64,000 nt of DNA from Microbispora sp. NBC_01189 (GTDB lineage Bacteria > Actinomycetota > Actinomycetes > Streptosporangiales > Streptosporangiaceae). Every line of letters starts with the position of its first letter. Positions within the stretch are counted from its first letter, which is position 1. The stretch is from assembly GCF_036010665.1 (NCBI RefSeq), contig NZ_CP108581.1, positions 1,456,001 to 1,520,000 on the forward strand. Direction: 5' to 3'. Of the stretch, positions 1-64,000 are shown one piece after another. A program made the translations under genes and the position numbers. Under the pieces are notes generated by a model that saw only the letters and a program-made list of their open reading frames with translations, was not told the DNA's origin and ran no database searches.

Positions 1-227
1 TTCTTCATCGGCCTGCGGACCGCGGACGACACCTTGGCGACCACGGTCACGTGCTCGTCGTGCTCCAGTGACGCGATCGGCGTCAGCTCACCCCGCTGGG
101 CGTAGCGCCGCGGATAGTGGCGCAGCAGTTCGCCGACCGTGCTGATGCCCAGCGCGCTCTCCAGTGGGGCGGCGGACCTGCCGACCGCCTTCTTGAGCGG
201 CTCGTCGAAGCTCGTCACGACACTCAT
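1..227 (-). CDS. recG: ATP-dependent DNA helicase RecG, N-terminal part only
   Basis: The gene runs off the left edge, so only the first 75 codons (ATG at 227) are present. The translated start carries LGISTVGELLRHYPRRY, typical of the entry to the RecG wedge domain, the part that binds branched DNA. RecG is the ATP-driven helicase that remodels stalled forks and Holliday junctions. The helicase motifs are outside the window. It lies 28 bp downstream of the DAK2/DegV-like gene on the same strand and is probably cotranscribed with it; the rpmB / DAK2 / recG neighbourhood is common in actinobacteria. Identification rests on a short N-terminus, so confidence is good but not complete. Confidence 0.85.
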   Translation of the reverse strand, partial: MSVVTSFDEPLKKAVGRSAAPLESALGISTVGELLRHYPRRYAQRGELTPIASLEHDEHVTVVAKVSSAVRRPMK

Positions 228-255
228 TACTACCCGTACCGGCCGACAATCGGGC

Positions 256-1947
256 TCACTCCGCGCCGATCAGGAGGGGATATCCGCCCTGCCCGCCCTC
301 GTACACGACGATCTCGAGGTCGGGCCGCGTCCGCTCCAGGTCGTCCTCGACGGCCCGCGCGACCTCCGGCGGCGCGCCCGCGCCGATGACGAGCGTGACC
401 ATCTCGCTGCCGCCCGACACCAGGCGCCGGGCGACCTCGACCGCGGTCGCGGCCAAATCCGCGCCGATCAGCGCGACCTCGCCGTCCACCACCCCGAGCA
501 CCTCGCCGGGACGGCACAGGCCCGCGCTGGTCACCGCCGCGCGGTCGGCCACCCACACGTGCCCGTGCCGGGTGTGCCCGGCCGCGTCCGTCATCGCCAC
601 GATGTCGTCGTCGAACCGGCGGAGCGGGTCGTGCACGGCCAGCGCGGCGAGTCCCTGCACGGAGGCCCGGGTGGGCAGGACGCTGACGGTCGCGCCCTCC
701 TCCCTGGCGATCTCGGCGGCGGCGACCGCCACGTCGTACACGGCGGCGTCGTTGGGCAGCACCGCGACCTCCGCGCCGGCGTCGCGGATCGCCCGCACCA
801 GCGCGGCGACCGGCGGAACCGACCCCGGCTCGCGCCGTACGACCACCGCGCCCGCCTCCGCGAACAGGGCCGCCAGGCCGTCTCCGGCGGCGACCGCCAC
901 CACTCCCCTGACCGGGCCCGGCTCGTGCGGCCGCGCCCCGAGCCAGGTGACCCTGATCCGGTACGGGCGCCCGGCCCGGAGCCCGGCCTCGACGGCCGCG
1001 CCCGCGTCGTCCACGTGGACGTGGACGTTCCACAGGCCCTCCCCGCCGACGATCACCAGGCTGTCGCCGAGCGCGTCGAGCTCCGCCCTCAGCCGGCCCA
1101 CCCCGTCCGCGCCCGCGTCCAGGAGGTACATGACCTCGTAGCCGGGGCCGTCCGCGTGCCGCCCGGCCTCTTCCCGCGCGCGCCCGCCGCGCGCCTCCGG
1201 CACAAGACCGACGCGCGCCTCCGGCACGACTTTCCCGCGCGCCTCCGGCACGGGCCTGACGCGCGCCTCCGGCACGACTTTCCCGCGCGCCTCCGGCACG
1301 ACCCGCCCGGCCGGGGCGGGCACCTCGTGCCGCTCGCTGTACGCCTCGATCACCACCTCGGCCAGGCTCTCCAGGACGATCACCAGCCCGGCCGCGCCGG
1401 CGTCGACCACGCCGTTGCGGGACAGCACGTCGAGCTGCCCGGTCGTGCGGCGCAGCGCCCGCCGCGCCTCCTCCGCCGCGAGGCGGGCCACCCCGGCCAG
1501 GTCGTCCGGCGCGTCCCGTACGGCCCGCGCGGCGGCGGACAGCACGGTGAGCAGGGTGCCCTCCACCGGCCTGGCCACCGCCGCCCGGGCCGTCTCGGCC
1601 GCCCTCGCGAGGCCGGCGCGCAGGTCGGCGCCGTCGCCCCGGGCCGGGCCGAGCGTGTCGGCGAGGCCCTTGAGCGCCTGGCTGACGATCACGCCGGAGT
1701 TGCCCCGCGCGCCGAGCAGCGCTCCACGGGCCAGCGCCGCCCAGGTGGCGTCGCCGTCCGCGCCGGCGGGCAGCGCGTCCAGCGCGTCCGCCGCGGACAG
1801 GAGGGTGAGGTGCAGGTTCGTCCCGGTGTCCCCGTCCGGCACGGGGAAGACGTTGAGCGCGTCGATCTCCGTCCTGGCCCGGCCGAGCGCCGTGGCGCAG
1901 TGCCGGGACCAGCGCCGTACGGCGGGGGGATCGAGCTCCTTGAGCAT
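256..1947 (-). CDS. DAK2/DegV-like protein (FakA/YloV-type kinase)
   Basis: 563 residues. Residues 32-44 read NVFPVPDGDTGTN, the nucleotide- and metal-binding motif of the DhaL/DAK2 fold, and the C-terminal half is the DegV-like domain found in FakA/YloV. In Firmicutes FakA phosphorylates fatty acids carried by FakB; no FakB partner is visible here, so the substrate is not established. Start chosen at ATG 1947 because GGAAGGA lies just upstream; the reading frame stays open further upstream without a comparable site. Between the two domains (about residues 215-253) there is an eight-residue repeat of the form VPEARxxx, described separately. Divergent from rpmB, upstream of recG. Confidence 0.85.
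   Translation of the reverse strand: MLKELDPPAVRRWSRHCATALGRARTEIDALNVFPVPDGDTGTNLHLTLLSAADALDALPAGADGDATWAALARGALLGARGNSGVIVSQALKGLADTLGPARGDGADLRAGLARAAETARAAVARPVEGTLLTVLSAAARAVRDAPDDLAGVARLAAEEARRALRRTTGQLDVLSRNGVVDAGAAGLVIVLESLAEVVIEAYSERHEVPAPAGRVVPEARGKVVPEARVRPVPEARGKVVPEARVGLVPEARGGRAREEAGRHADGPGYEVMYLLDAGADGVGRLRAELDALGDSLVIVGGEGLWNVHVHVDDAGAAVEAGLRAGRPYRIRVTWLGARPHEPGPVRGVVAVAAGDGLAALFAEAGAVVVRREPGSVPPVAALVRAIRDAGAEVAVLPNDAAVYDVAVAAAEIAREEGATVSVLPTRASVQGLAALAVHDPLRRFDDDIVAMTDAAGHTRHGHVWVADRAAVTSAGLCRPGEVLGVVDGEVALIGADLAATAVEVARRLVSGGSEMVTLVIGAGAPPEVARAVEDDLERTRPDLEIVVYEGGQGGYPLLIGAE
1189..1308. repeat. 24-bp in-frame minisatellite, five units
   Basis: The core GCGCGCCTCCGGCAC recurs at 1189, 1213, 1237, 1261 and 1285, exactly every 24 bp. 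It encodes the VPEAR-containing eight-residue repeat in the linker of the DAK2/DegV-like protein, so copy number changes would keep the frame. Confidence 0.9.
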
Positions 1948-2152
1948 CCGCCGTCCTTCCTTCCGCGCGCCCCGGCCCCGCGATGCGCTACCGTTGGCGG
2001 GTACGAGACTATCCCCGTTCACCGGGCTCCCGTTTGGCGTGGACCGGCGCACATCGGATATCCTCGTGTGGCCAGCCGGTTGTCCCGGCATTGCTCGGAT
2101 GAGCCGCTGTACCGGCGCCGGGCCGATCGACTGATTCAAAGGAGCGATTACC

Positions 2153-2338
2153 GTGGCTTCCGTCTGCGACGTCTGCGCCAAGAAGCCGATTTTCGGCAAC
2201 AACATCTCCCACTCTCACCGCCGCACCCGCCGCCGCTGGAACCCCAACATCCAGACCGTGCGCGCGGTGGTCAACGGGACGCCGAAGCGGATGAACGTCT
2301 GCACCTCCTGCATCAAGGCGGGCAAGGTCACCCGCTGA
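2153..2338 (+). CDS. rpmB: 50S ribosomal protein bL28, zinc-binding form
   Basis: 61 residues, the normal length for bL28, with the characteristic start [11 protein letters not shown] and [12 protein letters not shown]. Two Cys pairs (CDVC near residue 5 and CTSC near residue 50) mark the C-plus, zinc-containing paralogue type. Start is GTG at 2153, with AAAGGAG eight bases upstream. Structural protein of the large ribosomal subunit. If a Cys-less paralogue exists elsewhere in the genome, zinc (Zur) control of that other copy would be expected; nothing in this promoter shows it. Followed directly by a strong terminator. Confidence 0.97.
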
Positions 2339-2355
2339 CCGTGTGACTCCGCGAG

Positions 2356-2383
2356 AGCCCGCCACCGATCCGTGGCGGGCTTT
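2356..2383 (+). terminator. Terminator of rpmB
   Basis: Perfect 10-bp inverted repeat AGCCCGCCAC / GTGGCGGGCT with a 6-base loop, ending in TTT, 18 bp after the rpmB stop. Confidence 0.85.
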
Positions 2384-2555
2384 CGCATGCCCGGACCCCA
2401 CGGCGGCGAGCCGAGCAATCCCCCTCAGCGTGGGCGCGTCCACCGGCCGTCCTGCGCCGTCTCGCCCACGATCCCCTCGGCCGCCTGCTCTGAACCGGTG
2501 GTGCCGGGCCCCGCCCTCCCTGCCCGGTGCGCCGCACGGCCCGCGTGGTGCTCGT

Positions 2556-3362
2556 TCAGGCGTCGCGGCGCAGGCGCCAGCCGTGGTCGACCGGGCCGAT
2601 GCCGGCGCCCAGCGGGAACCCGTGGGCGATCGCGCCGGTGACGTACTCCTTGGCGAGCCGTACGGCGCCGGGGACGTCCTCGCCGAGGGCGAGGTAGGAG
2701 GCGATGGCGGAGGCGAGCGTGCAGCCGGTGCCGTGGGTGTGCCGGTTGTCGAGCCGCTCGGCGGTGAAGCGGTGCTCGGCCGATCCGTCGGTCAGCAGGT
2801 CGACCGGCTCGCCGGGCAGGTGCCCGCCCTTGATGAGCGCCCACTTCGGGCCGAGCGCCAGCACCGCCTCGGCGGCGCGGGGCAGGTCGGCCTCGTCCTC
2901 CACCTTGACGTCCGTGAGCTGCTCGACCTCCCACAGGTTGGGGGTGACCACGGTCGCCGTGGACAGCAGCGCCCTCCTGACGGTCTCCACGGCCTCCGGC
3001 CGGAGCAGGCTGTCGCCGTGCTTGGACACGCCGACCGGGTCCACCACGACGGGAACGGTGACGCCCGCGAGGACCTCGGCGACGGTCTCCACCAGCGCAG
3101 GCGAGGCCAGCATGCCCGTTTTGATCGCCTGGGCTCCGATGTCGCCGAGGACCGAGTCGAGCTGGGCGCGCACCGCCTCCGGGGGCAGCTCCCAGTAGCC
3201 CTGGACGCCCAGCGAGTTCTGCGCCGTCACCGCGGCGATCACGCTCATGCCGTGTACGCCGAGGGCCAGCATGGTCTTCAGGTCGGCCTGGATGCCGGCT
3301 CCGCCGCCGGAGTCGGAGCCCGCGATCGTCAGAACACGTGGTGGGGTGGTCATAGCGTCCAT
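2556..3362 (-). CDS. thiD: Hydroxymethylpyrimidine / HMP-phosphate kinase
   Basis: 268 residues, the usual ThiD size. [16 protein letters not shown] near the N-terminus and [15 protein letters not shown] near the C-terminus are the substrate-binding start and anion-hole/ATP-site motifs of the ribokinase-like ThiD family. It makes HMP pyrophosphate for thiamine synthesis in the cytosol. ATG at 3362 is preferred because AGGGGAC lies about eight bases upstream; ATG 3353 is a possible alternative three codons in. thiL, the last kinase of the pathway, lies 1.5 kb upstream on the same strand, separated by an unrelated membrane protein. No TPP riboswitch is visible upstream. Confidence 0.95.
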
Positions 3363-3520
3363 CCAACCAGGTCCCCTTTGGCGTAGGCCGCGCCCCTTCG
3401 CGAGCACCGGCCCGGGCGACACACTTCCCGGCGCCCATCGCGTCACCCACCGGCGACATCCCGGCGGCGGTGATGCGAGACGCGCGCACAGCCCCGGGGC
3501 ACGGGATCTGGGCGCGGGCG

Positions 3521-4777
3521 TCAGCGGTGGTGGCGGGAGTCGCTCGCGACGGCGCAGGTTCCCTCGGCGAGCGCGCATTCGGCCGGGGCCCGGGAGGAGC
3601 CCTCGGCGTCGAAGACGACGCCGATCTCGCCGCCCTCGCCGAACGACTCGCCGGTGACGACCAGAGTGTCTCCTTGCTGCTCCCAGTGGGCGGCTCCCCG
3701 CACCGCGATCACCCGCCCGCCGACCGGCAGCCGGAGCGTCCAGGAGGACAGCGCCGGACCCTCGTTGCGTACGGCGAGCCGCGCCGTGTAGGCCGCACCG
3801 CGCCTGCCGGTCGCCGCGTACGTGACGCGGACGGCGCCGTCACCCGGCGCGGCGGCCGAGTCGGTGTGCGGGGCCTCCCCGCCCGAGTCCGGCGAGCCCG
3901 CGCCCGCGCCGCCCGGTTCCGAGGTGCCGGGGGCGGCGGTGCTGTCCGGGTCCGCGCCGTCCGTCGTGCCGGCCGTCGTGCCGTCCGTTCCCGGGGCGTC
4001 GGCCGTCGCGGGAGCGCCGACGCCGGCGGGGGTGGAACCGGCACCGGTCCGCGAGCCGCTCCGGTGCCCGGCGGGCGACGTGGCACGCGCCTTGGGCGAG
4101 GCGGAGGCACGGGCCTTCTCCTCAGTGCGACCCGGATCGGCTCCCGGGCCGGCAGGGTCGGAGACCGGCAGGGAGCCGGGGCCGGGGGGCGTGCCTGGAC
4201 CGGTGTCGCCCCGCGCCGGGTCCTCGCCGGTCCGGCCGCCCGCGGCTCCGTCTCCCGCCGTGTCCCCCGCGGCTCCGTCCCCCGCGGCTCCGTCCCCGGC
4301 CGTGCCGCCCGTCGTCCCGCCCTCCGCGTCACCGGCGGCGTCGCCTGCCGCGTCGCCTATCTGGGGAGCGGGGCCGGTCTCCTGCGGCGCCCCAGCGCCG
4401 AGGGAGGGAGCACCGGTCACGGCACAGTCCACGGCGGACGCGCAGGCCTGCCGGGCCGGCTCTGCGGTCAGGGTGGTCCGCCCGGCCATCAGGCGCACCC
4501 CGCCCGTCGTCACGCCGACGGCCAGCAGCACCGACAGGCCGGACACCAGCGCCACCCGCCGCAGGCGCTTCGGCGGCTCCGGCCGGTCGTTCCAGCCGGA
4601 GCCCAGGAAGCCACGAGGGGGGTCGTCGTCGTGGGAGGCGAGGCTCTCGGGAGACAGCGCGGCGAAGGTCCTGGTGCCCGGCTCCGGGTCACCGGGCTCA
4701 CCCACGACCGGCTCCCCCTCCCCGGATGGGGCGAGCGTGCCTTCTCCGGTGCTTCGTCCTGCCGCATGACGGCCCAT
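3521..4777 (-). CDS. Membrane-anchored protein with CBM2-like extracellular domain
   Basis: 418 residues. Cytoplasmic N-terminus of about 74 residues, one membrane segment (about 75-93, [16 protein letters not shown]), then a long low-complexity linker rich in G, A, D, P and T with short near-repeats such as [13 protein letters not shown], and a C-terminal domain of about 100 residues with [14 protein letters not shown] and [12 protein letters not shown], which resembles carbohydrate-binding module family 2. Inference: a surface-displayed glycan-binding protein. No catalytic domain is seen. Start ATG 4777 follows AGAGAGGA. Sits between thiL and thiD but has no evident link to thiamine. Confidence 0.6.
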
Positions 4778-4847
4778 GGCGGTCCTCTCTGTCGCCGACC
4801 GCCATACTTAATAACAGATCTGATACACCTATGTCACAAATTTCACT

Positions 4848-5816
4848 TCATTCACGGAAGTGATCCCATCCGCCCACGGCCCGGACCTGCCCGTCGACGC
4901 GTACGCCGTGACCCCGCTCGACCTGGCCGATGACCGTCCACTCCGGCGGCAGCCGTACGGCGGGAGGGAAGGTCGCGGCGAGCGCGTGGTCGTCGCCGCC
5001 GGTCAGCACCCACTCCAGCGGGTCTGCTCCCAGCTCGCCGGCCGCCGCGGCCAGGACCTCCGCCACGGGAAGGGCGGCGGCGTCCAGGGCGACGGCCACT
5101 CCCGAGGCCTCCGCGACGTGCCCGAGGTCCTGCAGCAGGCCGTCGCTCACGTCGAGCATGGCCGTCGCGCCGAGCAGCGCGGCCCGGGGCCCGCAGGCGT
5201 ACGGCGGCCGGGGGCGCCGGTGCGCCTCCGGAAGCTCCCGCAACTCCGGCGCGCCGGCGCCCGCCCCCGCCGTGAGCAGGGCGAGACCCGCCGCCGCGTG
5301 GCCGAGGCGGCCGGCCACCGCGACCACGTCCCCGGGCCGCGCGCCCGAACGGGTCACCGGCGGCCGTCCGCCGAGGTCTCCCAGCGCGGTCACCCCGAGC
5401 ACGACGCTCTCCGATCGCGTGACGTCGCCCCCCGCCACGGTCGCGCCCACGAGGTCGCACTCGTCGCGGAAGCCGTCGGTCAGCGCGTCGAGCCAGTCGG
5501 CGGCGGCGTCCGGGGGCAGGCCGAGCCCGACCACCAGCGCGGTGGGTTCCGCTCCCATGGCGGCGATGTCGGCGAGGTTCTGCGCCGCCGCCTTACGGCC
5601 GATGTCGTAGCCGCCCGACCAGTCGCGGCGGAAGTGCCTTCCCTCCACCAGAAGGTCCGTGCTCACCACCACCCGGCCGTCGGGCGCGCGCAGGATCGCG
5701 GCGTCGTCACCGGGGCCCAGCAGTACGGCCGCGCCCTGAGGAAGCCGTCCTGATATTCGCTGAATTACTCCGAATTCGCCCAGTTCTCCGACTGTGATGG
5801 CACACCCCTTGTGCAT
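4848..5816 (-). CDS. thiL: Thiamine-monophosphate kinase
   Basis: 322 residues, family-typical. GPGDDAAIL, STDLLVEGRHF and QNLADIAAMGA are the metal- and substrate-binding segments of ThiL (PurM/SelD superfamily), which makes thiamine diphosphate from thiamine monophosphate using ATP. The only in-frame ATG (5816) has no recognisable ribosome-binding site, whereas AAGGGG lies just before an in-frame ATC codon seven codons in, close to where many ThiL proteins start (ITVGELGEFG). The start is therefore uncertain; a leaderless ATG is also possible. Divergent from the Lrp-domain gene, 47 bp apart. Confidence 0.93.
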   Translation of the reverse strand: MHKGCAITVGELGEFGVIQRISGRLPQGAAVLLGPGDDAAILRAPDGRVVVSTDLLVEGRHFRRDWSGGYDIGRKAAAQNLADIAAMGAEPTALVVGLGLPPDAAADWLDALTDGFRDECDLVGATVAGGDVTRSESVVLGVTALGDLGGRPPVTRSGARPGDVVAVAGRLGHAAAGLALLTAGAGAGAPELRELPEAHRRPRPPYACGPRAALLGATAMLDVSDGLLQDLGHVAEASGVAVALDAAALPVAEVLAAAAGELGADPLEWVLTGGDDHALAATFPPAVRLPPEWTVIGQVERGHGVRVDGQVRAVGGWDHFRE

Positions 5817-5863
5817 CCGAGGTACGGTTACGCTCCGGCACTGATCTCTACCCGGAGGGCGTC

Positions 5864-6097
5864 ATGGTGCAGGCCTACATCCTTATCCAGACCGAGGTCG
5901 GCAGGGCGGCCAGCGTGGCCGAGGAGATCTCCTCCATCCCTGGGGTGACACAGGCCGAGGACGTGACCGGCCCCTACGACGTGATCGTCCGCGCCCAGGC
6001 CGGCAACGTGGACGAACTCGGCAAGCTCGTGGTGGCCCAGATCCAGGCGGTGCAGGGCATCACCCGCACACTGACGTGTCCGATCGTCCACATCTGA
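5864..6097 (+). CDS. Stand-alone Lrp/AsnC ligand-binding (RAM) domain protein
   Basis: 77 residues forming only the effector-binding half of an Lrp/AsnC regulator (start MVQAYILIQTEVG, then GVTQAEDVTGPYDVIV). There is no helix-turn-helix, so it cannot bind DNA by itself. The family usually assembles into oligomers that bind amino acids; a role in sensing is inference. Start ATG follows GGAGGGCG. Followed after 28 bp by the DUF3515 lipoprotein gene on the same strand, so the two are probably cotranscribed. Confidence 0.85.
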   Translation: MVQAYILIQTEVGRAASVAEEISSIPGVTQAEDVTGPYDVIVRAQAGNVDELGKLVVAQIQAVQGITRTLTCPIVHI

Positions 6098-6125
6098 CCG
6101 CGAACCGACCGGGGGGACGATACGC

Positions 6126-6563
6126 GTGGCGAGGGGCACGGCCGCGGCCGCGGCGGGTCTGACGCTGGCCCTGCTCACGGCCTGCTCGTCGACCGTCCAC
6201 GTGGAGCCGCCCTCGCCGTCCGGCGAGGCCGCCGCGGCCTGCCGCAGGCTCGGCGCGGCCCTGCCCGGGACGCTCGACGGGCTCGGCCGGGCCGAGCCCG
6301 AGCCACCCTCGCCGTACGTCGCCGTCTGGGGCGACGGCCAGATCGCCCTGCGCTGCGGCGTGCCCCGCCCGGCCGCGATGGAGCCCACGGCCGAGGTCGT
6401 CGACGTCAACGGCGTCGGCTGGTTCCAGGACCCCCGGCTGCCGACGCTGTTCACCTCGGTCAACCGGGTGGCGTACGTCGAGGTCACGATCGCCAAGAGC
6501 CACCAACCGGCCGCGGTGCTGGTCGATCTCGCCGAGCCGGTCAAGCGGAACGTCCCCGATTAG
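6126..6563 (+). CDS. DUF3515-type lipoprotein
   Basis: 145 residues. A short signal sequence ends in LALLTACSS, a lipobox, so the mature protein should be anchored outside the membrane by its Cys. The rest (CRRLGAALPGTLDG, WGDGQIALRCGV, VGWFQ) matches my memory of the actinobacterial DUF3515 family, whose function is unknown. Start GTG 6126 follows GGGGGGACG. The location next to ddl and thiL is frequent in actinomycetes. Confidence 0.75.
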   Translation: MARGTAAAAAGLTLALLTACSSTVHVEPPSPSGEAAAACRRLGAALPGTLDGLGRAEPEPPSPYVAVWGDGQIALRCGVPRPAAMEPTAEVVDVNGVGWFQDPRLPTLFTSVNRVAYVEVTIAKSHQPAAVLVDLAEPVKRNVPD

Positions 6564-6572
6564 CCGGCGCCT

Positions 6573-6619
6573 GGGACGGCACGGTCAGCGCAAGCCGTCG
6601 GGACGGCACGGTCAGCGCA
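6573..6619. repeat. 20-bp direct repeat at the ddl 3' end
   Basis: GGGACGGCACGGTCAGCGCA occurs at 6573-6592 and again at 6600-6619. The second copy contains the ddl stop codon, so the 3' end of ddl appears to have been partly duplicated downstream. Confidence 0.85.
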
Positions 6620-7727
6620 GCCCGGCGGGGCGGCGCAGGGCGAGCTGGATCAGGCGGTCCACCAGGTCGGCGTACGGCAGCCCGGTGGCGGCCCACAGCT
6701 GCGGCGCGACCGACAGCGAGGTGAACCCCGGCATGGTGTTGATCTCGTTGACGATCAGCTCGCCGGACGGCGTGTAGAAGAAGTCGACCCTCGACAGTCC
6801 CTCGCAGCCGAGCGCCTCGTACGCGCGCACCGCCATGGCCCGCAGCGTCTCGGCCGCCTCGGCGGGGATGTCGGCGGGGGCCCGGAGCTCCATCTGGCCG
6901 GGATGATACTTGGCCTCGAAGTCGAAGAACTCGCGGTCGCCCCGCACCAGCACCTCGCCGGGGACGCTGGCCTCGGGAGCGGCGCCGTCCGGCGACTCCA
7001 GCACGGCGCACTCGATCTCCCGGCCGGCGACGGCGGCCTCGACCAGCACCTTCGGGTCGTGCTCGCGGGCCCGCTCGATCGCCAGCTCCAGCGACTCGGG
7101 GTCGTGCGCCTTGGAGATCCCCTGCGACGACCCGGCCCGGGACGGCTTGACGAACACCGGCCAGCCCAGTTCCTCGATCTCCTTCAGCACCCGGCCGCGG
7201 TCGAGGCGCCAGTCGCGGTCCCGGACGACCACGAACGGGCCGACCGGCAGGCCTGCCGCGCGCAGGACGAGCTTCATGTACGCCTTGTCCATCCCGACCG
7301 CGCTGGCCAGCACGCCCGAGCCGACGTAACGGACCCCGGCCATCTCCAGCAGGCCCTGGATGGTCCCGTCCTCGCCGAACGGGCCGTGCATCACCGGGAA
7401 CACGACGTCCACCTGCCCGAGCGAGCGCGGGATCTCGCCGGGCTCCAGGGCCACGAGCGCGCCGGAATCCCCCGGCAGCGCGAGCGCCGTGCCCGAGTCG
7501 TCCACGACGGGCAGGCGGCCCGACTCGATCGCGTACGTCTGGCGGCCGGAGGCCAGCACCCAGCGCCCGTCCTGGGCGATGCCGATGGGGACGACCTCGT
7601 ACTTCGTCCGGTCGATGGCCTGCAGCACGCTGCCCGCGCCCATCAGCGAGACGGCGTGCTCGGAGTTGCGCCCGCCGAAGACGACTGCCACGCGCACGCG
7701 TGACGGGGACTCGCGATCCTCATTCAT
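6612..7727 (-). CDS. ddl: D-alanine--D-alanine ligase
   Basis: 371 residues, ATP-grasp fold. VVFGGRNSEHAVS at the start, HGPFGEDGTIQGLLE in the middle, and SRVDFFYTPSGELIVNEINT near the end are classic Ddl motifs. The omega-loop carries EAKYHPGQ, the KY type associated with D-Ala-D-Ala, not the D-lactate type of VanA ligases, so it is the ordinary peptidoglycan enzyme. Start ATG 7727. Follows gpsA by 73 bp on the same strand: plsC-gpsA-ddl is a common actinobacterial operon joining phospholipid and cell-wall precursor synthesis. Confidence 0.96.
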   Translation of the reverse strand: MNEDRESPSRVRVAVVFGGRNSEHAVSLMGAGSVLQAIDRTKYEVVPIGIAQDGRWVLASGRQTYAIESGRLPVVDDSGTALALPGDSGALVALEPGEIPRSLGQVDVVFPVMHGPFGEDGTIQGLLEMAGVRYVGSGVLASAVGMDKAYMKLVLRAAGLPVGPFVVVRDRDWRLDRGRVLKEIEELGWPVFVKPSRAGSSQGISKAHDPESLELAIERAREHDPKVLVEAAVAGREIECAVLESPDGAAPEASVPGEVLVRGDREFFDFEAKYHPGQMELRAPADIPAEAAETLRAMAVRAYEALGCEGLSRVDFFYTPSGELIVNEINTMPGFTSLSVAPQLWAATGLPYADLVDRLIQLALRRPAGLR

Positions 7728-7800
7728 GATGCCCGAATCTACCGTGTTCGAGGGGCATAACGGCTTGTCAGCCGCGCGCCTCGGAGAGCCGGACGCCTGG

Positions 7801-8808
7801 TCAGACGCCGTAGCGCTCCGGTTTCGGCGTGCGGGACATGAGCAGCACGGCGGCCTCTCCAGGGGTCATGCCGTCGTGGACGACCCCCACAACCACCTCG
7901 GTGATCGGCATCTCCACGTCGTGCTTCCTGGCCAGTTCGAGCACCGACTCGCACGACTTGACGCCCTCGGCGGTCTGCTTGGTGGCCGCGACGACCTCGG
8001 CCATCGTCATCCCGCGCCCCAGGTTCTCGCCGAAGGTCCGGTTGCGCGACAGCGGCGAGGTGCAGGTCGCGACGAGGTCGCCCATGCCGGCGAGGCCCGC
8101 GAAGGTGTGCTGGTCGGCGCCGAGCGCCGCGCCCAGCCGGGCGATCTCGGCGAGCCCGCGCGTCATGAGCGTCGCGCGCACGTTGTCGCCCAGGCCCATG
8201 CCGGCCGCGACGCCGACGGCCAGCGCGATGACGTTCTTGACCGCGCCGCCAAGCTCGACGCCGACCACGTCCGGGTTCGTGTACGTCCGGAACCACGGCA
8301 GGTGGCACGCCTCCTGCAGCCGGTCCGCCACCTCCTCGTCGGTGCAGGCGACGACGGCCGCGGCGGGCTGCCGCCGGGCCAGCTCGGGCACCAGGTTGGG
8401 CCCGGAGACCACGGCCACCCGGCTCGCCGGCACCTCCGCCACCTCGCAGGCGACCTCGCTCATCCGCTTGCAGGTGCCGAGTTCGACGCCCTTCATCAGG
8501 CTGACCAGCACCGCCCCGGGCGGGATGTGGTGCTTCCACCCCTGGAGGTTGGCGCGCAGCGTCTGGGACGGGACGGCAAGGACCACGAAGTCCGCGCCGT
8601 CCATCGCCTCGGCGGGGTCGATCGTCGCGCGGAGGGTGTCGGGCAGTCGCGTCCCCGGCAGGTACTCCGGGTTCTCCCGGGTCTCGTTGATCGCGTCGAC
8701 GATCTGCGCCCGCCTGCCCCACAGGGTCGTCGTGGTGCCCGCCTCGGCGAGGATCATCGCGAACGTGGTGCCCCACGAGCCCGTACCAAAAACAGCCGCC
8801 CTGCTCAC
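7801..8808 (-). CDS. gpsA: Glycerol-3-phosphate dehydrogenase [NAD(P)+]
   Basis: 335 residues. Rossmann motif GTGSWGTT at the N-terminus and GAVKNVIALAVGVAAGM, with the catalytic Lys of the family, identify GpsA. It reduces dihydroxyacetone phosphate to sn-glycerol 3-phosphate, the backbone for phospholipids. GTG 8808 is preferred because AGGAG lies about 11 bases upstream and homologues start MxRAAVFGTG; two earlier GTG codons (8820, 8817) sit almost on top of that site. plsC, which acylates the product line, is 53 bp upstream. Confidence 0.95.
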   Translation of the reverse strand: MSRAAVFGTGSWGTTFAMILAEAGTTTTLWGRRAQIVDAINETRENPEYLPGTRLPDTLRATIDPAEAMDGADFVVLAVPSQTLRANLQGWKHHIPPGAVLVSLMKGVELGTCKRMSEVACEVAEVPASRVAVVSGPNLVPELARRQPAAAVVACTDEEVADRLQEACHLPWFRTYTNPDVVGVELGGAVKNVIALAVGVAAGMGLGDNVRATLMTRGLAEIARLGAALGADQHTFAGLAGMGDLVATCTSPLSRNRTFGENLGRGMTMAEVVAATKQTAEGVKSCESVLELARKHDVEMPITEVVVGVVHDGMTPGEAAVLLMSRTPKPERYGV

Positions 8809-8861
8809 TGGACGCACCACTCCTCTTGCCGCACCCGCTCACCCCTCACCGTACGCTCCGG

Positions 8862-9671
8862 TCAGCCGTTGGAGTCGTTCTTCGGGTCATAGGGGACCTC
8901 TGGCGCCTTCTCATCCCGAATCTCGGCGAGCAGGGCGGTGATGGCCGCCATGATGTCGGCGGTCGCGTCGCGCAGGACCGCGCCGCGCAGGGGCTGCCCG
9001 GCGTACCGGGACAGGTCCACCGGCGGCCCGGCGAGCACGTGGAAGGTCGTGCGAGGCAGGAGGTGCGGCTTCTTCTCGCCGTACGGCAGCAGGTCCTGGG
9101 CGCCCCAGTGCGCGATCGGGATGACCGGCACGCCGCTCGTGAGGGCCAGCCGGGCGACACCGGTCTTGCCGGTCATCGGCCACATCTCGGGATCGCGGCT
9201 GATCGTGCCCTCGGGATAGAACATGATGCAGGCGCCGTTCCGGAGCCGCTCCTCGGCGGTCCTGAGCGACCGCGTGGCCTCGGTGCTGTTGCGCTCGACC
9301 GGGATGGCCTGGAACTGCCTGACGGCGCGGCCGAGGAGGGGCAGCCGGAAGAGGCCGGCCTTGGCCAGGATCGTCGGCCACCGCCCGTTGTTGTAGAGGT
9401 AGTGGGCGAGCAGCACGGGGTCGGACCACGACAGGTGGTTGGCCGCGATGATCAGCCCCCCGGTGCGCGGGATGTTCTCCCCGCCGCGCCACTTCCGCCG
9501 TACGAAGAGCCGGGAGATCGGCTTGACGACGACGACCGCGAGCGCCTCCCACCGGCGGGGCGGCCGCCCGGCACGCCGGCTCACCGCCTCCGGAAGACGA
9601 CCCGAACCGGGGTCGGCGGCGCGGGGCGCGGGAGTGCTCGGGTCGGGTGCGGGGTCGCTGGGGTGGCTCAC
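8862..9671 (-). CDS. plsC: 1-acylglycerol-3-phosphate acyltransferase
   Basis: 269 residues. NHLSWSDP is the HX4D catalytic box and FYPEGTIS the glycerol-phosphate binding box of PlsC acyltransferases. Membrane-associated enzyme of phosphatidic acid synthesis. The first 40 residues are a Pro/Ala-rich extension. Start GTG 9671 follows GGAG with five bases between. First gene of plsC-gpsA-ddl and divergent from cofC. Confidence 0.92.
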   Translation of the reverse strand: MSHPSDPAPDPSTPAPRAADPGSGRLPEAVSRRAGRPPRRWEALAVVVVKPISRLFVRRKWRGGENIPRTGGLIIAANHLSWSDPVLLAHYLYNNGRWPTILAKAGLFRLPLLGRAVRQFQAIPVERNSTEATRSLRTAEERLRNGACIMFYPEGTISRDPEMWPMTGKTGVARLALTSGVPVIPIAHWGAQDLLPYGEKKPHLLPRTTFHVLAGPPVDLSRYAGQPLRGAVLRDATADIMAAITALLAEIRDEKAPEVPYDPKNDSNG

Positions 9672-9749
9672 AAGGTCTCCAAAATCACCAGAATCCGGGA
9701 CAAGTCTCCCGGTTGGCCATGCGCGATGTCGAGGCGGGATGCTACAACC

Positions 9750-10394
9750 ATGCCCCTGGTGCGATGGTCAATTGTGGTTCCGGTGAAGACCCTGATCCGG
9801 GCCAAGACACGGCTCGCCGCCGCGGCGGGGCCGCACCGGGCCGACCTGGCGGTGGCGGTGGCCTGCGACACCGTGGCGGCGGCGCTGCGCTGCCGCCTCG
9901 TCGCGCGGGTGGTGGTCGTGACGGCCGACCCGCTGCCCGCGCGGCGGCTGGCCGCCCTGGGCGCCCATGTGGTGGCCGATCCCGACCGGGGGCTGAACAC
10001 GGCCCTGCGGACCGGCGCGGAGGAGGCCGTACGGCTCGCGCCGGGCGACGCCGTCGGCGCCCTGCAGGCCGACCTGCCCGCCCTGCGGCCCGCGGAGCTG
10101 GAGACGGTGCTCGGGGCCGCGCCGGAGTTCGACCAGGCGTTCGTCCCCGACGCCGCCGAGGTGGGCACCACGTTCTACGGCGTACGGCCCGGCGTGCCCT
10201 TCCGGCCGGGATTCGGCGGCGAGTCGCGGGCCCGGCACCTCTCACGGGGGGCCAAGGAGCTGGCCCCGCCCGGGATCGCCTCGGTGCGCCGGGACGTCGA
10301 CACGATCGAGGACCTGCGCGAGGCCCTCGCCCTCGGCGTCGGTCCCGCGACCGCCGGGGTCGCGGCCCGGATCCTCGGCGGCGCACCGCGCTGA
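9750..10394 (+). CDS. cofC: Phosphoenolpyruvate/2-phospholactate guanylyltransferase (F420 synthesis)
   Basis: 214 residues. The start SIVVPVKTLIRAKTRLA, then ALQADLPALRP and DVDTIEDLREAL fit the CofC/FbiD nucleotidyltransferase family, which makes the guanylated three-carbon precursor of coenzyme F420. Start ATG 9750 has GAGGCGGG about ten bases upstream; an in-frame ATG at 9725 is less well served. Divergent from plsC. A luciferase-like oxidoreductase at 21.6 kb may be one of the F420 users. Confidence 0.9.
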   Translation: MPLVRWSIVVPVKTLIRAKTRLAAAAGPHRADLAVAVACDTVAAALRCRLVARVVVVTADPLPARRLAALGAHVVADPDRGLNTALRTGAEEAVRLAPGDAVGALQADLPALRPAELETVLGAAPEFDQAFVPDAAEVGTTFYGVRPGVPFRPGFGGESRARHLSRGAKELAPPGIASVRRDVDTIEDLREALALGVGPATAGVAARILGGAPR

Positions 10395-10454
10395 CACACC
10401 GCGCTGACACACCGCGCCGGCCCGCCGGGCGGAAAGGCGCCCCGGGACGGGAAA

Positions 10455-10491
10455 GGCGGTCACGCCGAGCCCCCACTCCGGCATGACCGCC
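10455..10491 (-). terminator. Terminator downstream of the MFS gene
   Basis: Arms GGCGGTCA (10455-10462) and TGACCGCC (10484-10491), with further pairing inside (CGCCGAG / CTCCGG). On the minus strand it is followed by CTTTCCCG. It separates the convergent cofC and MFS genes. Confidence 0.6.
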
Positions 10492-10506
10492 CGCGACGCC
10501 GTCGTC

Positions 10507-12030
10507 CTAGTGCGCCGCCTCCGCGTTCTCGCGGGCGTGCCTGGGCAGGAGGAACGCCACCGCGAACGTCACGACGAGCATCCCGGCGACGACCCAGAGG
10601 GTGACCTTCATGGCCTGGTCGAAGCTCGCGGCGGTGGGCAGGTCGCCGAGCAGGTCGAAGAAGATCGTGCCGAGCAGGGCCACGCCGAAGGCATTGCCCA
10701 GTTGCTGCACGGCGGTCAGCGTGCCGGAGGCCGAGCCGGTCTCGTGCTCCTCCACCCCGGCGAGGACGATGTCGAAGAACGGCGACATCAGCATGCCCAT
10801 GCCGACCCCGCTGACCAGCAGGGCGGGGACGAGCTGCCAGGGGTTCATCTGCGTCCCGGTGATGGTCAGCGTGAGCAGGACGCCGAGGACCCCCAGCGTC
10901 ATGACGAGCGTGCCGAGGTGCAGCAGCCTGCGCCCGAGCTTCTGCAGCGGCTGGGCGACCCCGAAGCCGACGATCATTCCGGCGGACCACGGGACCATCA
11001 CCAGGCCGGCCTTCAGCGCGGAGTAGTGCAGCCCGATCTGGCAGTAGAGGTTGAAGGCCAGCATGAACCCGGCCATGCCGGAGAAGAACACCATCCCGGT
11101 GAACAGGCCGCCGGTGAAGGCGCGCTTGCGGAACAGGCTCGGCACGATCAGCGGGTCACCGCCCCCGCGGCTCCTGCGGGACTGGAACCAGCCGAAGGCG
11201 GCGAAGACCACCGCCGAGGCGGCCAGCATGACGAAGGCCCACACCGGCCAGTCGTGCTCACGCCCCTGCACGAGGGGATAGATCACCAGGAAGCCGCCCA
11301 CGGAGGCGAGCACGACTCCGCCCAGGTCGAGCCGCAGCGGGTGCGGCGACCGCGACTCGGGCAGGAAGCGCAGACCGGCGGCCAGCGCGGCGAGGCCGAG
11401 CGGCAGGTTGACCAGGAAGATCATGCGCCAGCCGGTGCCCCAGTAGTCGGCCTCCACGAGCCAGCCGGCCAGGATCGGGCCGCCCACGGCGGACAGGCCC
11501 ATGACCGGCCCGAACATGCCGAACGCCTTGCCCATCTCGGCCGGCGGGAACATCTCCTTGATCATGCCGAGTCCCTGGGGCAGCATGACCGCGCCGAACA
11601 GGCCCTGCACCACCCGGGCCCCGATGAGCATCTCGGGCGACTGCGCGACGGCGCACAGCAGGGAGCCCGCGGTGAAGCCGGCGGCCCCGATCAGGAACAT
11701 CCGCTTGCGCCCGAAGATGTCTCCCAGCCGGCCGCCGGTGATCAGGCCCACGGCCATGGCCAGCGTGTAGGCGGCGCCCAGCCACTGGATGATCGACTCC
11801 GACCCGCCCAGGTCGGCGCGCATGCTCGGCGCCGCGATGTTGGTGACCATCGCGTCGAGCAGATCCATGATCTCCGCCGCGAGGATCACGAAGAGCGCGG
11901 CCCAGCGCCACCGGTACGCGGGTGCCTCGCCCACGGGCGCCTCGTCCACCGGCGCCTCGTCCACCGGCGCCTCGTCCACCGGCGCCTCGTCCACCGGCTC
12001 GGACGCCGCGGTGCTGGCAGTGTTCGCCAT
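10507..12030 (-). CDS. MFS drug efflux transporter, DHA2 (14-helix) type
   Basis: 507 residues. After an acidic N-terminal tail of five PVDEA-like units, hydrophobic segments and the motifs LDAMVTNIAAPSM (start of helix 1), GGRLGDIFGRKRMF (motif A) and GPILAGWLVE (motif C) mark the EmrB/QacA family of proton-driven exporters. ATG 12030 is preferred to ATG 12033 because AGGAGG is then four bases upstream instead of one. Divergent from a TetR regulator whose likely operators overlap this promoter, so expression is probably induced by a TetR ligand; the substrate is unknown. Confidence 0.9.
   Translation of the reverse strand: MANTASTAASEPVDEAPVDEAPVDEAPVDEAPVGEAPAYRWRWAALFVILAAEIMDLLDAMVTNIAAPSMRADLGGSESIIQWLGAAYTLAMAVGLITGGRLGDIFGRKRMFLIGAAGFTAGSLLCAVAQSPEMLIGARVVQGLFGAVMLPQGLGMIKEMFPPAEMGKAFGMFGPVMGLSAVGGPILAGWLVEADYWGTGWRMIFLVNLPLGLAALAAGLRFLPESRSPHPLRLDLGGVVLASVGGFLVIYPLVQGREHDWPVWAFVMLAASAVVFAAFGWFQSRRSRGGGDPLIVPSLFRKRAFTGGLFTGMVFFSGMAGFMLAFNLYCQIGLHYSALKAGLVMVPWSAGMIVGFGVAQPLQKLGRRLLHLGTLVMTLGVLGVLLTLTITGTQMNPWQLVPALLVSGVGMGMLMSPFFDIVLAGVEEHETGSASGTLTAVQQLGNAFGVALLGTIFFDLLGDLPTAASFDQAMKVTLWVVAGMLVVTFAVAFLLPRHARENAEAAH
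11921..11995. repeat. 15-bp tandem repeat encoding PVDEA
   Basis: GGCGCCTCGTCCACC is repeated at 11936, 11951, 11966 and 11981, preceded by one diverged unit at 11921. It encodes the acidic cytoplasmic tail of the MFS transporter. Confidence 0.9.
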
Positions 12031-12048
12031 CATCCCTCCTTGAGTGTT

Positions 12049-12061
12049 TGAACAGTGTTCA
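12049..12061. promoter_or_regulatory. TetR-type operator, copy 1
   Basis: TGAACAGTGTTCA: arms TGAAC and GTTCA around three bases. The same arms and spacing recur at 12087. It lies about 20 bp upstream of the MFS start, in a good position to block its transcription. The assignment to the adjacent TetR is inference. Confidence 0.6.
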
Positions 12062-12086
12062 CCAAATCTGAGCGCTGTTCTATCAT

Positions 12087-12099
12087 TGAACGACGTTCA
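12087..12099. promoter_or_regulatory. TetR-type operator, copy 2
   Basis: TGAACGACGTTCA, with arms identical to the site at 12049 and 38 bp away from it, in the MFS/TetR intergenic region. Confidence 0.6.
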
Positions 12100-12119
12100 G
12101 CACAAAGTCCGCTGTTCTC

Positions 12120-12160
12120 AAGATATATCTCGTCCGGCTGCAGCACAAGATATATCTCGT
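12120..12160. promoter_or_regulatory. Pair of AAGATATATCTCGT sites
   Basis: The 14-mer AAGATATATCTCGT occurs at 12120-12133 and 12147-12160, 27 bp apart. Each contains the perfect palindrome AGATATATCT, very AT-rich for this genome. It looks like a second operator class, differing from the TGAAC/GTTCA sites; the cognate regulator is not evident. Confidence 0.55.
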
Positions 12161-12227
12161 TTGGAGAGCGGTGTTCGCTGAGCGGAAGCGGTGTTCACTA
12201 CCATGAGCGTGAGAGTGGAGGTCCTTG

Positions 12228-12977
12228 TTGACGCAGCCGGACATGCCGACGCCGCCGTGGGAGCGCCCGCCGAAGCGGCGCAGGCCGCCAAGGGTGCCTC
12301 TGAGCCGGGAGCGCATCGTGGACGCCGCGTACGCCGTCCTCGACCGGGAGGGTTACGACGGGCTGAGCATGCGCCAGGTGGCCGCGGAGCTGCACGTCGC
12401 CGTCTCGGCGCTCTACGTCCACGTACGTGACAAGGACGAGCTGCTGCGGCTGATGTACAACCGGCTGTTCGACGGCTACGAGCTGCCCGAGCCCGATCCC
12501 GAGCACTGGCGGGAGCAGGTCAGGGACTTCGCCCGCCAGGGACGCAAGCACCTGCTCGGTCACCGGGACATGGCGAAGATCTCGATGGGCCACGTCCCCT
12601 TCACCCCGGAGCTGCTCCCCCACGTCGAGCGGTTGCTGGCGATGTTCACCACCGCCGGGCTGCCGAAGAAGGTCGCCGCCATCGCGGGTGACCTGCTGTC
12701 GACGTACATGGACGGGTTCGTGCTGGAGGAGAGCCTCTGGCGGGACCGCTATCCGGAGAACGGCGGAGCGGCCCCGGAGAAGATGCGCGAGGAGATCCAG
12801 AGCTACTTCGCCTCGCTCCCGCAGGACCGGTTCCCGAACCTGGTGGCGCTCGCCGACGTCATGGTGGACGAGTCGAACGACTACCGGTTCGAACTCGGCC
12901 TGGAGATCATCCTGCGTGGCATCGCCTCCTACGTCGGCGAGCCGGACCCCGGGAACGACCACCCGGAGACCGGCTGA
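12228..12977 (+). CDS. TetR-family transcriptional regulator
   Basis: 249 residues. The helix-turn-helix LSMRQVAAELHVAVSALYVHV (TetR N-domain) is followed by an all-helical ligand domain of the TetR_C_1 type (HVPFTPELLPHVERLLAMF). A strongly basic-proline segment (PPKRRRPPRVPLSRERI) precedes the DNA-binding domain. There is no ATG with a good site; TTG 12228 sits six bases after GGAGG and TTG 12225 three bases after. Divergent from the MFS exporter, so probably its repressor and self-regulating. Confidence 0.88.
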   Translation: MTQPDMPTPPWERPPKRRRPPRVPLSRERIVDAAYAVLDREGYDGLSMRQVAAELHVAVSALYVHVRDKDELLRLMYNRLFDGYELPEPDPEHWREQVRDFARQGRKHLLGHRDMAKISMGHVPFTPELLPHVERLLAMFTTAGLPKKVAAIAGDLLSTYMDGFVLEESLWRDRYPENGGAAPEKMREEIQSYFASLPQDRFPNLVALADVMVDESNDYRFELGLEIILRGIASYVGEPDPGNDHPETG

Positions 12978-13071
12978 CGGCCCACCCGGCGCGTCGTGGT
13001 CACGCCGGCGATGCCGGCACCCGCGCGATCAGGACGTCGAAGGAGTTTCGCGGCGGTCCGGGCGGCGGCGA

Positions 13072-13084
13072 TAGGCTGACGACG
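13072..13084 (+). promoter_or_regulatory. Leaderless promoter -10 of the cold-shock-like gene
   Basis: TAGGCT at 13072-13077, then six bases, then the GTG start at 13084. This is the spacing expected when transcription begins at the start codon; no ribosome-binding site is present. Confidence 0.6.
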
Positions 13085-13332
13085 TGCGGGTGACGGTGCA
13101 GGCGACGGTGCGGAGCTTCGATCCGGAGAGCCGGTCGGGCGTGGTCTTCCTCGACGACGGCACCCGCGTCCCCTTCGACGGCGAGGCGTTCGACGCCGGA
13201 CCGCTGCGACACCTGCGCCCCGGCCAGCGGGTCGCCCTCGTCATGGCGGACGGCCGGGTCTCCTACCTCACGCTGTCGACCTTCCCCGTGCCCGGAGAAG
13301 GCGACCTCTTGGTTGACACCGGGCGGGTTTGA
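13084..13332 (+). CDS. Small cold-shock-domain-like protein
   Basis: 82 residues. VQATVRSFDPESRSGVVFLDDGTRVPFDGEAF resembles an OB-fold of the cold-shock type (strand, basic turn, SGVVFLDDG in the place of GFGFI), but the aromatic RNP1/RNP2 residues of classical CspA are mostly missing, so nucleic-acid binding is uncertain. Similar short proteins are familiar from other actinomycetes. GTG start with a leaderless promoter. The promoter of the M-box RNA overlaps its stop codon. Confidence 0.6.
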   Translation: MRVTVQATVRSFDPESRSGVVFLDDGTRVPFDGEAFDAGPLRHLRPGQRVALVMADGRVSYLTLSTFPVPGEGDLLVDTGRV

Positions 13333-13358
13333 CCGGACGCCCTGGCCAGGGGTGTACT
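13329..13358 (+). promoter_or_regulatory. Promoter of the M-box transcript
   Basis: TTGACC at 13329-13334, an 18-bp spacer and TGTACT at 13353-13358. A start near 13365 would place the 5' end exactly at the closing helix of the riboswitch. Confidence 0.6.
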
Positions 13359-13367
13359 GGAAGGACA

Positions 13368-13539
13368 GGCACCTCGTTCGGTGAGGCGTCTGCGCGGACA
13401 CAGGCCACTGACCCCCCTCGTCGAGAGACGTCCCGGGTCAGGACAGGTCTCCCCGGCTTAAGGGGTGACCCCAGGTGGCTTCCCCGTCGCGGGGATCACG
13501 CCGCGCAGTGCCAAAGCTCTGACGTGAGAGGTGTGTGCC
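13368..13539 (+). ncRNA. M-box (ykoK-type) magnesium riboswitch
   Basis: The conserved blocks of the M-box appear in order: TCGTTCGGTGAGGC at 13374, a CTGCGCGG (13390-13397) that pairs with CCGCGCAG (13501-13508), GAGAGACG at 13423, GGGTCAGGACAGG at 13435, CTTAAGG, CCAGGTGGCT, and the hallmark GTGCCAAAGCTCT at 13509 followed by GAGAGGTG. The outer helix pairs GGCACCTC (13368) with GAGGTG..GTGCC. M-boxes bind several Mg2+ ions and reduce expression at high Mg2+. No U-rich terminator follows, so the output may be Rho-dependent or translational. Downstream are two very short ORFs instead of a known Mg2+ transporter gene. Confidence 0.9.
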
Positions 13540-13603
13540 GCGCGCGACGCGGTACGGCGAGGGGCGCGGTCGTCGCCCCCACGACCCTGAGGAGGTGGTC
13601 GGG

Positions 13604-13711
13604 ATGAGTTCCGGCGGTAGTCCACAACCATTCCATCCCGTCACCTGCCCCGGCACGACGCGAGGCTCCCGCGTCGTCGAGGCGGTTTCCGCCCGCTGTC
13701 GCGCCGGGTGA
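13604..13711 (+). CDS. 35-residue ORF in the M-box leader
   Basis: ATG 13604 lies eight bases after a perfect GAGGAGG. The product starts MSSGGSPQPFHPVTCPGTTRG, contains two Cys and is neither hydrophobic nor similar to anything I recognise. It ends 48 bp before the start of the 59-residue membrane protein. It could be a translated leader that couples Mg2+ sensing to the next gene, or a small protein in its own right. Main support: the strong ribosome-binding site and its position between riboswitch and gene. Confidence 0.5.
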   Translation: MSSGGSPQPFHPVTCPGTTRGSRVVEAVSARCRAG

Positions 13712-13723
13712 CGGGTTCTCATC

Positions 13724-13743
13724 CGTGCCGGACGCCCGGCACG
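13724..13743 (+). other. Hairpin just before the small membrane protein's RBS
   Basis: CGTGCCGG, loop ACGC, CCGGCACG: a perfect 8-bp stem ending five bases before the AGGAGG of the 59-residue ORF. No U tract follows, so it is probably not a terminator; it may be part of the expression platform. Confidence 0.5.
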
Positions 13744-13759
13744 AGACAGGAGGTCCGTC

Positions 13760-13939
13760 ATGACGATCACGATTTCTGTCCCGTTCGCGCTGCCGCAGAC
13801 CCTGATCAGGACGGCTCGCGCCCTGTTCCCCGTCCTGATGCCGCTGGCTCTCGCCCTGGTGGGCGCCGACGCGGGAGCCGGCCTCGTCGTGGGGCTGGAG
13901 ATCGGGCTGCTGATCCTCCGGCACCTGCTGGGGACGTGA
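13760..13939 (+). CDS. 59-residue hydrophobic protein under M-box control
   Basis: ATG 13760 is six bases after a perfect AGGAGG (13748-13753). The sequence has an amphipathic start (FALPQTLIRTARAL), then a continuous hydrophobic stretch of about 35 residues (LFPVLMPLALALVG, then GAGLVVGLEIGLLIL) that could form one long or two short membrane helices joined by the acidic GADAGAG, ending in RHLLGT. I do not recognise the family. Position behind the magnesium riboswitch suggests synthesis at low Mg2+, like the small Mg2+-responsive membrane proteins known in enterobacteria (MgtS, MgtR); any functional parallel is inference. Confidence 0.65.
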   Translation: MTITISVPFALPQTLIRTARALFPVLMPLALALVGADAGAGLVVGLEIGLLILRHLLGT

Positions 13940-14055
13940 GAGGAACCGGGCTCCGGGCGCCCGTCGGCGGCGATGCGGTGGCGAGCGTCCGGCGGGGCCC
14001 AGAGTGGGGCGGAGTCTGTGCCCGTACCCGGCCGGCCCGGGACTCCAGGTGGCGC

Positions 14056-16167
14056 TTAGCCTGCCGGCGGCAGGCGCAGGGCGATCATGGCGATGTCGTC
14101 CTCTCCCGAGAGAGGCATGCCGGTGAGCAGTTCGTCGCAGAACCGGCCCAGGGGCGCGCGGGCGAGCGGCTCGGCGCGCCGCCGCAGCCGTTCGAGTCCG
14201 TCGCCGATGTCCTCTCCCCGCCGTTCGACGAGGCCGTCGGTGTAGAGCAGCAGGGTGCCGTCCGGCGGCAGCGGCTCCACGGCGCTGGTCCACGGCCTGC
14301 CGTGACGCAGGCCGAGGAGGGGGTTGCGCGCGTCCCGCAGGAAACGGCTCCGCCCGTCGCCGGTCACCAGCAACGGCGGCGGATGCCCGGCCACCGAGTA
14401 GGCCAGCCGCCATCCGCCCTCTTCGTCTCTCTCGACGCGGGTGAGGACGCAGGTCGCGGTGCTCTCCCGGTTCAGGGTCTCCAGGGCGGCGTTGAGCCGT
14501 CGCAGGACGTGCCCGGGAGACTCGTCGCGGTCGACGGCGAGCGCCCGCAGCATGTTCCGCACCTGGCTCATGCACACGGCCGCGGCGAGGTCGTGCCCGG
14601 CCACGTCCCCGATCACCAGGTCGAGGACGCCGCCGGACGGCACGAACGCGTCGTACCAGTCCCCGCCGATCTCCGCGGCGGTCGGGCTCGCCTGGTAGCG
14701 CGCGGCGATCTCCAGGCCGGGCACCCGGGGCGGCTCCGCCAGCAGGCTGTGCTGCAGGGCCAGCGCCACCCTCTGGTTGCGCCGGAACCGCAGAGCCTTG
14801 CTGACGGCGTCGTGCGTGTGGTCGAGCATCTCCCGCATCAACCGGACGTCGTCCGGCCCGATCGGGGGGCGGTCCCCGCAGACGCCGGTCACGACCACCG
14901 TCGCCACCTCGCCCTCGACGACGACCGGCATGATGGCCAGGCTGTGCTCCCCGGCCTCTTTGATCCACGCTGTCACGTCGTCCGCGCAGGGGAACGGCGG
15001 CCGTCCCGGCGGGAAGGTCGCCTGCAGGGGCCGGCGCTGCCGCACCGCGCGGACGAACCCGCTGTCGGCGGGGTGGTACTCCTTGCGCCGCGGCGGCAGG
15101 CTCGGCAGCCCCTCCCGTACGGCGGAGGCGACGCGCTCGGTGACGATCGACCCGGACGGCGCGCCACCCGCCTCGGGCAGCAGGTAGACGTAGCACGAGT
15201 CGGCCAGTTCCGGCACGATCACGTTGGCGAACTCCTCGCACATCTCCTCGATGTTGGAGATGTCGCTCGCGGCGGCGGCGGCGCGGTCCAGCAGCCGGCG
15301 ACGCCGGGCCTCCTGCCACTCCTGCTCGACGTCGGTGGAGGCGCCCACCCACTCCACCACCTCACCGTCCTCGTGCACGGGCACGGCCCGGTAGCGGACG
15401 TGACGGTAGCGGCCGTCGGGGGTGCGGACGCGGTAGATCTGCTCGTAGAACGAGACGGCCTGTTCGGTGGCCCTGTCCCAGGACTCCACGGCGGCCGCGC
15501 GGTCCTCGGGGTGGATGGTCCTGAACCAGCCGTCGCCGAGGCTCTCCTCCACGGTCTGTCCCGTCAGGCGGTGCCAGCCCTGGCTCATCTCCCTGGCCTC
15601 GCCGTGCGGGCCGGTCACCCACACCAGGTGCGCGTCCGCCCACACCATGCTCTGGTAGCGGCGCTGGAGGCGGCGCCACTCCTTCTCCATGACCCGGACG
15701 CGCCGGGCCGCGGCGATATGCGCCGAGACTTCCTGGACCACCGCCAGCAGACCGCTCTCCCCGCAGGTGAGGGGAACCCTGGACAGGTTCAGGCGAAAGG
15801 AGGCCTCGCGGGACGCGCCGCCGGGACCGGTCACGGTGACGACGACCTCGTCGAGGCACACCGCCTCCCCCGTCTCCAGGACGTGGCCGAGCGTGCCGGG
15901 GGAGATCCGCCGGACGAGGTCGGGGAAGACCTCCCGGACGGGCGTCCCGGCCGGCCGGTCTTCGCCAGACCGCTCGCCACACGTCCACCCGCCGTCCGGC
16001 CGCTCACCGAACATCGCGGCCAAGGCGGCGTTCGTGTAGACGAGCCGGTGGTCCTCGCCCCCGGTCACCAGAACTCCGACCGGCGCATGGTCGAACAGCT
16101 CCAGTGGAATGCGGCTGGTCTCTCGTTCGTGGCCGACGTGCACTGAATCATTCCCCCGCGGTCGCAT
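14056..16167 (-). CDS. PAS-GAF-SpoIIE (PP2C) sensor phosphatase
   Basis: 703 residues. Domains in order: PAS near 25-140 (HAPVGVLVTGGEDHRLVYTNAA), a second PAS/PAC near 185-290 (GWHRLTGQTVEESLGDGWF, then RYRHVRYRAVP), a GAF-like region near 310-450, and a SpoIIE-type PP2C domain (EIGGDWYDAFV, VIGDVAGHDLAAA, LLLYTDGLVE, DDIAMIAL) with the metal-binding Asp residues intact. Such proteins dephosphorylate anti-sigma antagonists. No anti-sigma or antagonist gene is adjacent. ATG 16167 has no clear ribosome-binding site; GTG 16143, eight bases after GGGGGA, may be the true start. Two PAS domains suggest light, redox or ligand sensing. Confidence 0.9.
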   Translation of the reverse strand: MRPRGNDSVHVGHERETSRIPLELFDHAPVGVLVTGGEDHRLVYTNAALAAMFGERPDGGWTCGERSGEDRPAGTPVREVFPDLVRRISPGTLGHVLETGEAVCLDEVVVTVTGPGGASREASFRLNLSRVPLTCGESGLLAVVQEVSAHIAAARRVRVMEKEWRRLQRRYQSMVWADAHLVWVTGPHGEAREMSQGWHRLTGQTVEESLGDGWFRTIHPEDRAAAVESWDRATEQAVSFYEQIYRVRTPDGRYRHVRYRAVPVHEDGEVVEWVGASTDVEQEWQEARRRRLLDRAAAAASDISNIEEMCEEFANVIVPELADSCYVYLLPEAGGAPSGSIVTERVASAVREGLPSLPPRRKEYHPADSGFVRAVRQRRPLQATFPPGRPPFPCADDVTAWIKEAGEHSLAIMPVVVEGEVATVVVTGVCGDRPPIGPDDVRLMREMLDHTHDAVSKALRFRRNQRVALALQHSLLAEPPRVPGLEIAARYQASPTAAEIGGDWYDAFVPSGGVLDLVIGDVAGHDLAAAVCMSQVRNMLRALAVDRDESPGHVLRRLNAALETLNRESTATCVLTRVERDEEGGWRLAYSVAGHPPPLLVTGDGRSRFLRDARNPLLGLRHGRPWTSAVEPLPPDGTLLLYTDGLVERRGEDIGDGLERLRRRAEPLARAPLGRFCDELLTGMPLSGEDDIAMIALRLPPAG

Positions 16168-16289
16168 CAAGCACGCGCCGTCGGGCCCTGGCGGGCGCGC
16201 GCGATTCGCTTACCTGATGATTGCACAGGTTTGCGCAGGTCAGGCCAGAGATGCGAGCTCTTTACCCCGTCATGACAGGCACAAGACGA

Positions 16290-16316
16290 ACGGCGCCCGG
16301 GAACCCCGAGCGCCGT
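16290..16316 (-). terminator. Possible terminator of the HU gene
   Basis: ACGGCGC (16290-16296) pairs with GCGCCGT (16310-16316), about 90 bp after the HU stop. No U tract, so support is moderate. The remaining part of the 16168-16403 gap shows nothing else. Confidence 0.4.
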
Positions 16317-16403
16317 CCACAGTGCCAAAACTGCGTGGGACTTGCTGAAAGACGATGCCGGCGACGACCACAGGGCCGGCCCTCGCCGGACCCCGCGGGC
16401 CGG

Positions 16404-16700
16404 CTACTTCTTCTTGGCGGCCTTGCCGCCCGCGTTGACCTGCTCCTTGAAGTCCGCGCCAGGGCGGAACCTCGGCGCCCAGCTCTCCTCCACCTTGATC
16501 GGGTCGCCTGTGGAGGGGTTGCGAGCCGTACGGGCGGGCTTGTGCACCATCTCGAAGGCGCCGAAGCCGGTGATCGAGACCTTGTCACCGCTGGCGACGG
16601 CACCCTGGATGGCGTCGAGGACGGCGTTGACGGCCTCGGTGGCCGTCTTCTTGTCACCGACACGATCCGCGATCGCGTCGACGAGTTCCTTCTTGTTCAT
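16404..16700 (-). CDS. hup: HU-family nucleoid protein
   Basis: 98 residues. MNKKELVDAIADRVGDKKTA, GFGAFEMVHKPARTARNPSTG (DNA-wrapping arm with the conserved RNP motif) and FRPGADFKEQVN are textbook HU. The C-terminus ends in a short GGKAAKKK, so this is the tail-less form like Streptomyces HupA, not the long Lys/Ala-tailed HupS or mycobacterial type. Start ATG 16700 follows GGAGGAACC. Binds and bends chromosomal DNA. Located downstream of leuCD and a small ORF. Confidence 0.96.
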   Translation of the reverse strand: MNKKELVDAIADRVGDKKTATEAVNAVLDAIQGAVASGDKVSITGFGAFEMVHKPARTARNPSTGDPIKVEESWAPRFRPGADFKEQVNAGGKAAKKK

Positions 16701-16751
16701 TTCGGTTCCTCCCCCTTACGCGCTTGAAATTAGGGGACGAGGTCGCGGGAC

Positions 16752-17012
16752 TCAATCACCGGGGGGCATGTTTCGCCTGCTCGGCGTGTCGGATGCGCCG
16801 TCCAGATAGGCGATGAAGACGTCCAGCCGGGCGGCCGCATGGCCTATGTCCCGCTTTGCCGCGTCACAGATAGCAAGCAGCCGTCGCGCCAGGCGGGCCT
16901 GCTCCTCCTGTGGTAAGGCTAACGCCCTGACGCGGCGATGCGCATCACGCAGTCGCCGCGCCAGCAGCGCGTCTTCGGTCTGAGGCGCGTTCAGACGGTC
17001 GTCGGCAGCCAT
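16752..17012 (-). CDS. Small helical protein of unknown function overlapping leuD
   Basis: 86 residues, Arg/Leu/Ala-rich and predicted mostly helical ([33 protein letters not shown]). I do not recognise the family. Its ATG at 17012 lies inside the last codons of leuD, a 22-bp overlap, so translation is probably coupled to leuD. There is no strong ribosome-binding site. It has many arginines, as an ORF opposite GC-rich sequence would, but the position between leuD and hup and the uninterrupted frame support a real gene. Confidence 0.6.
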
Positions 17013-17578
17013 GGCTGCCGTCCATTCTCGTACTCCTCGACGGCGTCCGCGTGACGCAGGGTCAGGCCGATGTCGTCGAGGCCCTCCAGCAACCGCCAGC
17101 GGGTGTAGTCGTCGATCTCGAACGACGCGACCAGGTCCCCCGCGCGCACCTGACGTTCCACGAGGTCGACGGTGATCTCCGTCGCCGGGTCGGCCTCCAC
17201 CGCGTCCTGCAGGCTCTTGACGACGTCCTCGGGCAGGACGACCGGCAGCAGGCCCATCTTGGTGGAGTTGTTGCGGAAGATGTCGCCGAACCGCGAGGCG
17301 ATCACGGCGCGGAAGCCGTACTGCTGCAGGGCCCAGACGGCGTGCTCACGCGAGGAGCCGGTGCCGAAGTCGGGCCCGGAGACGAGGATCGACGCGCCCT
17401 CGTACGCCGGGTCGTTGAGCACGAACGACGGGTCCTCCCGCCAGGCGGCGAACAGGCCCTTCTCGAAGCCCGTACGGCTGACCTGCTTGAGCCAGACGGC
17501 CGGGATGATCTGGTCGGTGTCCACGTTGCTGCGGCGCAGCGGCACGGCCCGGCCGGTGTGCGTGGTGAAGGCGTCCAT
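16991..17578 (-). CDS. leuD: 3-isopropylmalate dehydratase small subunit
   Basis: 195 residues, normal for Leu[29 protein letters not shown] and [13 protein letters not shown] are the swivel-domain motifs that close the aconitase-type active site. With LeuC it converts 2- to 3-isopropylmalate in leucine synthesis and, with CimA, citramalate to 3-methylmalate. Starts 27 bp after the leuC stop. Confidence 0.97.
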
Positions 17579-17605
17579 GTGATCTTCTCCTGGAACGTGG
17601 ACGGA

Positions 17606-18991
17606 CTAGAGGTCGGCGGGGGCGGTCAGCCGGCCGGTCACCGCGGTCGCGGCGGCCACCTGCGGCGACACGAGATGGGTGCGCCCGCCCTTGCCCTGGC
17701 GGCCCTCGAAGTTGCGGTTGGAGGTCGACGCGCTGCGCTCGCCCGGCTTCAGGGTGTCGGGGTTCATGCCGAGACACATGGAACAGCCGGCCTCCCGCCA
17801 CTCGGCGCCGGCCGCCGTGAAGACCTCGTGCAGGCCCTCCTCCTCGGCGGCCTTCTTGACCCCCATGGAGCCCGGGACGATCAGTGTGCGGGTGACGACC
17901 GAGCGCCCGCGCAGGATCTCGGCGGCGGCGCGCAGGTCCTCGATACGGCCGTTGGTGCACGATCCGACGAAGACCGTGTCGACCTGGACGTCGCGCAGCG
18001 GCGTCCCGGCGGTGAGGCCCATGTATTCCAGCGCCCGCTCGGCGGCGGCCCGCTCGACCGGGTCGGCGAACTGCTCGGGCGACGGCACGGCGGCGCCGAG
18101 CGGCACGCCCTGCCCCGGGTTGGTGCCCCAGGTGACGAACGGCGTGAGGGCCGCGGCGTCGATCTCCACGACCTTGTCGAACACGGCGTCGTCGTCGGTG
18201 CGCAGCGTCCTCCAGTGCTCGACCGCCTGGTCCCAGGCCTCGCCGGAGGGCGCGTGCGGCCGGCCGCGCAGATACTCGAACGTGGTCTCGTCGGGGGCGA
18301 TCAGGCCCGCCCGCGCGCCGGCCTCGATCGACATGTTGCAGACGGTCATGCGGCCCTCCATGGAGAGGTTGCGCACGGCCTCGCCGCGGTACTCGACGAT
18401 GTGGCCCTGCCCGCCGCCGGTGCCGATCTTCGCGATGATCGCGAGGATCAGGTCCTTGGCGGTCACGCCGACCGGAAGCTCGCCCTTGACCTCGATCGCC
18501 ATCGTCCTCGGCCGGTAGGCGGGCAGCGTCTGGGTGGCCAGCACGTGCTCGACCTCGGAGGTGCCGATGCCGAACGCGATGGCGCCGAACGCGCCGTGGG
18601 TCGAGGTGTGCGAGTCGCCGCAGACGATGGTCATGCCGGGCTGGGTCAGCCCGAACTGCGGGCCGATGATGTGCACCACGCCCTGTCCGGCGTCGCCCAT
18701 CGGGTGCAGGCGGACGCCGAACTCGGCGGCGTTCTTGCGCAGTGTCTCGACCTGCGCGCGCGACACCGGGTCGGCGATCGGCCCGAGCACGGTCGGGACG
18801 TTGTGGTCCTCGGTGGCGATCGTGAGCTCGGGGCGGCGCACGGGGCGCCCGGCCATGCGCAGGCCGTCGAACGCCTGCGGGCTGGTCACCTCATGGATGA
18901 GGTGCAGGTCGATGTAGAGCAGGTCGGGCTCGCCCTCGGCCCGGCGTACGACGTGCTGCTCCCAGACTTTCTCAGCCAGTGTTCGACCCAT
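17606..18991 (-). CDS. leuC: 3-isopropylmalate dehydratase large subunit
   Basis: 461 residues, aconitase family. [15 protein letters not shown] and [10 protein letters not shown] supply the three Cys ligands of the [4Fe-4S] cluster, and [14 protein letters not shown] is the substrate-binding motif. Forms the heterodimer with LeuD encoded next. Divergent from ndgR, with a palindrome 36 bp upstream of the start, so very likely under NdgR control as in other actinobacteria. Confidence 0.97.
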
Positions 18992-19026
18992 GGTGGACGC
19001 CTCCTCGCGTTCGGACCCCCGGCAAT

Positions 19027-19043
19027 GTCTCTAATGATGAGAC
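19027..19043. promoter_or_regulatory. NdgR-type operator near leuC
   Basis: GTCTCTAATGATGAGAC: arms GTCTC and GAGAC around seven bases, 36 bp upstream of the leuC start. It matches the second site at 19097 at 12 of 17 positions, including both arms apart from the first base. Confidence 0.65.
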
Positions 19044-19096
19044 GGATATATCGGGATATGGACAGTCTATCTAGTTATCCCCACCATTGCGTTTGC

Positions 19097-19113
19097 ATCT
19101 CGTATGGCGAGAC
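19097..19113. promoter_or_regulatory. NdgR-type operator near ndgR
   Basis: ATCTCGTATGGCGAGAC, related to the site at 19027 with the same 17-bp length; centre-to-centre distance 70 bp. It lies directly upstream of the CAGTAT hexamer of the ndgR promoter, which fits autoregulation. Confidence 0.65.
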
Positions 19114-19115
19114 GG

Positions 19116-19128
19116 CAGTATCGGTGTA
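19116..19128 (+). promoter_or_regulatory. Possible leaderless promoter of ndgR
   Basis: CAGTAT at 19116-19121, then six bases, then the ATG at 19128. There is no ribosome-binding site before this ATG. Confidence 0.45.
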
Positions 19129-19844
19129 TGGACAACTCTAGCGGGGTCGGAGTACTCGACAAGGCGGTTCTCGTGCTCAACGCCCTGGAGGCGGGCCCCT
19201 CTTCCCTGGCGCAGCTCGTCCAGGCGACCGGCCTGGCCAGGCCCACGGCCCACCGGCTGGCCGTCGCCCTGGAGCACCACCGCATCGTCTCCCGCGACAC
19301 GCAGGGCCGCTTCATCCTCGGCCCCCGGCTCTCGGAGCTGTCCACCGCCGCGGGAGAGGACCGCCTGCTCGCCGTCGCCGGGCCGGTGCTCATCCAGCTC
19401 CGCGACCTCACCGGCGAGAGCGCCCAACTCTACCGCCGCCAGGGCGACGAGCGGGTCTGCGTGGCCGCCGCCGAACGCGCGAGCGGCCTGCGCGACACCG
19501 TGCCCGTCGGCTCCGCGCTGCCCATGACCGCCGGGTCCGCCGCGCAGATCCTGCTCGCCTGGGAGGAGCCCGACCGGCTGCACCGCGGCCTGCGCGGCGC
19601 CAAGTTCACCGCCGCCACGCTCGCGAGCGTACGCAGGAGGGGCTGGGCGCACAGCGTCGGCGAGCGCGAGCAGGGTGTCGCGAGCGTGTCGGCGGCCATC
19701 CGCGGCGCGGGCGGCAAGGTGATCGCGGCGGTCTCCGTGTCCGGGCCCATCGAGCGGCTGACCCGCACGCCCGGCCGCATGCACGCCGCGCCGGTCGTCA
19801 CCGCGGCCGAGCGGATCACCGAGGCCATGCGCCGGGCGAACTGA
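19128..19844 (+). CDS. ndgR: IclR-family regulator of leucine/amino acid genes
   Basis: 238 residues, the exact size of Streptomyces NdgR. Starts MDNSSGVGVLDKAVLVLNAL, has a winged helix (SLAQLVQATGLARPTAHRLA) and an IclR effector domain (LPMTAGSAAQILLAW). The ATG at 19128 matches the family start; an upstream ATG at 19104 falls within the operator. NdgR/LtbR proteins control leuCD and other amino acid genes. The two matched palindromes in the leuC-ndgR interval support control of both genes. Confidence 0.93.
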   Translation: MDNSSGVGVLDKAVLVLNALEAGPSSLAQLVQATGLARPTAHRLAVALEHHRIVSRDTQGRFILGPRLSELSTAAGEDRLLAVAGPVLIQLRDLTGESAQLYRRQGDERVCVAAAERASGLRDTVPVGSALPMTAGSAAQILLAWEEPDRLHRGLRGAKFTAATLASVRRRGWAHSVGEREQGVASVSAAIRGAGGKVIAAVSVSGPIERLTRTPGRMHAAPVVTAAERITEAMRRAN

Positions 19845-19880
19845 CCGGGCGAACTCAGTTCGACCGAGGGGCCGAACTGA

Positions 19881-19918
19881 TTGGAGAGCGGCGTCCCGAT
19901 AGCCCTAGGCTGGCGGGG
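19881..19918 (+). promoter_or_regulatory. Leaderless promoter of the acidic protein gene
   Basis: TTGGAG at 19881, a 19-bp spacer, TAGGCT at 19906-19911, then six bases to the GTG start at 19918. No ribosome-binding site is present. Confidence 0.6.
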
Positions 19919-21621
19919 TGACAGATCGCATCGAGGCAGCCGCCGCTGAACTGCGCCCCCTGCTCCAAGAATTCATCCTCTGGACGCCGGGCAACGCGCC
20001 GGGCAGTGACCCCGATCTTGTGGGCCCGGTCGCACTGTGGCATCGCCTGATCGCCCGTACGGACGTCGGGCTGTGGAAGCGCGGCGATCTGCGCACGATC
20101 CTCCTCGAACGCATGCCCCAGGTCGTGGAGGATCCGGACGCCGCGGCCGACGGGATGATCCCGGCCGTCCGGGCGTACCTGACGTTCCTGTCCTCCACCG
20201 GACGGCTCACGCCCGGCTCGGCCTCCCTGGAGACCCTGCTGGCCGAGCTGGACGAGGTCGAGGACGACTTCGTGGAGGCGATGGAGGACGTCATCGCCGA
20301 ACGCGACTGGGACGAGGAGGAGGACGAGCTCGACGAGGAGGGGTCCGACGAGGGCCTCGGCGACTTCGAGCCGTTCGCCGACGAGATCGCGGCGCTGCCC
20401 ACGATCCGGCTGCGCCCCGACGTCGAGCTGGCCGAGGCGGCGCGCGGGGTCCCGCTCATCGCCCAGGCCCGCGAGCTGGCGCTGTGGGTCGGCACCGGGC
20501 GCAAGGTGGGCGAGGAGACCCTGCTCGGCGAGGCCGAGGTGGACGAGGCCGTGCGCACGCTCGGCCTGTCCGACACGCGCAGCATCTGGAACCTGTGGAA
20601 CCTCGCCATCGACCTGGAGTTCCTCGCCCCGGACGGCGACGACACGGTCAGCGTCGACTCCGACACCGAGGGCTGGCCCTACGAGGACGACGACGACGTC
20701 CTCGACGTCTGGATGCTCGGCCTGCACTCGGTCGACTACGGCGACCCCGAGCTGGACGACGACGACCTCACGCTGGCCCTGTCCGGCCTGACCCGCGGGC
20801 TGCTCGTCCGCCTGCTGCTGGCGGAGGGCGCCCGGCGGGTGCCCGAGCTGCGTGAGGAGCTGGCCGAGGCGGCGGCCGAGTACGACGATCTCGGCGCGGA
20901 CGCCTGGGCCGCCGCGGGCGACCCGCTCGCCTCCGTGCTCGCCTGGCTGACCGGGTACGGCATGGTGACCGTCGAGAACGACACGGTGATCCTGACGCCG
21001 CTCGGCGCCGAGGGCCTCATCCACCTGCTGGACGACGAGGACATCGAGGTCGACGCCCGGCCCGCGATCGACGCGATGACCGCCCTCGACCTGCTGTCGT
21101 TCGGCTCGGACATGTCCGAGGAGGAGGCCGACGAGGAGTTCACCGCCTGGCTCGCCCTGCGCGACCCGGCGCGGGCCGCCGCCGAGCTGCTGAGCGCCGC
21201 CGCCGACGAGGAGGCGGACGCCCTCGTCCGGGTGCAGGCGGCCAGCCTGGTGGGCTCGCTGGGCGAGGCCGCCATACCGGCCTGGCAGGAGGCGCTGAAG
21301 GAGCCGTCCCTGCGGCCGTACGCCGCGACGCACCTGACCCAGATGGACGTCGAGGACGCCCCCGAGCCCACCCAGGCGGACACCCACTGGCTGATCCTGG
21401 ACATGTGGACGATCTCCGCGGGGCTCGGCCGGCCGGAGTTCGTGTCGAGCCTGCACGACATCGGCCCGGCGCCGACGCTCATCGGGCTGCTCGACGTGAT
21501 CTGGAAGGTCCGGCACCCGCACCTCGAAGAGCTGCTGGAGCTCATCGACGAGGCCCACCCGGACAAGCAGGTGGGGAAGGCCGCCAAACGGGCCCTGTTC
21601 AAGGCGCGCTCGGGGCGGTGA
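19918..21621 (+). CDS. Large acidic protein of unknown function
   Basis: 567 residues, very rich in Asp and Glu (for example RDWDEEEDELDEEGSDEG near 125-145 and EDDDDVLDV). No signal peptide or membrane segment, so cytoplasmic. The C-terminal third has helical pairs that look HEAT-like (LVRVQAASLVGSLGEAAIP, then LLDVIWKVRHPHLEELLEL). I do not recognise a catalytic motif; it could be a scaffold. GTG start with a leaderless promoter. Its 3' end overlaps the convergent LLM-oxidoreductase gene by 23 bp. Confidence 0.75.
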   Translation: MTDRIEAAAAELRPLLQEFILWTPGNAPGSDPDLVGPVALWHRLIARTDVGLWKRGDLRTILLERMPQVVEDPDAAADGMIPAVRAYLTFLSSTGRLTPGSASLETLLAELDEVEDDFVEAMEDVIAERDWDEEEDELDEEGSDEGLGDFEPFADEIAALPTIRLRPDVELAEAARGVPLIAQARELALWVGTGRKVGEETLLGEAEVDEAVRTLGLSDTRSIWNLWNLAIDLEFLAPDGDDTVSVDSDTEGWPYEDDDDVLDVWMLGLHSVDYGDPELDDDDLTLALSGLTRGLLVRLLLAEGARRVPELREELAEAAAEYDDLGADAWAAAGDPLASVLAWLTGYGMVTVENDTVILTPLGAEGLIHLLDDEDIEVDARPAIDAMTALDLLSFGSDMSEEEADEEFTAWLALRDPARAAAELLSAAADEEADALVRVQAASLVGSLGEAAIPAWQEALKEPSLRPYAATHLTQMDVEDAPEPTQADTHWLILDMWTISAGLGRPEFVSSLHDIGPAPTLIGLLDVIWKVRHPHLEELLELIDEAHPDKQVGKAAKRALFKARSGR

Positions 21622-22606
21622 CCGCCCTCGTCCCGTCGTAGGACGGCCCGGCCTCCGGCCGGGCCGCACGAAGGGGCGCGATCAGATCGGCGAGCCGGTC
21701 GAGCTGGTCGCGCTGGCCGTGCAGGCTCAGGGCGCCCAGGCGGACGACCAGGTGCCGCGCCCCGGCGGCCGTGTAGCGGCGCAGGCCCGCGAGCACCTGG
21801 TCGGCGGTGCCGGTGACGACCGCCTGGATCCGCTCCAGTTCCTCCAGCGGCATGCCGTACGCCGCCCGCGCGTAGGCGTCGAGGGCCCGGCGACCGGCCT
21901 CCGGGCCGTCCTCGTCGATCCACACGGACACGAACAGGGCCGGGGTGACGTCCCCGGGCCGCCGCCCCGCCCCGCCCGCCGCGTTCCGTACGGCCGCGAG
22001 CCCGGCGGCGTAGTCGGCCGGGTCGGGCGGATAGGGCAGCCATCCGTCGTAGCGTCGCCCCGCGCGGTCGAGCGCGGCCGGCGTGGCGCCGCCCAGCCAG
22101 ACCGGCGGCCCGCCGGGGCGGTATGGCCGGGTGGCGGGCGGGATGCCGTCGAACCGGAGGATCTCGCCGTGGAAGGAGGTCTCGCCCTTCCACAACGCGC
22201 GCCAGAGCGCCACGGTCTCGTCGAGCCGCGTGAAGCGGCGCTCCCACGGAACCTCCGACAGCGTGTAGAACGGCCGTCCGAACCGGCCGGGAAACCCCGC
22301 GCCGACCGCGACCGTCAGCCGGCCCCCGCTGAGCAGGTCGATCGACGCGAGGGACTGGGCGGCCTGGATCGGCCGCCGCAGGAAGGGCAGCAGCGCGCCC
22401 GTTCCCAGGGTCACGTCCTCGGTCGCCGGGGCGAGCGCGGCCAGCATGGTCAGCGCCTCGACGCGCGGGCTGATCAGGGAGTCGTTGACGAAGAGCGAGG
22501 AGAACCCCGCGCGTTCCGCCCGGCGGCCGAAGGCGACCAGCTCTCGGGGATCGCCGTCCGCGCCCCACTGGGCGGTTCCGGTCGGAAGCAGCACACCGAT
22601 GTCCAT
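21599..22606 (-). CDS. Luciferase-like (LLM) flavin/F420-dependent oxidoreductase
   Basis: 335 residues. MDIGVLLPTGTAQWG, LLSGGRLTVAVGAGFPGRFGRPFY and PPVWLGGATPAALDRAG are typical TIM-barrel motifs of the luciferase-like family, many of whose actinobacterial members use F420. Substrate unknown. The ATG at 22606 has no clear ribosome-binding site. Divergent from an XRE regulator with a palindrome between them, so the regulator probably controls this enzyme. Confidence 0.85.
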   Translation of the reverse strand: MDIGVLLPTGTAQWGADGDPRELVAFGRRAERAGFSSLFVNDSLISPRVEALTMLAALAPATEDVTLGTGALLPFLRRPIQAAQSLASIDLLSGGRLTVAVGAGFPGRFGRPFYTLSEVPWERRFTRLDETVALWRALWKGETSFHGEILRFDGIPPATRPYRPGGPPVWLGGATPAALDRAGRRYDGWLPYPPDPADYAAGLAAVRNAAGGAGRRPGDVTPALFVSVWIDEDGPEAGRRALDAYARAAYGMPLEELERIQAVVTGTADQVLAGLRRYTAAGARHLVVRLGALSLHGQRDQLDRLADLIAPLRAARPEAGPSYDGTRAVTAPSAP

Positions 22607-22641
22607 GCCGGCGATGCTCGCGACCCGCGCGGGCCGCCGGC

Positions 22642-22657
22642 AATTCCCCGCAGGGAA
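22642..22657. promoter_or_regulatory. Operator candidate between LLM oxidoreductase and XRE regulator
   Basis: ATTCCCCGCAGGGAAT: arms ATTCCC and GGGAAT around four bases, centred 43 bp upstream of the oxidoreductase start and 45 bp upstream of the regulator start. Confidence 0.5.
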
Positions 22658-22694
22658 TGGCCGGGACGCCGCGGATGCCGCTAGAAGGGTCACC

Positions 22695-23486
22695 GTGGAC
22701 TTCCCCCGCGCGCTCCGCGACCACCGGACCCTCCGCCGCCTCAGCCAGCTGGAGCTGGCGCTGCGGGCGGGAACCACCCAGCGCCACCTCAGCTTCGTCG
22801 AGTCCGGCAGGTCCGTGCCCGGCCGGAGCATGGTCGTACGGCTCGCCGAAGGGCTCGGCCTGCCGCTGCGCGAGCGCAACGAACTGCTCGTGGCGGCCGG
22901 GTACGCCCCCGCCTATCCGGAAAGCTCCCTCGACGACCCGGTGCTCGCCCCGGTGCGCACGGCGATCGGCCACATCCTGCGCGGTCACCTGCCGTACCCC
23001 GCGCTGGTCGTGGACCGCGACGGCGGCCTGATCGCCGCGAACGAGGCGTTCGGCCTGATCACGGAGGACGTGGATCCCGGCCTGCTCGGCGCCGGGGCGA
23101 ACGTGTACCGCCTCGCGCTGCATCCGCGCGGCCTGGCGCCCCGCATCGGAAACCTCGCCGAGTGGGCCCGGCACATCCTGACGCGCCTGGGCCACCTGCC
23201 GGAGCTGCGCGACGAGCTGGCGCGACACGTGCCCGCGCTGGAGCCGTCCGCCGGACAGCTCGGCTTCGCGGTGCCGCTCCACCTGCGCACCTCGCTCGGC
23301 GAGCTGCGTCTCCTGACGACCGTCACGACCTTCGCCACCGCCGTCGACGTCACGCTCGCCGAGCTGAAACTGGAGGCGTTCCTGCCGGTGGACGCCACGA
23401 CGGCCGAGATCCTCCGGAGGTTCGCCGGTGGAATGAGCGAAACGGACCCCGGTACGGCGCCGGACCGGGCGCACGGGTCCGTTTGA
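22695..23486 (+). CDS. XRE-family regulator with MmyB-like ligand domain
   Basis: 263 residues. N-terminal helix-turn-helix (LSQLELALRAGTTQRHLSFVE, then SGRSVPGRSMV) followed by the MmyB-type domain (YPALVVDRDGGLIAANEAFG, HPRGLAPRIGNLAEWARHIL, TTVTTFATAVDVTLAELKLE). Members often regulate a divergently transcribed oxidoreductase, as here. GTG 22695 has AAGGG six bases upstream. Ligand unknown (fatty acids have been suggested for this fold). Confidence 0.88.
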   Translation: MDFPRALRDHRTLRRLSQLELALRAGTTQRHLSFVESGRSVPGRSMVVRLAEGLGLPLRERNELLVAAGYAPAYPESSLDDPVLAPVRTAIGHILRGHLPYPALVVDRDGGLIAANEAFGLITEDVDPGLLGAGANVYRLALHPRGLAPRIGNLAEWARHILTRLGHLPELRDELARHVPALEPSAGQLGFAVPLHLRTSLGELRLLTTVTTFATAVDVTLAELKLEAFLPVDATTAEILRRFAGGMSETDPGTAPDRAHGSV

Positions 23487-23524
23487 CCGGCGGGCGGCCG
23501 GGGGACGGTCTTAGCCTGGTTCTC

Positions 23525-24241
23525 GTGACGCCGATAGCACTGACCGTGGAGACGGTCCCGGAATGGGCGCAGGCGGTGGACCTCGCCATCGCGCTGGTGC
23601 TGTCGGCCGCCATCGGGGCGGAACGGGAGATCCGGCAGAAGAGCGCGGGGCTGCGCACCCACACGCTCGTGGGGTTCGGGGCCGCGCTGTTCATGCTGGT
23701 GTCCAAGCACGGCTTCTCCGACATCCTCGGCGAGCACGTCACGCTCGATCCGTCCCGGGTCGCCGCCCAGATCGTCTCCGGCATCGGTTTCATCGGCGGT
23801 GGGCTGATCTTCGTACGGCGCGACGCGGTGAAGGGCCTGACCACCGCCGCCGCCGTGTGGCTCACGGCGGGTGTCGGCATGGCCGCGGGCGCCGGTCTGT
23901 GGCTGCTGGCCGCCCTGGCGACCGTGGGCCACTTCGTGGTGATGCTCGGGCTCACTCCGCTGGCCGCCCGTCTCCCCCGTTCCCGGCACGTGCAGTCGCG
24001 GCTGAGCCTGACATACCTGGACCGCCGGGGCGTGCTGCGGCAAGCCCTGGCCGAGTGCACGGGCCGCCGTTTCGTGGTCGACGAAGTGTCGCCGCAGCAG
24101 CCCGGTCCGGGCCGGGACACCGACACGGTCACGGTCGCCCTGGTGATCCGCGGCCCGGGTTCGGTCGGGGAGCTCGCGAGCAGGCTCGCCGAGATAGACG
24201 GCGTCCTCACCGTCTCCTGCTACGACGCGCAGCACCTCTAG
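23525..24241 (+). CDS. MgtC/SapB-family membrane protein
   Basis: 238 residues. Four or five membrane segments in the first 150 residues with the MgtC signature GAEREIRQKSAGLRTHTLVG and GIGFIGGGLIFVRRDAVKGLT, then a soluble ACT-like C-terminal domain (TVALVIRGPGSVGELASRLAEI). MgtC proteins aid growth at low Mg2+ and intracellular survival; they are not transporters. GTG 23525 is preceded by TAGCCT (23512-23517) seven bases away, a leaderless arrangement. Unlike the ORF at 13.8 kb it has no M-box. Confidence 0.85.
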   Translation: MTPIALTVETVPEWAQAVDLAIALVLSAAIGAEREIRQKSAGLRTHTLVGFGAALFMLVSKHGFSDILGEHVTLDPSRVAAQIVSGIGFIGGGLIFVRRDAVKGLTTAAAVWLTAGVGMAAGAGLWLLAALATVGHFVVMLGLTPLAARLPRSRHVQSRLSLTYLDRRGVLRQALAECTGRRFVVDEVSPQQPGPGRDTDTVTVALVIRGPGSVGELASRLAEIDGVLTVSCYDAQHL

Positions 24242-24269
24242 GCCGGTTCCCGCCCGCACCCGGTAACGG

Positions 24270-24305
24270 CGAAACCCCCGACACGGGGAGGTGCCGAGGG
24301 TTTCG
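24270..24305. terminator. Bidirectional terminator between mgtC-like gene and tRNA cluster
   Basis: CGAAACCC (24270-24277) pairs with GGGTTTCG (24298-24305), extended by CCGACAC / GTGCCGA inside. Placed seven bases past the last tRNA on the minus strand and 28 bp past the mgtC-like stop. Confidence 0.7.
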
Positions 24306-24311
24306 GTGATG

Positions 24312-24384
24312 TAGCCCCGACCGGATTCGAACCGGCGCTACCGCCTTGAGAGGGCGGCGTCCTAGGCCACTAGACGACGGAGCC
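24312..24384 (-). tRNA. tRNA-Glu (CTC), copy A
   Basis: Folds as a cloverleaf: acceptor GGCTCCG / CGGGGCT with a G-U end pair, anticodon stem CCGCC / GGCGG, loop CTCTCAA with anticodon CTC, T arm GGTTCGAAT. CCA is not encoded. D and anticodon arms are identical to copy B; acceptor and T stems differ. Confidence 0.93.
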
Positions 24385-24397
24385 GAGTGCAGTGAAG

Positions 24398-24470
24398 TAG
24401 TCCCGAGCGGATTCGAACCGCCGTTACCGCCTTGAGAGGGCGGCGTCCTAGGCCACTAGACGACGGGACC
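24398..24470 (-). tRNA. tRNA-Glu (CTC), copy B
   Basis: Acceptor GGTCCCG / CGGGACT, anticodon loop CTCTCAA (CTC), T arm GGTTCGAAT. Lies 13 bp upstream of copy A on the same strand. Confidence 0.93.
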
Positions 24471-24513
24471 ATGCACTGCGCTGCTTCCAGCAGAATCCCT
24501 TGGGGGGATCCAG

Positions 24514-24585
24514 CTGGGGTACCAGGACTCGAACCTAGACTAACGGAGCCAGAATCCGTCGGGCTGCCAATTACCCCATACCCCA
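24514..24585 (-). tRNA. tRNA-Gln (CTG)
   Basis: Acceptor TGGGGTA / TACCCCA with discriminator G; anticodon stem ACGGA / TCCGT, loop TTCTGGC, anticodon CTG; T arm GGTTCGAGT. The U1-A72 pair is the identity element that lets GatCAB select tRNA-Gln. First gene of the three-tRNA transcript. Confidence 0.93.
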
Positions 24586-24627
24586 TCTGCTCGCGGGGGC
24601 CTCGCGGCTCCCGCTTGCGACTCCGAA

Positions 24628-24657
24628 AGAATAGCCCAGCTTGCGACCCACTACCAA
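24628..24657 (-). promoter_or_regulatory. Promoter of the tRNA cluster
   Basis: On the minus strand TTGGTA (24657-24652), an 18-bp spacer and TATTCT (24633-24628), 43 bp upstream of the tRNA-Gln 5' end. Confidence 0.6.
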
Positions 24658-24769
24658 AACGATTGCGGCGCGCCCCCCGATCTCGTGATCCGATCCTCCC
24701 CGGCGAAGGCTCCGGCGCTTCTGTGCGAGGCTGGGACAAACGCCAGCGCCACGTGAGGAGCCGCCCGCC

Positions 24770-26776
24770 ATGACCTCGGCCGCGAACCCCTTCCTCAGTC
24801 CCAGCGACCTGCCTTACGGGCTGCCTCCGTTCGAGGAGATCAGGGAGGAGCACTACGCGCCGGCGTTCGAGCAGGGCATGGCCGAGCACCTCGCGGAGGT
24901 CGAGGAGATCGCCGCGAACCCGGAGCCTCCGACGTTCGAGAACACCATCGAGGCGCTGGAGAGGTCGGGCGCGCTGCTCGACCGCGTCTCGGCGGTGTTC
25001 TTCAACCAGGCGTCGTCCGACGCCACTCCGGGCGTGCAGGAGATCCAGCAGGCCGTCACGCCCAGGCTCGCCCAGCACGCCGACGCGATCCACCTCGACC
25101 GGAGGTTGTTCGAGCGCGTCCAGGCGGTCGAGGCGGCCGACGAGGAGCAGCGGTGGCTGCTGAAGCGCTACCTCACCGACTTCACCCGGGCGGGCGCCAC
25201 GCTGGACGCTCGGGACCAGGACCGGCTCAGGGACATCAACGAGCGCCTCTCAGCCCTCGGGACCACGTTCCAGCGGAACCTGCTCACCGACACCAACGAG
25301 CGCGCGGTGGTGGTCGAGGACGTCGCCGAGCTCGACGGGCTCTCGCCGGACGCGATCCAGGCGCTCGCCGACCAGGCCGCGGAGCGCGGCCTGGACGGCG
25401 GATATCTGATCTCGCTGGTCCTGCCCACCGGGCAGCCCGCCCTGGCGGAGCTGACCGACCGGTCCCTGCGCGAGCGGATCTACCGCGCCTCCACCGGACG
25501 CGGCGCCGGGAACGCCGGCCTCATCAGGGAGATGGCCGCCCTGCGCCGGGAGCGGGCGCGGCTGCTCGGCTACGAGAACCACGCGGAGTACGTCCTGGCC
25601 GACCAGACCGCCGGCACGACGCGGGCCGTCACCGAGATGCTGGACCGGCTCGTGCCGCCCGCGGTGGCCAACGCCCGCAAGGAGCAGGCGGACCTGGAGG
25701 AGCTCGCCGGGCACCCGATCGAGCCGTGGGACTGGGCGTTCTACGCGGAGAGGGTGCGCAGGGCCCGCCACGACATCGACAGCCGCCGCATGCGGCCGTA
25801 CTTCGAGCTGAACACCGTGCTGGAGAAGGGCGTCTTCAACGCGGCGACGCGCCTCTACGGCGTCACCTTCCACGAGCGGCCCGACCTGCGGGGCTACCAC
25901 CCGGAGGTGCGGGTCTTCGAGGTGCGCGACGAGGACGGCTCGCCGCTGGGCCTGTTCCTGGGCGACTACCACACCAGGGCGTCCAAGCGGGGCGGGGCGT
26001 GGATGAACAGCCTCGTGAAGCAGTCGGGCCTGGAGGGCACCCGGCCGGTGGTGGTCAACAACCTCAACATCGTCAGGGGCGAGCCGACCCTGATGACGTT
26101 CGACGAGGTCAACACGATGTTCCACGAGTTCGGGCACGCGCTGCACGGCCTGTTCTCCGACGTGCGCTTCCCCCGGTTCTCCGGCACGGCCGTGCCGCGC
26201 GACTTCGTGGAGTATCCCTCGCAGGTCAACGAGATGTGGGCGACGCATCCGGAGATCCTGGCGGAGTACGCGCGGCACCACGAGACGGGCGAGCCGATGC
26301 CGCGCGACCTCGTCGACCGGATGCTGGAGACCCAGAAGTTCGGCCAGGGCTTCGCCACGCTGGAGTACCTCGCCGCGACCCTGCTCGACTGGGCCTGGCA
26401 CACGGCGTACGACGGCGACGAGGACAGCGGTGAGGACAGCGCTGAGGAGGTGGAGGAGTTCGAGCGGCAGGCGCTCAGGGACGCCGGGGTGGACCTGCCC
26501 GCCGTCCCGCCGAGGTACCGCAGCGCGTATTTCGCCCACATCTGGGCGGGCGGCTACAGCGCCGGCTACTACTCCTACATCTGGAGCGAGGTGCTCGACG
26601 CGGACACGGTCGAGTGGTTCGGCGAGAACGGCGGGCTGCGCCGGGAGAACGGGGACGCCTTCCGTACGGCCCTGCTCTCCCGGGGCGGCAGCGTGGACTC
26701 GATGGAGGCGTTCCGGGCGTTCCGCGGCCGGGACCCCGAGATCACCCCGCTCCTCGAACGGCGCGGCCTCCGCTGA
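24770..26776 (+). CDS. M3-family zinc metallopeptidase (oligopeptidase A / Dcp type)
   Basis: 668 residues, normal for bacterial M3 peptidases. HEFGHALHG at about 452-460 is the HExxH zinc site, with the third ligand expected in the following VEYPSQVNEMW. The N-terminal FEEIREEHYAPAFEQGM is the family start. No signal peptide, so a cytosolic enzyme trimming peptides. ATG 24770 has GAGGAG about ten bases upstream. Convergent with gltX, only 12 bp between stops. Confidence 0.95.
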   Translation: MTSAANPFLSPSDLPYGLPPFEEIREEHYAPAFEQGMAEHLAEVEEIAANPEPPTFENTIEALERSGALLDRVSAVFFNQASSDATPGVQEIQQAVTPRLAQHADAIHLDRRLFERVQAVEAADEEQRWLLKRYLTDFTRAGATLDARDQDRLRDINERLSALGTTFQRNLLTDTNERAVVVEDVAELDGLSPDAIQALADQAAERGLDGGYLISLVLPTGQPALAELTDRSLRERIYRASTGRGAGNAGLIREMAALRRERARLLGYENHAEYVLADQTAGTTRAVTEMLDRLVPPAVANARKEQADLEELAGHPIEPWDWAFYAERVRRARHDIDSRRMRPYFELNTVLEKGVFNAATRLYGVTFHERPDLRGYHPEVRVFEVRDEDGSPLGLFLGDYHTRASKRGGAWMNSLVKQSGLEGTRPVVVNNLNIVRGEPTLMTFDEVNTMFHEFGHALHGLFSDVRFPRFSGTAVPRDFVEYPSQVNEMWATHPEILAEYARHHETGEPMPRDLVDRMLETQKFGQGFATLEYLAATLLDWAWHTAYDGDEDSGEDSAEEVEEFERQALRDAGVDLPAVPPRYRSAYFAHIWAGGYSAGYYSYIWSEVLDADTVEWFGENGGLRRENGDAFRTALLSRGGSVDSMEAFRAFRGRDPEITPLLERRGLR

Positions 26777-26788
26777 CCCCTCAGGGGG

Positions 26789-28162
26789 TCACGACGCGCC
26801 CTGGAGGCGGGTGAGGGCGGCGCGGAGGCGGTCGAGCGAACGCTCCCGGCCGAGCACCTCGATCGACTCGAAGAGCGGCAGGCCCACGGTCCGGCCGGTG
26901 ATCGCCACCCGGACCGGCGCCTGCGCCTTGCCGAGCTTGAGGCCATGGGCGAGGCCCACCTCCTCCAGCGCGGTCTTCAGCGACTCAGGGTCCCAGCTCA
27001 CCGTCTCCAGGCGCTCGGCGTAGCCGGCGAGGATGGCGTCCGCCCCCGGCTTCATCGCCTTGTCCCAGGACTGCTGGTCGAAGACGGGCTCGTCCAGGAA
27101 CAGGAAGTCGACGTTGGCCGTGACCTCCGACAGCACCGCGACCCGGGTCTGCACCAGGTCGGCCACGCGGGCGAACACCGCGCGGTCCCAGGACGGGTCG
27201 AGCCACGGCTCGCAGCGGGCCGCGAACACCTCGCGGGGCAGCGCCCGGATGTACTCGCCGTTGAAGGCCCGCAGCTTCTTCTCGTCGAAGAACGCCGGGG
27301 CCTGATTCACGTCCTCCAGCCGGAACAGCGGCATCATCTCCGACCACGGCATGATCTCGCGGTCGTCGCCTGGCCCCCAGCCGAGCAGCATCAGGTAGTT
27401 GACCATCGCCTCGGCGAGGTAGCCCTCGTCGCGGTAGGACTCCAGGGCGACCTTGTCACGCCGCTTGGAGAGCTTCTGCCGCTTCTCGTTCACGATCACG
27501 GGCACGTGCGCCCAGACCGGCGGCTCGGCGCCGAGCGCCCGCCACAGCAACTGCTGCTTGGGCGTGTTCGACAGGTGCTCCTCGGCGCGGACCACGTGGT
27601 CGATCCGCATCTCCATGTCGTCGACCACGTTGGCGAGGATGAACAGCGGTGAGCCGTCCCCGCGGACGACGACGAAGTCCTCCATCGCCGCGTTCGGGAA
27701 CTCCACCCGCCCGCGGACGCTGTCGTCCACGACCGTCACGCCCTCGTCGGGCGTGCGGAACCGTACGGCGCCCTCGGTCAGGCCGAGGTCGCGGCAGTGC
27801 CCGTCGTAGCCCTGGTGCTCGGAGCCGGTCCTGGCCTTCACGTCGTCCCGCGTGCAGGTGCAGTGGTAGGCCTTGCCGTCCTTGAGCAGCTTCGCGGCCG
27901 CCTCGCGGTGCTGCTGCTCGTACGCGGACTGGAAGTAGGGCCCCTCGAAGCGGGGCGAGTCGCCGTTGATGCCGATCCAGGCGAGGGCCGAGATGATGCC
28001 CTCGGTCCACTCCGGCCGGTTGCGCGCGGCGTCCGTGTCCTCGATGCGCAGCACGAACGTGCCGCCGGACCGCTCGGCGATCGCCCAGTTGAACAGCGCC
28101 GAACGAGCGCCACCGACGTGGAACATGCCGGTGGGCGAAGGGGCGAAGCGCACCCTAGTCAC
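26789..28162 (-). CDS. gltX: Glutamyl-tRNA synthetase
   Basis: 457 residues. [20 protein letters not shown] holds the HIGH-type motif (HVGG) and [10 protein letters not shown] the KMSKS-type motif of class I synthetases; the C-terminal helical anticodon domain ends at LTRLQGAS. It charges tRNA-Glu and, because gatCAB is present, probably also mischarges tRNA-Gln; no GlnRS is seen. GTG 28162 overlaps the end of the upstream FAH gene by eight bases, so translation should be coupled. tRNA-Glu and tRNA-Gln genes lie 2.2 kb away. Confidence 0.97.
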
Positions 28163-28925
28163 GTGAGATCACCCGGTTAGTGAGAGTTCCGATTCCTTCG
28201 ATGGAGACGCCGACCTCGTCGCCGACGGACATCGGGCCCACCCCGGCGGGGGTGCCGGTCAGGATGACGTCGCCGGGCAGCAGGGTCATGACCGCGCTCA
28301 CGTACGCGACGAGCGCGGGGATGTCGTGCAGCAGGAGGGAGGTGCGGGCGCTCTGCCTGACCTCGCCGTTGAGCGTGGTCGTGAGCGCCAGGTCGGCCGG
28401 GTCGAGCTCGGTCTCGATCCAGGGTCCGAGCGGGCAGAACGTGTCGAAGCCCTTGGCCCTGGCCCACTGGCCGTCCCTGGCCTGCAGGTCCCGTGCGGTC
28501 ACGTCGTTCGCGCAGGTGTACCCGAAGATCACCTCACCGGCCCGCTCGGCCGGCACTTCGCGGCAGAGCCGGCCGATCACCACGGCGAGCTCACCCTCGA
28601 AGTCGACCCGCTCCGAGAGCTTCCCCGGGTACGCGATCGCCTCCGACGGCCCGATCACGGTCGTGTTGGGCTTGAGGAACACGACCGGCTCGGCCGGGGG
28701 CTCGCCGCCCATCTCCCTGGCGTGGTCGGCGTAGTTCTTGCCGATCGCGACGATCTTGCTGGGCAGCATGGGGGCCACCAGGCGGACCTCGGCCAGCGGG
28801 AACCGCTCACCGGTGAACTCCACCCCGCGGAAGGGGTGCCCGCCGATCCTGGCGATGACCTGCTCGCCCTCTTCCACCACGCCGAAGGCGACCTGGTCGC
28901 CCATCGAGAACCTCGCGATACGCAC
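28155..28925 (-). CDS. Fumarylacetoacetate hydrolase-family protein
   Basis: 256 residues. [28 protein letters not shown] (metal-binding Glu residues) and [15 protein letters not shown] are signatures of the FAH fold, which includes HpcE-type isomerases/decarboxylases and acylpyruvate or oxaloacetate hydrolases. The substrate cannot be told from sequence. GTG 28925 has no ribosome-binding site but TAGGCT sits six bases upstream, so a leaderless start. The stop overlaps the start of gltX; FAH upstream of gltX is a recurrent actinobacterial order. Confidence 0.9.
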
Positions 28926-28937
28926 GTCACGAGCCTA
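28925..28937 (-). promoter_or_regulatory. Leaderless promoter -10 of the FAH-gltX operon
   Basis: On the minus strand TAGGCT (28937-28932), then six bases, then GTG at 28925. Confidence 0.6.
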
Positions 28938-28942
28938 GTGGG

Positions 28943-28961
28943 GTACGCACCATGGGCGTAC
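28943..28961. promoter_or_regulatory. Palindrome in the FAH / monooxygenase divergent region
   Basis: GTACGC (28943-28948), seven bases, GCGTAC (28956-28961): a perfect 6-bp arm palindrome just upstream of the FAH -10 box, where a repressor or activator of either side could bind. No regulator gene is adjacent. Confidence 0.5.
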
Positions 28962-29007
28962 TTAAGGTGGTCTGGAGTCCGATGAAGTCGAGCGTACGGG
29001 AGTCGAT

Positions 29008-29385
29008 GTGCCTTCGGTCGTGAAGATCAACGTGCTGACGGTGCCCGAGGAGATGCGGCGCGAGCTGGAGCAGCGGTTCGCCGGCCGAGCCGGGATGGTG
29101 GAGTCCGCCGACGGGTTCGAGTGGTTCGAGCTGCTGCGGCCGGTGGAGGGCGGCGACCGCTACCTGGTCTACACCCGCTGGCGCAGCGAGGAGGACTTCC
29201 GGCGCTGGCAGGAGAGCCAGGCGTTCCAGACGGGACACGCGCGGGCCGCGGCCGAGGCCGCCGCCCAGGGCGAGAGCCAGGGGCAGGGTCAGGGACACGG
29301 GCACGGGCACGGCGGTCCCGCCGCGACCGGCTCCGAGCTGTGGTCCTTCGAGGTGGTCGAGAGCGCCGGGCCCAAGGAGGACTGA
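29008..29385 (+). CDS. Antibiotic biosynthesis monooxygenase (ABM)-domain protein
   Basis: 125 residues. VVKINVLTVPEEMRRELEQRF, GFEWFELLRP and YLVYTRWRSEEDFRRWQES match the dimeric ferredoxin-like ABM fold that includes small haem-degrading monooxygenases (IsdG/MhuD) and quinone oxygenases. The fold is clear; the reaction is not. An insertion near residues 90-103 is a run of QG then HG pairs (QGQGQGHGHGHGG), a His-rich flexible tail that could bind metal. GTG 29008 follows GGGAG. Confidence 0.75.
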   Translation: MPSVVKINVLTVPEEMRRELEQRFAGRAGMVESADGFEWFELLRPVEGGDRYLVYTRWRSEEDFRRWQESQAFQTGHARAAAEAAAQGESQGQGQGHGHGHGGPAATGSELWSFEVVESAGPKED

Positions 29386-29644
29386 CCCGGCCGGATCAGG
29401 GGGGTCAGACGTCCAGGGGGTTGGCGGGGCCGTTTCCCGAAGGAATCGGGCCGGCGGCCGCCGGGTGCGCCGCCCACGATGAGTGACGAGGGAGGTACGA
29501 AGGAGCGAGAGCGGGGCAGTCGCCGGGCGGCGACGGGGCGACGACCGAGGTCAGTTGTGCAGTTGTGATCAAAGCGGCTTGACCGGATGACAAGAAACCG
29601 GACAGCATGGCGGATCCTTGCCCTGAATCCCGGAAGGAACCGGC
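29386..29644. other. Intergenic region upstream of the heparinase-like gene
   Basis: No ORF. It holds the direct repeat CAGTTGTG (29554 and 29562) and a promoter candidate TTGACC (29579-29584), 18 bp, CAGCAT (29603-29608) about 36 bp before the GTG start. Confidence 0.5.
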
Positions 29645-31321
29645 GTGCCCCGCCGCCTCACCGCCCTCTTCCTGTCGGCCGTGCTCCCGCTCGGCGCACT
29701 CGCCGCCGCGACGGCCGTGCCCGCCGCGGCCCGGACGCCGCAGCGCACGCCGGAGTGCCAGGGGGACTGGCTGCCCTCCACCCCCACCTCCCCCGACATC
29801 ATGAACGGCAGGCTGTCCTTCCTCTCCCTCCCCACCGTCACCGTGGGCAGGGACGTCAACTGGCGCATGGACCCGTACCGGAACCGGTCCTGGCAGATGG
29901 TGTTCCAGTCGCTGCGGTGGATGGGCCGGCTCGTGGCCGACTACGAGTCGACGGGCAAGACCGACTACCTCGACCGGGCCGTCGAGATCGCCAGGGACTG
30001 GGTCGCGGACAACCCCTACGGTGGCCGGACGACCGCGAAGTACGCCTGGGCCGAGCATCCCATCGCGCTGCGCGCCCCGGCCCTGGTGTGCCTGAGCAGG
30101 TACGTGAAGGCGGGCTGGCTCACGTCGAGCCTCGCCCTGCACGCGAAGCTGCTGTCGGACCCCAAGCACTACGAGCTCGGCCACAACCACGGTCTCGACC
30201 AGGACATCGGCCTGCTGCGCATCGGCTGCCGCTACGGGAACCCGAAGTGGAAGAACCTCGCCGTGAGCCGGATGGTCAGGTCGATGACGCTCGACATCGA
30301 CGGGCAGGGCGCCCTGCGCGAGCAGGCGCCGCGCTACGCGATCTACGTGCACGACCGGCTCAGGGTGGCGGTCGACACGATCAGGGACTGCGGCATGAAG
30401 GTGCCGGCGGCGCTGGCGAGCCGCTGGGAGAGCCTGCCGCGGCACATCAGCGCCGCGACCCAGCCCAACGGCTACATGGTGCCGATCGGCGACGGGCCCG
30501 CCGACGTCCAGCCCGCCGCGTTCGACCACGCGGACGCCACCGTGCAGGTCTTCGACGCGGGGTACGTCTTCGGCCGTACGGCCTGGGGCGATCCCCAGTC
30601 GGCCTACTACTCGATCCGGTTCGGGCCGGCCCTGAAGTTCCACGGACACGAGGACCACATGGGCGTCACCTACTACGCCCAGGGCCGCTCGATCCTCACC
30701 GAGGCGGGTTTCCACTCCTACGAGAACACGCCGTACCGGCGGTGGACGCTGGGCCCGGAGGCCCACAGCGTGCCGGTTCTCGTGGGCCGGAAGTTCCGGG
30801 GGCACACCCCCACCAGGCTCGTCCGCCGGTCGCTGGACAAGGAGCGGCAGTCGTTCACGTTCACCGACCGGGCGTACGGAGTGGCGCGCACGCGGTCGGT
30901 GCTGGTCAGCCATCACCAGGACGTGATGGCGGTGCTCGACGGCGGCGGCGGAGAGCTGCGCAACCTGTGGCACCTCGCCCCGGACCTGAAGGTCGTGTCG
31001 AACACGGGCGGCCGGGTGGTGGTCGCCGACGGCGAGTGGAAGGCGTCGATCGTCCAGCTCGCGATGCCGTCGTGCCGCCCGGTCGGAGGCCAGCGGGTGG
31101 TGCGCGGGCAGACCTCGCCCTACCAGGGCTGGATCTCTCCGGCGTACATGCGCAAGGAGCCCGCCGACGTGATCGTCTCGCCGGTGGCCCGCTCGCTGCT
31201 GACCGTGGTGGTGCCCGGGACCGACCGGCCGGATGTCACCTGCTCGGGACGCACGCTGATCGTGCACACTCCGGCCGGTCCGGTCACGCTGCGCACGAGT
31301 CCGTCCGGCACGCTGTCATAG
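29645..31321 (+). CDS. Secreted heparinase II/III-like polysaccharide lyase
   Basis: 558 residues. A signal peptide (LTALFLSAVLPLGALAAA, cleavage near ARTPQ) precedes an alpha/alpha-toroid region (WRMDPYRNRSWQMVFQSLRW, GHNHGLDQDIGLLRIG) and a beta-sandwich part (KFHGHEDHMGVTYYAQGRSI, EAGFHSYENTPYRRW) typical of heparinase II/III proteins. Conserved His and Tyr residues in those segments are candidates for the lyase mechanism. Probably cleaves a uronic-acid polysaccharide outside the cell; which one is unknown. GTG 29645 follows GGAAGGAA. No transporter or sulfatase genes adjoin, so it is a lone enzyme. Confidence 0.82.
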   Translation: MPRRLTALFLSAVLPLGALAAATAVPAAARTPQRTPECQGDWLPSTPTSPDIMNGRLSFLSLPTVTVGRDVNWRMDPYRNRSWQMVFQSLRWMGRLVADYESTGKTDYLDRAVEIARDWVADNPYGGRTTAKYAWAEHPIALRAPALVCLSRYVKAGWLTSSLALHAKLLSDPKHYELGHNHGLDQDIGLLRIGCRYGNPKWKNLAVSRMVRSMTLDIDGQGALREQAPRYAIYVHDRLRVAVDTIRDCGMKVPAALASRWESLPRHISAATQPNGYMVPIGDGPADVQPAAFDHADATVQVFDAGYVFGRTAWGDPQSAYYSIRFGPALKFHGHEDHMGVTYYAQGRSILTEAGFHSYENTPYRRWTLGPEAHSVPVLVGRKFRGHTPTRLVRRSLDKERQSFTFTDRAYGVARTRSVLVSHHQDVMAVLDGGGGELRNLWHLAPDLKVVSNTGGRVVVADGEWKASIVQLAMPSCRPVGGQRVVRGQTSPYQGWISPAYMRKEPADVIVSPVARSLLTVVVPGTDRPDVTCSGRTLIVHTPAGPVTLRTSPSGTLS

Positions 31322-31352
31322 CCCTCCCCCTGGGGGCCGGCGGGCGGGCTAT
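31318..31352. terminator. Bidirectional terminator holding both stop codons
   Basis: ATAGCCC (31318-31324) pairs with GGGCTAT (31346-31352). The stop of the heparinase-like gene lies in one arm and that of the DivIVA-like gene in the other. Confidence 0.6.
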
Positions 31353-31993
31353 CCGTACACCGAGGGGGAGTCGGCCGCGAACTGCCTGGCCTTGTCCGGC
31401 ACGTGGCCGAGCTTGCCGACCTCGTTGGCGAGCCCCTCCAGGACCGCGCGCAACTGCACCTGCGTGACGTCGGCGAACGTACGCAGGTAGGCGATCCGGC
31501 GCTCCAGCTCCTCGGCCTCGGCGCTCTGGACCCCGTCGCCCGCGCGGTAGGCGCCGACCGCCTGGTTGGCCGCCTCCTCCGCCTGGCGCTGCGCCTCCGT
31601 CAGCATCTCCTCGTACTGCTGGCGGGCCTGGCCGACGATCCGCCGGGCGTAGTCCTCCGCCTCGGCGATCTGGGCGTCGGCGGTCTGCTGCGCGCGGGAG
31701 AGGATGTTGATCGCGTCGACGCTCGGAGTCTGCGACCCGGTGGCCTGCTCGGGGTTGAGGCCGTGCTCCTTGTACCACTGCTTCATGCGGTCGATGTACG
31801 CCCGCAGGTCCGCCTTCTCCTTGTCGCCGGCGGCCATGTCGTCCGCGATCCGGTAGAGGAACGTGCGCACCTCGTCCTCGCTGTAGCCGCGACGCCCGAG
31901 GGGGGTGCGCGTGAACTCGTGCTTGCGTACCCGATCCGGGGTGAGGGGCTGGCGCTCACCCGCCGGGCTTCCCCAAGGCATATCCGCCGTCAT
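31349..31993 (-). CDS. DivIVA-domain coiled-coil protein
   Basis: 214 residues. An N-terminal DivIVA-type segment (HEFTRTPLGRRGYSEDEVRTFLYRIADDM) is followed by a coiled coil rich in Ala, Glu and Gln (ADAQIAEAEDYARRIVG, QYEEMLTEAQRQAEEAANQA). DivIVA/Wag31 proteins mark curved membrane at poles and septa and guide tip growth in actinomycetes; this is a shorter paralogue. ATG 31993 overlaps the flavohemoglobin stop in an ATGA, so it is the third gene of a coupled operon with two globins, an unexpected partner set. Confidence 0.82.
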   Translation of the reverse strand: MTADMPWGSPAGERQPLTPDRVRKHEFTRTPLGRRGYSEDEVRTFLYRIADDMAAGDKEKADLRAYIDRMKQWYKEHGLNPEQATGSQTPSVDAINILSRAQQTADAQIAEAEDYARRIVGQARQQYEEMLTEAQRQAEEAANQAVGAYRAGDGVQSAEAEELERRIAYLRTFADVTQVQLRAVLEGLANEVGKLGHVPDKARQFAADSPSVYG

Positions 31994-33111
31994 GACTCCC
32001 GACCTCTGTCGCTGGTGAACTCGTCGAAGTGGATCTGCTCGGACGGCACGCCGGCGTCCAGCAGCCGTCCGTTCGTGGCCTGCACCATCTCCTCCGAGCC
32101 GCAGACGAAGACGTGCTGGCCACGCCATCCCTGCAACGCGACGTCCACGGCGTAACCGCGGGTGCCCCGGTAGAACGGGTCGTGGGAGACGACCGGGACG
32201 ACGTTGAGCCAGGGGTGCTCGGCCGCCATCTTGCCCAGCGCCTCCAGGTCGTACAAGTCCCTCGACGTACGGGCGCCGACGACGAGGTCCACCCTGCGCG
32301 ACGGGCCCTCGAAGGCGATCTGCTCCACCAGCGCCTTGAGCGGCGCGAGGCCGGTGCCGCCCGCGATCATGAGCAGGTCGCCCTGGACCTCCGGGGCGAG
32401 CGTCAGCCGTTCGCCCACGGCCGCGCCGACGCGCAGGACGTCGCCGCGGCGCGCGCCCATCACCAGCGCGGAGCTGAGCGCGCCGCCGTCGACCATGCGT
32501 ACGTGCAGATCGATGGTGTTGTCCTGGCGCGGAGCGTTGGCGAAGGAGTAGAACCGCCAGATGCGCGGCCGCATGGAGTAGGAGATCGACGCCGACTGCC
32601 CCGGGCGGAAGGGGTACTGGTAGTTCAGCCGCGCCCGGATGACGGCGATGTCGAGCGTGCGGTTCTCCTGGCCGATGATCTCGGCCTCCCACCATGGCGG
32701 GGACACTTTCGCCGCCTCGTTGGACGCCTCGACCATCACCTGCGCGACCAGATTGTAGGCCTGCGTCCAGTCGTGCGCGAGCGCGGGGGTCCACCGTTCG
32801 CCCAGGAAGTGTTCGAGCGTGGCGAGCAGGGCCTGGCCGACGGCGGGGTAGTGCGCGGCGGTCACCGCGAACTTGCGGTGGTCGCGGCCGAGCTGCTGGA
32901 GGAACGGGACGACGCCCTCCACCTGGTCGACGTTGCTGACGACCTGCCCGAGCGCGCCCACAAGCCGGTCGCGCTGGCGCGCCATCGACACGGGGAACAT
33001 GTCCCGCACGTCCGGATTCATCAGGAAAAGAACGGAGTAGAAGTACAGCGGCACCTCGTCACCCGAACGGGCGACGAGGTGCCAGCTGTCCTTGAGAGCC
33101 TGCGTGTCCAC
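31990..33111 (-). CDS. Flavohemoglobin-type nitric oxide dioxygenase
   Basis: 373 residues. A globin domain at 1-140 (Tyr in PLYFYSVLFLMNP as B10 candidate, His78 in LGRDHRKFAV as proximal haem ligand) is joined to a ferredoxin-reductase module: FAD motif RIWRFYSFANAP, NAD(P) motif MIAGGTGLAPLKALVEQI and the C-terminal FVCGSEEMV. Function by family: oxidises NO to nitrate using O2 and NAD(P)H. GTG 33111 follows the stop of the truncated globin gene without a gap, and its own stop overlaps the DivIVA-like start, so all three are translated as a unit. No NsrR-like site was recognised upstream. Confidence 0.9.
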   Translation of the reverse strand: MDTQALKDSWHLVARSGDEVPLYFYSVLFLMNPDVRDMFPVSMARQRDRLVGALGQVVSNVDQVEGVVPFLQQLGRDHRKFAVTAAHYPAVGQALLATLEHFLGERWTPALAHDWTQAYNLVAQVMVEASNEAAKVSPPWWEAEIIGQENRTLDIAVIRARLNYQYPFRPGQSASISYSMRPRIWRFYSFANAPRQDNTIDLHVRMVDGGALSSALVMGARRGDVLRVGAAVGERLTLAPEVQGDLLMIAGGTGLAPLKALVEQIAFEGPSRRVDLVVGARTSRDLYDLEALGKMAAEHPWLNVVPVVSHDPFYRGTRGYAVDVALQGWRGQHVFVCGSEEMVQATNGRLLDAGVPSEQIHFDEFTSDRGRES

Positions 33112-33507
33112 TCAGCCGGCCGTTTCCGCCGGCGTATCCGCGAGCCCGGTCACGATGGACGGCTTCACCTTGCCCAGCACCAGGCCGACGTCGCGCAGGA
33201 TGTCCTCGCCGACGCCGCCGGCCCGCAGGACCGCGAACAGGTGCTCGCCCACCTTGTCGTAGTGCTCGGACGTGACGCCCATGCCGGCGTGCGCCTCTCC
33301 GAGGTCACGGCCCTCGTACGGCTCCGGGCCGCCGAGGACGGAGCACAGCAGCACGACCATGTGCCGCTTCAGCCTGGGCATGTCGATGCCGGCGAAGTAC
33401 GGCTTCAGGTCGTCGTCGGCGAGCACGCGCACATAAAAGGCGTCGACGACGTCGCGCACGACCGGCGCGCCACCGATCTGGTCATAGTAAGACGGCGAGG
33501 TGATCAC
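33112..33507 (-). CDS. glbN: Truncated hemoglobin, group I (GlbN type)
   Basis: 131 residues. SYYDQIGGAPVVRDVVDAFY with Tyr25 as B10 residue, and GEAHAGMGVTSEHYDKVGEH with His73 as proximal ligand, are characteristic of TrHbN. Such globins bind O2 and NO and can act as NO dioxygenases when given electrons; the flavohemoglobin next door could supply a reductase. GTG 33507 has GGGAGG about five bases upstream. First gene of the globin-globin-DivIVA operon. Confidence 0.9.
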   Translation of the reverse strand: MITSPSYYDQIGGAPVVRDVVDAFYVRVLADDDLKPYFAGIDMPRLKRHMVVLLCSVLGGPEPYEGRDLGEAHAGMGVTSEHYDKVGEHLFAVLRAGGVGEDILRDVGLVLGKVKPSIVTGLADTPAETAG

Positions 33508-33903
33508 AAGATCCTCCCATTCCGGGTGTGCCAGCGAGGGGATGACCGACGTCCGAAAAATGTTCGAACCGAATGCAGTCACGTGGCTGATCATGGTGAT
33601 GGACGTGGCTCGGCTCCCGCGGCACCCGCCGCTTCCGGGGGACACGATCAGAAGCCGGGCGGGGGCGCGAAAGTACGGGTTCGGTGCGCAGATGGTTCTT
33701 GCCGTCACCCTCCGTTGAGCAGAGCATGGACGCTGAGGCTGAACCGTGGCCGGGATCGCCGATCGTGGCGAAGACCGCTTCAGGAGCATCGCCTATCTAA
33801 GCACTAACTAGACCAAATGTCACTAAAACCACAGACGTTAACTCACATCCCGTGAGCATCCGATCGCGATCCGATCATCCCGGTTCGTCCAGTGGTGCGG
33901 AGA
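33508..33903. other. 396-bp intergenic region before glbN
   Basis: No credible gene. An upstream extension of glbN is open but lacks a start with a ribosome-binding site. CTCACATCCCGTGAG (33842-33856) is a 5-bp arm palindrome, and GATCCGAT is directly repeated nearby. GGTTCGAACA near 33555 contains the palindrome TTCGAA and lies about 50 bp upstream of glbN. Confidence 0.5.
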
Positions 33904-35478
33904 TCAGGCGCTGTGGCCGGCCCGCAGCAGACCATAGGTCACCGCCTGCTCCAGCGCCTGCCAGGACGCCTCGATAACGTTCTCCGCGACACCGACCGTG
34001 GCCCACTCGCCGGTCGCATCGCTGGAGGTGATCAGCACCCGCGTCACCGCGTCCGTGCCGTGGGTGCCTTCGAGGATCCGCACCTTGAAGTCGATCAGCT
34101 CGACCTCGGCCAGCTCAGGGTACAGCTTCTCCAGGCCGAGTCGCACCGCGCGGTCGAGCGCGTTCACCGGGCCGTTGCCCTCGCCGGTCGCGACGATCCG
34201 CTCCCCCTTGGCGTGGAGCTTGACGGTCGCCTCGCTGACCACGTCGCCGCCCGGCCGGCGTTCGACGATGACCCGCCACGACTCGACCGTGAAGTGACGC
34301 CGCTGCCCGCCCTCGACCATGTCACGCAGCAGCAGCTCGAAGGACGCGTCGGCGGCGTCGAACGTGTGCCCCCTGGCCTCCAGCTCCTTCACCCGCTCGA
34401 CCAGCCACCGCGACTGGTCGCCGGTGAGCTCGTAGCCCAGCTCGCGGCCCTTGAGCTCGACCGAGGCCCGGCCGGCCATGTCGGAGACGAGCATGCGCAT
34501 GTCGTTGCCGACCTGGGCGGGGTCGATGTGCTGGTAGAGGTTCGGGTCCACCTTGATCGCCGACGCATGCAGGCCCGCCTTGTGCGCGAAGGCCGACATG
34601 CCGACGTACGGCTGGTGGGAGTTCGGCGTGACGTTGGTGACCTCGGTGATCGCGTGCGCGATGCGGGTCATGTCGCGCAGCGACTGCGGCGGAACCAGAT
34701 CGAAGCCCCGCTTGAGCTGGAGGTTCGCGACCACGGTGAACAGGTTGGCGTTGCCGGAGCGCTCGCCGTACCCGTTGGCGCAGCCCTGCACGTGCGTGGC
34801 GCCGGCCCTGACCGCGGCGAGGGTGTTGGCGACCGCGCAGCCCGTGTCGTCGTGGCAGTGGATGCCGACGCGGGCCCCCGTGCCGACCGCGTCGTGCACC
34901 ACGTCGGCCAGCTCGTCGGGGAGCATGCCGCCGTTGGTGTCGCACAGCGCGATCACCGAGGCCCCGGCTTCGGCCGCCGTGCGCAGCACCTCCAGCGCGT
35001 ACGCGGGGTTGGACCGGTAGCCGTCGAAGAAGTGCTCGGCGTCGAGGAAGACCCGCTGGCCCTCCGTGACCAGGTGGGAGACCGTGTCGCGGACCATCGC
35101 GAGGTTCTCCTCCAGCGTGGTCCGCAGAGCCAGTTCGACGTGCCGGTCGTGACTCTTGGCGACAAGCGTCACGACCGGCGCGCCGGATTCGCGCAGTGCG
35201 GCCACCAGAGGGTCGTCTGCGGCCTTCACGCCCGCCCGGCGGGTCGCGCCGAACGCGGCGAGCTGCGCGTGCTTCAGGTCGAGCTCGGTCTGAGCCCGCC
35301 GGAAGAATTCGGTGTCCTTGGGGTTGGCGCCGGGCCAGCCGCCCTCGATGAAGCCGACCCCGAGGCCGTCCAGGTGCCGCGCGATGGCCAGCTTGTCGGC
35401 GACGCTCAGGTTGAGCCCCTCCTGCTGGGCCCCGTCCCGGAGCGTCGTGTCGTACACGTGGAAGCGGTCGTCGGCCAT
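33904..35478 (-). CDS. cimA: Citramalate synthase
   Basis: 524 residues. VYDTTLRDGAQQEGLNLSV (metal-binding TLRDG), HCHDDTGCAVANTLAAVRAG and GYGERSGNANL belong to the isopropylmalate/homocitrate synthase superfamily; the 524-residue length and C-terminal regulatory domain (WRVIVERRPGGDVVSEATVKL) fit (R)-citramalate synthase. It condenses pyruvate with acetyl-CoA, and LeuCD plus LeuB then yield 2-oxobutyrate for isoleucine without threonine. Preceded by a leader peptide and terminator described separately, so regulated by attenuation. A related 2-isopropylmalate synthase role cannot be fully excluded. Confidence 0.9.
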   Translation of the reverse strand: MADDRFHVYDTTLRDGAQQEGLNLSVADKLAIARHLDGLGVGFIEGGWPGANPKDTEFFRRAQTELDLKHAQLAAFGATRRAGVKAADDPLVAALRESGAPVVTLVAKSHDRHVELALRTTLEENLAMVRDTVSHLVTEGQRVFLDAEHFFDGYRSNPAYALEVLRTAAEAGASVIALCDTNGGMLPDELADVVHDAVGTGARVGIHCHDDTGCAVANTLAAVRAGATHVQGCANGYGERSGNANLFTVVANLQLKRGFDLVPPQSLRDMTRIAHAITEVTNVTPNSHQPYVGMSAFAHKAGLHASAIKVDPNLYQHIDPAQVGNDMRMLVSDMAGRASVELKGRELGYELTGDQSRWLVERVKELEARGHTFDAADASFELLLRDMVEGGQRRHFTVESWRVIVERRPGGDVVSEATVKLHAKGERIVATGEGNGPVNALDRAVRLGLEKLYPELAEVELIDFKVRILEGTHGTDAVTRVLITSSDATGEWATVGVAENVIEASWQALEQAVTYGLLRAGHSA

Positions 35479-35517
35479 CTCTGTGTCTCCTTCGCGGGTC
35501 GCGGGTCGCCGCGCGTT

Positions 35518-35584
35518 CTGTTCACCGGGCTGTGTTCGCCGAGCTGTGTTCGCCGAGCTGTGTTCACGGGCTCGTGTTCACCGG
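35518..35584. repeat. 14-bp tandem repeats between attenuator and cimA
   Basis: CTGTGTTCGCCGAG at 35530-35543 and 35544-35557, followed by two degenerate units (CTGTGTTCACGGG, CTCGTGTTCACCGG) and preceded by one (CTGTTCACCGGG). They lie in the untranslated leader of cimA after the terminator hairpin. Confidence 0.85.
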
Positions 35585-35594
35585 TGCGGGGCCC

Positions 35595-35628
35595 AAACAA
35601 AAAGACCCCTCACGGACGTGAGAGGTCT
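35595..35628 (-). terminator. Attenuator terminator of cimA
   Basis: On the minus strand AGACC-T-CTCAC, a 4-base loop, GTGAG-G-GGTCT, then TTTTTGTTT: a strong intrinsic terminator 117 bp before the cimA start and 19 bp after the stop of the leader peptide. Confidence 0.9.
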
Positions 35629-35659
35629 GCGCGCCGGCGATGTCCTTCAGCCGGCGCGC
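35629..35659 (-). promoter_or_regulatory. Alternative stem of the cimA attenuator
   Basis: GCGCGCCGGC (35629-35638) is the exact complement of 35650-35659. The upstream strand lies in the last codons of the leader peptide and the stop codon is in the loop; the stem directly abuts the terminator, so ribosome position would decide which structure forms. Confidence 0.7.
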
Positions 35660-35688
35660 CTGCCGATAATGAGCAGACCGTTGTTCAT
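35647..35688 (-). CDS. cimA leader peptide with Leu-Leu-Ile-Ile
   Basis: Encodes the 13-residue MNNGLLIIGRRAG. The four consecutive control codons (CTG CTC ATT ATC, 35676-35665) are leucine and isoleucine, the end products served by this pathway. The peptide is followed by a stable alternative stem and an intrinsic terminator, the standard layout of amino acid attenuation. Ribosome stalling at low charged tRNA-Leu/Ile should prevent termination and let cimA be transcribed. The ribosome-binding site is weak (CTGAGCACC). Confidence 0.85.
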   Translation of the reverse strand: MNNGLLIIGRRAG

Positions 35689-35725
35689 GGTGCTCAGCAG
35701 TTTGCCACAGCCGGTGGCCCTCTGG

Positions 35726-35752
35726 CACATCGATCTCATCTTACGAGATGTG
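35726..35752. promoter_or_regulatory. Inverted repeat in the cimA / O-methyltransferase interval
   Basis: CACATC (35726-35731) and GATGTG (35747-35752) with further partial symmetry (ATCTC, GAGAT) inside. It could bind a regulator of the methyltransferase promoter or of the cimA leader. Confidence 0.35.
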
Positions 35753-35786
35753 CGCGAGTGTCCGCCCAGCTCAGCGGGCCACAGCT

Positions 35787-35800
35787 TAGAGTGATCACTA
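35787..35800 (+). promoter_or_regulatory. Leaderless promoter -10 of the O-methyltransferase
   Basis: TAGAGT at 35787-35792, seven bases, then ATG at 35800; no ribosome-binding site precedes this ATG. Confidence 0.5.
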
Positions 35801-36453
35801 TGAAGGCCGCCGAATTCATCGCACCCGCCGTCGCCGAGTACGCCGCCGCGCACACCACGCCGCCCGACGCCCTGCTCGCCGAACTGGCGGAGGAGACCCG
35901 CAGGCTGATGGGCGACCGCAGCACCATGCAGATCGCCCCGGAGCAGGGCACCCTGCTCACCCTGCTGGTCCAGATCAGCGGCGCCCGGCTGGCCGTCGAG
36001 GTGGGGACCTTCACCGGATACTCCTCCGTCTGCATCGCCAGGGGGCTGCCCGCCGACGGCCGGCTGATCGCCTGCGACGTGAGCGAGGAGTGGACCGACG
36101 TGGCCCGGCGCTACTGGGCGAGGGCGGGCCTCGGCAGCCGCATCGAACTGCGCCTCGGCCCGGCCGCCGACACGCTGCGGGCGATGCCTCCGGACGAGCA
36201 CGTCGACTTCGCCTTCATCGACGCCGACAAGGCGGGTTACCCCGTCTACTACGAGGAGGTCCTGACCCGGCTGCGGCCCGGCGGCCTGATCGCGGTGGAC
36301 AACACGCTCCAGCACGGCGCGATCATCGACCCCGCCGCCGGGGGCAACGTCCCGGTCATGCGGGAGTTCAACGACCTCGTCGCACGTGACGACAGGGTCA
36401 CCAGCGTGCTGCTGTCCGTCGCCGACGGGCTCACCCTCGTCAGGAAGAACTGA
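35800..36453 (+). CDS. Class I SAM-dependent O-methyltransferase
   Basis: 217 residues, the size of the caffeoyl-CoA/catechol O-methyltransferase family. AVEVGTFTGYSSVCIARGL is SAM motif I, and DFAFIDADKAGYPVYYEEVL and GGLIAVDNTLQHG carry the Asp and Asn that bind the divalent metal. Acts on catechol-like hydroxyls in the known relatives; the substrate here is unknown. Stands alone, divergent from the cimA leader. Confidence 0.88.
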   Translation: MKAAEFIAPAVAEYAAAHTTPPDALLAELAEETRRLMGDRSTMQIAPEQGTLLTLLVQISGARLAVEVGTFTGYSSVCIARGLPADGRLIACDVSEEWTDVARRYWARAGLGSRIELRLGPAADTLRAMPPDEHVDFAFIDADKAGYPVYYEEVLTRLRPGGLIAVDNTLQHGAIIDPAAGGNVPVMREFNDLVARDDRVTSVLLSVADGLTLVRKN

Positions 36454-36604
36454 GCCGCGGCGTCCGGCCGCGCCACGGCAATGATGGAGTAATAACCCGC
36501 CATGAAGGCGCCGGACTCATGATCGGCGTTCCGCTGACGAGTACGCTCGCGAATCGGTTCTTGTTCGCGGGCCGACCGCCCGATTGGAAAGCAGGGGGCG
36601 ACGA

Positions 36605-37228
36605 ATGATTCACCGGCGCGGCAGGGCGTTTTTCACAGGAAGGGTCGCCGGTCTTCTCGTCGCCGGCGCCTCGGCCTCGACCGCCTTCATCACCGGCGTC
36701 GCGCCAATGGGCGCCGCCGCCGACAACGGACACGACCGCGCCGAGCGGAACGTCGTGCGGGCCCCCGGCGGGGAACGACCGGGCGACCCTCCCGGGGACA
36801 GATCGGCCACGGGCGGTTCCACCCGCAATCACGGCTACCAGCACACCTCGGCGAACACGTCCGGCGGCTCCTCGAACGTGCAGAACGCGCTGTGCCGGCG
36901 CGCCCGGGTCTGCAACATCACCCAGCACGTCACCATCGCCGGCCCGCGTGTGACCGTGAGCCCCAGCCCCTCGCCGCCGGCGACTCCCGCCGCGAGACCG
37001 GCTCCGGTGCCCACGGTCACCGTCACGGTCACGGTGACCCCCACACCCACGCCGCCGCCCGTCGCGGCCCCTGTCGCCGTTCCGGCGGCGCCGTGCCCGG
37101 ATCCCCGGCCCCTGCTGAGCGTCGACGGCAGGGTCGGCGCCGGGGTCGGCGTGGGCAGGGGCGCCGGCCTGCTCGACGGGCTGCTGTCGCTGTCTCTCCT
37201 CGGAAGGGGCGCGGCCTGCCGCGGCTGA
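36605..37228 (+). CDS. Secreted Pro/Thr/Val-rich protein of unknown function
   Basis: 207 residues. N-terminal signal segment (FTGRVAGLLVAGASASTAFI), then a Gly/Ser/Asn-rich part with SSNVQNALCRRARVCNITQH containing two Cys, a stretch of VTV and PTP repeats typical of a wall-spanning linker, and a Gly-rich hydrophobic end (GAGLLDGLLSLSLLGRG). I do not recognise a family; it might be a surface protein. ATG 36605 has AGGGGG seven bases upstream. Confidence 0.6.
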   Translation: MIHRRGRAFFTGRVAGLLVAGASASTAFITGVAPMGAAADNGHDRAERNVVRAPGGERPGDPPGDRSATGGSTRNHGYQHTSANTSGGSSNVQNALCRRARVCNITQHVTIAGPRVTVSPSPSPPATPAARPAPVPTVTVTVTVTPTPTPPPVAAPVAVPAAPCPDPRPLLSVDGRVGAGVGVGRGAGLLDGLLSLSLLGRGAACRG

Positions 37229-37262
37229 GCGCGCGCCCGGCGCGGGCCGCCCGCGAACCGCG

Positions 37263-38354
37263 TCAGCAGATCTTGTGCACCCAGTGGTGGGTGTCGGGGC
37301 GGGCGCCGTACTGGATGCCGACGAGCTCCTCGCGGATCCGCATGGTGACGGGTCCCGGAGTGCCGTCGCCCACGGCCCAGCTCCGGTCGGTGCCCTTCAC
37401 CGAGCCGACGGGAGTGACGACCGCCGCGGTGCCGCAGGCGAAGACCTCGGTGAGCTCGCCCGACTCGCAGCCCGCCTGCCAGTCCTCGATCGAGATCTTG
37501 CCCTCCTCGACCGTGTAGCCCAGCTCGCCGGCGAGGCTCAGGATCGAGTCACGGGTGATGCCGGGCAGCAGGGTCCCGGTGAGCGACGGGGTGACGAGGC
37601 GGTCGCCGAAGACGAAGAACAGGTTCATCCCGCCCATCTCCTCGACCCACCGGTGCTCGAAGGCGTCGAGCCAGACCACCTGGTCGCAGCCCTCCTCGAC
37701 GGCCTGCCGCTGAGCCACGAAGGCCGCCGCGTAGTTGCCGCCGCACTTGGCGAACCCCGTGCCGCCGGGCGCCGCCCGGGTGTACTCGGTGGACAGCCAG
37801 ACCGACACCGGCTTCAGGCCGCCGGTGAAGTACGACGCGGCGGGCGAGGCGATGACCATGAACGTGTAGTTCTGCGACGGGTGGTTCACCCCCAGCGCGG
37901 TCTGCGTGGCGATCATGAAGGGGCGTAGATAGAGGCTGTGGCCCTCGGTCGTCGGCACCCATTCGCGGTCGGTCTGGACGAGGAGTTCGAGCGACTCGAC
38001 GAACGTCTCCTCGGGCAGCGCGGGCATCGCCATCCGGGCCGCCGACCGGTTGAACCTCGCCGCGTTCGCGTACGGCCGGAAGGCGACGATCGAGCCGTTC
38101 GACTGCCGGTAGGCCTTGAGCCCCTCGAACAGCTCCTGGGCGTAGTGGAACACCGCGGTGGCGGGGTCGAGGACCAGCGGGCCGTACGGCTGGAGCCTCG
38201 CGTCGTGCCAGCCCGCCCCCTCGGTGTAGTCGATGGAGACCATGTGGTCGGTGAAGACCTGGCCGAAGCCGGGGCTCGCCAGCATCCGCTCACGCTCGGC
38301 CGCACCGCGGGCCTGGGGGTTGTGCTGCACGTCGAACCTGAGGTGGGTGGTCAT
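37263..38354 (-). CDS. ilvE: Branched-chain amino acid aminotransferase
   Basis: 363 residues, class IV PLP enzyme. HYAQELFEGLKAYR, GFAKCGGNYAAAF with the PLP-binding Lys near 201, and EVFACGTAAVVTPVG are family motifs. It performs the last step of Leu, Ile and Val synthesis. ATG 38354 sits after GGACCCCGCC. Follows leuB on the same strand, but a strong terminator separates them, so ilvE has its own promoter. Confidence 0.96.
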   Translation of the reverse strand: MTTHLRFDVQHNPQARGAAERERMLASPGFGQVFTDHMVSIDYTEGAGWHDARLQPYGPLVLDPATAVFHYAQELFEGLKAYRQSNGSIVAFRPYANAARFNRSAARMAMPALPEETFVESLELLVQTDREWVPTTEGHSLYLRPFMIATQTALGVNHPSQNYTFMVIASPAASYFTGGLKPVSVWLSTEYTRAAPGGTGFAKCGGNYAAAFVAQRQAVEEGCDQVVWLDAFEHRWVEEMGGMNLFFVFGDRLVTPSLTGTLLPGITRDSILSLAGELGYTVEEGKISIEDWQAGCESGELTEVFACGTAAVVTPVGSVKGTDRSWAVGDGTPGPVTMRIREELVGIQYGARPDTHHWVHKIC

Positions 38355-38435
38355 GGCGGGGTCCTTCTCTCTTCGTCGTCGTAGTCATTGTGCGACGAGT
38401 CGGCTAAGGGAAAACTAGGGCATTCGACAGGTATG

Positions 38436-38473
38436 AAAAAGCGCATGGCGGCCCATACCGGGCCGCCATGCGC
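38436..38473 (-). terminator. Terminator of leuB
   Basis: Perfect 14-bp stem GCGCATGGCGGCCC / GGGCCGCCATGCGC with a 5-base loop, followed on the minus strand by TTTTT. Confidence 0.93.
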
Positions 38474-38496
38474 GTCGTCTGGGTGAGCGGCCGGGA

Positions 38497-39543
38497 TCAG
38501 CCGGCTACTCGGGCGGCGATGTCGTCGCCGATCTCACGGGTGGACCGGGCGGTCCAGGCGCTCTGGCGCTCGACCAGGTCGTCGGCCACGGCCTGCTCGA
38601 CGCGGGCCGCGGTCCCGGCGTGGCCGAGGTGGTCGAGGAGCATGGCGACCGACAGGATCGTGGCGGTCGGGTCGGCCTTGCCCTGGCCGGCGATGTCGGG
38701 GGCGCTGCCGTGGACGGGCTCGAACATGGACGGCGCCGTACGGGCCGGGTTGACGTTTCCGCTGGCCGCGAGGCCGATACCGCCCGCCACCGCCGCGCCG
38801 ATGTCGGTCAGGATGTCGCCGAACAGGTTGTCGGTGACGATGACGTCGAAGCGCTGCGGCTGGCTGACGAAGAACATCGAGGCCGCGTCGACGTGGCAGT
38901 AGTCGGTCTCGACCTCGGGGAACTCCAGGCTCAGCCGGTCGACGGTGCGGGCCCACAGGTCGCCCGCGTAGGTCAGCACGTTGGTCTTGTGCACGAGGGT
39001 CAGCTTGCGGCGCGGCCGGGCGAGGGCCTTCTCGAAGGCGTAACGTGCGACGCGCTCGACGCCGTAGGCCGTGTTCAGCGACTCCTGGGTGGCGATCTCG
39101 TGCGGGGTGCCGCGGCGCATGACGCCGCCCGCCCCGGCGTACGGGCCCTCCGTGCCCTCCCGGACGACGACCATGTCGATGTCCTCGGGGCCCGCCTGCC
39201 CGAGCGGGGTCGCCACGCCGGGGAACAGCTTGACCGGGCGGAGGTTCACGTAGTGGTCGAGCTCGAAGCGCAGGCGCAGCAGCAGTTCGCGCTCCAGGAC
39301 GCCGGGCGGCACACTCGGGTCGCCCACCGCGCCCAGGAGGATCGCGTCGTATCCGCGCAGCTCGTCGAGCACCTCGTCGGGAAGCGTCTCACCGGAGGCG
39401 TGGTAACGCCTGGCGCCGAGATCGTATTCGGTGGTCTCGGACTTGACGCCCGCGGCGTTGAGGACCTTGAGGCCTTCGGCGACGACCTCTGTGCCGATAC
39501 CGTCACCGGGGATGACTGCCAGGCGGATGTTGCTCGACTCCAT
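38497..39543 (-). CDS. leuB: 3-isopropylmalate dehydrogenase
   Basis: 348 residues. [16 protein letters not shown] at the start, [14 protein letters not shown], and [20 protein letters not shown] with the catalytic and metal-binding Asp residues place it among the beta-decarboxylating dehydrogenases. Acts in leucine synthesis and also on the citramalate route. ATG 39543 follows AAGGTGA. Twenty bp upstream is GTCTCGGAGAC (39562-39572), made of the same half-sites as the NdgR-type operators. Confidence 0.95.
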
Positions 39544-39624
39544 GCGTTCACCTTACCGGTTGTCTCGGAGACCGAAACACCGATCTCACCATTCGGTCCA
39601 CTGCCGTCACCGAAGCGTCCGGGG

Positions 39625-39750
39625 TCAGCGCTGGGGTACGCCCCCGTTGTCGCGGCGGTCCAGCGCGATCTGCAGGGCCGCGGCCGCCTCGTCCTTCGCC
39701 TCGTCGGCGCGGTTCACGGGGGCGCGGTTCCAGGGATACATCTCGTACAT
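39625..39750 (-). CDS. Small 41-residue protein upstream of leuB
   Basis: Encodes MYEMYPWNRAPVNRADEAKDE followed by AAAALQIALDRRDNGG and PQR; an aromatic start and a helical acidic/basic end. Ends 81 bp before the leuB start on the same strand. The ribosome-binding site (AGTGAG) is weak and a slightly longer form starting at an upstream GTG is possible. I do not recognise a function; the composition does not look like a random GC-rich frame. Confidence 0.45.
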   Translation of the reverse strand: MYEMYPWNRAPVNRADEAKDEAAAALQIALDRRDNGGVPQR

Positions 39751-39981
39751 GGCGAATCTCACTTCGACCGAGGAGTGGATGCGGATCCGAACGTCGTCCG
39801 GGCGTCCCCACGCGTCGCGGATCCGGGTACACCGGCCACCGGTGGACCGCGGGTCACGCGGCACAGGTGGGCCGAAGGCCGACGACGCCACGCTCCACGA
39901 CGGACCGGCCCGCCCTGATCAGGCTCCGTCGTGGCAGGTGTCACGTGCGGGGCGTCAACCCAGACAGTACCCCAGAATCTC

Positions 39982-39995
39982 CTAGGACGACCTAG
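39982..39995. promoter_or_regulatory. CTAGG/CCTAG palindrome
   Basis: CTAGGACGACCTAG: 5-bp arms around ACGA. CTAG is rare in such GC-rich genomes, so two copies in 14 bp stand out. Likely a regulator site for the small ORF / leuB promoter. Confidence 0.45.
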
Positions 39996-40039
39996 TATCT
40001 CGGATCGTGAGACGCCGATCCGGGACCCGGTGGAGAACG

Positions 40040-40071
40040 GAACGGCCCGGCGCACGCGCGCCGGGCCGTTC
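40040..40071 (-). terminator. Terminator downstream of serA
   Basis: Perfect 14-bp stem GAACGGCCCGGCGC / GCGCCGGGCCGTTC with loop ACGC, 50 bp past the serA stop. The U-rich side (GGTTTT) is on the plus strand, so it may act in both directions. Confidence 0.8.
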
Positions 40072-40121
40072 TCGACGGTTTTCCGGACAACCCGGCTTCC
40101 GGGTGACCGGACTCCGGGAGA

Positions 40122-41711
40122 TCAGTCCTCCAGGTCGACCGAGCGGCCGCTGTCGGCCCCGATCTCCTCGGCGATCTGCTCGACGACCTCGGACGGGATC
40201 GCGGTGTCGACGGTCAGCGCGATCAGCGCCTTGCCGCCCTTCACGTCACGGGAGACCTGCATCGAGGCGATGTTCACGCCGCGCTCGCCGAGCAGGCGGC
40301 CGACGGTGCCCACGATGCCGGGGCGGTCGGCGTAGGTGAAGAACGCCAGGTGCTCGGTGGGCTCGATCTCCATCGCGTAGCCGTTGACCTCGACGATCTT
40401 GGTGATCTGCCGGGGGCCGGACAGCGTGCCCGAGACCGAGACCGTACGGCCGTCGGCGAGCACGCCGCGGACCGTGATGACGTTGCGCCAGTCGGGGCTC
40501 TCCGCGCTGGTGACCAGCTCGACGACCACCCCGCGGTCCTTGGCCAGCAGCGGCGCGTTGACGTAGGTCACCGCGTCCTCCACCACGCCGGAGAAGACGC
40601 CCTTGAGCGCGGCCAGCTCCAGCACCCGCACATCCTGCGCGGAGATCTCGCCGCGGACCTCGACGTCCAGGCGGGTCGCGACCTCCCCCGCGAGCGCGGT
40701 GAAGATGCGTCCCAGCTTCTCGGTGAGCGGCAGGCCCGGCTTGACGTCCTCGGCGACCGCGCCGCCCTGGACGTTCACGGCGTCGGGCACGAACTCCCCG
40801 GCTAGCGCGAGCTTGACGCTGCGGGCGACCTGCGTGCCGGCCTTCTCCTGGGCCTCGTGGGTGGAGGCGCCGAGGTGCGGCGTGGCCACGACCTGGTCGA
40901 ACTCGAACAGCGGGCTGTCGGTGCAGGGCTCCTTGGCGAAGACGTCGACGCCGGCGCCCGCGACACGGCCCTCCTTCAGCGCGGAGTAGAGGGCGTTCTC
41001 GTCGATGATCCCGCCGCGGGCGACGTTGACCAGCCGGACGGTCGGCTTGACGATGTGCAGCTCGCGGTCGCCGATGAGACCGACGGTCTCCTTCGACTTG
41101 GGCAGGTGAACGGTGATGAAGTCGGCCTGCTGGAGAAGCTCGTCCAGCGACACCAGCCGCACGCCCATCTGGGCGGCGCGGGCCGGCTGCAGGTAGGGGT
41201 CGTAGGCGATCAGCTCCACGCCGAACGGCTGGAGCCGCTGCGCCACGAGCTGACCGATCTTGCCGAGGCCGAGGATGCCGACGACCTTCTCGTCCAGCTC
41301 GACACCGGTGTACTTCGAGCGCTTCCACTCGCCGGCCTTGAGCGCGGTGTGCGCCTGGGCGACGTTGCGGGCGCTGGCGAGGATCAGGGCGACCGTGTGC
41401 TCGGCGGCGCTGGTGATGTTGGAGGTGGGCGCGTTGACGACCATGACGCCGGCCTTGGTCGCGGCCTCGACGTCGACGTTGTCCAGGCCCACGCCCGCCC
41501 GCGCGACGACGCGCAGCTTCGGCGCGGCGGCGATGGCCTCAGCGTCCACCTGGGTGGCGCTGCGGACGATCAGGGCGTCCACGTCGGCGAGGGCGGGCAG
41601 CAGCTGCGACCGGTCGGCGCCGTCGGTCTGACGGACCTCGAAATCCGCGCCGAGCACGGCGAGGCCCGCTTCGGAGAGCTCTTCTGCGACGAGTACGACG
41701 GGCTTGGTCAC
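40122..41711 (-). CDS. serA: D-3-phosphoglycerate dehydrogenase
   Basis: 529 residues, the long actinobacterial form with an intervening domain and a C-terminal ACT domain. VARAGVGLDNVDVEAATKAG, VGILGLGKIGQLVAQRL (NAD site), LVNVARGGIIDE and ATPHLGASTHEAQ with the catalytic His; the ACT domain is near 455-529 (YADRPGIVGTVGRLLGERGV). It starts serine synthesis and is usually inhibited by serine through the ACT region. GTG 41711 has AAGGAC about eight bases upstream. Confidence 0.97.
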   Translation of the reverse strand: MTKPVVLVAEELSEAGLAVLGADFEVRQTDGADRSQLLPALADVDALIVRSATQVDAEAIAAAPKLRVVARAGVGLDNVDVEAATKAGVMVVNAPTSNITSAAEHTVALILASARNVAQAHTALKAGEWKRSKYTGVELDEKVVGILGLGKIGQLVAQRLQPFGVELIAYDPYLQPARAAQMGVRLVSLDELLQQADFITVHLPKSKETVGLIGDRELHIVKPTVRLVNVARGGIIDENALYSALKEGRVAGAGVDVFAKEPCTDSPLFEFDQVVATPHLGASTHEAQEKAGTQVARSVKLALAGEFVPDAVNVQGGAVAEDVKPGLPLTEKLGRIFTALAGEVATRLDVEVRGEISAQDVRVLELAALKGVFSGVVEDAVTYVNAPLLAKDRGVVVELVTSAESPDWRNVITVRGVLADGRTVSVSGTLSGPRQITKIVEVNGYAMEIEPTEHLAFFTYADRPGIVGTVGRLLGERGVNIASMQVSRDVKGGKALIALTVDTAIPSEVVEQIAEEIGADSGRSVDLED

Positions 41712-42083
41712 TGGATGAGTCCTTCGTGAGGTGCGACTGCCTGGACGACGCGAGTCTATCGGGGGCTTGTGAAAGTCCTCACGAGAGCCCGGCATACGAG
41801 ACGGCCAAGGTCACGTAGGCGTCGCGGCGGCACGACGACCCGGTCTCAGATCGGCGCCCGGACACCATTGGTTCCGCCAGGCCGGCGCCGCCGAGGAGGG
41901 GCCGGAGCGGAGGGTGCCATTGTGACGGAGGGGAGTCGTGAGACTCCCTCATGTACATGCCCAGTCGGTCGGTGTACCCCGCCCCGCGAGATCCCATCCG
42001 GACTGTCGCCATCTTGGTATTGATCGCACCTAATCTTGGGGATTAGCCTGATTCGCCATGGTCCAGTCCCTATCGTGCTGGCT
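41712..42083. other. Intergenic region upstream of serA and the SseB-like gene
   Basis: 372 bp with no convincing gene. It contains a perfect 7-bp hairpin GGGAGTC-GTGA-GACTCCC (41931-41948), the palindrome CTAATC-TTGGG-GATTAG (42030-42046), and TATCGT (42071-42076) seven bases before the ATG of the SseB-like gene, a leaderless arrangement. Confidence 0.5.
42030..42046. promoter_or_regulatory. CTAATC-N5-GATTAG operator candidate
   Basis: Perfect 6-bp arms, AT-rich for this genome, 25 bp upstream of the TATCGT hexamer of the SseB-like gene: a typical operator position. Confidence 0.5.
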
Positions 42084-42965
42084 ATGAGCATCGGGAACCC
42101 CTCCCTGGGCGACGTTCTCGCGCGACATGGCAGCCCCCGTCAGCTCCTGGCGGCTCTCGCGGAGTGGGGCATCCTGGTGGCGGTCCGCCCCGACCGCTCC
42201 GTGGTGCTCGGCACGACGCAGAACGGCGAACGCGTTCTGCTCGGCTACACGTCCGAGGCGACGTACGCCCGGCACCGTGGCAGTCACTCCCTGTCGGCGT
42301 GCGACGCCGACACCGTCCTCGACATCCAGCGCGTCACCGGCGTGCGGGAGATCGTGATCGACGCGGCCGGCCCCGCCGCCGCCGCGGTGCCGATCGACGA
42401 CCTCCGGCGTTACCTGGAGGCGACCCGCACCGGCCCCACGCCGGCCCTGTCGGCCCTGGGCTCGCCCGTCCCCACGGCGTACGCCACGGGGGCGATGGCG
42501 ACGGTGACCCGCGCGCAGGCCGCGCGCCCGGCCGCTCCGCCACCCGCTCCGGCTCCGGCCGCGCCCGCCGGGCCGCCGTCGCAGTGGATCCCGGCGCCCC
42601 GCCAGCACCTGTCGGGGGCGATGCAGGTCGTCGACCCCGGCTACCGCAGGACGAGCCACCCGATCCTGCCCGCGCTCCGGGTGGCGATCGCCGAGCTGCT
42701 GCGCGAGTATCCCCTCATCCACCACGTGTGGATCTGCGAGGCGCGGACCGCCGCTGGCCTGTGGGGGATCATGCTCCACGTCAAGGTGCGCACTCCCGTC
42801 GCCGACGACATCGTGAAGGAACTGCACCGCCGCGTGCGCGCCCGGCTGCCGCAGCTCGCGGCGAGCGAGGCTCCGGTGCTCATGGCCCGCGTCGCCGACG
42901 CGCACACCGAGCGCCGCCTGATCGAGATCGGCGCGCACGTCGTCTGCCCCGACGTACGCGACTAG
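42084..42965 (+). CDS. SseB-like two-domain protein
   Basis: 293 residues. The N-terminal domain (LLAALAEWGILVAVRPDRSV, VLLGYTSEATYARHRG, VPIDDLRRYL) resembles the SseB N-terminal fold; a Pro/Ala linker (AAPPPAPAPAAPAGPP) leads to a second domain (LLREYPLIHHVWICEARTA) that resembles the SseB C-terminal domain. SseB in E. coli is linked to serine sensitivity, and this gene lies next to serA, but molecular function is unknown. ATG 42084 has no ribosome-binding site; a leaderless start is likely. Confidence 0.6.
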   Translation: MSIGNPSLGDVLARHGSPRQLLAALAEWGILVAVRPDRSVVLGTTQNGERVLLGYTSEATYARHRGSHSLSACDADTVLDIQRVTGVREIVIDAAGPAAAAVPIDDLRRYLEATRTGPTPALSALGSPVPTAYATGAMATVTRAQAARPAAPPPAPAPAAPAGPPSQWIPAPRQHLSGAMQVVDPGYRRTSHPILPALRVAIAELLREYPLIHHVWICEARTAAGLWGIMLHVKVRTPVADDIVKELHRRVRARLPQLAASEAPVLMARVADAHTERRLIEIGAHVVCPDVRD

Positions 42966-43025
42966 CCGCCGAACCGTTGCCGGGGAGATCTTCCGGCCGG
43001 GCCCGCGCTCGGCTTGAATTGCGCC

Positions 43026-44444
43026 ATGGCCCCCACCGCGGCGACGCCCTCCCCCTCCGCAGTGTCCCTCGGTGTGCGCCTCGGGTACGCCGTCGGCTCG
43101 TTCTGCACGGCCAACTTCTCCACGATCCCCGGACTGCTGCTGCTCTTCTACATGACGAACGTGCTGGCGGTGCCGGCCGCGCTCGCGGGCGTCGTGCTCT
43201 TCCTCCCCAAGGCGTGGGACCTGGTCGCCAACACGCTGGTCGGCCGCTGGTCGGACCGCACGGTCTCGCGCTGGGGTCCCCGCCGTCCCTGGCTGCTCGC
43301 CGGTGCGGTCGTGCTGCCGGTGTCGTTCGCCCTGATGTTCGCCGGGCCGCCGCTGACCGGGGCTCCCGCCGCCGTGTACGTCGGTCTCACCTTCCTGGCC
43401 GCCGCGACCGGATACGCCCTGTACGAGGTGCCGTACAAGGCGATGCCGGCGGAGATGACCACGGACTACCACGAGCGGACCTCGCTGCTGCAGTGGCGCA
43501 TGGTCCTCATCGCGATCTCGATCGCGATGAGCGGCATCCTCGCGCCCGCGATCGCCGGCGGGACGTCCGGGGGATACCGGACCATGGGCGTCGTCTTCGG
43601 CCTGGTCCTGCTCGCCTCAATGCTGGCCTCGTTCTTCGGCACCGCCCGCGCCCCCTTCACCGGGCAGCAGAAGTCCGAGGGGACCCTGCGGGAGCAACTC
43701 GCCGCGGCCCGCACGAGCAAGCCGTTCATGTGGCTGCTCGGGCTGAGCTCGGCGCAGACGCTCGCGGTGGGCGTGATGCTGGCCGGCTCGCCCTACTTCG
43801 CCGCCTACATCATCGGCGACCCGGGTGCCACCACCACCCTCTTCGCGGCTCTCGTCGGCCCGATGCTGGTCACCATGCCGCTGTGGGTGTGGCTGGCCCG
43901 CCGGCTCGACAAGCGCGGCGCGATGATCCTTTCCGGCTCGATGTTCGCGGGCGGCGGGCTGCTGCTCCTCGCGACGCCGGTTCTCGGCTCCCTGTACGCG
44001 CACCTGTGCGTGATGATCGTCGGCATCGGCTACGCCGGTCTGCAACTGCTGCAGTACTCCATGCTCGCCGACGTGATCGCCCACGACGGCGTGGTGAGCG
44101 GCGAGCGTAGGGGCGGCGTCTTCACGGGCCTGTGGACGGCTGTCGAGAACGCGGTGGCGGCGCTGGGCGCGACCATCTACGGCTGGGTGCTGAGCGCCGG
44201 AGGCTTCCTGTCGTCCGATCCCGACCACCCGGTGACCCAGCCCGAGAGCGCCCACGTCGCCGTGATGATCGGCGTGACGGCGGTGCCCGCCCTGATCACC
44301 CTCGTGGGCGTGCTGATGACGTTCCGGTACGACCTGACCGCCGCCCGCCTGGCCGAGGCGATGGCGGACGTGCGCCCGGAACGGTCCGGCACAGAACGGC
44401 CCGCTCCCCTTCCCCGGCAGGACAGCACCTCTCCGGAGCGCTGA
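43026..44444 (+). CDS. GPH-family (MelB-like) cation:sugar symporter
   Basis: 472 residues, twelve hydrophobic segments. GYAVGSFCTANFSTIPG, KAWDLVANTLVGRWSDRT (the conserved Asp pair for cation/sugar coupling) and VPYKAMPAEMTTDYHERTSL are typical of glycoside-pentoside-hexuronide symporters. Substrate unknown; no glycosidase is adjacent. ATG 43026 with TTGAAT six bases upstream, possibly leaderless. Ends in a charged tail. Confidence 0.85.
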   Translation: MAPTAATPSPSAVSLGVRLGYAVGSFCTANFSTIPGLLLLFYMTNVLAVPAALAGVVLFLPKAWDLVANTLVGRWSDRTVSRWGPRRPWLLAGAVVLPVSFALMFAGPPLTGAPAAVYVGLTFLAAATGYALYEVPYKAMPAEMTTDYHERTSLLQWRMVLIAISIAMSGILAPAIAGGTSGGYRTMGVVFGLVLLASMLASFFGTARAPFTGQQKSEGTLREQLAAARTSKPFMWLLGLSSAQTLAVGVMLAGSPYFAAYIIGDPGATTTLFAALVGPMLVTMPLWVWLARRLDKRGAMILSGSMFAGGGLLLLATPVLGSLYAHLCVMIVGIGYAGLQLLQYSMLADVIAHDGVVSGERRGGVFTGLWTAVENAVAALGATIYGWVLSAGGFLSSDPDHPVTQPESAHVAVMIGVTAVPALITLVGVLMTFRYDLTAARLAEAMADVRPERSGTERPAPLPRQDSTSPER

Positions 44445-44685
44445 GCCCCCCCCCGCCGTTCCCCCGGCCGCCGCGTACCACCCACCGGCCGCTCCACCCG
44501 CCGCTTCGCGGCGCTCCTCGACGGTTGACCGGACCTTAAGGCGGCCCTCTCGCCGTAACCTGCCCGTGACCTGCGGATTGTCCGACATCGTGTGATGTGT
44601 GGGAGATAAGTGAGGCTTAAGGGAGGGTAGATATTCCAGGGGTTGGGGTGATTTTTTCGGACATGTCAGGTCGGAGCGCACCATA

Positions 44686-45648
44686 ATGACGACTTCCCCA
44701 GCGTCTAACCCCCACTGGAGAATGATCGTGAACAGAGCGCTCGGAGCGGCCCTGTGCCTCGGGAGCGTCGTGGCCATCGGCATGTCCGCCGGCCCGGCCC
44801 AGGCCGAGACCCAGCACGCGGGTTGCCGGGTCGCCGCCGCGAAGCCGTACGTCGCCGTGGACGGGAAGATCCGCGCGGCGGGCTCGCGGGCCGGTTGCGA
44901 GAACGGCGCCCGGTTCCGGGTCCGGATCCTGAAGAGCAGGCCGGGCCCCGACCGCGTGGTCAAGAGCGGCTCGAAGGCGGTCCGCAACGCACGCGTCACG
45001 GTGACCACGACCTGCGTCGACGGCGTCTACTACAGCTTCGTCACCGACTACCGCGGCCACGTGTCGCGGTCGAAGCCGGTGCGGCTCGACTGCTCCTCCC
45101 CCACGCCCGTGCCGAGTCCCTCGGCGACCACCCCCACGCCCGGCCCGGTGACTCCCACCCCTGGGACTCCCACCCCCGGGACCCCTGCCCCCAGCCCGTC
45201 CGCGCAGCCCACCGTCAGTCAGGCGCCCAGCGCCTCTCCGACGGGCGGCTCGACGGGCGGCTCGACGGTGGGCACCGCCGTCGAGAACGAGGTCGTCCGC
45301 CTCACCAACGTCGAGCGGGCCAAGGCGGGCTGCGGCCCGCTGAAGCACGACGCGCGGCTTCGCACCGCCGCGTACGGCCACTCGGCCGACATGTCCGCGC
45401 AGAAGTACTTCGACCACACGTCGAAGGACGGCCGCTCCTTCGCCGACCGCATCAAGGCCGCGGGCTACTCCTTCCGCGCCGCCGCCGAGAACATCGCCAT
45501 GGGCTACCCCTCGGCCGAGGCGGTGGTGCAGGGCTGGATGAACAGCCCCGGACACCGGCAGAACATGCTCAACTGCACCTACACCGACATCGGCGTCGGA
45601 TACGTCGCCTCCGGCAACTACTGGACGCAGGACTTCGGCCGGCAGTAA
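44686..45648 (+). CDS. Secreted CAP (SCP/PR1)-domain protein
   Basis: 320 residues. Signal peptide (LGAALCLGSVVAIGMSAGPAQA, cleavage before ETQ), a Cys-containing N-domain of about 90 residues with an Ig-like look, a Pro/Thr linker (TPTPGPVTPTPGTPTPG), and a C-terminal CAP domain of about 125 residues (LTNVERAKAGCGPLKHD, YFDHTSKDGRSFADRI, AENIAMGY, GHRQNMLN). Bacterial CAP proteins are secreted with unclear function. ATG 44686 has GGAG nine bases upstream; ATG 44722 or GTG 44728, after another GGAG, would also keep the signal peptide. Confidence 0.85.
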   Translation: MTTSPASNPHWRMIVNRALGAALCLGSVVAIGMSAGPAQAETQHAGCRVAAAKPYVAVDGKIRAAGSRAGCENGARFRVRILKSRPGPDRVVKSGSKAVRNARVTVTTTCVDGVYYSFVTDYRGHVSRSKPVRLDCSSPTPVPSPSATTPTPGPVTPTPGTPTPGTPAPSPSAQPTVSQAPSASPTGGSTGGSTVGTAVENEVVRLTNVERAKAGCGPLKHDARLRTAAYGHSADMSAQKYFDHTSKDGRSFADRIKAAGYSFRAAAENIAMGYPSAEAVVQGWMNSPGHRQNMLNCTYTDIGVGYVASGNYWTQDFGRQ

Positions 45649-45662
45649 CCCCCGTGCACCGT

Positions 45663-45691
45663 CCCGGCCCGCGGCGGTGCCGCGGGCCGGG
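45663..45691. terminator. Bidirectional terminator between CAP and secreted-protein genes
   Basis: Perfect 12-bp stem CCCGGCCCGCGG / CCGCGGGCCGGG, loop CGGTG, between two convergent genes. It is followed by a 15-bp tandem duplication GGTCGGTGCGGATCA (45704-45733). Confidence 0.8.
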
Positions 45692-45735
45692 ATCAGGGGA
45701 GCCGGTCGGTGCGGATCAGGTCGGTGCGGATCAGG

Positions 45736-46542
45736 TCAGCCGCTGCACGACTGCCAGGTGGCCGGGTTGGCCGAGGTGTTGATGTTCTGGAACTTGTAGT
45801 TGGGCGTGACGTCGTCGAACGTCCACTTGCTGCCCGTCAGGGTGCTCCAGGTGCCCGACGTCGATTTCACCGACTGCGCCTTCATCACCGTCGGCTGCGA
45901 GCAGCTGACCGAGGGAAGGATGTAGGCGGAGCCGGAGTCGGAGAAGTCCTCCATGTCGTGGGCGTACATCTCCACGGTCCTCGGGGGACTCGTCACCCGC
46001 GCGGTCGCCGCCAGGAACCGCTTGCCCACGCCGTCCTTCAGGTCGACGTACAGACAGAACTTGGCGCCGTTCACGTTCGCCGTGTGGTTGGCGTCGCACC
46101 ACTCGTAGGTGAAGGTGAGCTCCTGCCCGACGGGCAGGTTCGTCATGACCCCTCCGCAGGTTCCCCCTTCACCCCACCACATGCTGGCGTCGCAGAGGGG
46201 GTTGTTCTCGGTGGTGCCGTCCTTGTCGCCGAGGTAGTAGACGGACCAGGAACCCGGGCCGTGGTAGATGCCGGCCTCGAAGCCGTAGTACCACTGCCCG
46301 ACCGCGCCCCAGGCGGTGCTGTGATTGCTCAGCGAGGGGAGCTTCCAGGTGATGGACCAGCCCCGGGTGTCGGGGATCGAGCCGGTGTAGTGCGTCGTGA
46401 GGCCGTAGTAGCCCGTCGTGTGCACCCCCCCTGTCGGCGGGGGGTGCGGGACGGCGTTCGCCGGGGTCGTGCCGGACACCGCGACACAGGCCACGATGAG
46501 AGCGGTGATCAACCACCGCACACGGAGGAGGGAGCGGAGCAA
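45736..46542 (-). CDS. Secreted protein of unknown function
   Basis: 268 residues. Signal peptide (VRWLITALIVACVAVSGTTPANA), then a Trp/Tyr/Gly-rich, probably all-beta domain (GWSITWKLPSLSNHS, GQWYYGFEAGIYHGPGSWS, MWWGEGGTCGGVMTNL) with six or so Cys that could form disulfides. I do not recognise the family. TTG 46542 follows AAGGAGAG with seven bases between. Convergent with the CAP-domain gene. Confidence 0.7.
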   Translation of the reverse strand: MLRSLLRVRWLITALIVACVAVSGTTPANAVPHPPPTGGVHTTGYYGLTTHYTGSIPDTRGWSITWKLPSLSNHSTAWGAVGQWYYGFEAGIYHGPGSWSVYYLGDKDGTTENNPLCDASMWWGEGGTCGGVMTNLPVGQELTFTYEWCDANHTANVNGAKFCLYVDLKDGVGKRFLAATARVTSPPRTVEMYAHDMEDFSDSGSAYILPSVSCSQPTVMKAQSVKSTSGTWSTLTGSKWTFDDVTPNYKFQNINTSANPATWQSCSG

Positions 46543-46784
46543 CGTTCTCTCCTTGAGTAGGGAATGCCGACGAATCGAGTGTCAAAGACGATCTATCCGA
46601 TCGGAATGCACGTTCGGCACATGACAAGGATCTTGCTCTTGGAGATAACCGATCTTGTCAGGTTTCCTGAACGCGGCTTGAATGTGATCACGCACAGCGA
46701 GGGAACGGGTGCGCGACGGCGCAGCGGGCGGCGGAATACGGCGTCTTCTGGACACCCCGGACCACTGCGGCGGATACTCCAGTC

Positions 46785-47318
46785 ATGAGCTCTCCCCCGG
46801 TGCGCGCCTCCGACGGGGACCGCGAGCGTGCGCTGAGCGAACTCCGCGACCGGGCCGCCGAAGGACGCCTGTCCATGGAGACCTTCGTCGGCCGGGTTGA
46901 CCTGGCGCTTCGGGCGCGCAGCCGCGGCGAGTTGGACGAACTGGTCGCCGATCTCCCGCAGCGCGGGCGCTGGCGCAGAAGGATCACCGACGCGGTCGCC
47001 TCGGTGTCGGAGCTGAGCAGCCGCCTCGAGACCGCCTGGCGGCGCCCGCGGCTGCCCCGCCTCGCCCTGCCCACGGACGGACGTGCCCGCTATCTGGTCG
47101 GCCGCGGATCCGTCTGCGACCTGGTTCTCGCGGACCTGACCGTCTCCCGGATGCACGCGGAGCTACGGCGGCAGGACGACTCCTGGCTGCTCGTCGATCT
47201 CGGCTCGATGAACGGCACCCGGTTGAACGGCTGGCGGCTGGTCGGCCCCGCCACCGTCAGGGCCGGCGACGAGGTGGCCTTCGGCGACTGCGAGTTCCTG
47301 GTCTCCATGCCGGCCTGA
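46785..47318 (+). CDS. DUF1707-FHA domain protein
   Basis: 177 residues. Residues 6-58 are a DUF1707 segment (ASDGDRERALSELRDRAAEG, METFVGRVDLALRARSRGEL), a helical domain common in actinobacteria. Residues about 103-177 form an FHA domain with YLVGRGSVCDLVLAD, VSRMHAELRR and LGSMNGTRLNG, which binds phosphothreonine. Probably a target or adaptor of a Ser/Thr kinase; none is nearby. GATACT ends six bases before ATG 46785, so it is likely leaderless. Confidence 0.88.
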   Translation: MSSPPVRASDGDRERALSELRDRAAEGRLSMETFVGRVDLALRARSRGELDELVADLPQRGRWRRRITDAVASVSELSSRLETAWRRPRLPRLALPTDGRARYLVGRGSVCDLVLADLTVSRMHAELRRQDDSWLLVDLGSMNGTRLNGWRLVGPATVRAGDEVAFGDCEFLVSMPA

Positions 47319-47344
47319 CCGGTCGCGAGGGTCGTGAACGCGAC

Positions 47345-47384
47345 GCGGCGCCGCTCCCCGCCCACAGGCGGGGAGCGGCGCCGC
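47345..47384. terminator. Terminator of ilvBNC and the FHA gene
   Basis: Perfect 18-bp stem starting GCGGCGCCGCTCC with loop CACA, between the convergent FHA and ilvC genes; no U tract on either side. Confidence 0.8.
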
Positions 47385-47431
47385 GGTCACACGGGCCTCG
47401 GGTCGCGCCGGACGCTCCCCGGTGCGAAGGA

Positions 47432-48484
<1,053 letters not shown>

Positions 48485-49009
48485 CTATGCGCTGCGGTCG
48501 ATCGCGCGGAGCGAGCGGTCGGTGATGGAACGGGCGCCGCGGCCGATGGCCACCATGCCCGACTGCACGAGCTCCTTGATGCCGTACGGCTCAAGGACCC
48601 GGACGAACGCGTCCAGCTTGTCGGTCGTCCCGGTGACCTCGATCGTGACCGCGTCCGGGGCCACGTCCACGCAGCGCGCCCGGAAGAGGTTCACGAGTTC
48701 GAGAACGTGGGACCGGCTCTCGGAGTCGGTCCTCACCTTGATCAACATCAGCTCGCGCTGCACCGACTGGCTGTTGTCGAGCTCGACGATCTTGATGACG
48801 TTGACCAGCTTGTTGAGCTGTTTGGTGACCTGCTCCAGCGGGAGTTCCTCGACGTTCACGACGATGGTCATCCGCGAGATGTCGTCGTGCTCGGTCGGCC
48901 CGACCGCCAGCGAGTCGATGTTGAAGCCGCGGCGGCTGAACAGCGCGGCGACCCGGGCCAGCACACCCGGCTTGTTCTCCGTCAGGACGGACAGCGTGTG
49001 GCGACTCAT
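48485..49009 (-). CDS. ilvN: Acetolactate synthase small (regulatory) subunit
   Basis: 174 residues. N-terminal ACT domain (HTLSVLTENKPGVLARVAALFSRRGFN in outline, residues 2-75) and a C-terminal ACT-like half. Binds valine and controls IlvB. ATG 49009 follows AGGAGG, and the stop of a 26-codon micro-ORF overlaps it as ATGA. Confidence 0.97.
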   Translation of the reverse strand: MSRHTLSVLTENKPGVLARVAALFSRRGFNIDSLAVGPTEHDDISRMTIVVNVEELPLEQVTKQLNKLVNVIKIVELDNSQSVQRELMLIKVRTDSESRSHVLELVNLFRARCVDVAPDAVTIEVTGTTDKLDAFVRVLEPYGIKELVQSGMVAIGRGARSITDRSLRAIDRSA

Positions 49010-49099
49010 GCCACCTCCTCGCCTTCGGCTCGGAGTGGCATGCGCCAGACGCTGTGTTCACTGATTCGCTCGCTGCGCTCGCTCATGCCATCTCCTCGT
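49005..49099. repeat. Inserted repeat element flanked by a duplicated RBS/start of ilvN
   Basis: CTCATGCCAYCTCCTCG occurs at 49005-49021 and 49083-49099 with one mismatch, 78 bp apart. On the minus strand this is GAGGAGRTGGCATGAG, that is, the ilvN ribosome-binding site and start codon twice. Between them lies a sequence rich in GAGCGnnGCGAGCG, a type of short repeat seen at many actinomycete gene starts. Confidence 0.75.
49006..49086 (-). CDS. 26-residue micro-ORF between ilvB and ilvN
   Basis: Starts MSERSERISEHSVWRMPL at ATG 49086, six bases after GAGGAG, and its TGA overlaps the ilvN ATG. The MSERSER start is typical of frames created by a short repetitive element in actinomycetes. It has everything needed for translation and for coupling to ilvN, but a function for the peptide itself is doubtful. 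Confidence 0.55.
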   Translation of the reverse strand: MSERSERISEHSVWRMPLRAEGEEVA

Positions 49100-49130
49100 G
49101 CTGCGGGCCGGGCTCGGGACGGGATCGCGC

Positions 49131-50876
49131 TCATTCTCCGCCCTCCCACTTCGGCGCCATGTCGCGGGCGTACTTGATCTCGTCGTTGCTGGTGCCGGCG
49201 GCGACCATCGGCCAGACCATGGCGTCCTTGTGGACGACGAAGTCGATCACGACCGGCACGTCGTTGATCTCCATCGCCTTCGCGATCGTCGCGTCCACGT
49301 CCTCGGGACGCTCGCACCGCAGGCCGACACAACCGTACGCCTCGGCGAGCTTCACGAAGTCCGGAATGCGCTTGACCTGCTGCAGGTCGGTGTTGGAGTA
49401 CCGCTCGTCGTAGAACAGCGTCTGCCACTGGCGGACCATGCCGAGGTTGCCGTTGTTGATGACGGCGACCTTGATCGGCACGCCCTCGATGGCGCAGGTG
49501 GCCAGTTCCTGGTTGGTCATCTGGAAGCAGCCGTCGCCGTCGATCACCCAGACGTCCTTGTCCGGGCACCCCATCTTGGCGCCCATCGCGGCCGGGACCG
49601 CGAAGCCCATCGTGCCGGCGCCGCCGGAGTTGATGAACGTGCCGGGGTTCTCGTACCTGACGAACTGCGCGGCCCACATCTGGTGCTGGCCCACGCCCGC
49701 CGTGTAGATCGCGTCCGGCCCGACGAGCGTGCTCAGCCGCTCGATGACGTACTGCGGGGCCAGCGAGCCGTCGGCGAACTCCTCGTAGCCCAGCGGGTAG
49801 GTCTCCTTGTAGCCGTTGAGGAGCCGCCACCAGTCGGCGTAGTCGCCCTTGCGCCCGTCGGCCTGCTCGGTGCGGACCGCGTTGATCAGGTCGCCGATCA
49901 CCTCGCGGCAGTCGCCCACGATCGGCACGTCGGCGTGGCGGTTCTTGGAGATCTCCGCCGGGTCGATGTCGGCGTGGATGACCTTGGCGTGCGGGGCGAA
50001 GCTGACGAGCTGGCCGGTGACGCGGTCGTCGAACCGCGTGCCGAGCGCGATCAGCAGGTCGGAGCGCTGGAGGGCGCCGACCGCCGAGACGCTGCCGTGC
50101 ATGCCGGGCATGCCCATGTGCTGGGGGTGGCTGTCGGGGAAGGTGCCGCGCGCCATGAGCGTGGTGACCACCGGGATGCCGGTCAGCTCGGCCAGCTCCA
50201 GCAGCTCGGCCGAGGCCCGCGCCTTGTGCACCCCGCCGCCGACGTAGAGCACCGGCCGCTTCGCCTCGGTGATCAGCCGGGCGGCCTCGCGGATCTGCTT
50301 GGAGTGGGGCCGGGTCACCGGGCGGTAGCCGGGCAGTTGCATGACCGGCGGCCAGGAGAACGCGGTCGTCGCCGTCAGGGCGTCCTTGGCGATGTCCACC
50401 AGGACCGGCCCGGGGCGGCCGGTCGCGGCGATGTGGAACGCCTCGGCGATCGTCCGCGGGATGTCCTCGGCGTCGGTGACCAGGAAGTTGTGCTTGGTGA
50501 TCGGCATGGTGATGCCGGAGATGTCCGCTTCCTGGAAGGCGTCGGTCCCGATGAGCGGGGTCGCGACCTGCCCGGTGATCGCCACGATCGGCACCGAGTC
50601 CATGTAGGCGTCCGCGATGGCGGTGACGAGGTTGGTCGCCCCCGGCCCGCTGGTGGCCATGCACACCCCGACCCTGCCGGTCGCCTGCGCGTAGCCCTCG
50701 GCCGCGTGGCCGGCGCCCTGCTCGTGCCGTACGAGCACGTGCCTGACCTTGGTCGAATCGTAGAGGGGATCATAGGCGGGGAGGATGGCGCCGCCCGGGA
50801 TCCCGAACACCGTGTCGACCCCGACGTGCTCCAGCGCCCGCACCAGGGCCTGTGCACCTGTCATCTTTTCGGTCAT
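49131..50876 (-). CDS. ilvB: Acetolactate synthase large (catalytic) subunit
   Basis: 581 residues, ThDP enzyme. [37 protein letters not shown] with the catalytic Glu, FDDRVTG (FAD region) and [19 protein letters not shown] (ThDP/Mg2+ motif). Makes acetolactate or acetohydroxybutyrate, the branch point of Val, Leu and Ile. ATG 50876 has AAGGA eight bases upstream; an upstream in-frame ATG (50939) lies inside the attenuator terminator and is unlikely. Confidence 0.97.
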
Positions 50877-50939
50877 CGGCTCGTTCCTTGTGGCTGAGCT
50901 TGTTGGTGGCTGTGCTGGTGGCTGGTCTTCTACCGGCAT

Positions 50940-50974
50940 AAAAAATGCCCCGTTCCGCTGGGCGGAGCTGGGGC
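50940..50974 (-). terminator. Attenuator terminator of ilvBNC
   Basis: On the minus strand GCCCC-AG-CTCCGC, loop, GCGGAA-C-GGGGC, then TTTTTTAT. Lies 64 bp before the ilvB start and 23 bp after the leader-peptide stop. Confidence 0.93.
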
Positions 50975-50996
50975 GCGCGCAGGACTGAGGGCTTCG

Positions 50997-51044
50997 TCAG
51001 GCTGCGCGCCTGCGAAGTACTACGAGGATCCCACCGCGATGCAT
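50997..51044 (-). CDS. ilvB leader peptide with Ile-Leu-Val-Val-Leu
   Basis: Encodes MHRGGILVVLRRRAA. Five consecutive codons (ATC CTC GTA GTA CTT) are for the three branched-chain amino acids, followed by a terminator: classic attenuation. There is no ribosome-binding site; instead a promoter places the transcription start at the ATG, so the leader peptide appears to be translated from a leaderless transcript. Confidence 0.88.
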   Translation of the reverse strand: MHRGGILVVLRRRAA

Positions 51045-51080
51045 GGCTACAACGATGTCCGATGACCGCCCTCACGTCAA
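51044..51080 (-). promoter_or_regulatory. ilvBNC promoter
   Basis: On the minus strand TTGACG (51080-51075), a 17-bp spacer, CATCGT (51057-51052), then seven bases to the leader ATG at 51044. Confidence 0.65.
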
Positions 51081-51171
51081 ATCATCTGGGACGCCCATCT
51101 CACCATCCAAGACCGTGTTCCCCGCTTCGCTCATCGGGGCGCTCACACCCGCGCCCCTCCGGCTCGCTCGG

Positions 51172-53958
51172 CTATGCGGTGTTCTGGAGGGTGGTGCCCG
51201 GCATGAGGTCGTCGACTCCGCGGGCGGTCATCGGGCGGGCGACCAGGTAGCCCTGCCCACGCGTGCAGCCCATTTTACGGAGCAGGTCGAGCTGCTCGGG
51301 ACGTTCGATGCCCTCGGCGACGACGATCAGGCCGAGATCATTGCCAAGCTGCACGATCGTCCTCGTCAGCAGGGTCAGCGTGTCGTCGCGCCCCAGCCCG
51401 GAGACGAACGACGGATCGATCTTGATCATGTCGACCGGAAGCTGGCGCAGGAACGCGAGCGACGCGTAACCGGTGCCGAAGTCGTCGATGGCCAGCCGTA
51501 CGCCGAGGGTCCTCAGCTCCGACAGCCTGCCGATCATCTCGCCGGCGTCCTCGACCAGCATCTCCTCGATGACCTCGAGGGTGAGCGCGCTGGCCGGCAG
51601 CCCGCTGTCGCTCAGCGCCTCCGACACGGTCTCCACGAAACGCGGGGCCATGATCTGCCGTGCGGACAGGTTCAGCGCCAGCCCGATGTCCCAGGACGAC
51701 GCGCGCCAGGCCGCCACCTCCCGGCACGCCTCGCGCAGTATCCACTCGCCCAGCGGCACGATGATCCCGGTGTCCTCGGCCGGGCCGAGGAACTGCTCCG
51801 GCGGCACGAAGGTGCCGCCCCGCCACCAGCGGACCAGCGCCTCGACGGCGGTCACCCGCGACGTGGCGAGGTCGACGACCGGCTGGTACTCGATCGCGAA
51901 CTGGTCCTCCAGCAGCGCCCGCTGCAGGTCCGAGGCGATCTCCAGGCGGCGCAGGACGTCGGCGTGCATGTGGGTGGCGAAGACCTCCACCCGGCGCCCG
52001 CCGAGTTCCTTGGCCCGCGACATCGCCACGTCGGCGTTGCGCAGCAGGTCACCGGACGGCAGGCCCTCCTCGGCGAAGGCGACGCCGACGCTGGCCGTCA
52101 CCGCGATGTCCCGGTCGGCCACCCGGAAGGGCTCGTTGGAGACCGCGCGGACGAGCCGCTCGGCCAGGTCGATGGCGGTCTGCGCGTCGGCGCCGCCGGA
52201 GGCGCTCCCGGAAGCGCCACCGGACATGCCGCCCGACGCGCCCCCCTCCAGGAGGACCGCGAACTCGTCCCCGCCCCACCGGGCCAGCGTGTCGTCGGCC
52301 CGTACGGCCGACCGCAGGCGGCGGGCGGCCTGACCGAGCAGGTGGTCGCCGCTGGCGTGCCCGACGGAGTCGTTGACGGCGGTGAAGCCGTCGAGGTCCA
52401 GGAAGATCACCGCGGTGCCGGCCGCGCCGCGGCGCGTGAGCACGTCGCGGGCCCGCTCCTCGAAGTAGGCCCGGTTGGGCAGCCCGGTGACCCCGTCGTG
52501 GAAGGTCAGATGGGTGACCTGGTTGCGCAGCGCGACCTGGTCGCTGAGGTCGCGGATCGTGACCAGGACGAGGTCGTCGTCGCGTACGTGCCGGGCGGCG
52601 ACCGTCTCGGTCGGCCGCCAGGTCCCGTCGGCGGCCCGGAAGCGGCAGGAGACACGGGTGCCGCCCTCCTGCTCCGGCCCGTCGTCCTCGTCCGTCATGC
52701 GGCTGATCAGCGCCTGCACGGCCGGGAGATCCTCGGGGTGGACATAGTCGAAGACCGGCCGGAAGGCGAGGTCCTCCGGGCGGTAGCCGTACGTCGCCTC
52801 CAGGCCGGGGCCCGCCTCCTGGACGACCCCCTCGGGGTCGCAGACGAGCACCACGTCGCCGGTGTTCTCGGCGAGTCGCCGCAGTTGCTGCTCCCCCACG
52901 TCGACGAGGCGGCGCATGCCGGCGGTCTCGACCAGCAGCACGAACAGGCGGCCGAGCAGGACGAGCACGACCGTGGCGGCGACGATCGCGAGGGCGGCGT
53001 CGCGGTTGCCCCCGATCGCGTGCAGGGTGGCGACCAGCGTCGCGACGGCGACCAGCACCAGCGGGGTGGCGGCGGTCAGCGCCGCGGTCAGTGGCCTCGC
53101 CGGCCGGTCCTGCTCCACCCACGGCGTGACGGCGAGGACGAGCAGCAGGGCGGGCACGAGGAGTCCGGCGACGAGGGGCGGATGGTCGCCGCCGAGCCGG
53201 GCGAGCGCGGTCGCGAGCTCCGCGACGGTTATCGCGGCGAGCACCCCGACGCCGGTGAGCCCGACCACCCGGTTGCCCGACCGGGAGGCGGCCACCGCGG
53301 GCGTCACCGCGCAGGTCGCGAGCAGGCAGATCACGGGGAGCGCGAGCGCGGCGAAGAACGCGCCGGTGTCCTCCGTACGGCGGAACGCCGGGCCGAGCAC
53401 GGCGACCCAGGCCACGGCGAACACCGAGGCCGCGCCGAGATAGGCGTCGGCGGCCTGGCGGATCACCCCCCGCGTGTACGCCGGGGGTTTCACCGACAGG
53501 CCGCAGCCGATCGCGAGCAGCACCGATCCGGCGAGGATGAGCAGGTCGGCGAAGGTGAGCACGAAGGGCGTGCCGTCGGCCACCGGGCGGACGCCCACGC
53601 CGAGGAGCCAGGTGAGCGAGCCGGCGGTCATCCACCGCCAGGCGGCGGGCTGGCGCCGGTGACCGGGAGTCACACGGGAGGCGGCCATGATCAGCGACGC
53701 CGCCGCGAGGAGACCGGTGACGACTCCCGCGACCGCGGTCACCACCGGGGCCGAGCCCCCGGTGATCAGAGCCACGACGATCGCCACCGCGCCGAGCCCG
53801 GCGGCGGTGGTGAGGGGGACCCTGGGGTCGCGCCTGACGTTCACGTGCGTCGCCTCTGCACCTGTCGCCGCCTCGCCCGTGGCGGAGGCGCCTTCCGGGG
53901 TTTCGGCGGGGTCCGGAGTCGTGTCGGCGTCGCCGGTTCCGGTGGGGTGTGCCGTCAC
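51172..53958 (-). CDS. Membrane-bound PAS-GGDEF-EAL protein (cyclic di-GMP turnover)
   Basis: 928 residues. A disordered N-terminus, about eight to ten membrane segments between 48 and 345, a PAS domain near 360-470 (AENTGDVVLVCDPEGVV, YGYRPEDLAFRPVFDYVHPED), a GGDEF domain with the intact RWGGDEFAVLLEG near 559-571, and an EAL domain with VEALVRW near 702-708 and IDDFGTGYASL. Both catalytic signatures are intact, so it could make and break c-di-GMP. A Gly/Ser/Ala insert (GGASGGMSGGASGSASGG) interrupts the GGDEF domain just after the signature. GTG 53958 follows GGGAGGGG. Confidence 0.93.
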   Translation of the reverse strand: MTAHPTGTGDADTTPDPAETPEGASATGEAATGAEATHVNVRRDPRVPLTTAAGLGAVAIVVALITGGSAPVVTAVAGVVTGLLAAASLIMAASRVTPGHRRQPAAWRWMTAGSLTWLLGVGVRPVADGTPFVLTFADLLILAGSVLLAIGCGLSVKPPAYTRGVIRQAADAYLGAASVFAVAWVAVLGPAFRRTEDTGAFFAALALPVICLLATCAVTPAVAASRSGNRVVGLTGVGVLAAITVAELATALARLGGDHPPLVAGLLVPALLLVLAVTPWVEQDRPARPLTAALTAATPLVLVAVATLVATLHAIGGNRDAALAIVAATVVLVLLGRLFVLLVETAGMRRLVDVGEQQLRRLAENTGDVVLVCDPEGVVQEAGPGLEATYGYRPEDLAFRPVFDYVHPEDLPAVQALISRMTDEDDGPEQEGGTRVSCRFRAADGTWRPTETVAARHVRDDDLVLVTIRDLSDQVALRNQVTHLTFHDGVTGLPNRAYFEERARDVLTRRGAAGTAVIFLDLDGFTAVNDSVGHASGDHLLGQAARRLRSAVRADDTLARWGGDEFAVLLEGGASGGMSGGASGSASGGADAQTAIDLAERLVRAVSNEPFRVADRDIAVTASVGVAFAEEGLPSGDLLRNADVAMSRAKELGGRRVEVFATHMHADVLRRLEIASDLQRALLEDQFAIEYQPVVDLATSRVTAVEALVRWWRGGTFVPPEQFLGPAEDTGIIVPLGEWILREACREVAAWRASSWDIGLALNLSARQIMAPRFVETVSEALSDSGLPASALTLEVIEEMLVEDAGEMIGRLSELRTLGVRLAIDDFGTGYASLAFLRQLPVDMIKIDPSFVSGLGRDDTLTLLTRTIVQLGNDLGLIVVAEGIERPEQLDLLRKMGCTRGQGYLVARPMTARGVDDLMPGTTLQNTA

Positions 53959-54145
53959 TTCCCCTCCCGTCCTCGACTCGGCTTTACTCTCCCTGTCACA
54001 TGGCCAGTGTGCGCACAGCCGCTGATCGAGAGGAGGACAACCGACGAGTCGTCACCGATCTGATAACCAAGCCGTGCACGATGAGCCTCACCCTACGCAC
54101 CCCAGGTCACGGCGCAGCCACGTTCCGGAATCCTTAACGGAGCGG

Positions 54146-55066
54146 TCAGTAATGCCCGGTGATCATGTTAGCGAGGGGCCGGCCCGTCAGATGACGGATG
54201 ATCTGCTCGCGCACCAGTGCGCGCGTACGCCGGACGGAGGCGGGTGTGCTGCCGGCCACGTGCGGCGTGATGAAGACCCCCGGCGCGGTCCACAGAGGGT
54301 GACCGGAGGGCAGCGGCTCGACCGGCGTCACGTCGAGGGCCGCCCGCAGCCTGCCCGCCCGCAGTTCCGCCAGCAGCGCGTCACCGTCCACCACCGATCC
54401 GCGCGCCGCGTTCACCAGCAGCGCGCCGTCCTTCATCCGGGCGAGGAACTCCGCGTCCACCAGGCCGGTCGTGCTCGTGGTGGCGGGCACGAGCAGCACG
54501 ACCACGTCGGCGTGCGGGAGCAGCGCGGGAAGCTCGTCCTGGCCGTGGACGTTCCCCCGGGCCGTCCGCGCCACCCGGACGATCTCCACCTCGAACCCGG
54601 CGAGGCGCCGTTCCAGCGCCTCGCCGATCGAGCCGTACCCGACGATCAGCACGGTGGAGTCGGCGAGGACCCCGGTGTGGTGGTAGGTCCATTCCCCGCG
54701 CGCCTGCGCGGCCACGAAGCCGGGGAAGTCCCGCCGCATCGCGATCATCGCGCCCACCGCCCACTCCGCCGTACCCGCGTCGTGGACTCCGCGCGCGTTG
54801 CACAGCACCGCCTTCGCCGGGAGGTGCGGCAGGTACGGCTCGACTCCCGCGGTCACGGTCTGCAGCAGCCGGAGGTTGCCCATGCGGCCCAGCAGGCCGG
54901 GGATGCCCGGCACCGGGACCAGCGGCGGCACCCAGATCTCCACCTCCTCGGGTGGTCCCGGCAGCGGGCCCGTCCCGTCGTAGACCTTCCGGTCGAGGAC
55001 GGGCAGCCCGTCCGGCAGGGTGGACAGATCGTCGGCGATGTCCTGTGTGGCGACCCAGATGTTCAC
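54146..55066 (-). CDS. D-isomer-specific 2-hydroxyacid dehydrogenase
   Basis: 306 residues. VLIVGYGSIGEALERRL is the NAD(P) site, LVNAARGSVVDGDALL and FITPHVAGSTP (catalytic His) are family motifs. The substrate cannot be deduced; length and sequence fit the glyoxylate/hydroxypyruvate-reductase-like group, not SerA. GTG 55066 lacks a ribosome-binding site but TAGGTT (55079-55074) lies seven bases upstream, so a leaderless start. Divergent from the PQQ-type dehydrogenase. Confidence 0.88.
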   Translation of the reverse strand: MNIWVATQDIADDLSTLPDGLPVLDRKVYDGTGPLPGPPEEVEIWVPPLVPVPGIPGLLGRMGNLRLLQTVTAGVEPYLPHLPAKAVLCNARGVHDAGTAEWAVGAMIAMRRDFPGFVAAQARGEWTYHHTGVLADSTVLIVGYGSIGEALERRLAGFEVEIVRVARTARGNVHGQDELPALLPHADVVVLLVPATTSTTGLVDAEFLARMKDGALLVNAARGSVVDGDALLAELRAGRLRAALDVTPVEPLPSGHPLWTAPGVFITPHVAGSTPASVRRTRALVREQIIRHLTGRPLANMITGHY

Positions 55067-55130
55067 ACCCAACAACCTAGGGAACCATCGCGACGGCCCG
55101 CGAGTAGGGATGGACGAGGAGGTCACGGTG

Positions 55131-56363
55131 ATGACGGACAGGCACGGCGCGGGCACGGCCCCGTCACCGGCGCCGGCGGCGGCGGCGGCGAGACTGTCAC
55201 CGGCACTGGCGGCGGCGAGACTGTCGGCGGCGCTGCTGGCGGTCGCCCTGCCGGTGGTCGCGGGGTGCGGGCAGGGTGGAGAGGCGGGCAGGACTCCCCC
55301 GCCGCTGCCCGCCGCGAGCGCCACCGGTGACTCGGGCGGCACGGGCGCGGGCACGGAGACCGCTCCGGACGGCGCCGCGACCGCCGTCGCCCCGGCCCGG
55401 CCGCGCACGCTGGTCCGCGGGCTCTCGGTCCCCTGGGCGATCGCGTTCCTGCCCGGCGGCGACGCGCTGGTGACCGAACGCGAGTCGGCGCGGCTGCTGC
55501 GGATCACGCCGGGGGGCCGGGTCCGGGAGGCGGGCGTGATCGAGGGGGTGTCGGCGGGCGGCGAGGGCGGCCTGCTGGGCGTGGCCGTCTCGCCCCGCTA
55601 CGCGACCGACCACCATGTCTTCGTCTACCTGACCTCCGGCGGCGACAACCGGATCGTCCGCTACCGCTACGACGGGCGGCTCTCCGAGCGCCGGGTGATC
55701 GTCACCGGCATCCCGAAGGGGGCCGTCCACAACGGGGGCCGCCTCGCCTTCGGGCCCGACGGCTACCTCTACGCCTCGACCGGGGAGACCGGCGAGCGCG
55801 GCATGGCCCAGGACCGGAACGTGCTGGGCGGCAAGATCCTGCGCATGACCGCCGACGGCCGGCCCGCTCCGGGCAACCCCTTCGGGACGCTGGTCTGGTC
55901 GTACGGCCACCGCAACGTGCAGGGGCTCGCCTGGGACGAGCGCGGCCACATGTACGCCACCGAGTTCGGCCAGAACACCTACGACGAGATCAACCTCGTC
56001 GAGAAGGGCCGCGACTACGGCTGGCCGGAGGTCGAGGGCGTGGGCGGCCGTCCCGAATACGCCGATCCCCTGCTGACCTGGTCGACCGACCAGGCGTCGC
56101 CGTCCGGTCTCGCGTACGCGCGGGGCGCGCTGTGGGCCGCGGCCCTGCGCGGCGAGCGGCTGTGGCGGGTCCCGGTGGACGGGTCAGGACGCGCCGGGCG
56201 GCCCACCGCGCTTTACGACGGCGAGTACGGCCGCCTGCGCGCGGTGGCCGTCGCGCCCGACGGCACCCTGTGGGTGAGCACCAGCAACCGCGACGGACGG
56301 GGTTCTCCCCGGGACGGCGACGATCGCATTCTGCTGGTTCCCGCCGCCGTCCCCCCGTCCTGA
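55131..56363 (+). CDS. PQQ-type sugar dehydrogenase, lipoprotein
   Basis: 410 residues. Signal segment with lipobox VVAGC, so anchored outside the membrane. The beta-propeller starts VRGLSVPWAIAFLPGGDALV and contains GEGGLLGVAVSPRYATDH, VHNGGRLAFGPDGYLYASTGE and SYGHRNVQGLAWDERG, typical of soluble glucose/sorbosone-type dehydrogenases (GSDH fold) that use PQQ. ATG 55131 lies eight bases after AGGAGG. The last 180 bp overlap, antisense, the extended end of the VanW gene. Confidence 0.88.
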   Translation: MTDRHGAGTAPSPAPAAAAARLSPALAAARLSAALLAVALPVVAGCGQGGEAGRTPPPLPAASATGDSGGTGAGTETAPDGAATAVAPARPRTLVRGLSVPWAIAFLPGGDALVTERESARLLRITPGGRVREAGVIEGVSAGGEGGLLGVAVSPRYATDHHVFVYLTSGGDNRIVRYRYDGRLSERRVIVTGIPKGAVHNGGRLAFGPDGYLYASTGETGERGMAQDRNVLGGKILRMTADGRPAPGNPFGTLVWSYGHRNVQGLAWDERGHMYATEFGQNTYDEINLVEKGRDYGWPEVEGVGGRPEYADPLLTWSTDQASPSGLAYARGALWAAALRGERLWRVPVDGSGRAGRPTALYDGEYGRLRAVAVAPDGTLWVSTSNRDGRGSPRDGDDRILLVPAAVPPS

Positions 56364-58475
56364 TCCCTGACCCTGACCCTGACCTGATCCTTGCCCTTGC
56401 CCTTGCCCCTGACCCTGTCCTGATCCTTGCCCTTGCCCCTGTCCTGATCCTTGCCCTTGTCCCTGACCCTGGCCTTTTCCGCGGTCGCCGCCGCGCGCCT
56501 GGGCGGCCCGGCAGACGACCTTGGCCTGAGCCCGGTAGGAGGTCCGGAAGGTCTGCCGGGAGACGACCTCGCCGCCCTGCCGCAGCACACGGGTCACGGT
56601 GGCGGTGAACCCGGGGTGCCCCGGCGCCTCGACGCAGCCGGCCCCGTGCCCGGTCATCGGCGGCAGCGTGACCCGGGCGCCGGAGACCGGTCCCCGCAGG
56701 TCCACTTCGTACCGCCGGGTGCTCCACAACGCGATGGCCAGCGATGTGCCGGTGGCCGACGCCTGGACGAACACGCCGTACGGCGAGTCGTTCTTCCACC
56801 GCAGATCCGGGTCGGGGAAGGACACCGCGGCCTCGGTGCCGACCGGCAACTGCGGGGCGTGGACCTCGGGCGGGGTGTGCTCGGCGACCCGCAGCCCGGC
56901 CCGGATCACGGCGTTCAGCAGGGTGGTCGCGACCTGGGACATCCCCGGCGCGTCCGTGCCTGCCTTTCCGTCGATCAGCGTGGGGACGATGCCGTCGAAC
57001 CCCGCGTCCGCGTCGCGCCGCCCGAGCGCCTCGTTGAAGGAGAAGGCCTCCCCCGGGCGGACCAGGTGGCCGTCCAGGAGCGCGGCCGCGGCCCGGATGT
57101 TTCCGGCGCGCTCCGGGCAGCAGGCGAAGGAGGTCGTGAAACGGCCGACCTCCTCCTTGATCCCCATGCTGAGCACGTCGTCGTCGCCGCTCCGCGGCGG
57201 CCCGTCCACGACCCGCACGGCCACCGTACGATCGCCGGTGCCGAGAGCGGTCACCACGTCGGCCGCGAGGCGGTCGGTGTCCACCCGCTCCCCCGGCCTC
57301 GCGCCGACCAGCGCCGGCCGTCCGCCCCTGATCGTGAAGGAGGCGTCGCGGGACGCCCGCCCGGGGTCGAGCAGCCTCGGCGCGACGGGGGTGACCGCCG
57401 CGACGGCGTCGAAGCGGGGACGCAGGACCGCGCCGTCCGGCGTGAACGTCAGGTGCCGCGCCACCACGGCCGGCGGCAGGGAGACGGAGCGGGTCCCGCT
57501 GGTCAGCGTGAGCGGCGCGGCCACCGCCCGGCTCGCCCAGCGCAGGGCCCGGTACACCTCGGCGCGGGTGATGTGCGGCAGGTCCCGCAGCGTGGGCGCC
57601 ACCACGACGATCTCGGGGTCGAGGTACCCCTTCACGATCTGGTCGGCCGTGATCTTCCGGTCGACGACGCGGCCCACCCGGGGATAGACCGGGACCGGGG
57701 TGACTCCGTCGAACGAGACGCCGCCCTCGCGGGCCGGGTTGTCCAGCCGGGCGGCGATGTCCCCGACGAGGTCGTCGAGGCGGCGCCGGTCGACCGACAC
57801 CACGGGCTCCACCTCGCGGCTGCCGGTGAGCGCGGCCCACACCGCCCACGGGCTCGGGAAGCCGGTCGCCGCCCGGCGGACCGTCTCCTCGACGTCGAGC
57901 GACATACCGGCGTCCCGAGGGTTCACGGTCAGCCGCCGCGTACCCTGCCGCACGATCACCGGTGTCCTGGTCTGGGCGTACAACCGTTCGTTCAGGGTGG
58001 CGGCGGCCTCGGTCCGGCCCTGGCCGCCGATGTCCACACCGAGCACGCTGGTGCCGGGCAGGACCTTCCCGGCCATGGTGAAGGCAGGCACGAGATAGAG
58101 CACGACGAGCAGCGCCACCAGGCCGATCAGCGTGCGGCCGAGGATGCCGCCCTTCTTCGGCGGGTCGAGCAGGTCGAGGTCCGGTGCCGCGACGACGACC
58201 GGCTCATCCCGTACGGCGCGGTCCGGCACCGGCCACGGCTCGATCGGCGGCGCCGACGGGGGAACTGCACCCCCGCCGGACGGCCGGGCCGCGTGCGCCG
58301 CCGGGGCGGGCGGTTCGGCGAAGAGGTCGGCCGACACCCCCTTGGGCAGCGCCGACACCCCCCGAGGCAGGGACGCGACCCGGCGCACCGGGTGTACGCG
58401 CGGCGGGGCGGACGCCGCCCCGGACGGATCCGCGGGATCCGTGGGCGGGTCGCCGGACGCTCCGGCGTTACGCAC
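56184..58475 (-). CDS. VanW-family membrane protein with long Gly-Gln tail
   Basis: 763 residues. Cytoplasmic Pro-rich N-terminus, one membrane segment (about 113-134), then two peptidoglycan-binding-like (YoaR-type) domains (NERLYAQTRTPVIVRQG, DAGMSLDVEETVRRA) and a VanW domain (FTTSFACCPERAGNIRAAA, RPGEAFSFNEALGRR, GMSQVATTLLNAV). Likely acts at the cell wall; despite the name there is no glycopeptide-resistance cluster here. After VVCRAAQARGG the frame continues through a (GQ)n/GS low-complexity tract and then 60 codons antisense to the neighbouring dehydrogenase. GTG 58475 has GAGGAG eight bases upstream. Confidence 0.85.
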   Translation of the reverse strand: MRNAGASGDPPTDPADPSGAASAPPRVHPVRRVASLPRGVSALPKGVSADLFAEPPAPAAHAARPSGGGAVPPSAPPIEPWPVPDRAVRDEPVVVAAPDLDLLDPPKKGGILGRTLIGLVALLVVLYLVPAFTMAGKVLPGTSVLGVDIGGQGRTEAAATLNERLYAQTRTPVIVRQGTRRLTVNPRDAGMSLDVEETVRRAATGFPSPWAVWAALTGSREVEPVVSVDRRRLDDLVGDIAARLDNPAREGGVSFDGVTPVPVYPRVGRVVDRKITADQIVKGYLDPEIVVVAPTLRDLPHITRAEVYRALRWASRAVAAPLTLTSGTRSVSLPPAVVARHLTFTPDGAVLRPRFDAVAAVTPVAPRLLDPGRASRDASFTIRGGRPALVGARPGERVDTDRLAADVVTALGTGDRTVAVRVVDGPPRSGDDDVLSMGIKEEVGRFTTSFACCPERAGNIRAAAALLDGHLVRPGEAFSFNEALGRRDADAGFDGIVPTLIDGKAGTDAPGMSQVATTLLNAVIRAGLRVAEHTPPEVHAPQLPVGTEAAVSFPDPDLRWKNDSPYGVFVQASATGTSLAIALWSTRRYEVDLRGPVSGARVTLPPMTGHGAGCVEAPGHPGFTATVTRVLRQGGEVVSRQTFRTSYRAQAKVVCRAAQARGGDRGKGQGQGQGQGSGQGQGQGSGQGQGQGQGQGSGQGQGQGSGRGDGGGNQQNAIVAVPGRTPSVAVAGAHPQGAVGRDGHRAQAAVLAVVKRGGPPGAS
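56364..56475. repeat. Hexanucleotide-type repeats encoding Gly-Gln
   Basis: Variants of CCTTGC and CCCTGA/CCTGAT are repeated about 18 times, directly behind the stop of the PQQ-type dehydrogenase. On the minus strand they encode GQ and GS units of the VanW protein. Confidence 0.85.
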
Positions 58476-58631
58476 GCCTCGCTCTCCTCAGGCTCAAGGT
58501 CAACTCCGATCAGTTAACCCTAAAACACCCTCCGCTGGATATCTCCGGAAGCAACACCTCTGCCGCGCTTTCCGTGGACTGCGCACGCCTTTGCCGCCCA
58601 ACCGGTCGTCGCCTCCGCGAAGCCGGCGCCG

Positions 58632-58656
58632 GCCGCCCGCTTTCGCGGCAGGCGGC
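58632..58656 (-). terminator. Possible terminator of the gat operon
   Basis: GCCGCC (58632-58637) and GGCGGC (58651-58656) with inner pairing CGC/GCG around TTTC, 14 bp past the gatB stop; no U tract. Confidence 0.4.
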
Positions 58657-58669
58657 GCGGGACGGTTCG

Positions 58670-60178
58670 CTACCCCTGGACGCCGAGCCGCTCCAGGATC
58701 AGCTCCCGGGCGCGGCCCGCGTCCGCCTTGCCCCGGCTTGCCTTCATCACGCCGCCGACCAGCGCCCCCACGGCCGCGATCTTCCCGCCGCGCACCTTCT
58801 CCGCGGCGTCGGCGTTGCCCGCGAGCACCTGGTCGATGATCGACATGAGCTCACCCTCGTCACTGACGACCTGGAGCCCGCGCTTGTCCACGACCTCGTC
58901 GGGGCCGCCCTCACCGGCCAGCACGCCCTCCAGCACCTGGCGGGCCAGCTTGTCGTTCAGCGCGCCGGAGGCGACCAGTTCCGTCACCCGGGCGACCTGG
59001 GCCGGGGTGATCGGCAGGTCGGCGAGGGCCGTGGCCGACTCGTTGGCCCGCCGGGCCAGCTCGCCCATCCACCACTTGCGGGCGTCGGCGGCCGGGGCGC
59101 CGGCGGCCACGGTCGCCTCGACCAGGTCGATCGCATCGGCGTTGTGCATGGCGGCCATGTCCAGGTCGGACACGCCCCACTCGTCCTGCAGCCGCCTGCG
59201 CCGGGCCGAGGGCAGCTCGGGCAGCTCGGCCCTGAGCGACTCGACCCAGGCCGGGTCGGGGGCGATGGGCAGCAGGTCGGGCTCGGGGAAGTAGCGGTAG
59301 TCCTGCGCCTCCTCCTTCGACCGCCCGGAGGTCGTCTGCCCGGTGTCCTCGTGGAAGTGGCGGGTCTCCTGCACGATCCGCCCGCCCCCGGCGAGGACCG
59401 CCGCCTGGCGCTCGATCTCCCCGCGCACCGCGCGCTCGACGCTGCGCAGCGAGTTGACGTTCTTGGTCTCCGTACGGGTGCCCCACTCGGACGAGCCGCG
59501 CGGCATCAGCGAGACGTTGACGTCGCAGCGCAGCGAGCCCTGCTCCATCCGCACGTCCGACACGCCGAGCGAGCGCAGCAGCTCGCGCAGCTCGGTCACG
59601 TACGCACGGGCGACCTCGGGGGCGAGCCGGTCGGTGCCCTCGATCGGCTTGGTCACGATCTCGACGAGCGGAATGCCCGCGCGGTTGTAGTCGACGATCG
59701 AGTAGTCGGCGCCGTGGATTCGCCCGGTCGCACCGCCGACGTGGGTGGACTTGCCGGTGTCCTCCTCCAGGTGCACCCGCTCGATCTCCACGCGGACGGT
59801 CCGGCCGTCCACCTCGACGTCGAGGTAGCCGTTCACGCACAGCGGCTCGTCGTACTGGCTGATCTGGTAGTTCTTCGGCATGTCCGGATAGAAGTAGTTC
59901 TTCCGGGCGAACCGGCACCATGTCGCGATGGTGCAGTTCAGCGCGAGGCCGATTTTGATCGTCGACTCGATCGCCTGCTCGTTGGCCGTCGGCAGCGAGC
60001 CGGGCAGCGCCAGGCACACCGGGCAGACGTGCGTGTTCGGCGGTGCTCCGAAGGCCGTCGGACAGCCGCAGAACATCTTCGACGCGGTGCCCAGCTCGAC
60101 GTGCGTCTCCAGCCCCAGCACCGGCTCGAAGCGCTCCAGCGCCTCGTCATACGGCATAAGCGTCGCGATATCAGCCAT
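58670..60178 (-). CDS. gatB: Asp-tRNA(Asn)/Glu-tRNA(Gln) amidotransferase subunit B
   Basis: 502 residues. [36 protein letters not shown] (Cys ligands for zinc), [14 protein letters not shown] and the YqeY-like C-terminal tail ([16 protein letters not shown]) are GatB. It binds the mischarged tRNA, activates the carboxylate with ATP and receives ammonia from GatA. ATG 60178 overlaps by eight bases the stop of the small gene inserted upstream, so translation of gatB is probably coupled to that gene and not to gatA. Confidence 0.97.
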
Positions 60179-60659
60179 GCTGGTAACCCAGTCCTTCCAA
60201 TGCTTCGATCATGTCATCCCACCATTGCCGGAAGGCGGGCACCTTCCGCAGCTCGCCGATGCCGGCGGTCTCCGCCACCGACACATAGAAGTTCCGGAGA
60301 ACGCCTTTCTTCTTTGGGTTCATCCCGGCCTCGTCCCTCAGCAAGGTCGCGATCACCGCCTTGGGATCGGGGCAGGCCTCGACCCCCGAGCCCGAGACAG
60401 GCTCCCGGTCGAGCCTACGCAGGTTGAGCGCTCTGACCAGGGCCGTCCGATCGGCAGTGCCTCGCTCCAGCTCCGACGCCTTGATCACAGTCTCCGGGTG
60501 CTGGTTGCCCGCCTCGGGGAGGGGGCGCACCTCCTGCACCTCCCGGCAGGCCGGGAAGTTCTCGATGACGAGTTCCTCCAGGGCACGGCGCAGCAGGATC
60601 GGCAGAAACCAGTCATCCGACGGTCCCTCCCTGACGAGAACGCAGCTCAGGCTCCGCAT
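60171..60659 (-). CDS. Small partner of the AAA ATPase, TOPRIM-like (DUF4276-like?)
   Basis: 162 residues. The N-terminus [19 protein letters not shown] resembles the first strand and catalytic Glu region of TOPRIM/DUF4276-type proteins, and [16 protein letters not shown] plus [10 protein letters not shown] resemble the later part of such proteins (in relatives, a DxD-bearing segment and an EAW motif lie between). That middle segment is absent here: the two conserved parts are joined after about 60 residues, so the DxD site is missing. ATG 60659 overlaps the ATPase stop as TGATG; its own stop overlaps gatB. Family assignment is from memory of motifs and uncertain. Confidence 0.6.
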
Positions 60660-61879
60660 CAGACCGGTTCCTCCACCCCGGCGCGGAATCTGTCGAGCTC
60701 CGAGTCCGTCACGCGCGGCCATCGCTCGCCGTCCACACGTACCGGCCCGGCGTCCTCCCTCAGCCGCCGTACCCGGGTCACACGGCTGGCGACCCCGTCT
60801 TCGAGGATCGTCGTCATGTCGAGGAACGCGATGTTCTCGCGCGGCACCGCGTCGAGCACCACGGGCGAGTGGCTCGTGAAGAGCGCTTGCCGTTGCCGGC
60901 GCCGATCGCTCGCGCGGCCGGCTGCTTCCACGTGGTCGGTGACGAGCTCCCGGGCGAGCCCGAGCAGTTGACGGAGTCTTTCCGGGAAGACACCGTTCTC
61001 CGGCTCCTCTATGGCCGCGGTGCCGCGGTCGTGCAGCGTGGCCAGGATCGCCAGCATGCGCAGAGTGCCGTCCGAAGCGAATTCGGCGTCCAGACCCTGG
61101 TCATACGGCGAGGCGAACTCGAGCCTGACGTCCCTGCGGCGCTCGTCCTCGACGATTTCGAAGTCACTGATCTCCCTGACCAGCCCGACCAGATGCATCT
61201 TGATCTCGCCGACTACACCGAGCGGCCTGTTCTCCGACGCCGTCTCACGCGCCAGAAATCTCAGGTAATTCGGGAGATTCCAGCCCGTGGAGTCCATATG
61301 ACGGGGTCCACCGAGCTCGCTCGCCCTGCGCAGGGAGCCCGCTTCCAGGTGCAGCGACCTGACCTGCGCAAGTTCGTACTCGATACGGTTCACCACCTCC
61401 CAGTCCGCTTTGGGCGAGCTGGGAAAGTACTGCAGCGCGGGTCTTGGGCCCGGTACGACCCACTTGTGCTCCACGGAAGAGATGACACGGTCCGGCGACG
61501 ACAACGAGACGAATCGCTGCGTCTCGATCGTGATCCCCTCGAGTTCGCCTTCGGGCGCCGCCCAGGCGAACCGGACCTCCCAGCGCCAGCGGATGCTCGG
61601 CGAAGAAAACTCGGCGGGGAGAAGGAACTCCAGAGCGAAAGTCATCCGATCGACCCGGCTGCCGTCACCGCGCCTGCGGAAGAGCCCCCGTGCGTCGCCG
61701 CGCACATCGGCGACCGCCGCGTCCACCCCTCGGGTCGCGGCGGTGGCAACGAATGTCAGGGCGTCGAGGAGGTTGGACTTGCCGCTGGAGTTGGGGCCGA
61801 CGAGGGCGAGGAACGGCGGGATGTCGAGCCGGAAGTCCAGGAAGGACTTGAAGCCGTCGATCTCGATGCGGGTGATCAT
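60659..61879 (-). CDS. AAA ATPase of the RecF/OLD-like (AAA15/21) group
   Basis: 406 residues. ITRIEIDGFKSFLDFRLDI at the start, Walker A LVGPNSSGKSNLLDAL, a signature region (EFASDGTLRMLAILATLHD), Walker B AAIEEPENGVFPE and the switch His in ALFTSHSPVVLD: the layout of SMC/RecF-like ATPases found in OLD, Gabija, Septu, AbiL and PARIS-type modules. ATG 61879 has GGGGAGGGG upstream and is 25 bp after the gatA stop. Codons end in A/T more often, by eye, than in the gat genes, which suggests later arrival. Coupled to the small partner gene. Confidence 0.85.
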   Translation of the reverse strand: MITRIEIDGFKSFLDFRLDIPPFLALVGPNSSGKSNLLDALTFVATAATRGVDAAVADVRGDARGLFRRRGDGSRVDRMTFALEFLLPAEFSSPSIRWRWEVRFAWAAPEGELEGITIETQRFVSLSSPDRVISSVEHKWVVPGPRPALQYFPSSPKADWEVVNRIEYELAQVRSLHLEAGSLRRASELGGPRHMDSTGWNLPNYLRFLARETASENRPLGVVGEIKMHLVGLVREISDFEIVEDERRRDVRLEFASPYDQGLDAEFASDGTLRMLAILATLHDRGTAAIEEPENGVFPERLRQLLGLARELVTDHVEAAGRASDRRRQRQALFTSHSPVVLDAVPRENIAFLDMTTILEDGVASRVTRVRRLREDAGPVRVDGERWPRVTDSELDRFRAGVEEPV

Positions 61880-61904
61880 GCCGCCGTTCCCCTCCCCTCG
61901 GCGG

Positions 61905-63395
61905 TCAGAGCGCGGGCGCGCGGGACAGCAGCGGGCCGCCCCACCGGCTCTCGAACGCCTTCTCCACGGCCGCGCCGACCCGGTAGCAGCGGTCGTCGGC
62001 GAGGACCGGGGCCATGACCTGGAGCCCGACCGGAAGGCCGTCCTCGTCCGCCAGGCCGCACGGCACCGAGATCGCGGCGTTGCCGGCCAGGTTGGTCGGG
62101 ATCGTGCACAGGTCGGCGAGGTACATCGCCATCGGGTCGTCGGCCCGCTCCCCGATCGGGAACGCGGTGGTCGGCGTGGTCGGCGAGACCAGCGCGTCCA
62201 CCTGCTGGAAGGCCGCCTCGAAGTCACGCATGATCAGCGTGCGGACCTTCTGCGCCTGCCCGTAGTAGGCGTCGTAGTAGCCCGACGACAGGGCGTACGT
62301 GCCGAGCATGATGCGCCGCTTGACCTCGGGCCCGAAGCCGGCCGCGCGGGTGAGCGCCATGACCTCCTCGGCGCTGCGGGTGCCGTCGTCGCCGACGCGC
62401 AGGCCGTACCGCATGGCGTCGAAGCGGGCCAGGTTGGACGAGCACTCCGACGGCGCGATGAGGTAGTAGGCGGGCAGCGCGTAGGAGAACGCCGGGCAGG
62501 AGACCTCGACGACCTTGGCCCCGAGCGACTCCAGCAGGTCGACGGTCTCGTGGAACCGGGCGAGCACGCCGGGCTGGTAGCCCTCCCCGCCGAACTCCCT
62601 GACCACACCGATCCGCATCCCCGCCACGTCGGCCTGCCGCGCGGCCTCCACCACCGGCGGCACCGGCGCGTCGACGGAGGTCGAGTCGAGCGGGTCGTGG
62701 CCGGAGAACGCCTCGTGCAGCAGCGCCGCGTCGAGCACGGTGCGGGCGAACGGCCCCGGCGTGTCGAGCGAGGACGCGAACGCGATCAGGCCGTATCGGG
62801 ACGAGCCGCCGTACGTCGGCTTCATGCCGACGATGCCGGTCACCGCGGCCGGCTGGCGGATCGAGCCGCCGGTGTCGGTGCCCGTGGACAGCGGCGCCTC
62901 GTAGGCGGACACCGCGGCCGACGAGCCGCCCGACGAGCCGCCCGGGATCCGGGACAGGTCCCACGGGTTGTGGGTCGGGCCGTACGCCGAGTTCTCCGTG
63001 GACGACCCCATGGCGAACTCGTCGAGGTTCGTCTTGCCCAGGATCACCAGCCCGGCCGCGCGCAGCCGGCCGGTCACGGTCGCGTCGTACGGCGGGCGCC
63101 AGCCTTCGAGGATCTTCGAACCGGCCGTCGTCGGCATGTCGGCGGTGGTGAAGACGTCCTTGTGCGCGATGGGCACCCCGGCCAGCGGGCCGGGGTTCTC
63201 GCCCCCGGCCAGCCGCTCGTCCACCTGACGGGCCTGGGTCAGCGTCGACTCGGCGTCCACGTGCAGGAAGGCGTTGACACGGCCGTCGACCTCGGCGATG
63301 CGGTCGAGGTGGGCCTGGGCGACCTCGACGGCGCTGACCTCGCGGGCGGCGATGAGCGCGCCCAGTTCGGCGGCGGTCTTGTGGATCAAGCTCAT
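61905..63395 (-). CDS. gatA: Asp-tRNA(Asn)/Glu-tRNA(Gln) amidotransferase subunit A
   Basis: 496 residues, amidase signature family. [10 protein letters not shown] supplies the catalytic Lys and [20 protein letters not shown] the Ser-cisSer pair; [16 protein letters not shown] is typical of GatA. It hydrolyses glutamine to give ammonia for GatB. ATG 63395 overlaps the gatC stop as ATGA. Confidence 0.97.
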
Positions 63396-63691
63396 TCTTC
63401 CTCCCCGAGGATCCGCGGCACGCGGAACCGGTCGTCCTCCACCGCGGGCGCGCCGGACAGGGCTCCCTCGGGTGTCAGACCCGGCCGTACGGCGTCGGGA
63501 CGGAAGACGTTGGTCAGCGGCAGCGCGTGCGAGGACGGCGGGATGTCGCCGGCCGCCACCTCCGAGACGCGGGCGACGGCGCCGACGATCTGGTCGAGCT
63601 GGGCGGCGAAGTGGTCGAGCTCGTCGTCGGCCAGTGCCAGCCGGGACAGCCGGGCGAGGTGAGCGACCTCATCGCGGGTTATGGCGGACAT
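63392..63691 (-). CDS. gatC: Asp-tRNA(Asn)/Glu-tRNA(Gln) amidotransferase subunit C
   Basis: 99 residues. [20 protein letters not shown] and [20 protein letters not shown] are typical of GatC, the belt that holds GatA and GatB together. ATG 63691 matches the family start; an in-frame ATG at 63712 would add seven residues. First gene of the gat operon. Confidence 0.96.
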
Positions 63692-63732
63692 GAGTCGTCG
63701 AACCCGTTTCATGATGGAGATTGGACCTTCCC

Positions 63733-63738
63733 ATCCTA
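63733..63738 (-). promoter_or_regulatory. Likely -10 box of the gat operon
   Basis: TAGGAT on the minus strand, about 40 bp upstream of the gatC start; no clear -35. Confidence 0.4.
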
Positions 63739-63837
63739 GGGCTCGCCGCCGAGCGCGGCCGACCTGGCGACGCCGCGTCACACGGTCTTAATCCGACCTT
63801 TCCCGCCCCGGGCGGCTGCCCGCGCTGAGACGGCGAC

Positions 63838-64000
63838 TCAGTGCGAGGCCAGCCGGGCGTCGCCCGCGGAGCCCAGGGCGGCGCCGAGCCGGCCGCGCAG
63901 CCAGGTGGTGGCCTCGGCGGCGGACATGGGCTTGGCCAGCCACCATCCCTGCCCCGCGTGGCAGCCCATCTCCCGCAGCGACGCCGCGATCTCGGGCGAC
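63838..64000 (-). CDS. EAL-domain protein, C-terminal fragment
   Basis: Only the last 54 codons are in the window. The end SLREMGCHAGQGWWLAKPM followed by SAAEATTWL matches the terminal part of EAL domains (GCxxxQGxxxxKP), the c-di-GMP phosphodiesterase fold. The gene continues past the right edge, so domain composition and activity cannot be judged. It is similar in this part to the end of the GGDEF-EAL protein at 51.2-54.0 kb. Confidence 0.75.
   Translation of the reverse strand, partial: SPEIAASLREMGCHAGQGWWLAKPMSAAEATTWLRGRLGAALGSAGDARLASH

Follow-up and report, generated by a model that had tools for sequence, protein, structure and literature searches.

An M-box riboswitch followed by a uORF2-type leader ORF and a small membrane protein gene in Microbispora and its relatives

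The M-box (ykoK leader, Rfam RF00380) is a magnesium riboswitch that nearly always precedes putative Mg2+ transport genes (PMC4072509, available part). In Mycobacterium tuberculosis, the M-boxes of pe20 and rv1535 are followed by a small open reading frame, uORF2 (Rv1805A at pe20), with a conserved N-terminus and a proline at position 7, and this peptide is termed mycobacteria-specific in the accessible portion of the paper describing it (PMC12810186). The same portion reports a translational platform on uORF2 plus Rho at the pe20 M-box, and premature Rho-dependent ends in both leaders. For Salmonella mgtCBR, excerpts of the published account (PMC3641672) place the end of the leader ORF mgtP in a stem-loop arm, with the ribosome-binding site (RBS) and start of mgtC held in the neighbouring stem-loop, and mgtP translation favouring mgtC expression.

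I analyzed a locus of Microbispora sp. NBC_01189 that lies within a stretch of 64,000 nucleotides (hereafter referred to as the window). It resembles other RF00380 members in its full-model aptamer match far over the cut-off, but differs from them in that the downstream ORFs are of 35 and 59 codons, with no transporter. It shares with the pe20 and rv1535 leaders a strong Shine-Dalgarno sequence (SD2) after the aptamer, a proline at position 7 and a further gene downstream, as well as an MSS..SP start, as in mycobacteria-type loci; unlike these leaders, it lies outside mycobacteria, and its next gene encodes a 59-residue membrane protein. A search of titles and abstracts found no M-box-controlled small membrane protein in actinomycetes. 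What is new here is that a leader ORF would be the first target, that such ORFs extend beyond mycobacteria and carry an AGT signature, that a hairpin is predicted between the two ORFs, and that the two-ORF unit outlasts the aptamer.

The M-box and the ORFs behind it

The original prediction, made from the letters of the window, placed an M-box at 13368-13539, behind a fitting promoter and ahead of a 59-codon ORF with an AGGAGG. A covariance-model scan (cmscan, Rfam 15) confirmed the aptamer, two bases away from that span, with a match far above the gathering score of 44 (E 1.4e-31) that covers the full model (1-169 of 169) with no non-standard pair marked; the same match was recovered when the whole window was scanned. 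The promoter was borne out as well, since TTGACC-18-TGTACT occurs once in the window and in 0/100 shuffles, for a pattern derived from this very site. A generic sigma-70 scan, with stricter demands, detected no promoter, and no intrinsic terminator was detected within 13250-14100. The 3' strand of P1 overlaps an SD-like GAGAGG, the counterpart of what is termed SD1 in the M. tuberculosis leaders (PMC12810186, accessible portion). The 59-codon ORF and its AGGAGG are both present (Table 1).

Table 1. Features of the M-box locus, in positions of the window.
Feature	Position	Strand	Basis
Promoter: -35 TTGACC, 18-base spacer, -10 TGTACT	13329..13358	+	sequence pattern
M-box (ykoK) magnesium riboswitch aptamer	13366..13537	+	RF00380, 136.8 bits
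P1 closing helix, 3' strand GAGGTG	13528..13533	+	pairs with CACCUC 13370-13375; structure line of the Rfam alignment
Shine-Dalgarno GAGGAGG (SD2) of leader ORF	13589..13595	+	sequence
35-codon leader ORF, uORF2 / Rv1805A kind, MSSGGSPQPFHPVTCPGTTRGSRVVEAVSARCRAG	13604..13711	+	SD-led; position matches other M-box loci
Predicted hairpin: uORF stop region GUGACGG pairs with SD/start region CCGUCAU of 59-codon gene	13708..13762	+	minimum free energy (MFE)
Shine-Dalgarno AGGAGG of 59-codon gene, within hairpin	13748..13753	+	sequence
59-residue small hydrophobic (membrane) protein, MTITI..., two predicted helices	13760..13939	+	homologues, in-frame selection

The 59-residue gene had been described as the first well-served gene behind the aptamer. 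This does not hold, because a 35-codon ORF led by its own GAGGAGG intervenes between the two. The observation underlying the prediction is right; its interpretation is partly supported, correct on the central point but incomplete as to the parts of the unit.

No Mg2+ transporter lies behind this M-box: the two small ORFs are followed by a convergent gene (14056-16170) on the opposite strand. The M-box is also the only one in the 7,371,534-base genome (E <= 0.001). Searches for CorA, Nramp and MgtE identified three CorA-family genes, one Nramp gene and no MgtE match in this genome; with the one M-box at this locus, none of the CorA and Nramp genes has an M-box ahead of it. With a sole M-box, and the next gene on the other strand, the M-box therefore seems to have no output in this organism beyond the two small ORFs.

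Some neighbouring features were also recorded. An 82-residue ORF (13084-13332, + strand) ends on the -35 box of the M-box promoter; it has Pfam matches below cut-off only, and similar sequence was seen by eye upstream in two other genomes, G006 (L005) and G011 (L019). Further upstream, the ORF at 10507-12033 (- strand, 508 residues) presumably encodes an MFS-type transporter and the adjacent divergent ORF at 12225-12977 presumably a TetR-like protein; the 508-residue ORF has an N-terminus with VDEAP repeats. Three consecutive tRNA genes are found at 24312-24585 (- strand).

Leader ORFs at actinomycete M-boxes

The sequence GAGGAGGTG at SD2 is invariant across 12 aligned Microbispora genomes. 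I then counted as leader ORFs those with an SD and 14-70 codons whose start lies 70-185 nt past a fixed point near the aptamer end; three overlapping ORFs were excluded by hand. Such an ORF is present at the matching place in 45 of 48 actinomycete M-box loci (16 from set A1, 7 more from A3 and 25 from A8, with 16 further M-box matches left out), and missing in L016, L055 (runs of N) and L065, where no start could be used. Encoded downstream of the leaders are, among others, Nramp (L085), CorA (L004) and MgtE (L009) transporters, Rv1535-like small proteins and the 59-residue family.

The peptide of the window starts MSSGGSP, with its proline at position 7, and those of mycobacteria-type loci MSSGDSP or MSSSDSP; an M-x(3-7)-SP start is found in 24 of the 45 leader ORFs. 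The genomes of f6/g28 are taken here to be mycobacteria-type because they carry several M-boxes along with PPE- and Rv1535-like ORFs. Leader ORFs occur at non-mycobacterial M-box loci, so mycobacteria are not the only bacteria with this leader peptide; judged by these predicted ORFs, the uORF2 type extends beyond them. Amino-acid-level selection on uORF2 was not detected in the ten of 12 Microbispora compared (ratio 0.88, with 78/200 shuffles as low), L018 and L027 having been left out for their early-ending ORFs; length changes stay in frame among these ten. A possible uORF1, with a GTG after the P1 strand and running in frame into uORF2, is found in 4/6 Microbispora M-box leaders and is not treated as a conserved element.

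The leader ORFs have an unusual codon composition at their start. AGT, a rare serine codon, makes up 89/140 serine codons at codons 2-10 of the 45 leader ORFs and 3/113 later, and 43 of the 45 have at least one AGT within codons 2-11. These AGT are in frame (89, versus 1 out of frame) and at varying codons from 2 to 10, and therefore argue for favoured codons over a fixed DNA motif. The early excess is seen per family in f1 (34/55), f6 (43/64) and f19 (6/9), and in one Streptomyces (4/4); it is absent in f21 (2/8 early versus 3/15 later). In the 31 ORFs left when those sharing their first six residues are collapsed, AGT accounts for 54/88 early and 3/76 late serine codons, with a Fisher p of 4e-16 that is a guide only, as related sequences remain in the collapsed set. 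Among 33 control genes of the window, picked by length and codon-position G+C, AGT accounts for 2/20 serine codons at codons 2-10 (p 3e-5 versus the collapsed set). CGA shows a similar pattern in the leader ORFs, with 21/52 arginine codons at codons 2-14 versus 10/88 later. Part of this AGT/CGA excess may be the general A/T-rich gene start: A/T-ending codons make up 14.5% of codons 2-10 and 4.6% of later ones in window genes, and 67-80% at codons 2, 4, 5, 6 and 8 in leader ORFs. In the accessible portion of the M. tuberculosis leader paper, rare codons are brought up for uORF1 alone, with no mention of serine or AGT (PMC12810186).

I also compared the folds of 16 + 7 M-box leaders when the P1 3' strand was included and when it was removed. 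In the window, SD2 becomes less accessible without this strand (0.53 to 0.23), but the five further Microbispora M-box leaders disagree (0.32/0.25, 0.50/0.50, 0.12/0.22, 0.66/0.65 and 0.45/0.30), and among seven mycobacteria-type leaders the accessibility falls in five, by 0.02 to 0.31. Because the change is inconsistent, no platform linking the aptamer to the uORF is claimed.

The 59-residue protein with and without an aptamer

The description of the downstream product as a hydrophobic protein of unknown family was corroborated: its GRAVY is 1.36, and neither the window protein nor the homologue at L030 matched any Pfam or NCBIfam family at E up to 1. AlphaFold predicts helices at residues 13-36 and 38-57 (pLDDT 80), with a pTM of 0.38, and the arrangement of the helices is therefore uncertain. 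Two possible relationships were discarded. Three PDB sequences, each from the same human receptor, matched at E 0.39-0.85 and were taken as chance; and hhalign of the family (A4) against an Rv1535-like protein (L046) gave a probability of 0.2% over 3 columns.

Across 12 Microbispora, pN/pS is 0.54 in the frame of the gene, versus 1.22 and 1.58 in the other frames, and 3/200 codon-position shuffles were as low as observed. From this comparison, the 59-codon gene is very probably real and under purifying selection. Invariant positions in a 20-row alignment of the family are M1, T2, I3, I5, R20, P24, G35, G39 and L46; a second, overlapping alignment of 17 rows has M1, T2, I3, I5, P8, R20 and P24.

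Homologues are present in 12 of 15 genomes of the genus, own genome included, and also in Sphaerisporangium, Acrocarpospora, Actinomadura, Actinoallomurus and one Streptomyces (S. colonosanans). At E <= 0.01, 24 of 297 family genomes have a match, the weakest being long ORFs and probably chance. Larger ORFs at E 0.0008-0.008, including a 478-residue ORF of the own genome and an MFS-like one of 576 residues, were rejected as chance or unsupported. A class-wide search of 394 genomes drawn evenly gave full-length matches in 5 Microbispora genomes only. The Streptomyces copy, like further copies in Sphaerisporangium, came from a scan with an exact 20-base DNA pattern around the start of the gene, which gave 26 stretches; five (L080, L091, L092, L094 and L098) were left out of inspection, two (L087 and L088) proved unrelated on inspection, and two more (L086 and L100), on contigs as long as those of L021 and L018, hold a partial gene only.

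The protein had been predicted to be riboswitch-controlled, a prediction that its genomic setting supports in part. It is conserved directly behind M-boxes in several genera, namely Microbispora, Sphaerisporangium, Acrocarpospora and Actinomadura, plus a Streptosporangiaceae MAG. However, it is not tied to the aptamer. Among 25 homologous loci, an M-box lies directly upstream in 12 (six Microbispora, L033, L034, L039, L081, L084 and L079) and is absent in 10 (six Microbispora, the three Actinoallomurus loci L029, L030 and L031, and L085 of Streptomyces), while L032, L041 and L043 end too close to the gene to judge. As 10 of the 25 have no M-box directly upstream, the protein would be usable outside Mg2+ control. 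No M-box turned up in nine aptamer-less loci even with permissive Rfam settings; L030 shows aptamer-like pieces, by eye only.

Within Microbispora, the M-box is present in 6/15 genomes and the 59-residue gene in 12/15. The six gene-bearing genomes without an aptamer keep both ORFs behind a promoter of the same kind, with M. oryzae differing most. Five of the six retain the equivalent TTGACC-18-TCTACT, and the bases after it, GGCTCTGACG(T/C)G or a near variant, resemble the aptamer 3' end AAGCTCTGACGTG. Read as a deletion scar, this remnant points to the aptamer having been lost in these five, rather than gained late. The five group together, with weak support (62).

Elsewhere, the M-box can also follow the gene. 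At L041, in an Actinoallomurus MAG (G089) with three copies of the 59-residue gene (L041, L043 and L030), an M-box at 404-579 lies ~170 nt after the gene and has its own leader ORF. At L085, in S. colonosanans, an M-box ~360 nt after the gene, with a small ORF between, heads an Nramp transporter. In an Actinomycetes MAG, L079 (5064-5530; also represented as L016) is a decaying copy, with an M-box of 103.6 bits, a 59-residue frame broken off early and no leader ORF found. In Acrocarpospora catenulata (L077), a c-di-AMP riboswitch (RF00379, 74.4 bits) was observed at 2602-2781 (- strand), ~1 kb upstream of the M-box unit.

A hairpin between the ORFs, a proposed unit and its alternatives

The predicted hairpin has an MFE of -31.7 kcal/mol and holds both the SD and the start of the 59-codon gene, with the uORF stop TGA (13709-13711) within its 5' arm. 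The edge of this region over shuffles is modest (13700-13775, z -1.89, with 7/200 as good), and the mean pairing probability of GGAGG in the SD is 0.75. In 90-nt stretches, the hairpin is in the minimum-energy fold of 10 of 12 Microbispora, L018 and L023 folding otherwise. Over a shorter stretch, folded for 21 of the 25 loci, the start codon was paired (probability > 0.5) in 18, by a different local helix in L039; the hairpin does not hold it in L034, L081 and L085. Across 21 sequences, 84.2% of cells are paired, versus 26.7-56.9% for slid versions, and 12 cells carry double changes, which 0/500 shuffles reach; the counts of double-changed pairs and of additional pair types are unexceptional (reached by 58/500 and 125/500 shuffles). 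From uORF stop to start of the 59-codon gene, the distance is 48 nt in 9 of the 12 Microbispora and 44 in one; in the two with 99 and 111 nt, the uORF ends some 45-60 nt before the hairpin. Outside the genus, by eye, L031 alone has the stop within the arm and L029 has it nearby; in L030, L033 and L034 it comes well ahead of the arm. A stop in the 5' arm would correspond to a geometry of translational coupling, in which the ribosome finishing the leader would open the hairpin.

The aptamer, the promoter pattern, the two conserved ORFs, the selection on the 59 codons and the absence of the aptamer in some relatives are observed. On this basis I propose, as a slightly favoured reading, a Mg2+-responsive two-gene unit in which low Mg2+ would lead to uORF translation, and this to expression of the membrane protein. 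A transcript starting at the M-box would be made from the single promoter. With ample Mg2+, the aptamer would close P1 and the leader would be held off; with scarce Mg2+, P1 would open and the 35-codon leader ORF would be translated, a direction of switching borrowed from known M-boxes. Ribosomes ending the leader ORF would stop in the 5' arm of the hairpin hiding the RBS and start of the second gene, so that its translation would turn on the 59-residue protein, perhaps by coupling. This protein would have a role in Mg2+ homeostasis, probably helping to keep or take up Mg2+ through action in the membrane on an existing transporter of the CorA or Nramp type, both encoded in this genome, rather than being a transporter alone.

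MgtR of Salmonella is itself a small membrane peptide. The proposed unit is like mgtCBR in that it includes a small peptide under Mg2+ control, a leader ORF ending in a stem-loop arm and leader translation favouring the downstream gene, as far as the excerpts of that account go (PMC3641672). It is unlike mgtCBR in that the sensor here is an M-box, and the leader carries the AGT/CGA signature, not consecutive prolines; no sequence relation between the two is shown.

It is also possible, although less likely than not, that the M-box acts on transcription through Rho-dependent termination, with both genes following in a read-through operon without coupling. The premature Rho-dependent ends in both M. 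tuberculosis M-box leaders (PMC12810186, accessible portion) are in line with this, as are the lack of an intrinsic terminator at 13250-14100 and the moderate support for the hairpin; the conserved stop-to-start distance in 9/12 Microbispora and the paired start in 18/21 loci argue for coupling instead. The roles of the two products could also be reversed, the leader peptide being the true regulated product or sensor and the 59-residue protein a passenger, with the AGT/CGA start sensing translation speed and two inputs, Mg2+ and decoding. In mgtL and mgtP, translation speed is sensed via proline codons. I regard this reversal as rather doubtful. A uORF2-type ORF is indeed present at 45/48 M-box loci whatever the gene downstream, and early AGT is in excess in the leader ORFs, in frame and separately in three families, compared with window genes, and CGA is frequent among early arginine codons; however, A/T-ending early codons may only keep the initiation region unstructured, the AGT enrichment is missing in f21, and the 59-codon gene is under its own selection and therefore not a mere passenger.

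A third alternative, which I consider unlikely, is that the 59-residue protein is unrelated to Mg2+, with for example a toxic or envelope-stress function, and sits behind an old M-box that is being lost. This would fit with the aptamer being absent in 6/12 gene-bearing Microbispora, at three Actinoallomurus loci and upstream of the Streptomyces copy, and with the protein having no known family. Against it, M-box, uORF2 and 59-residue gene occur together in several genera, with differing upstream genes even within Microbispora, and two loci have an M-box after the gene, one of them heading an Nramp transporter. The Mg2+-responsive two-gene unit remains my preferred reading. A broader and tentative generalization is that actinomycete M-boxes might generally have two inputs, with the aptamer reading Mg2+ and the AGT/CGA leader peptide the decoding speed, and in Streptosporangiaceae-type bacteria drive a hitherto undescribed membrane family of 56-64 residues as sole M-box output.

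For this bacterium, these observations mean that the M-box appears to serve nothing besides the two small ORFs, and that a family of small membrane proteins without Pfam or NCBIfam match probably joins the Mg2+ response. The leader peptide thought to be mycobacterial is now wider, with a codon signature that can be tested, and harmless soil species such as Microbispora and Streptomyces may serve as models for a mechanism so far studied around pathogen genes. Relatives with and without the aptamer would provide a natural series for comparison.
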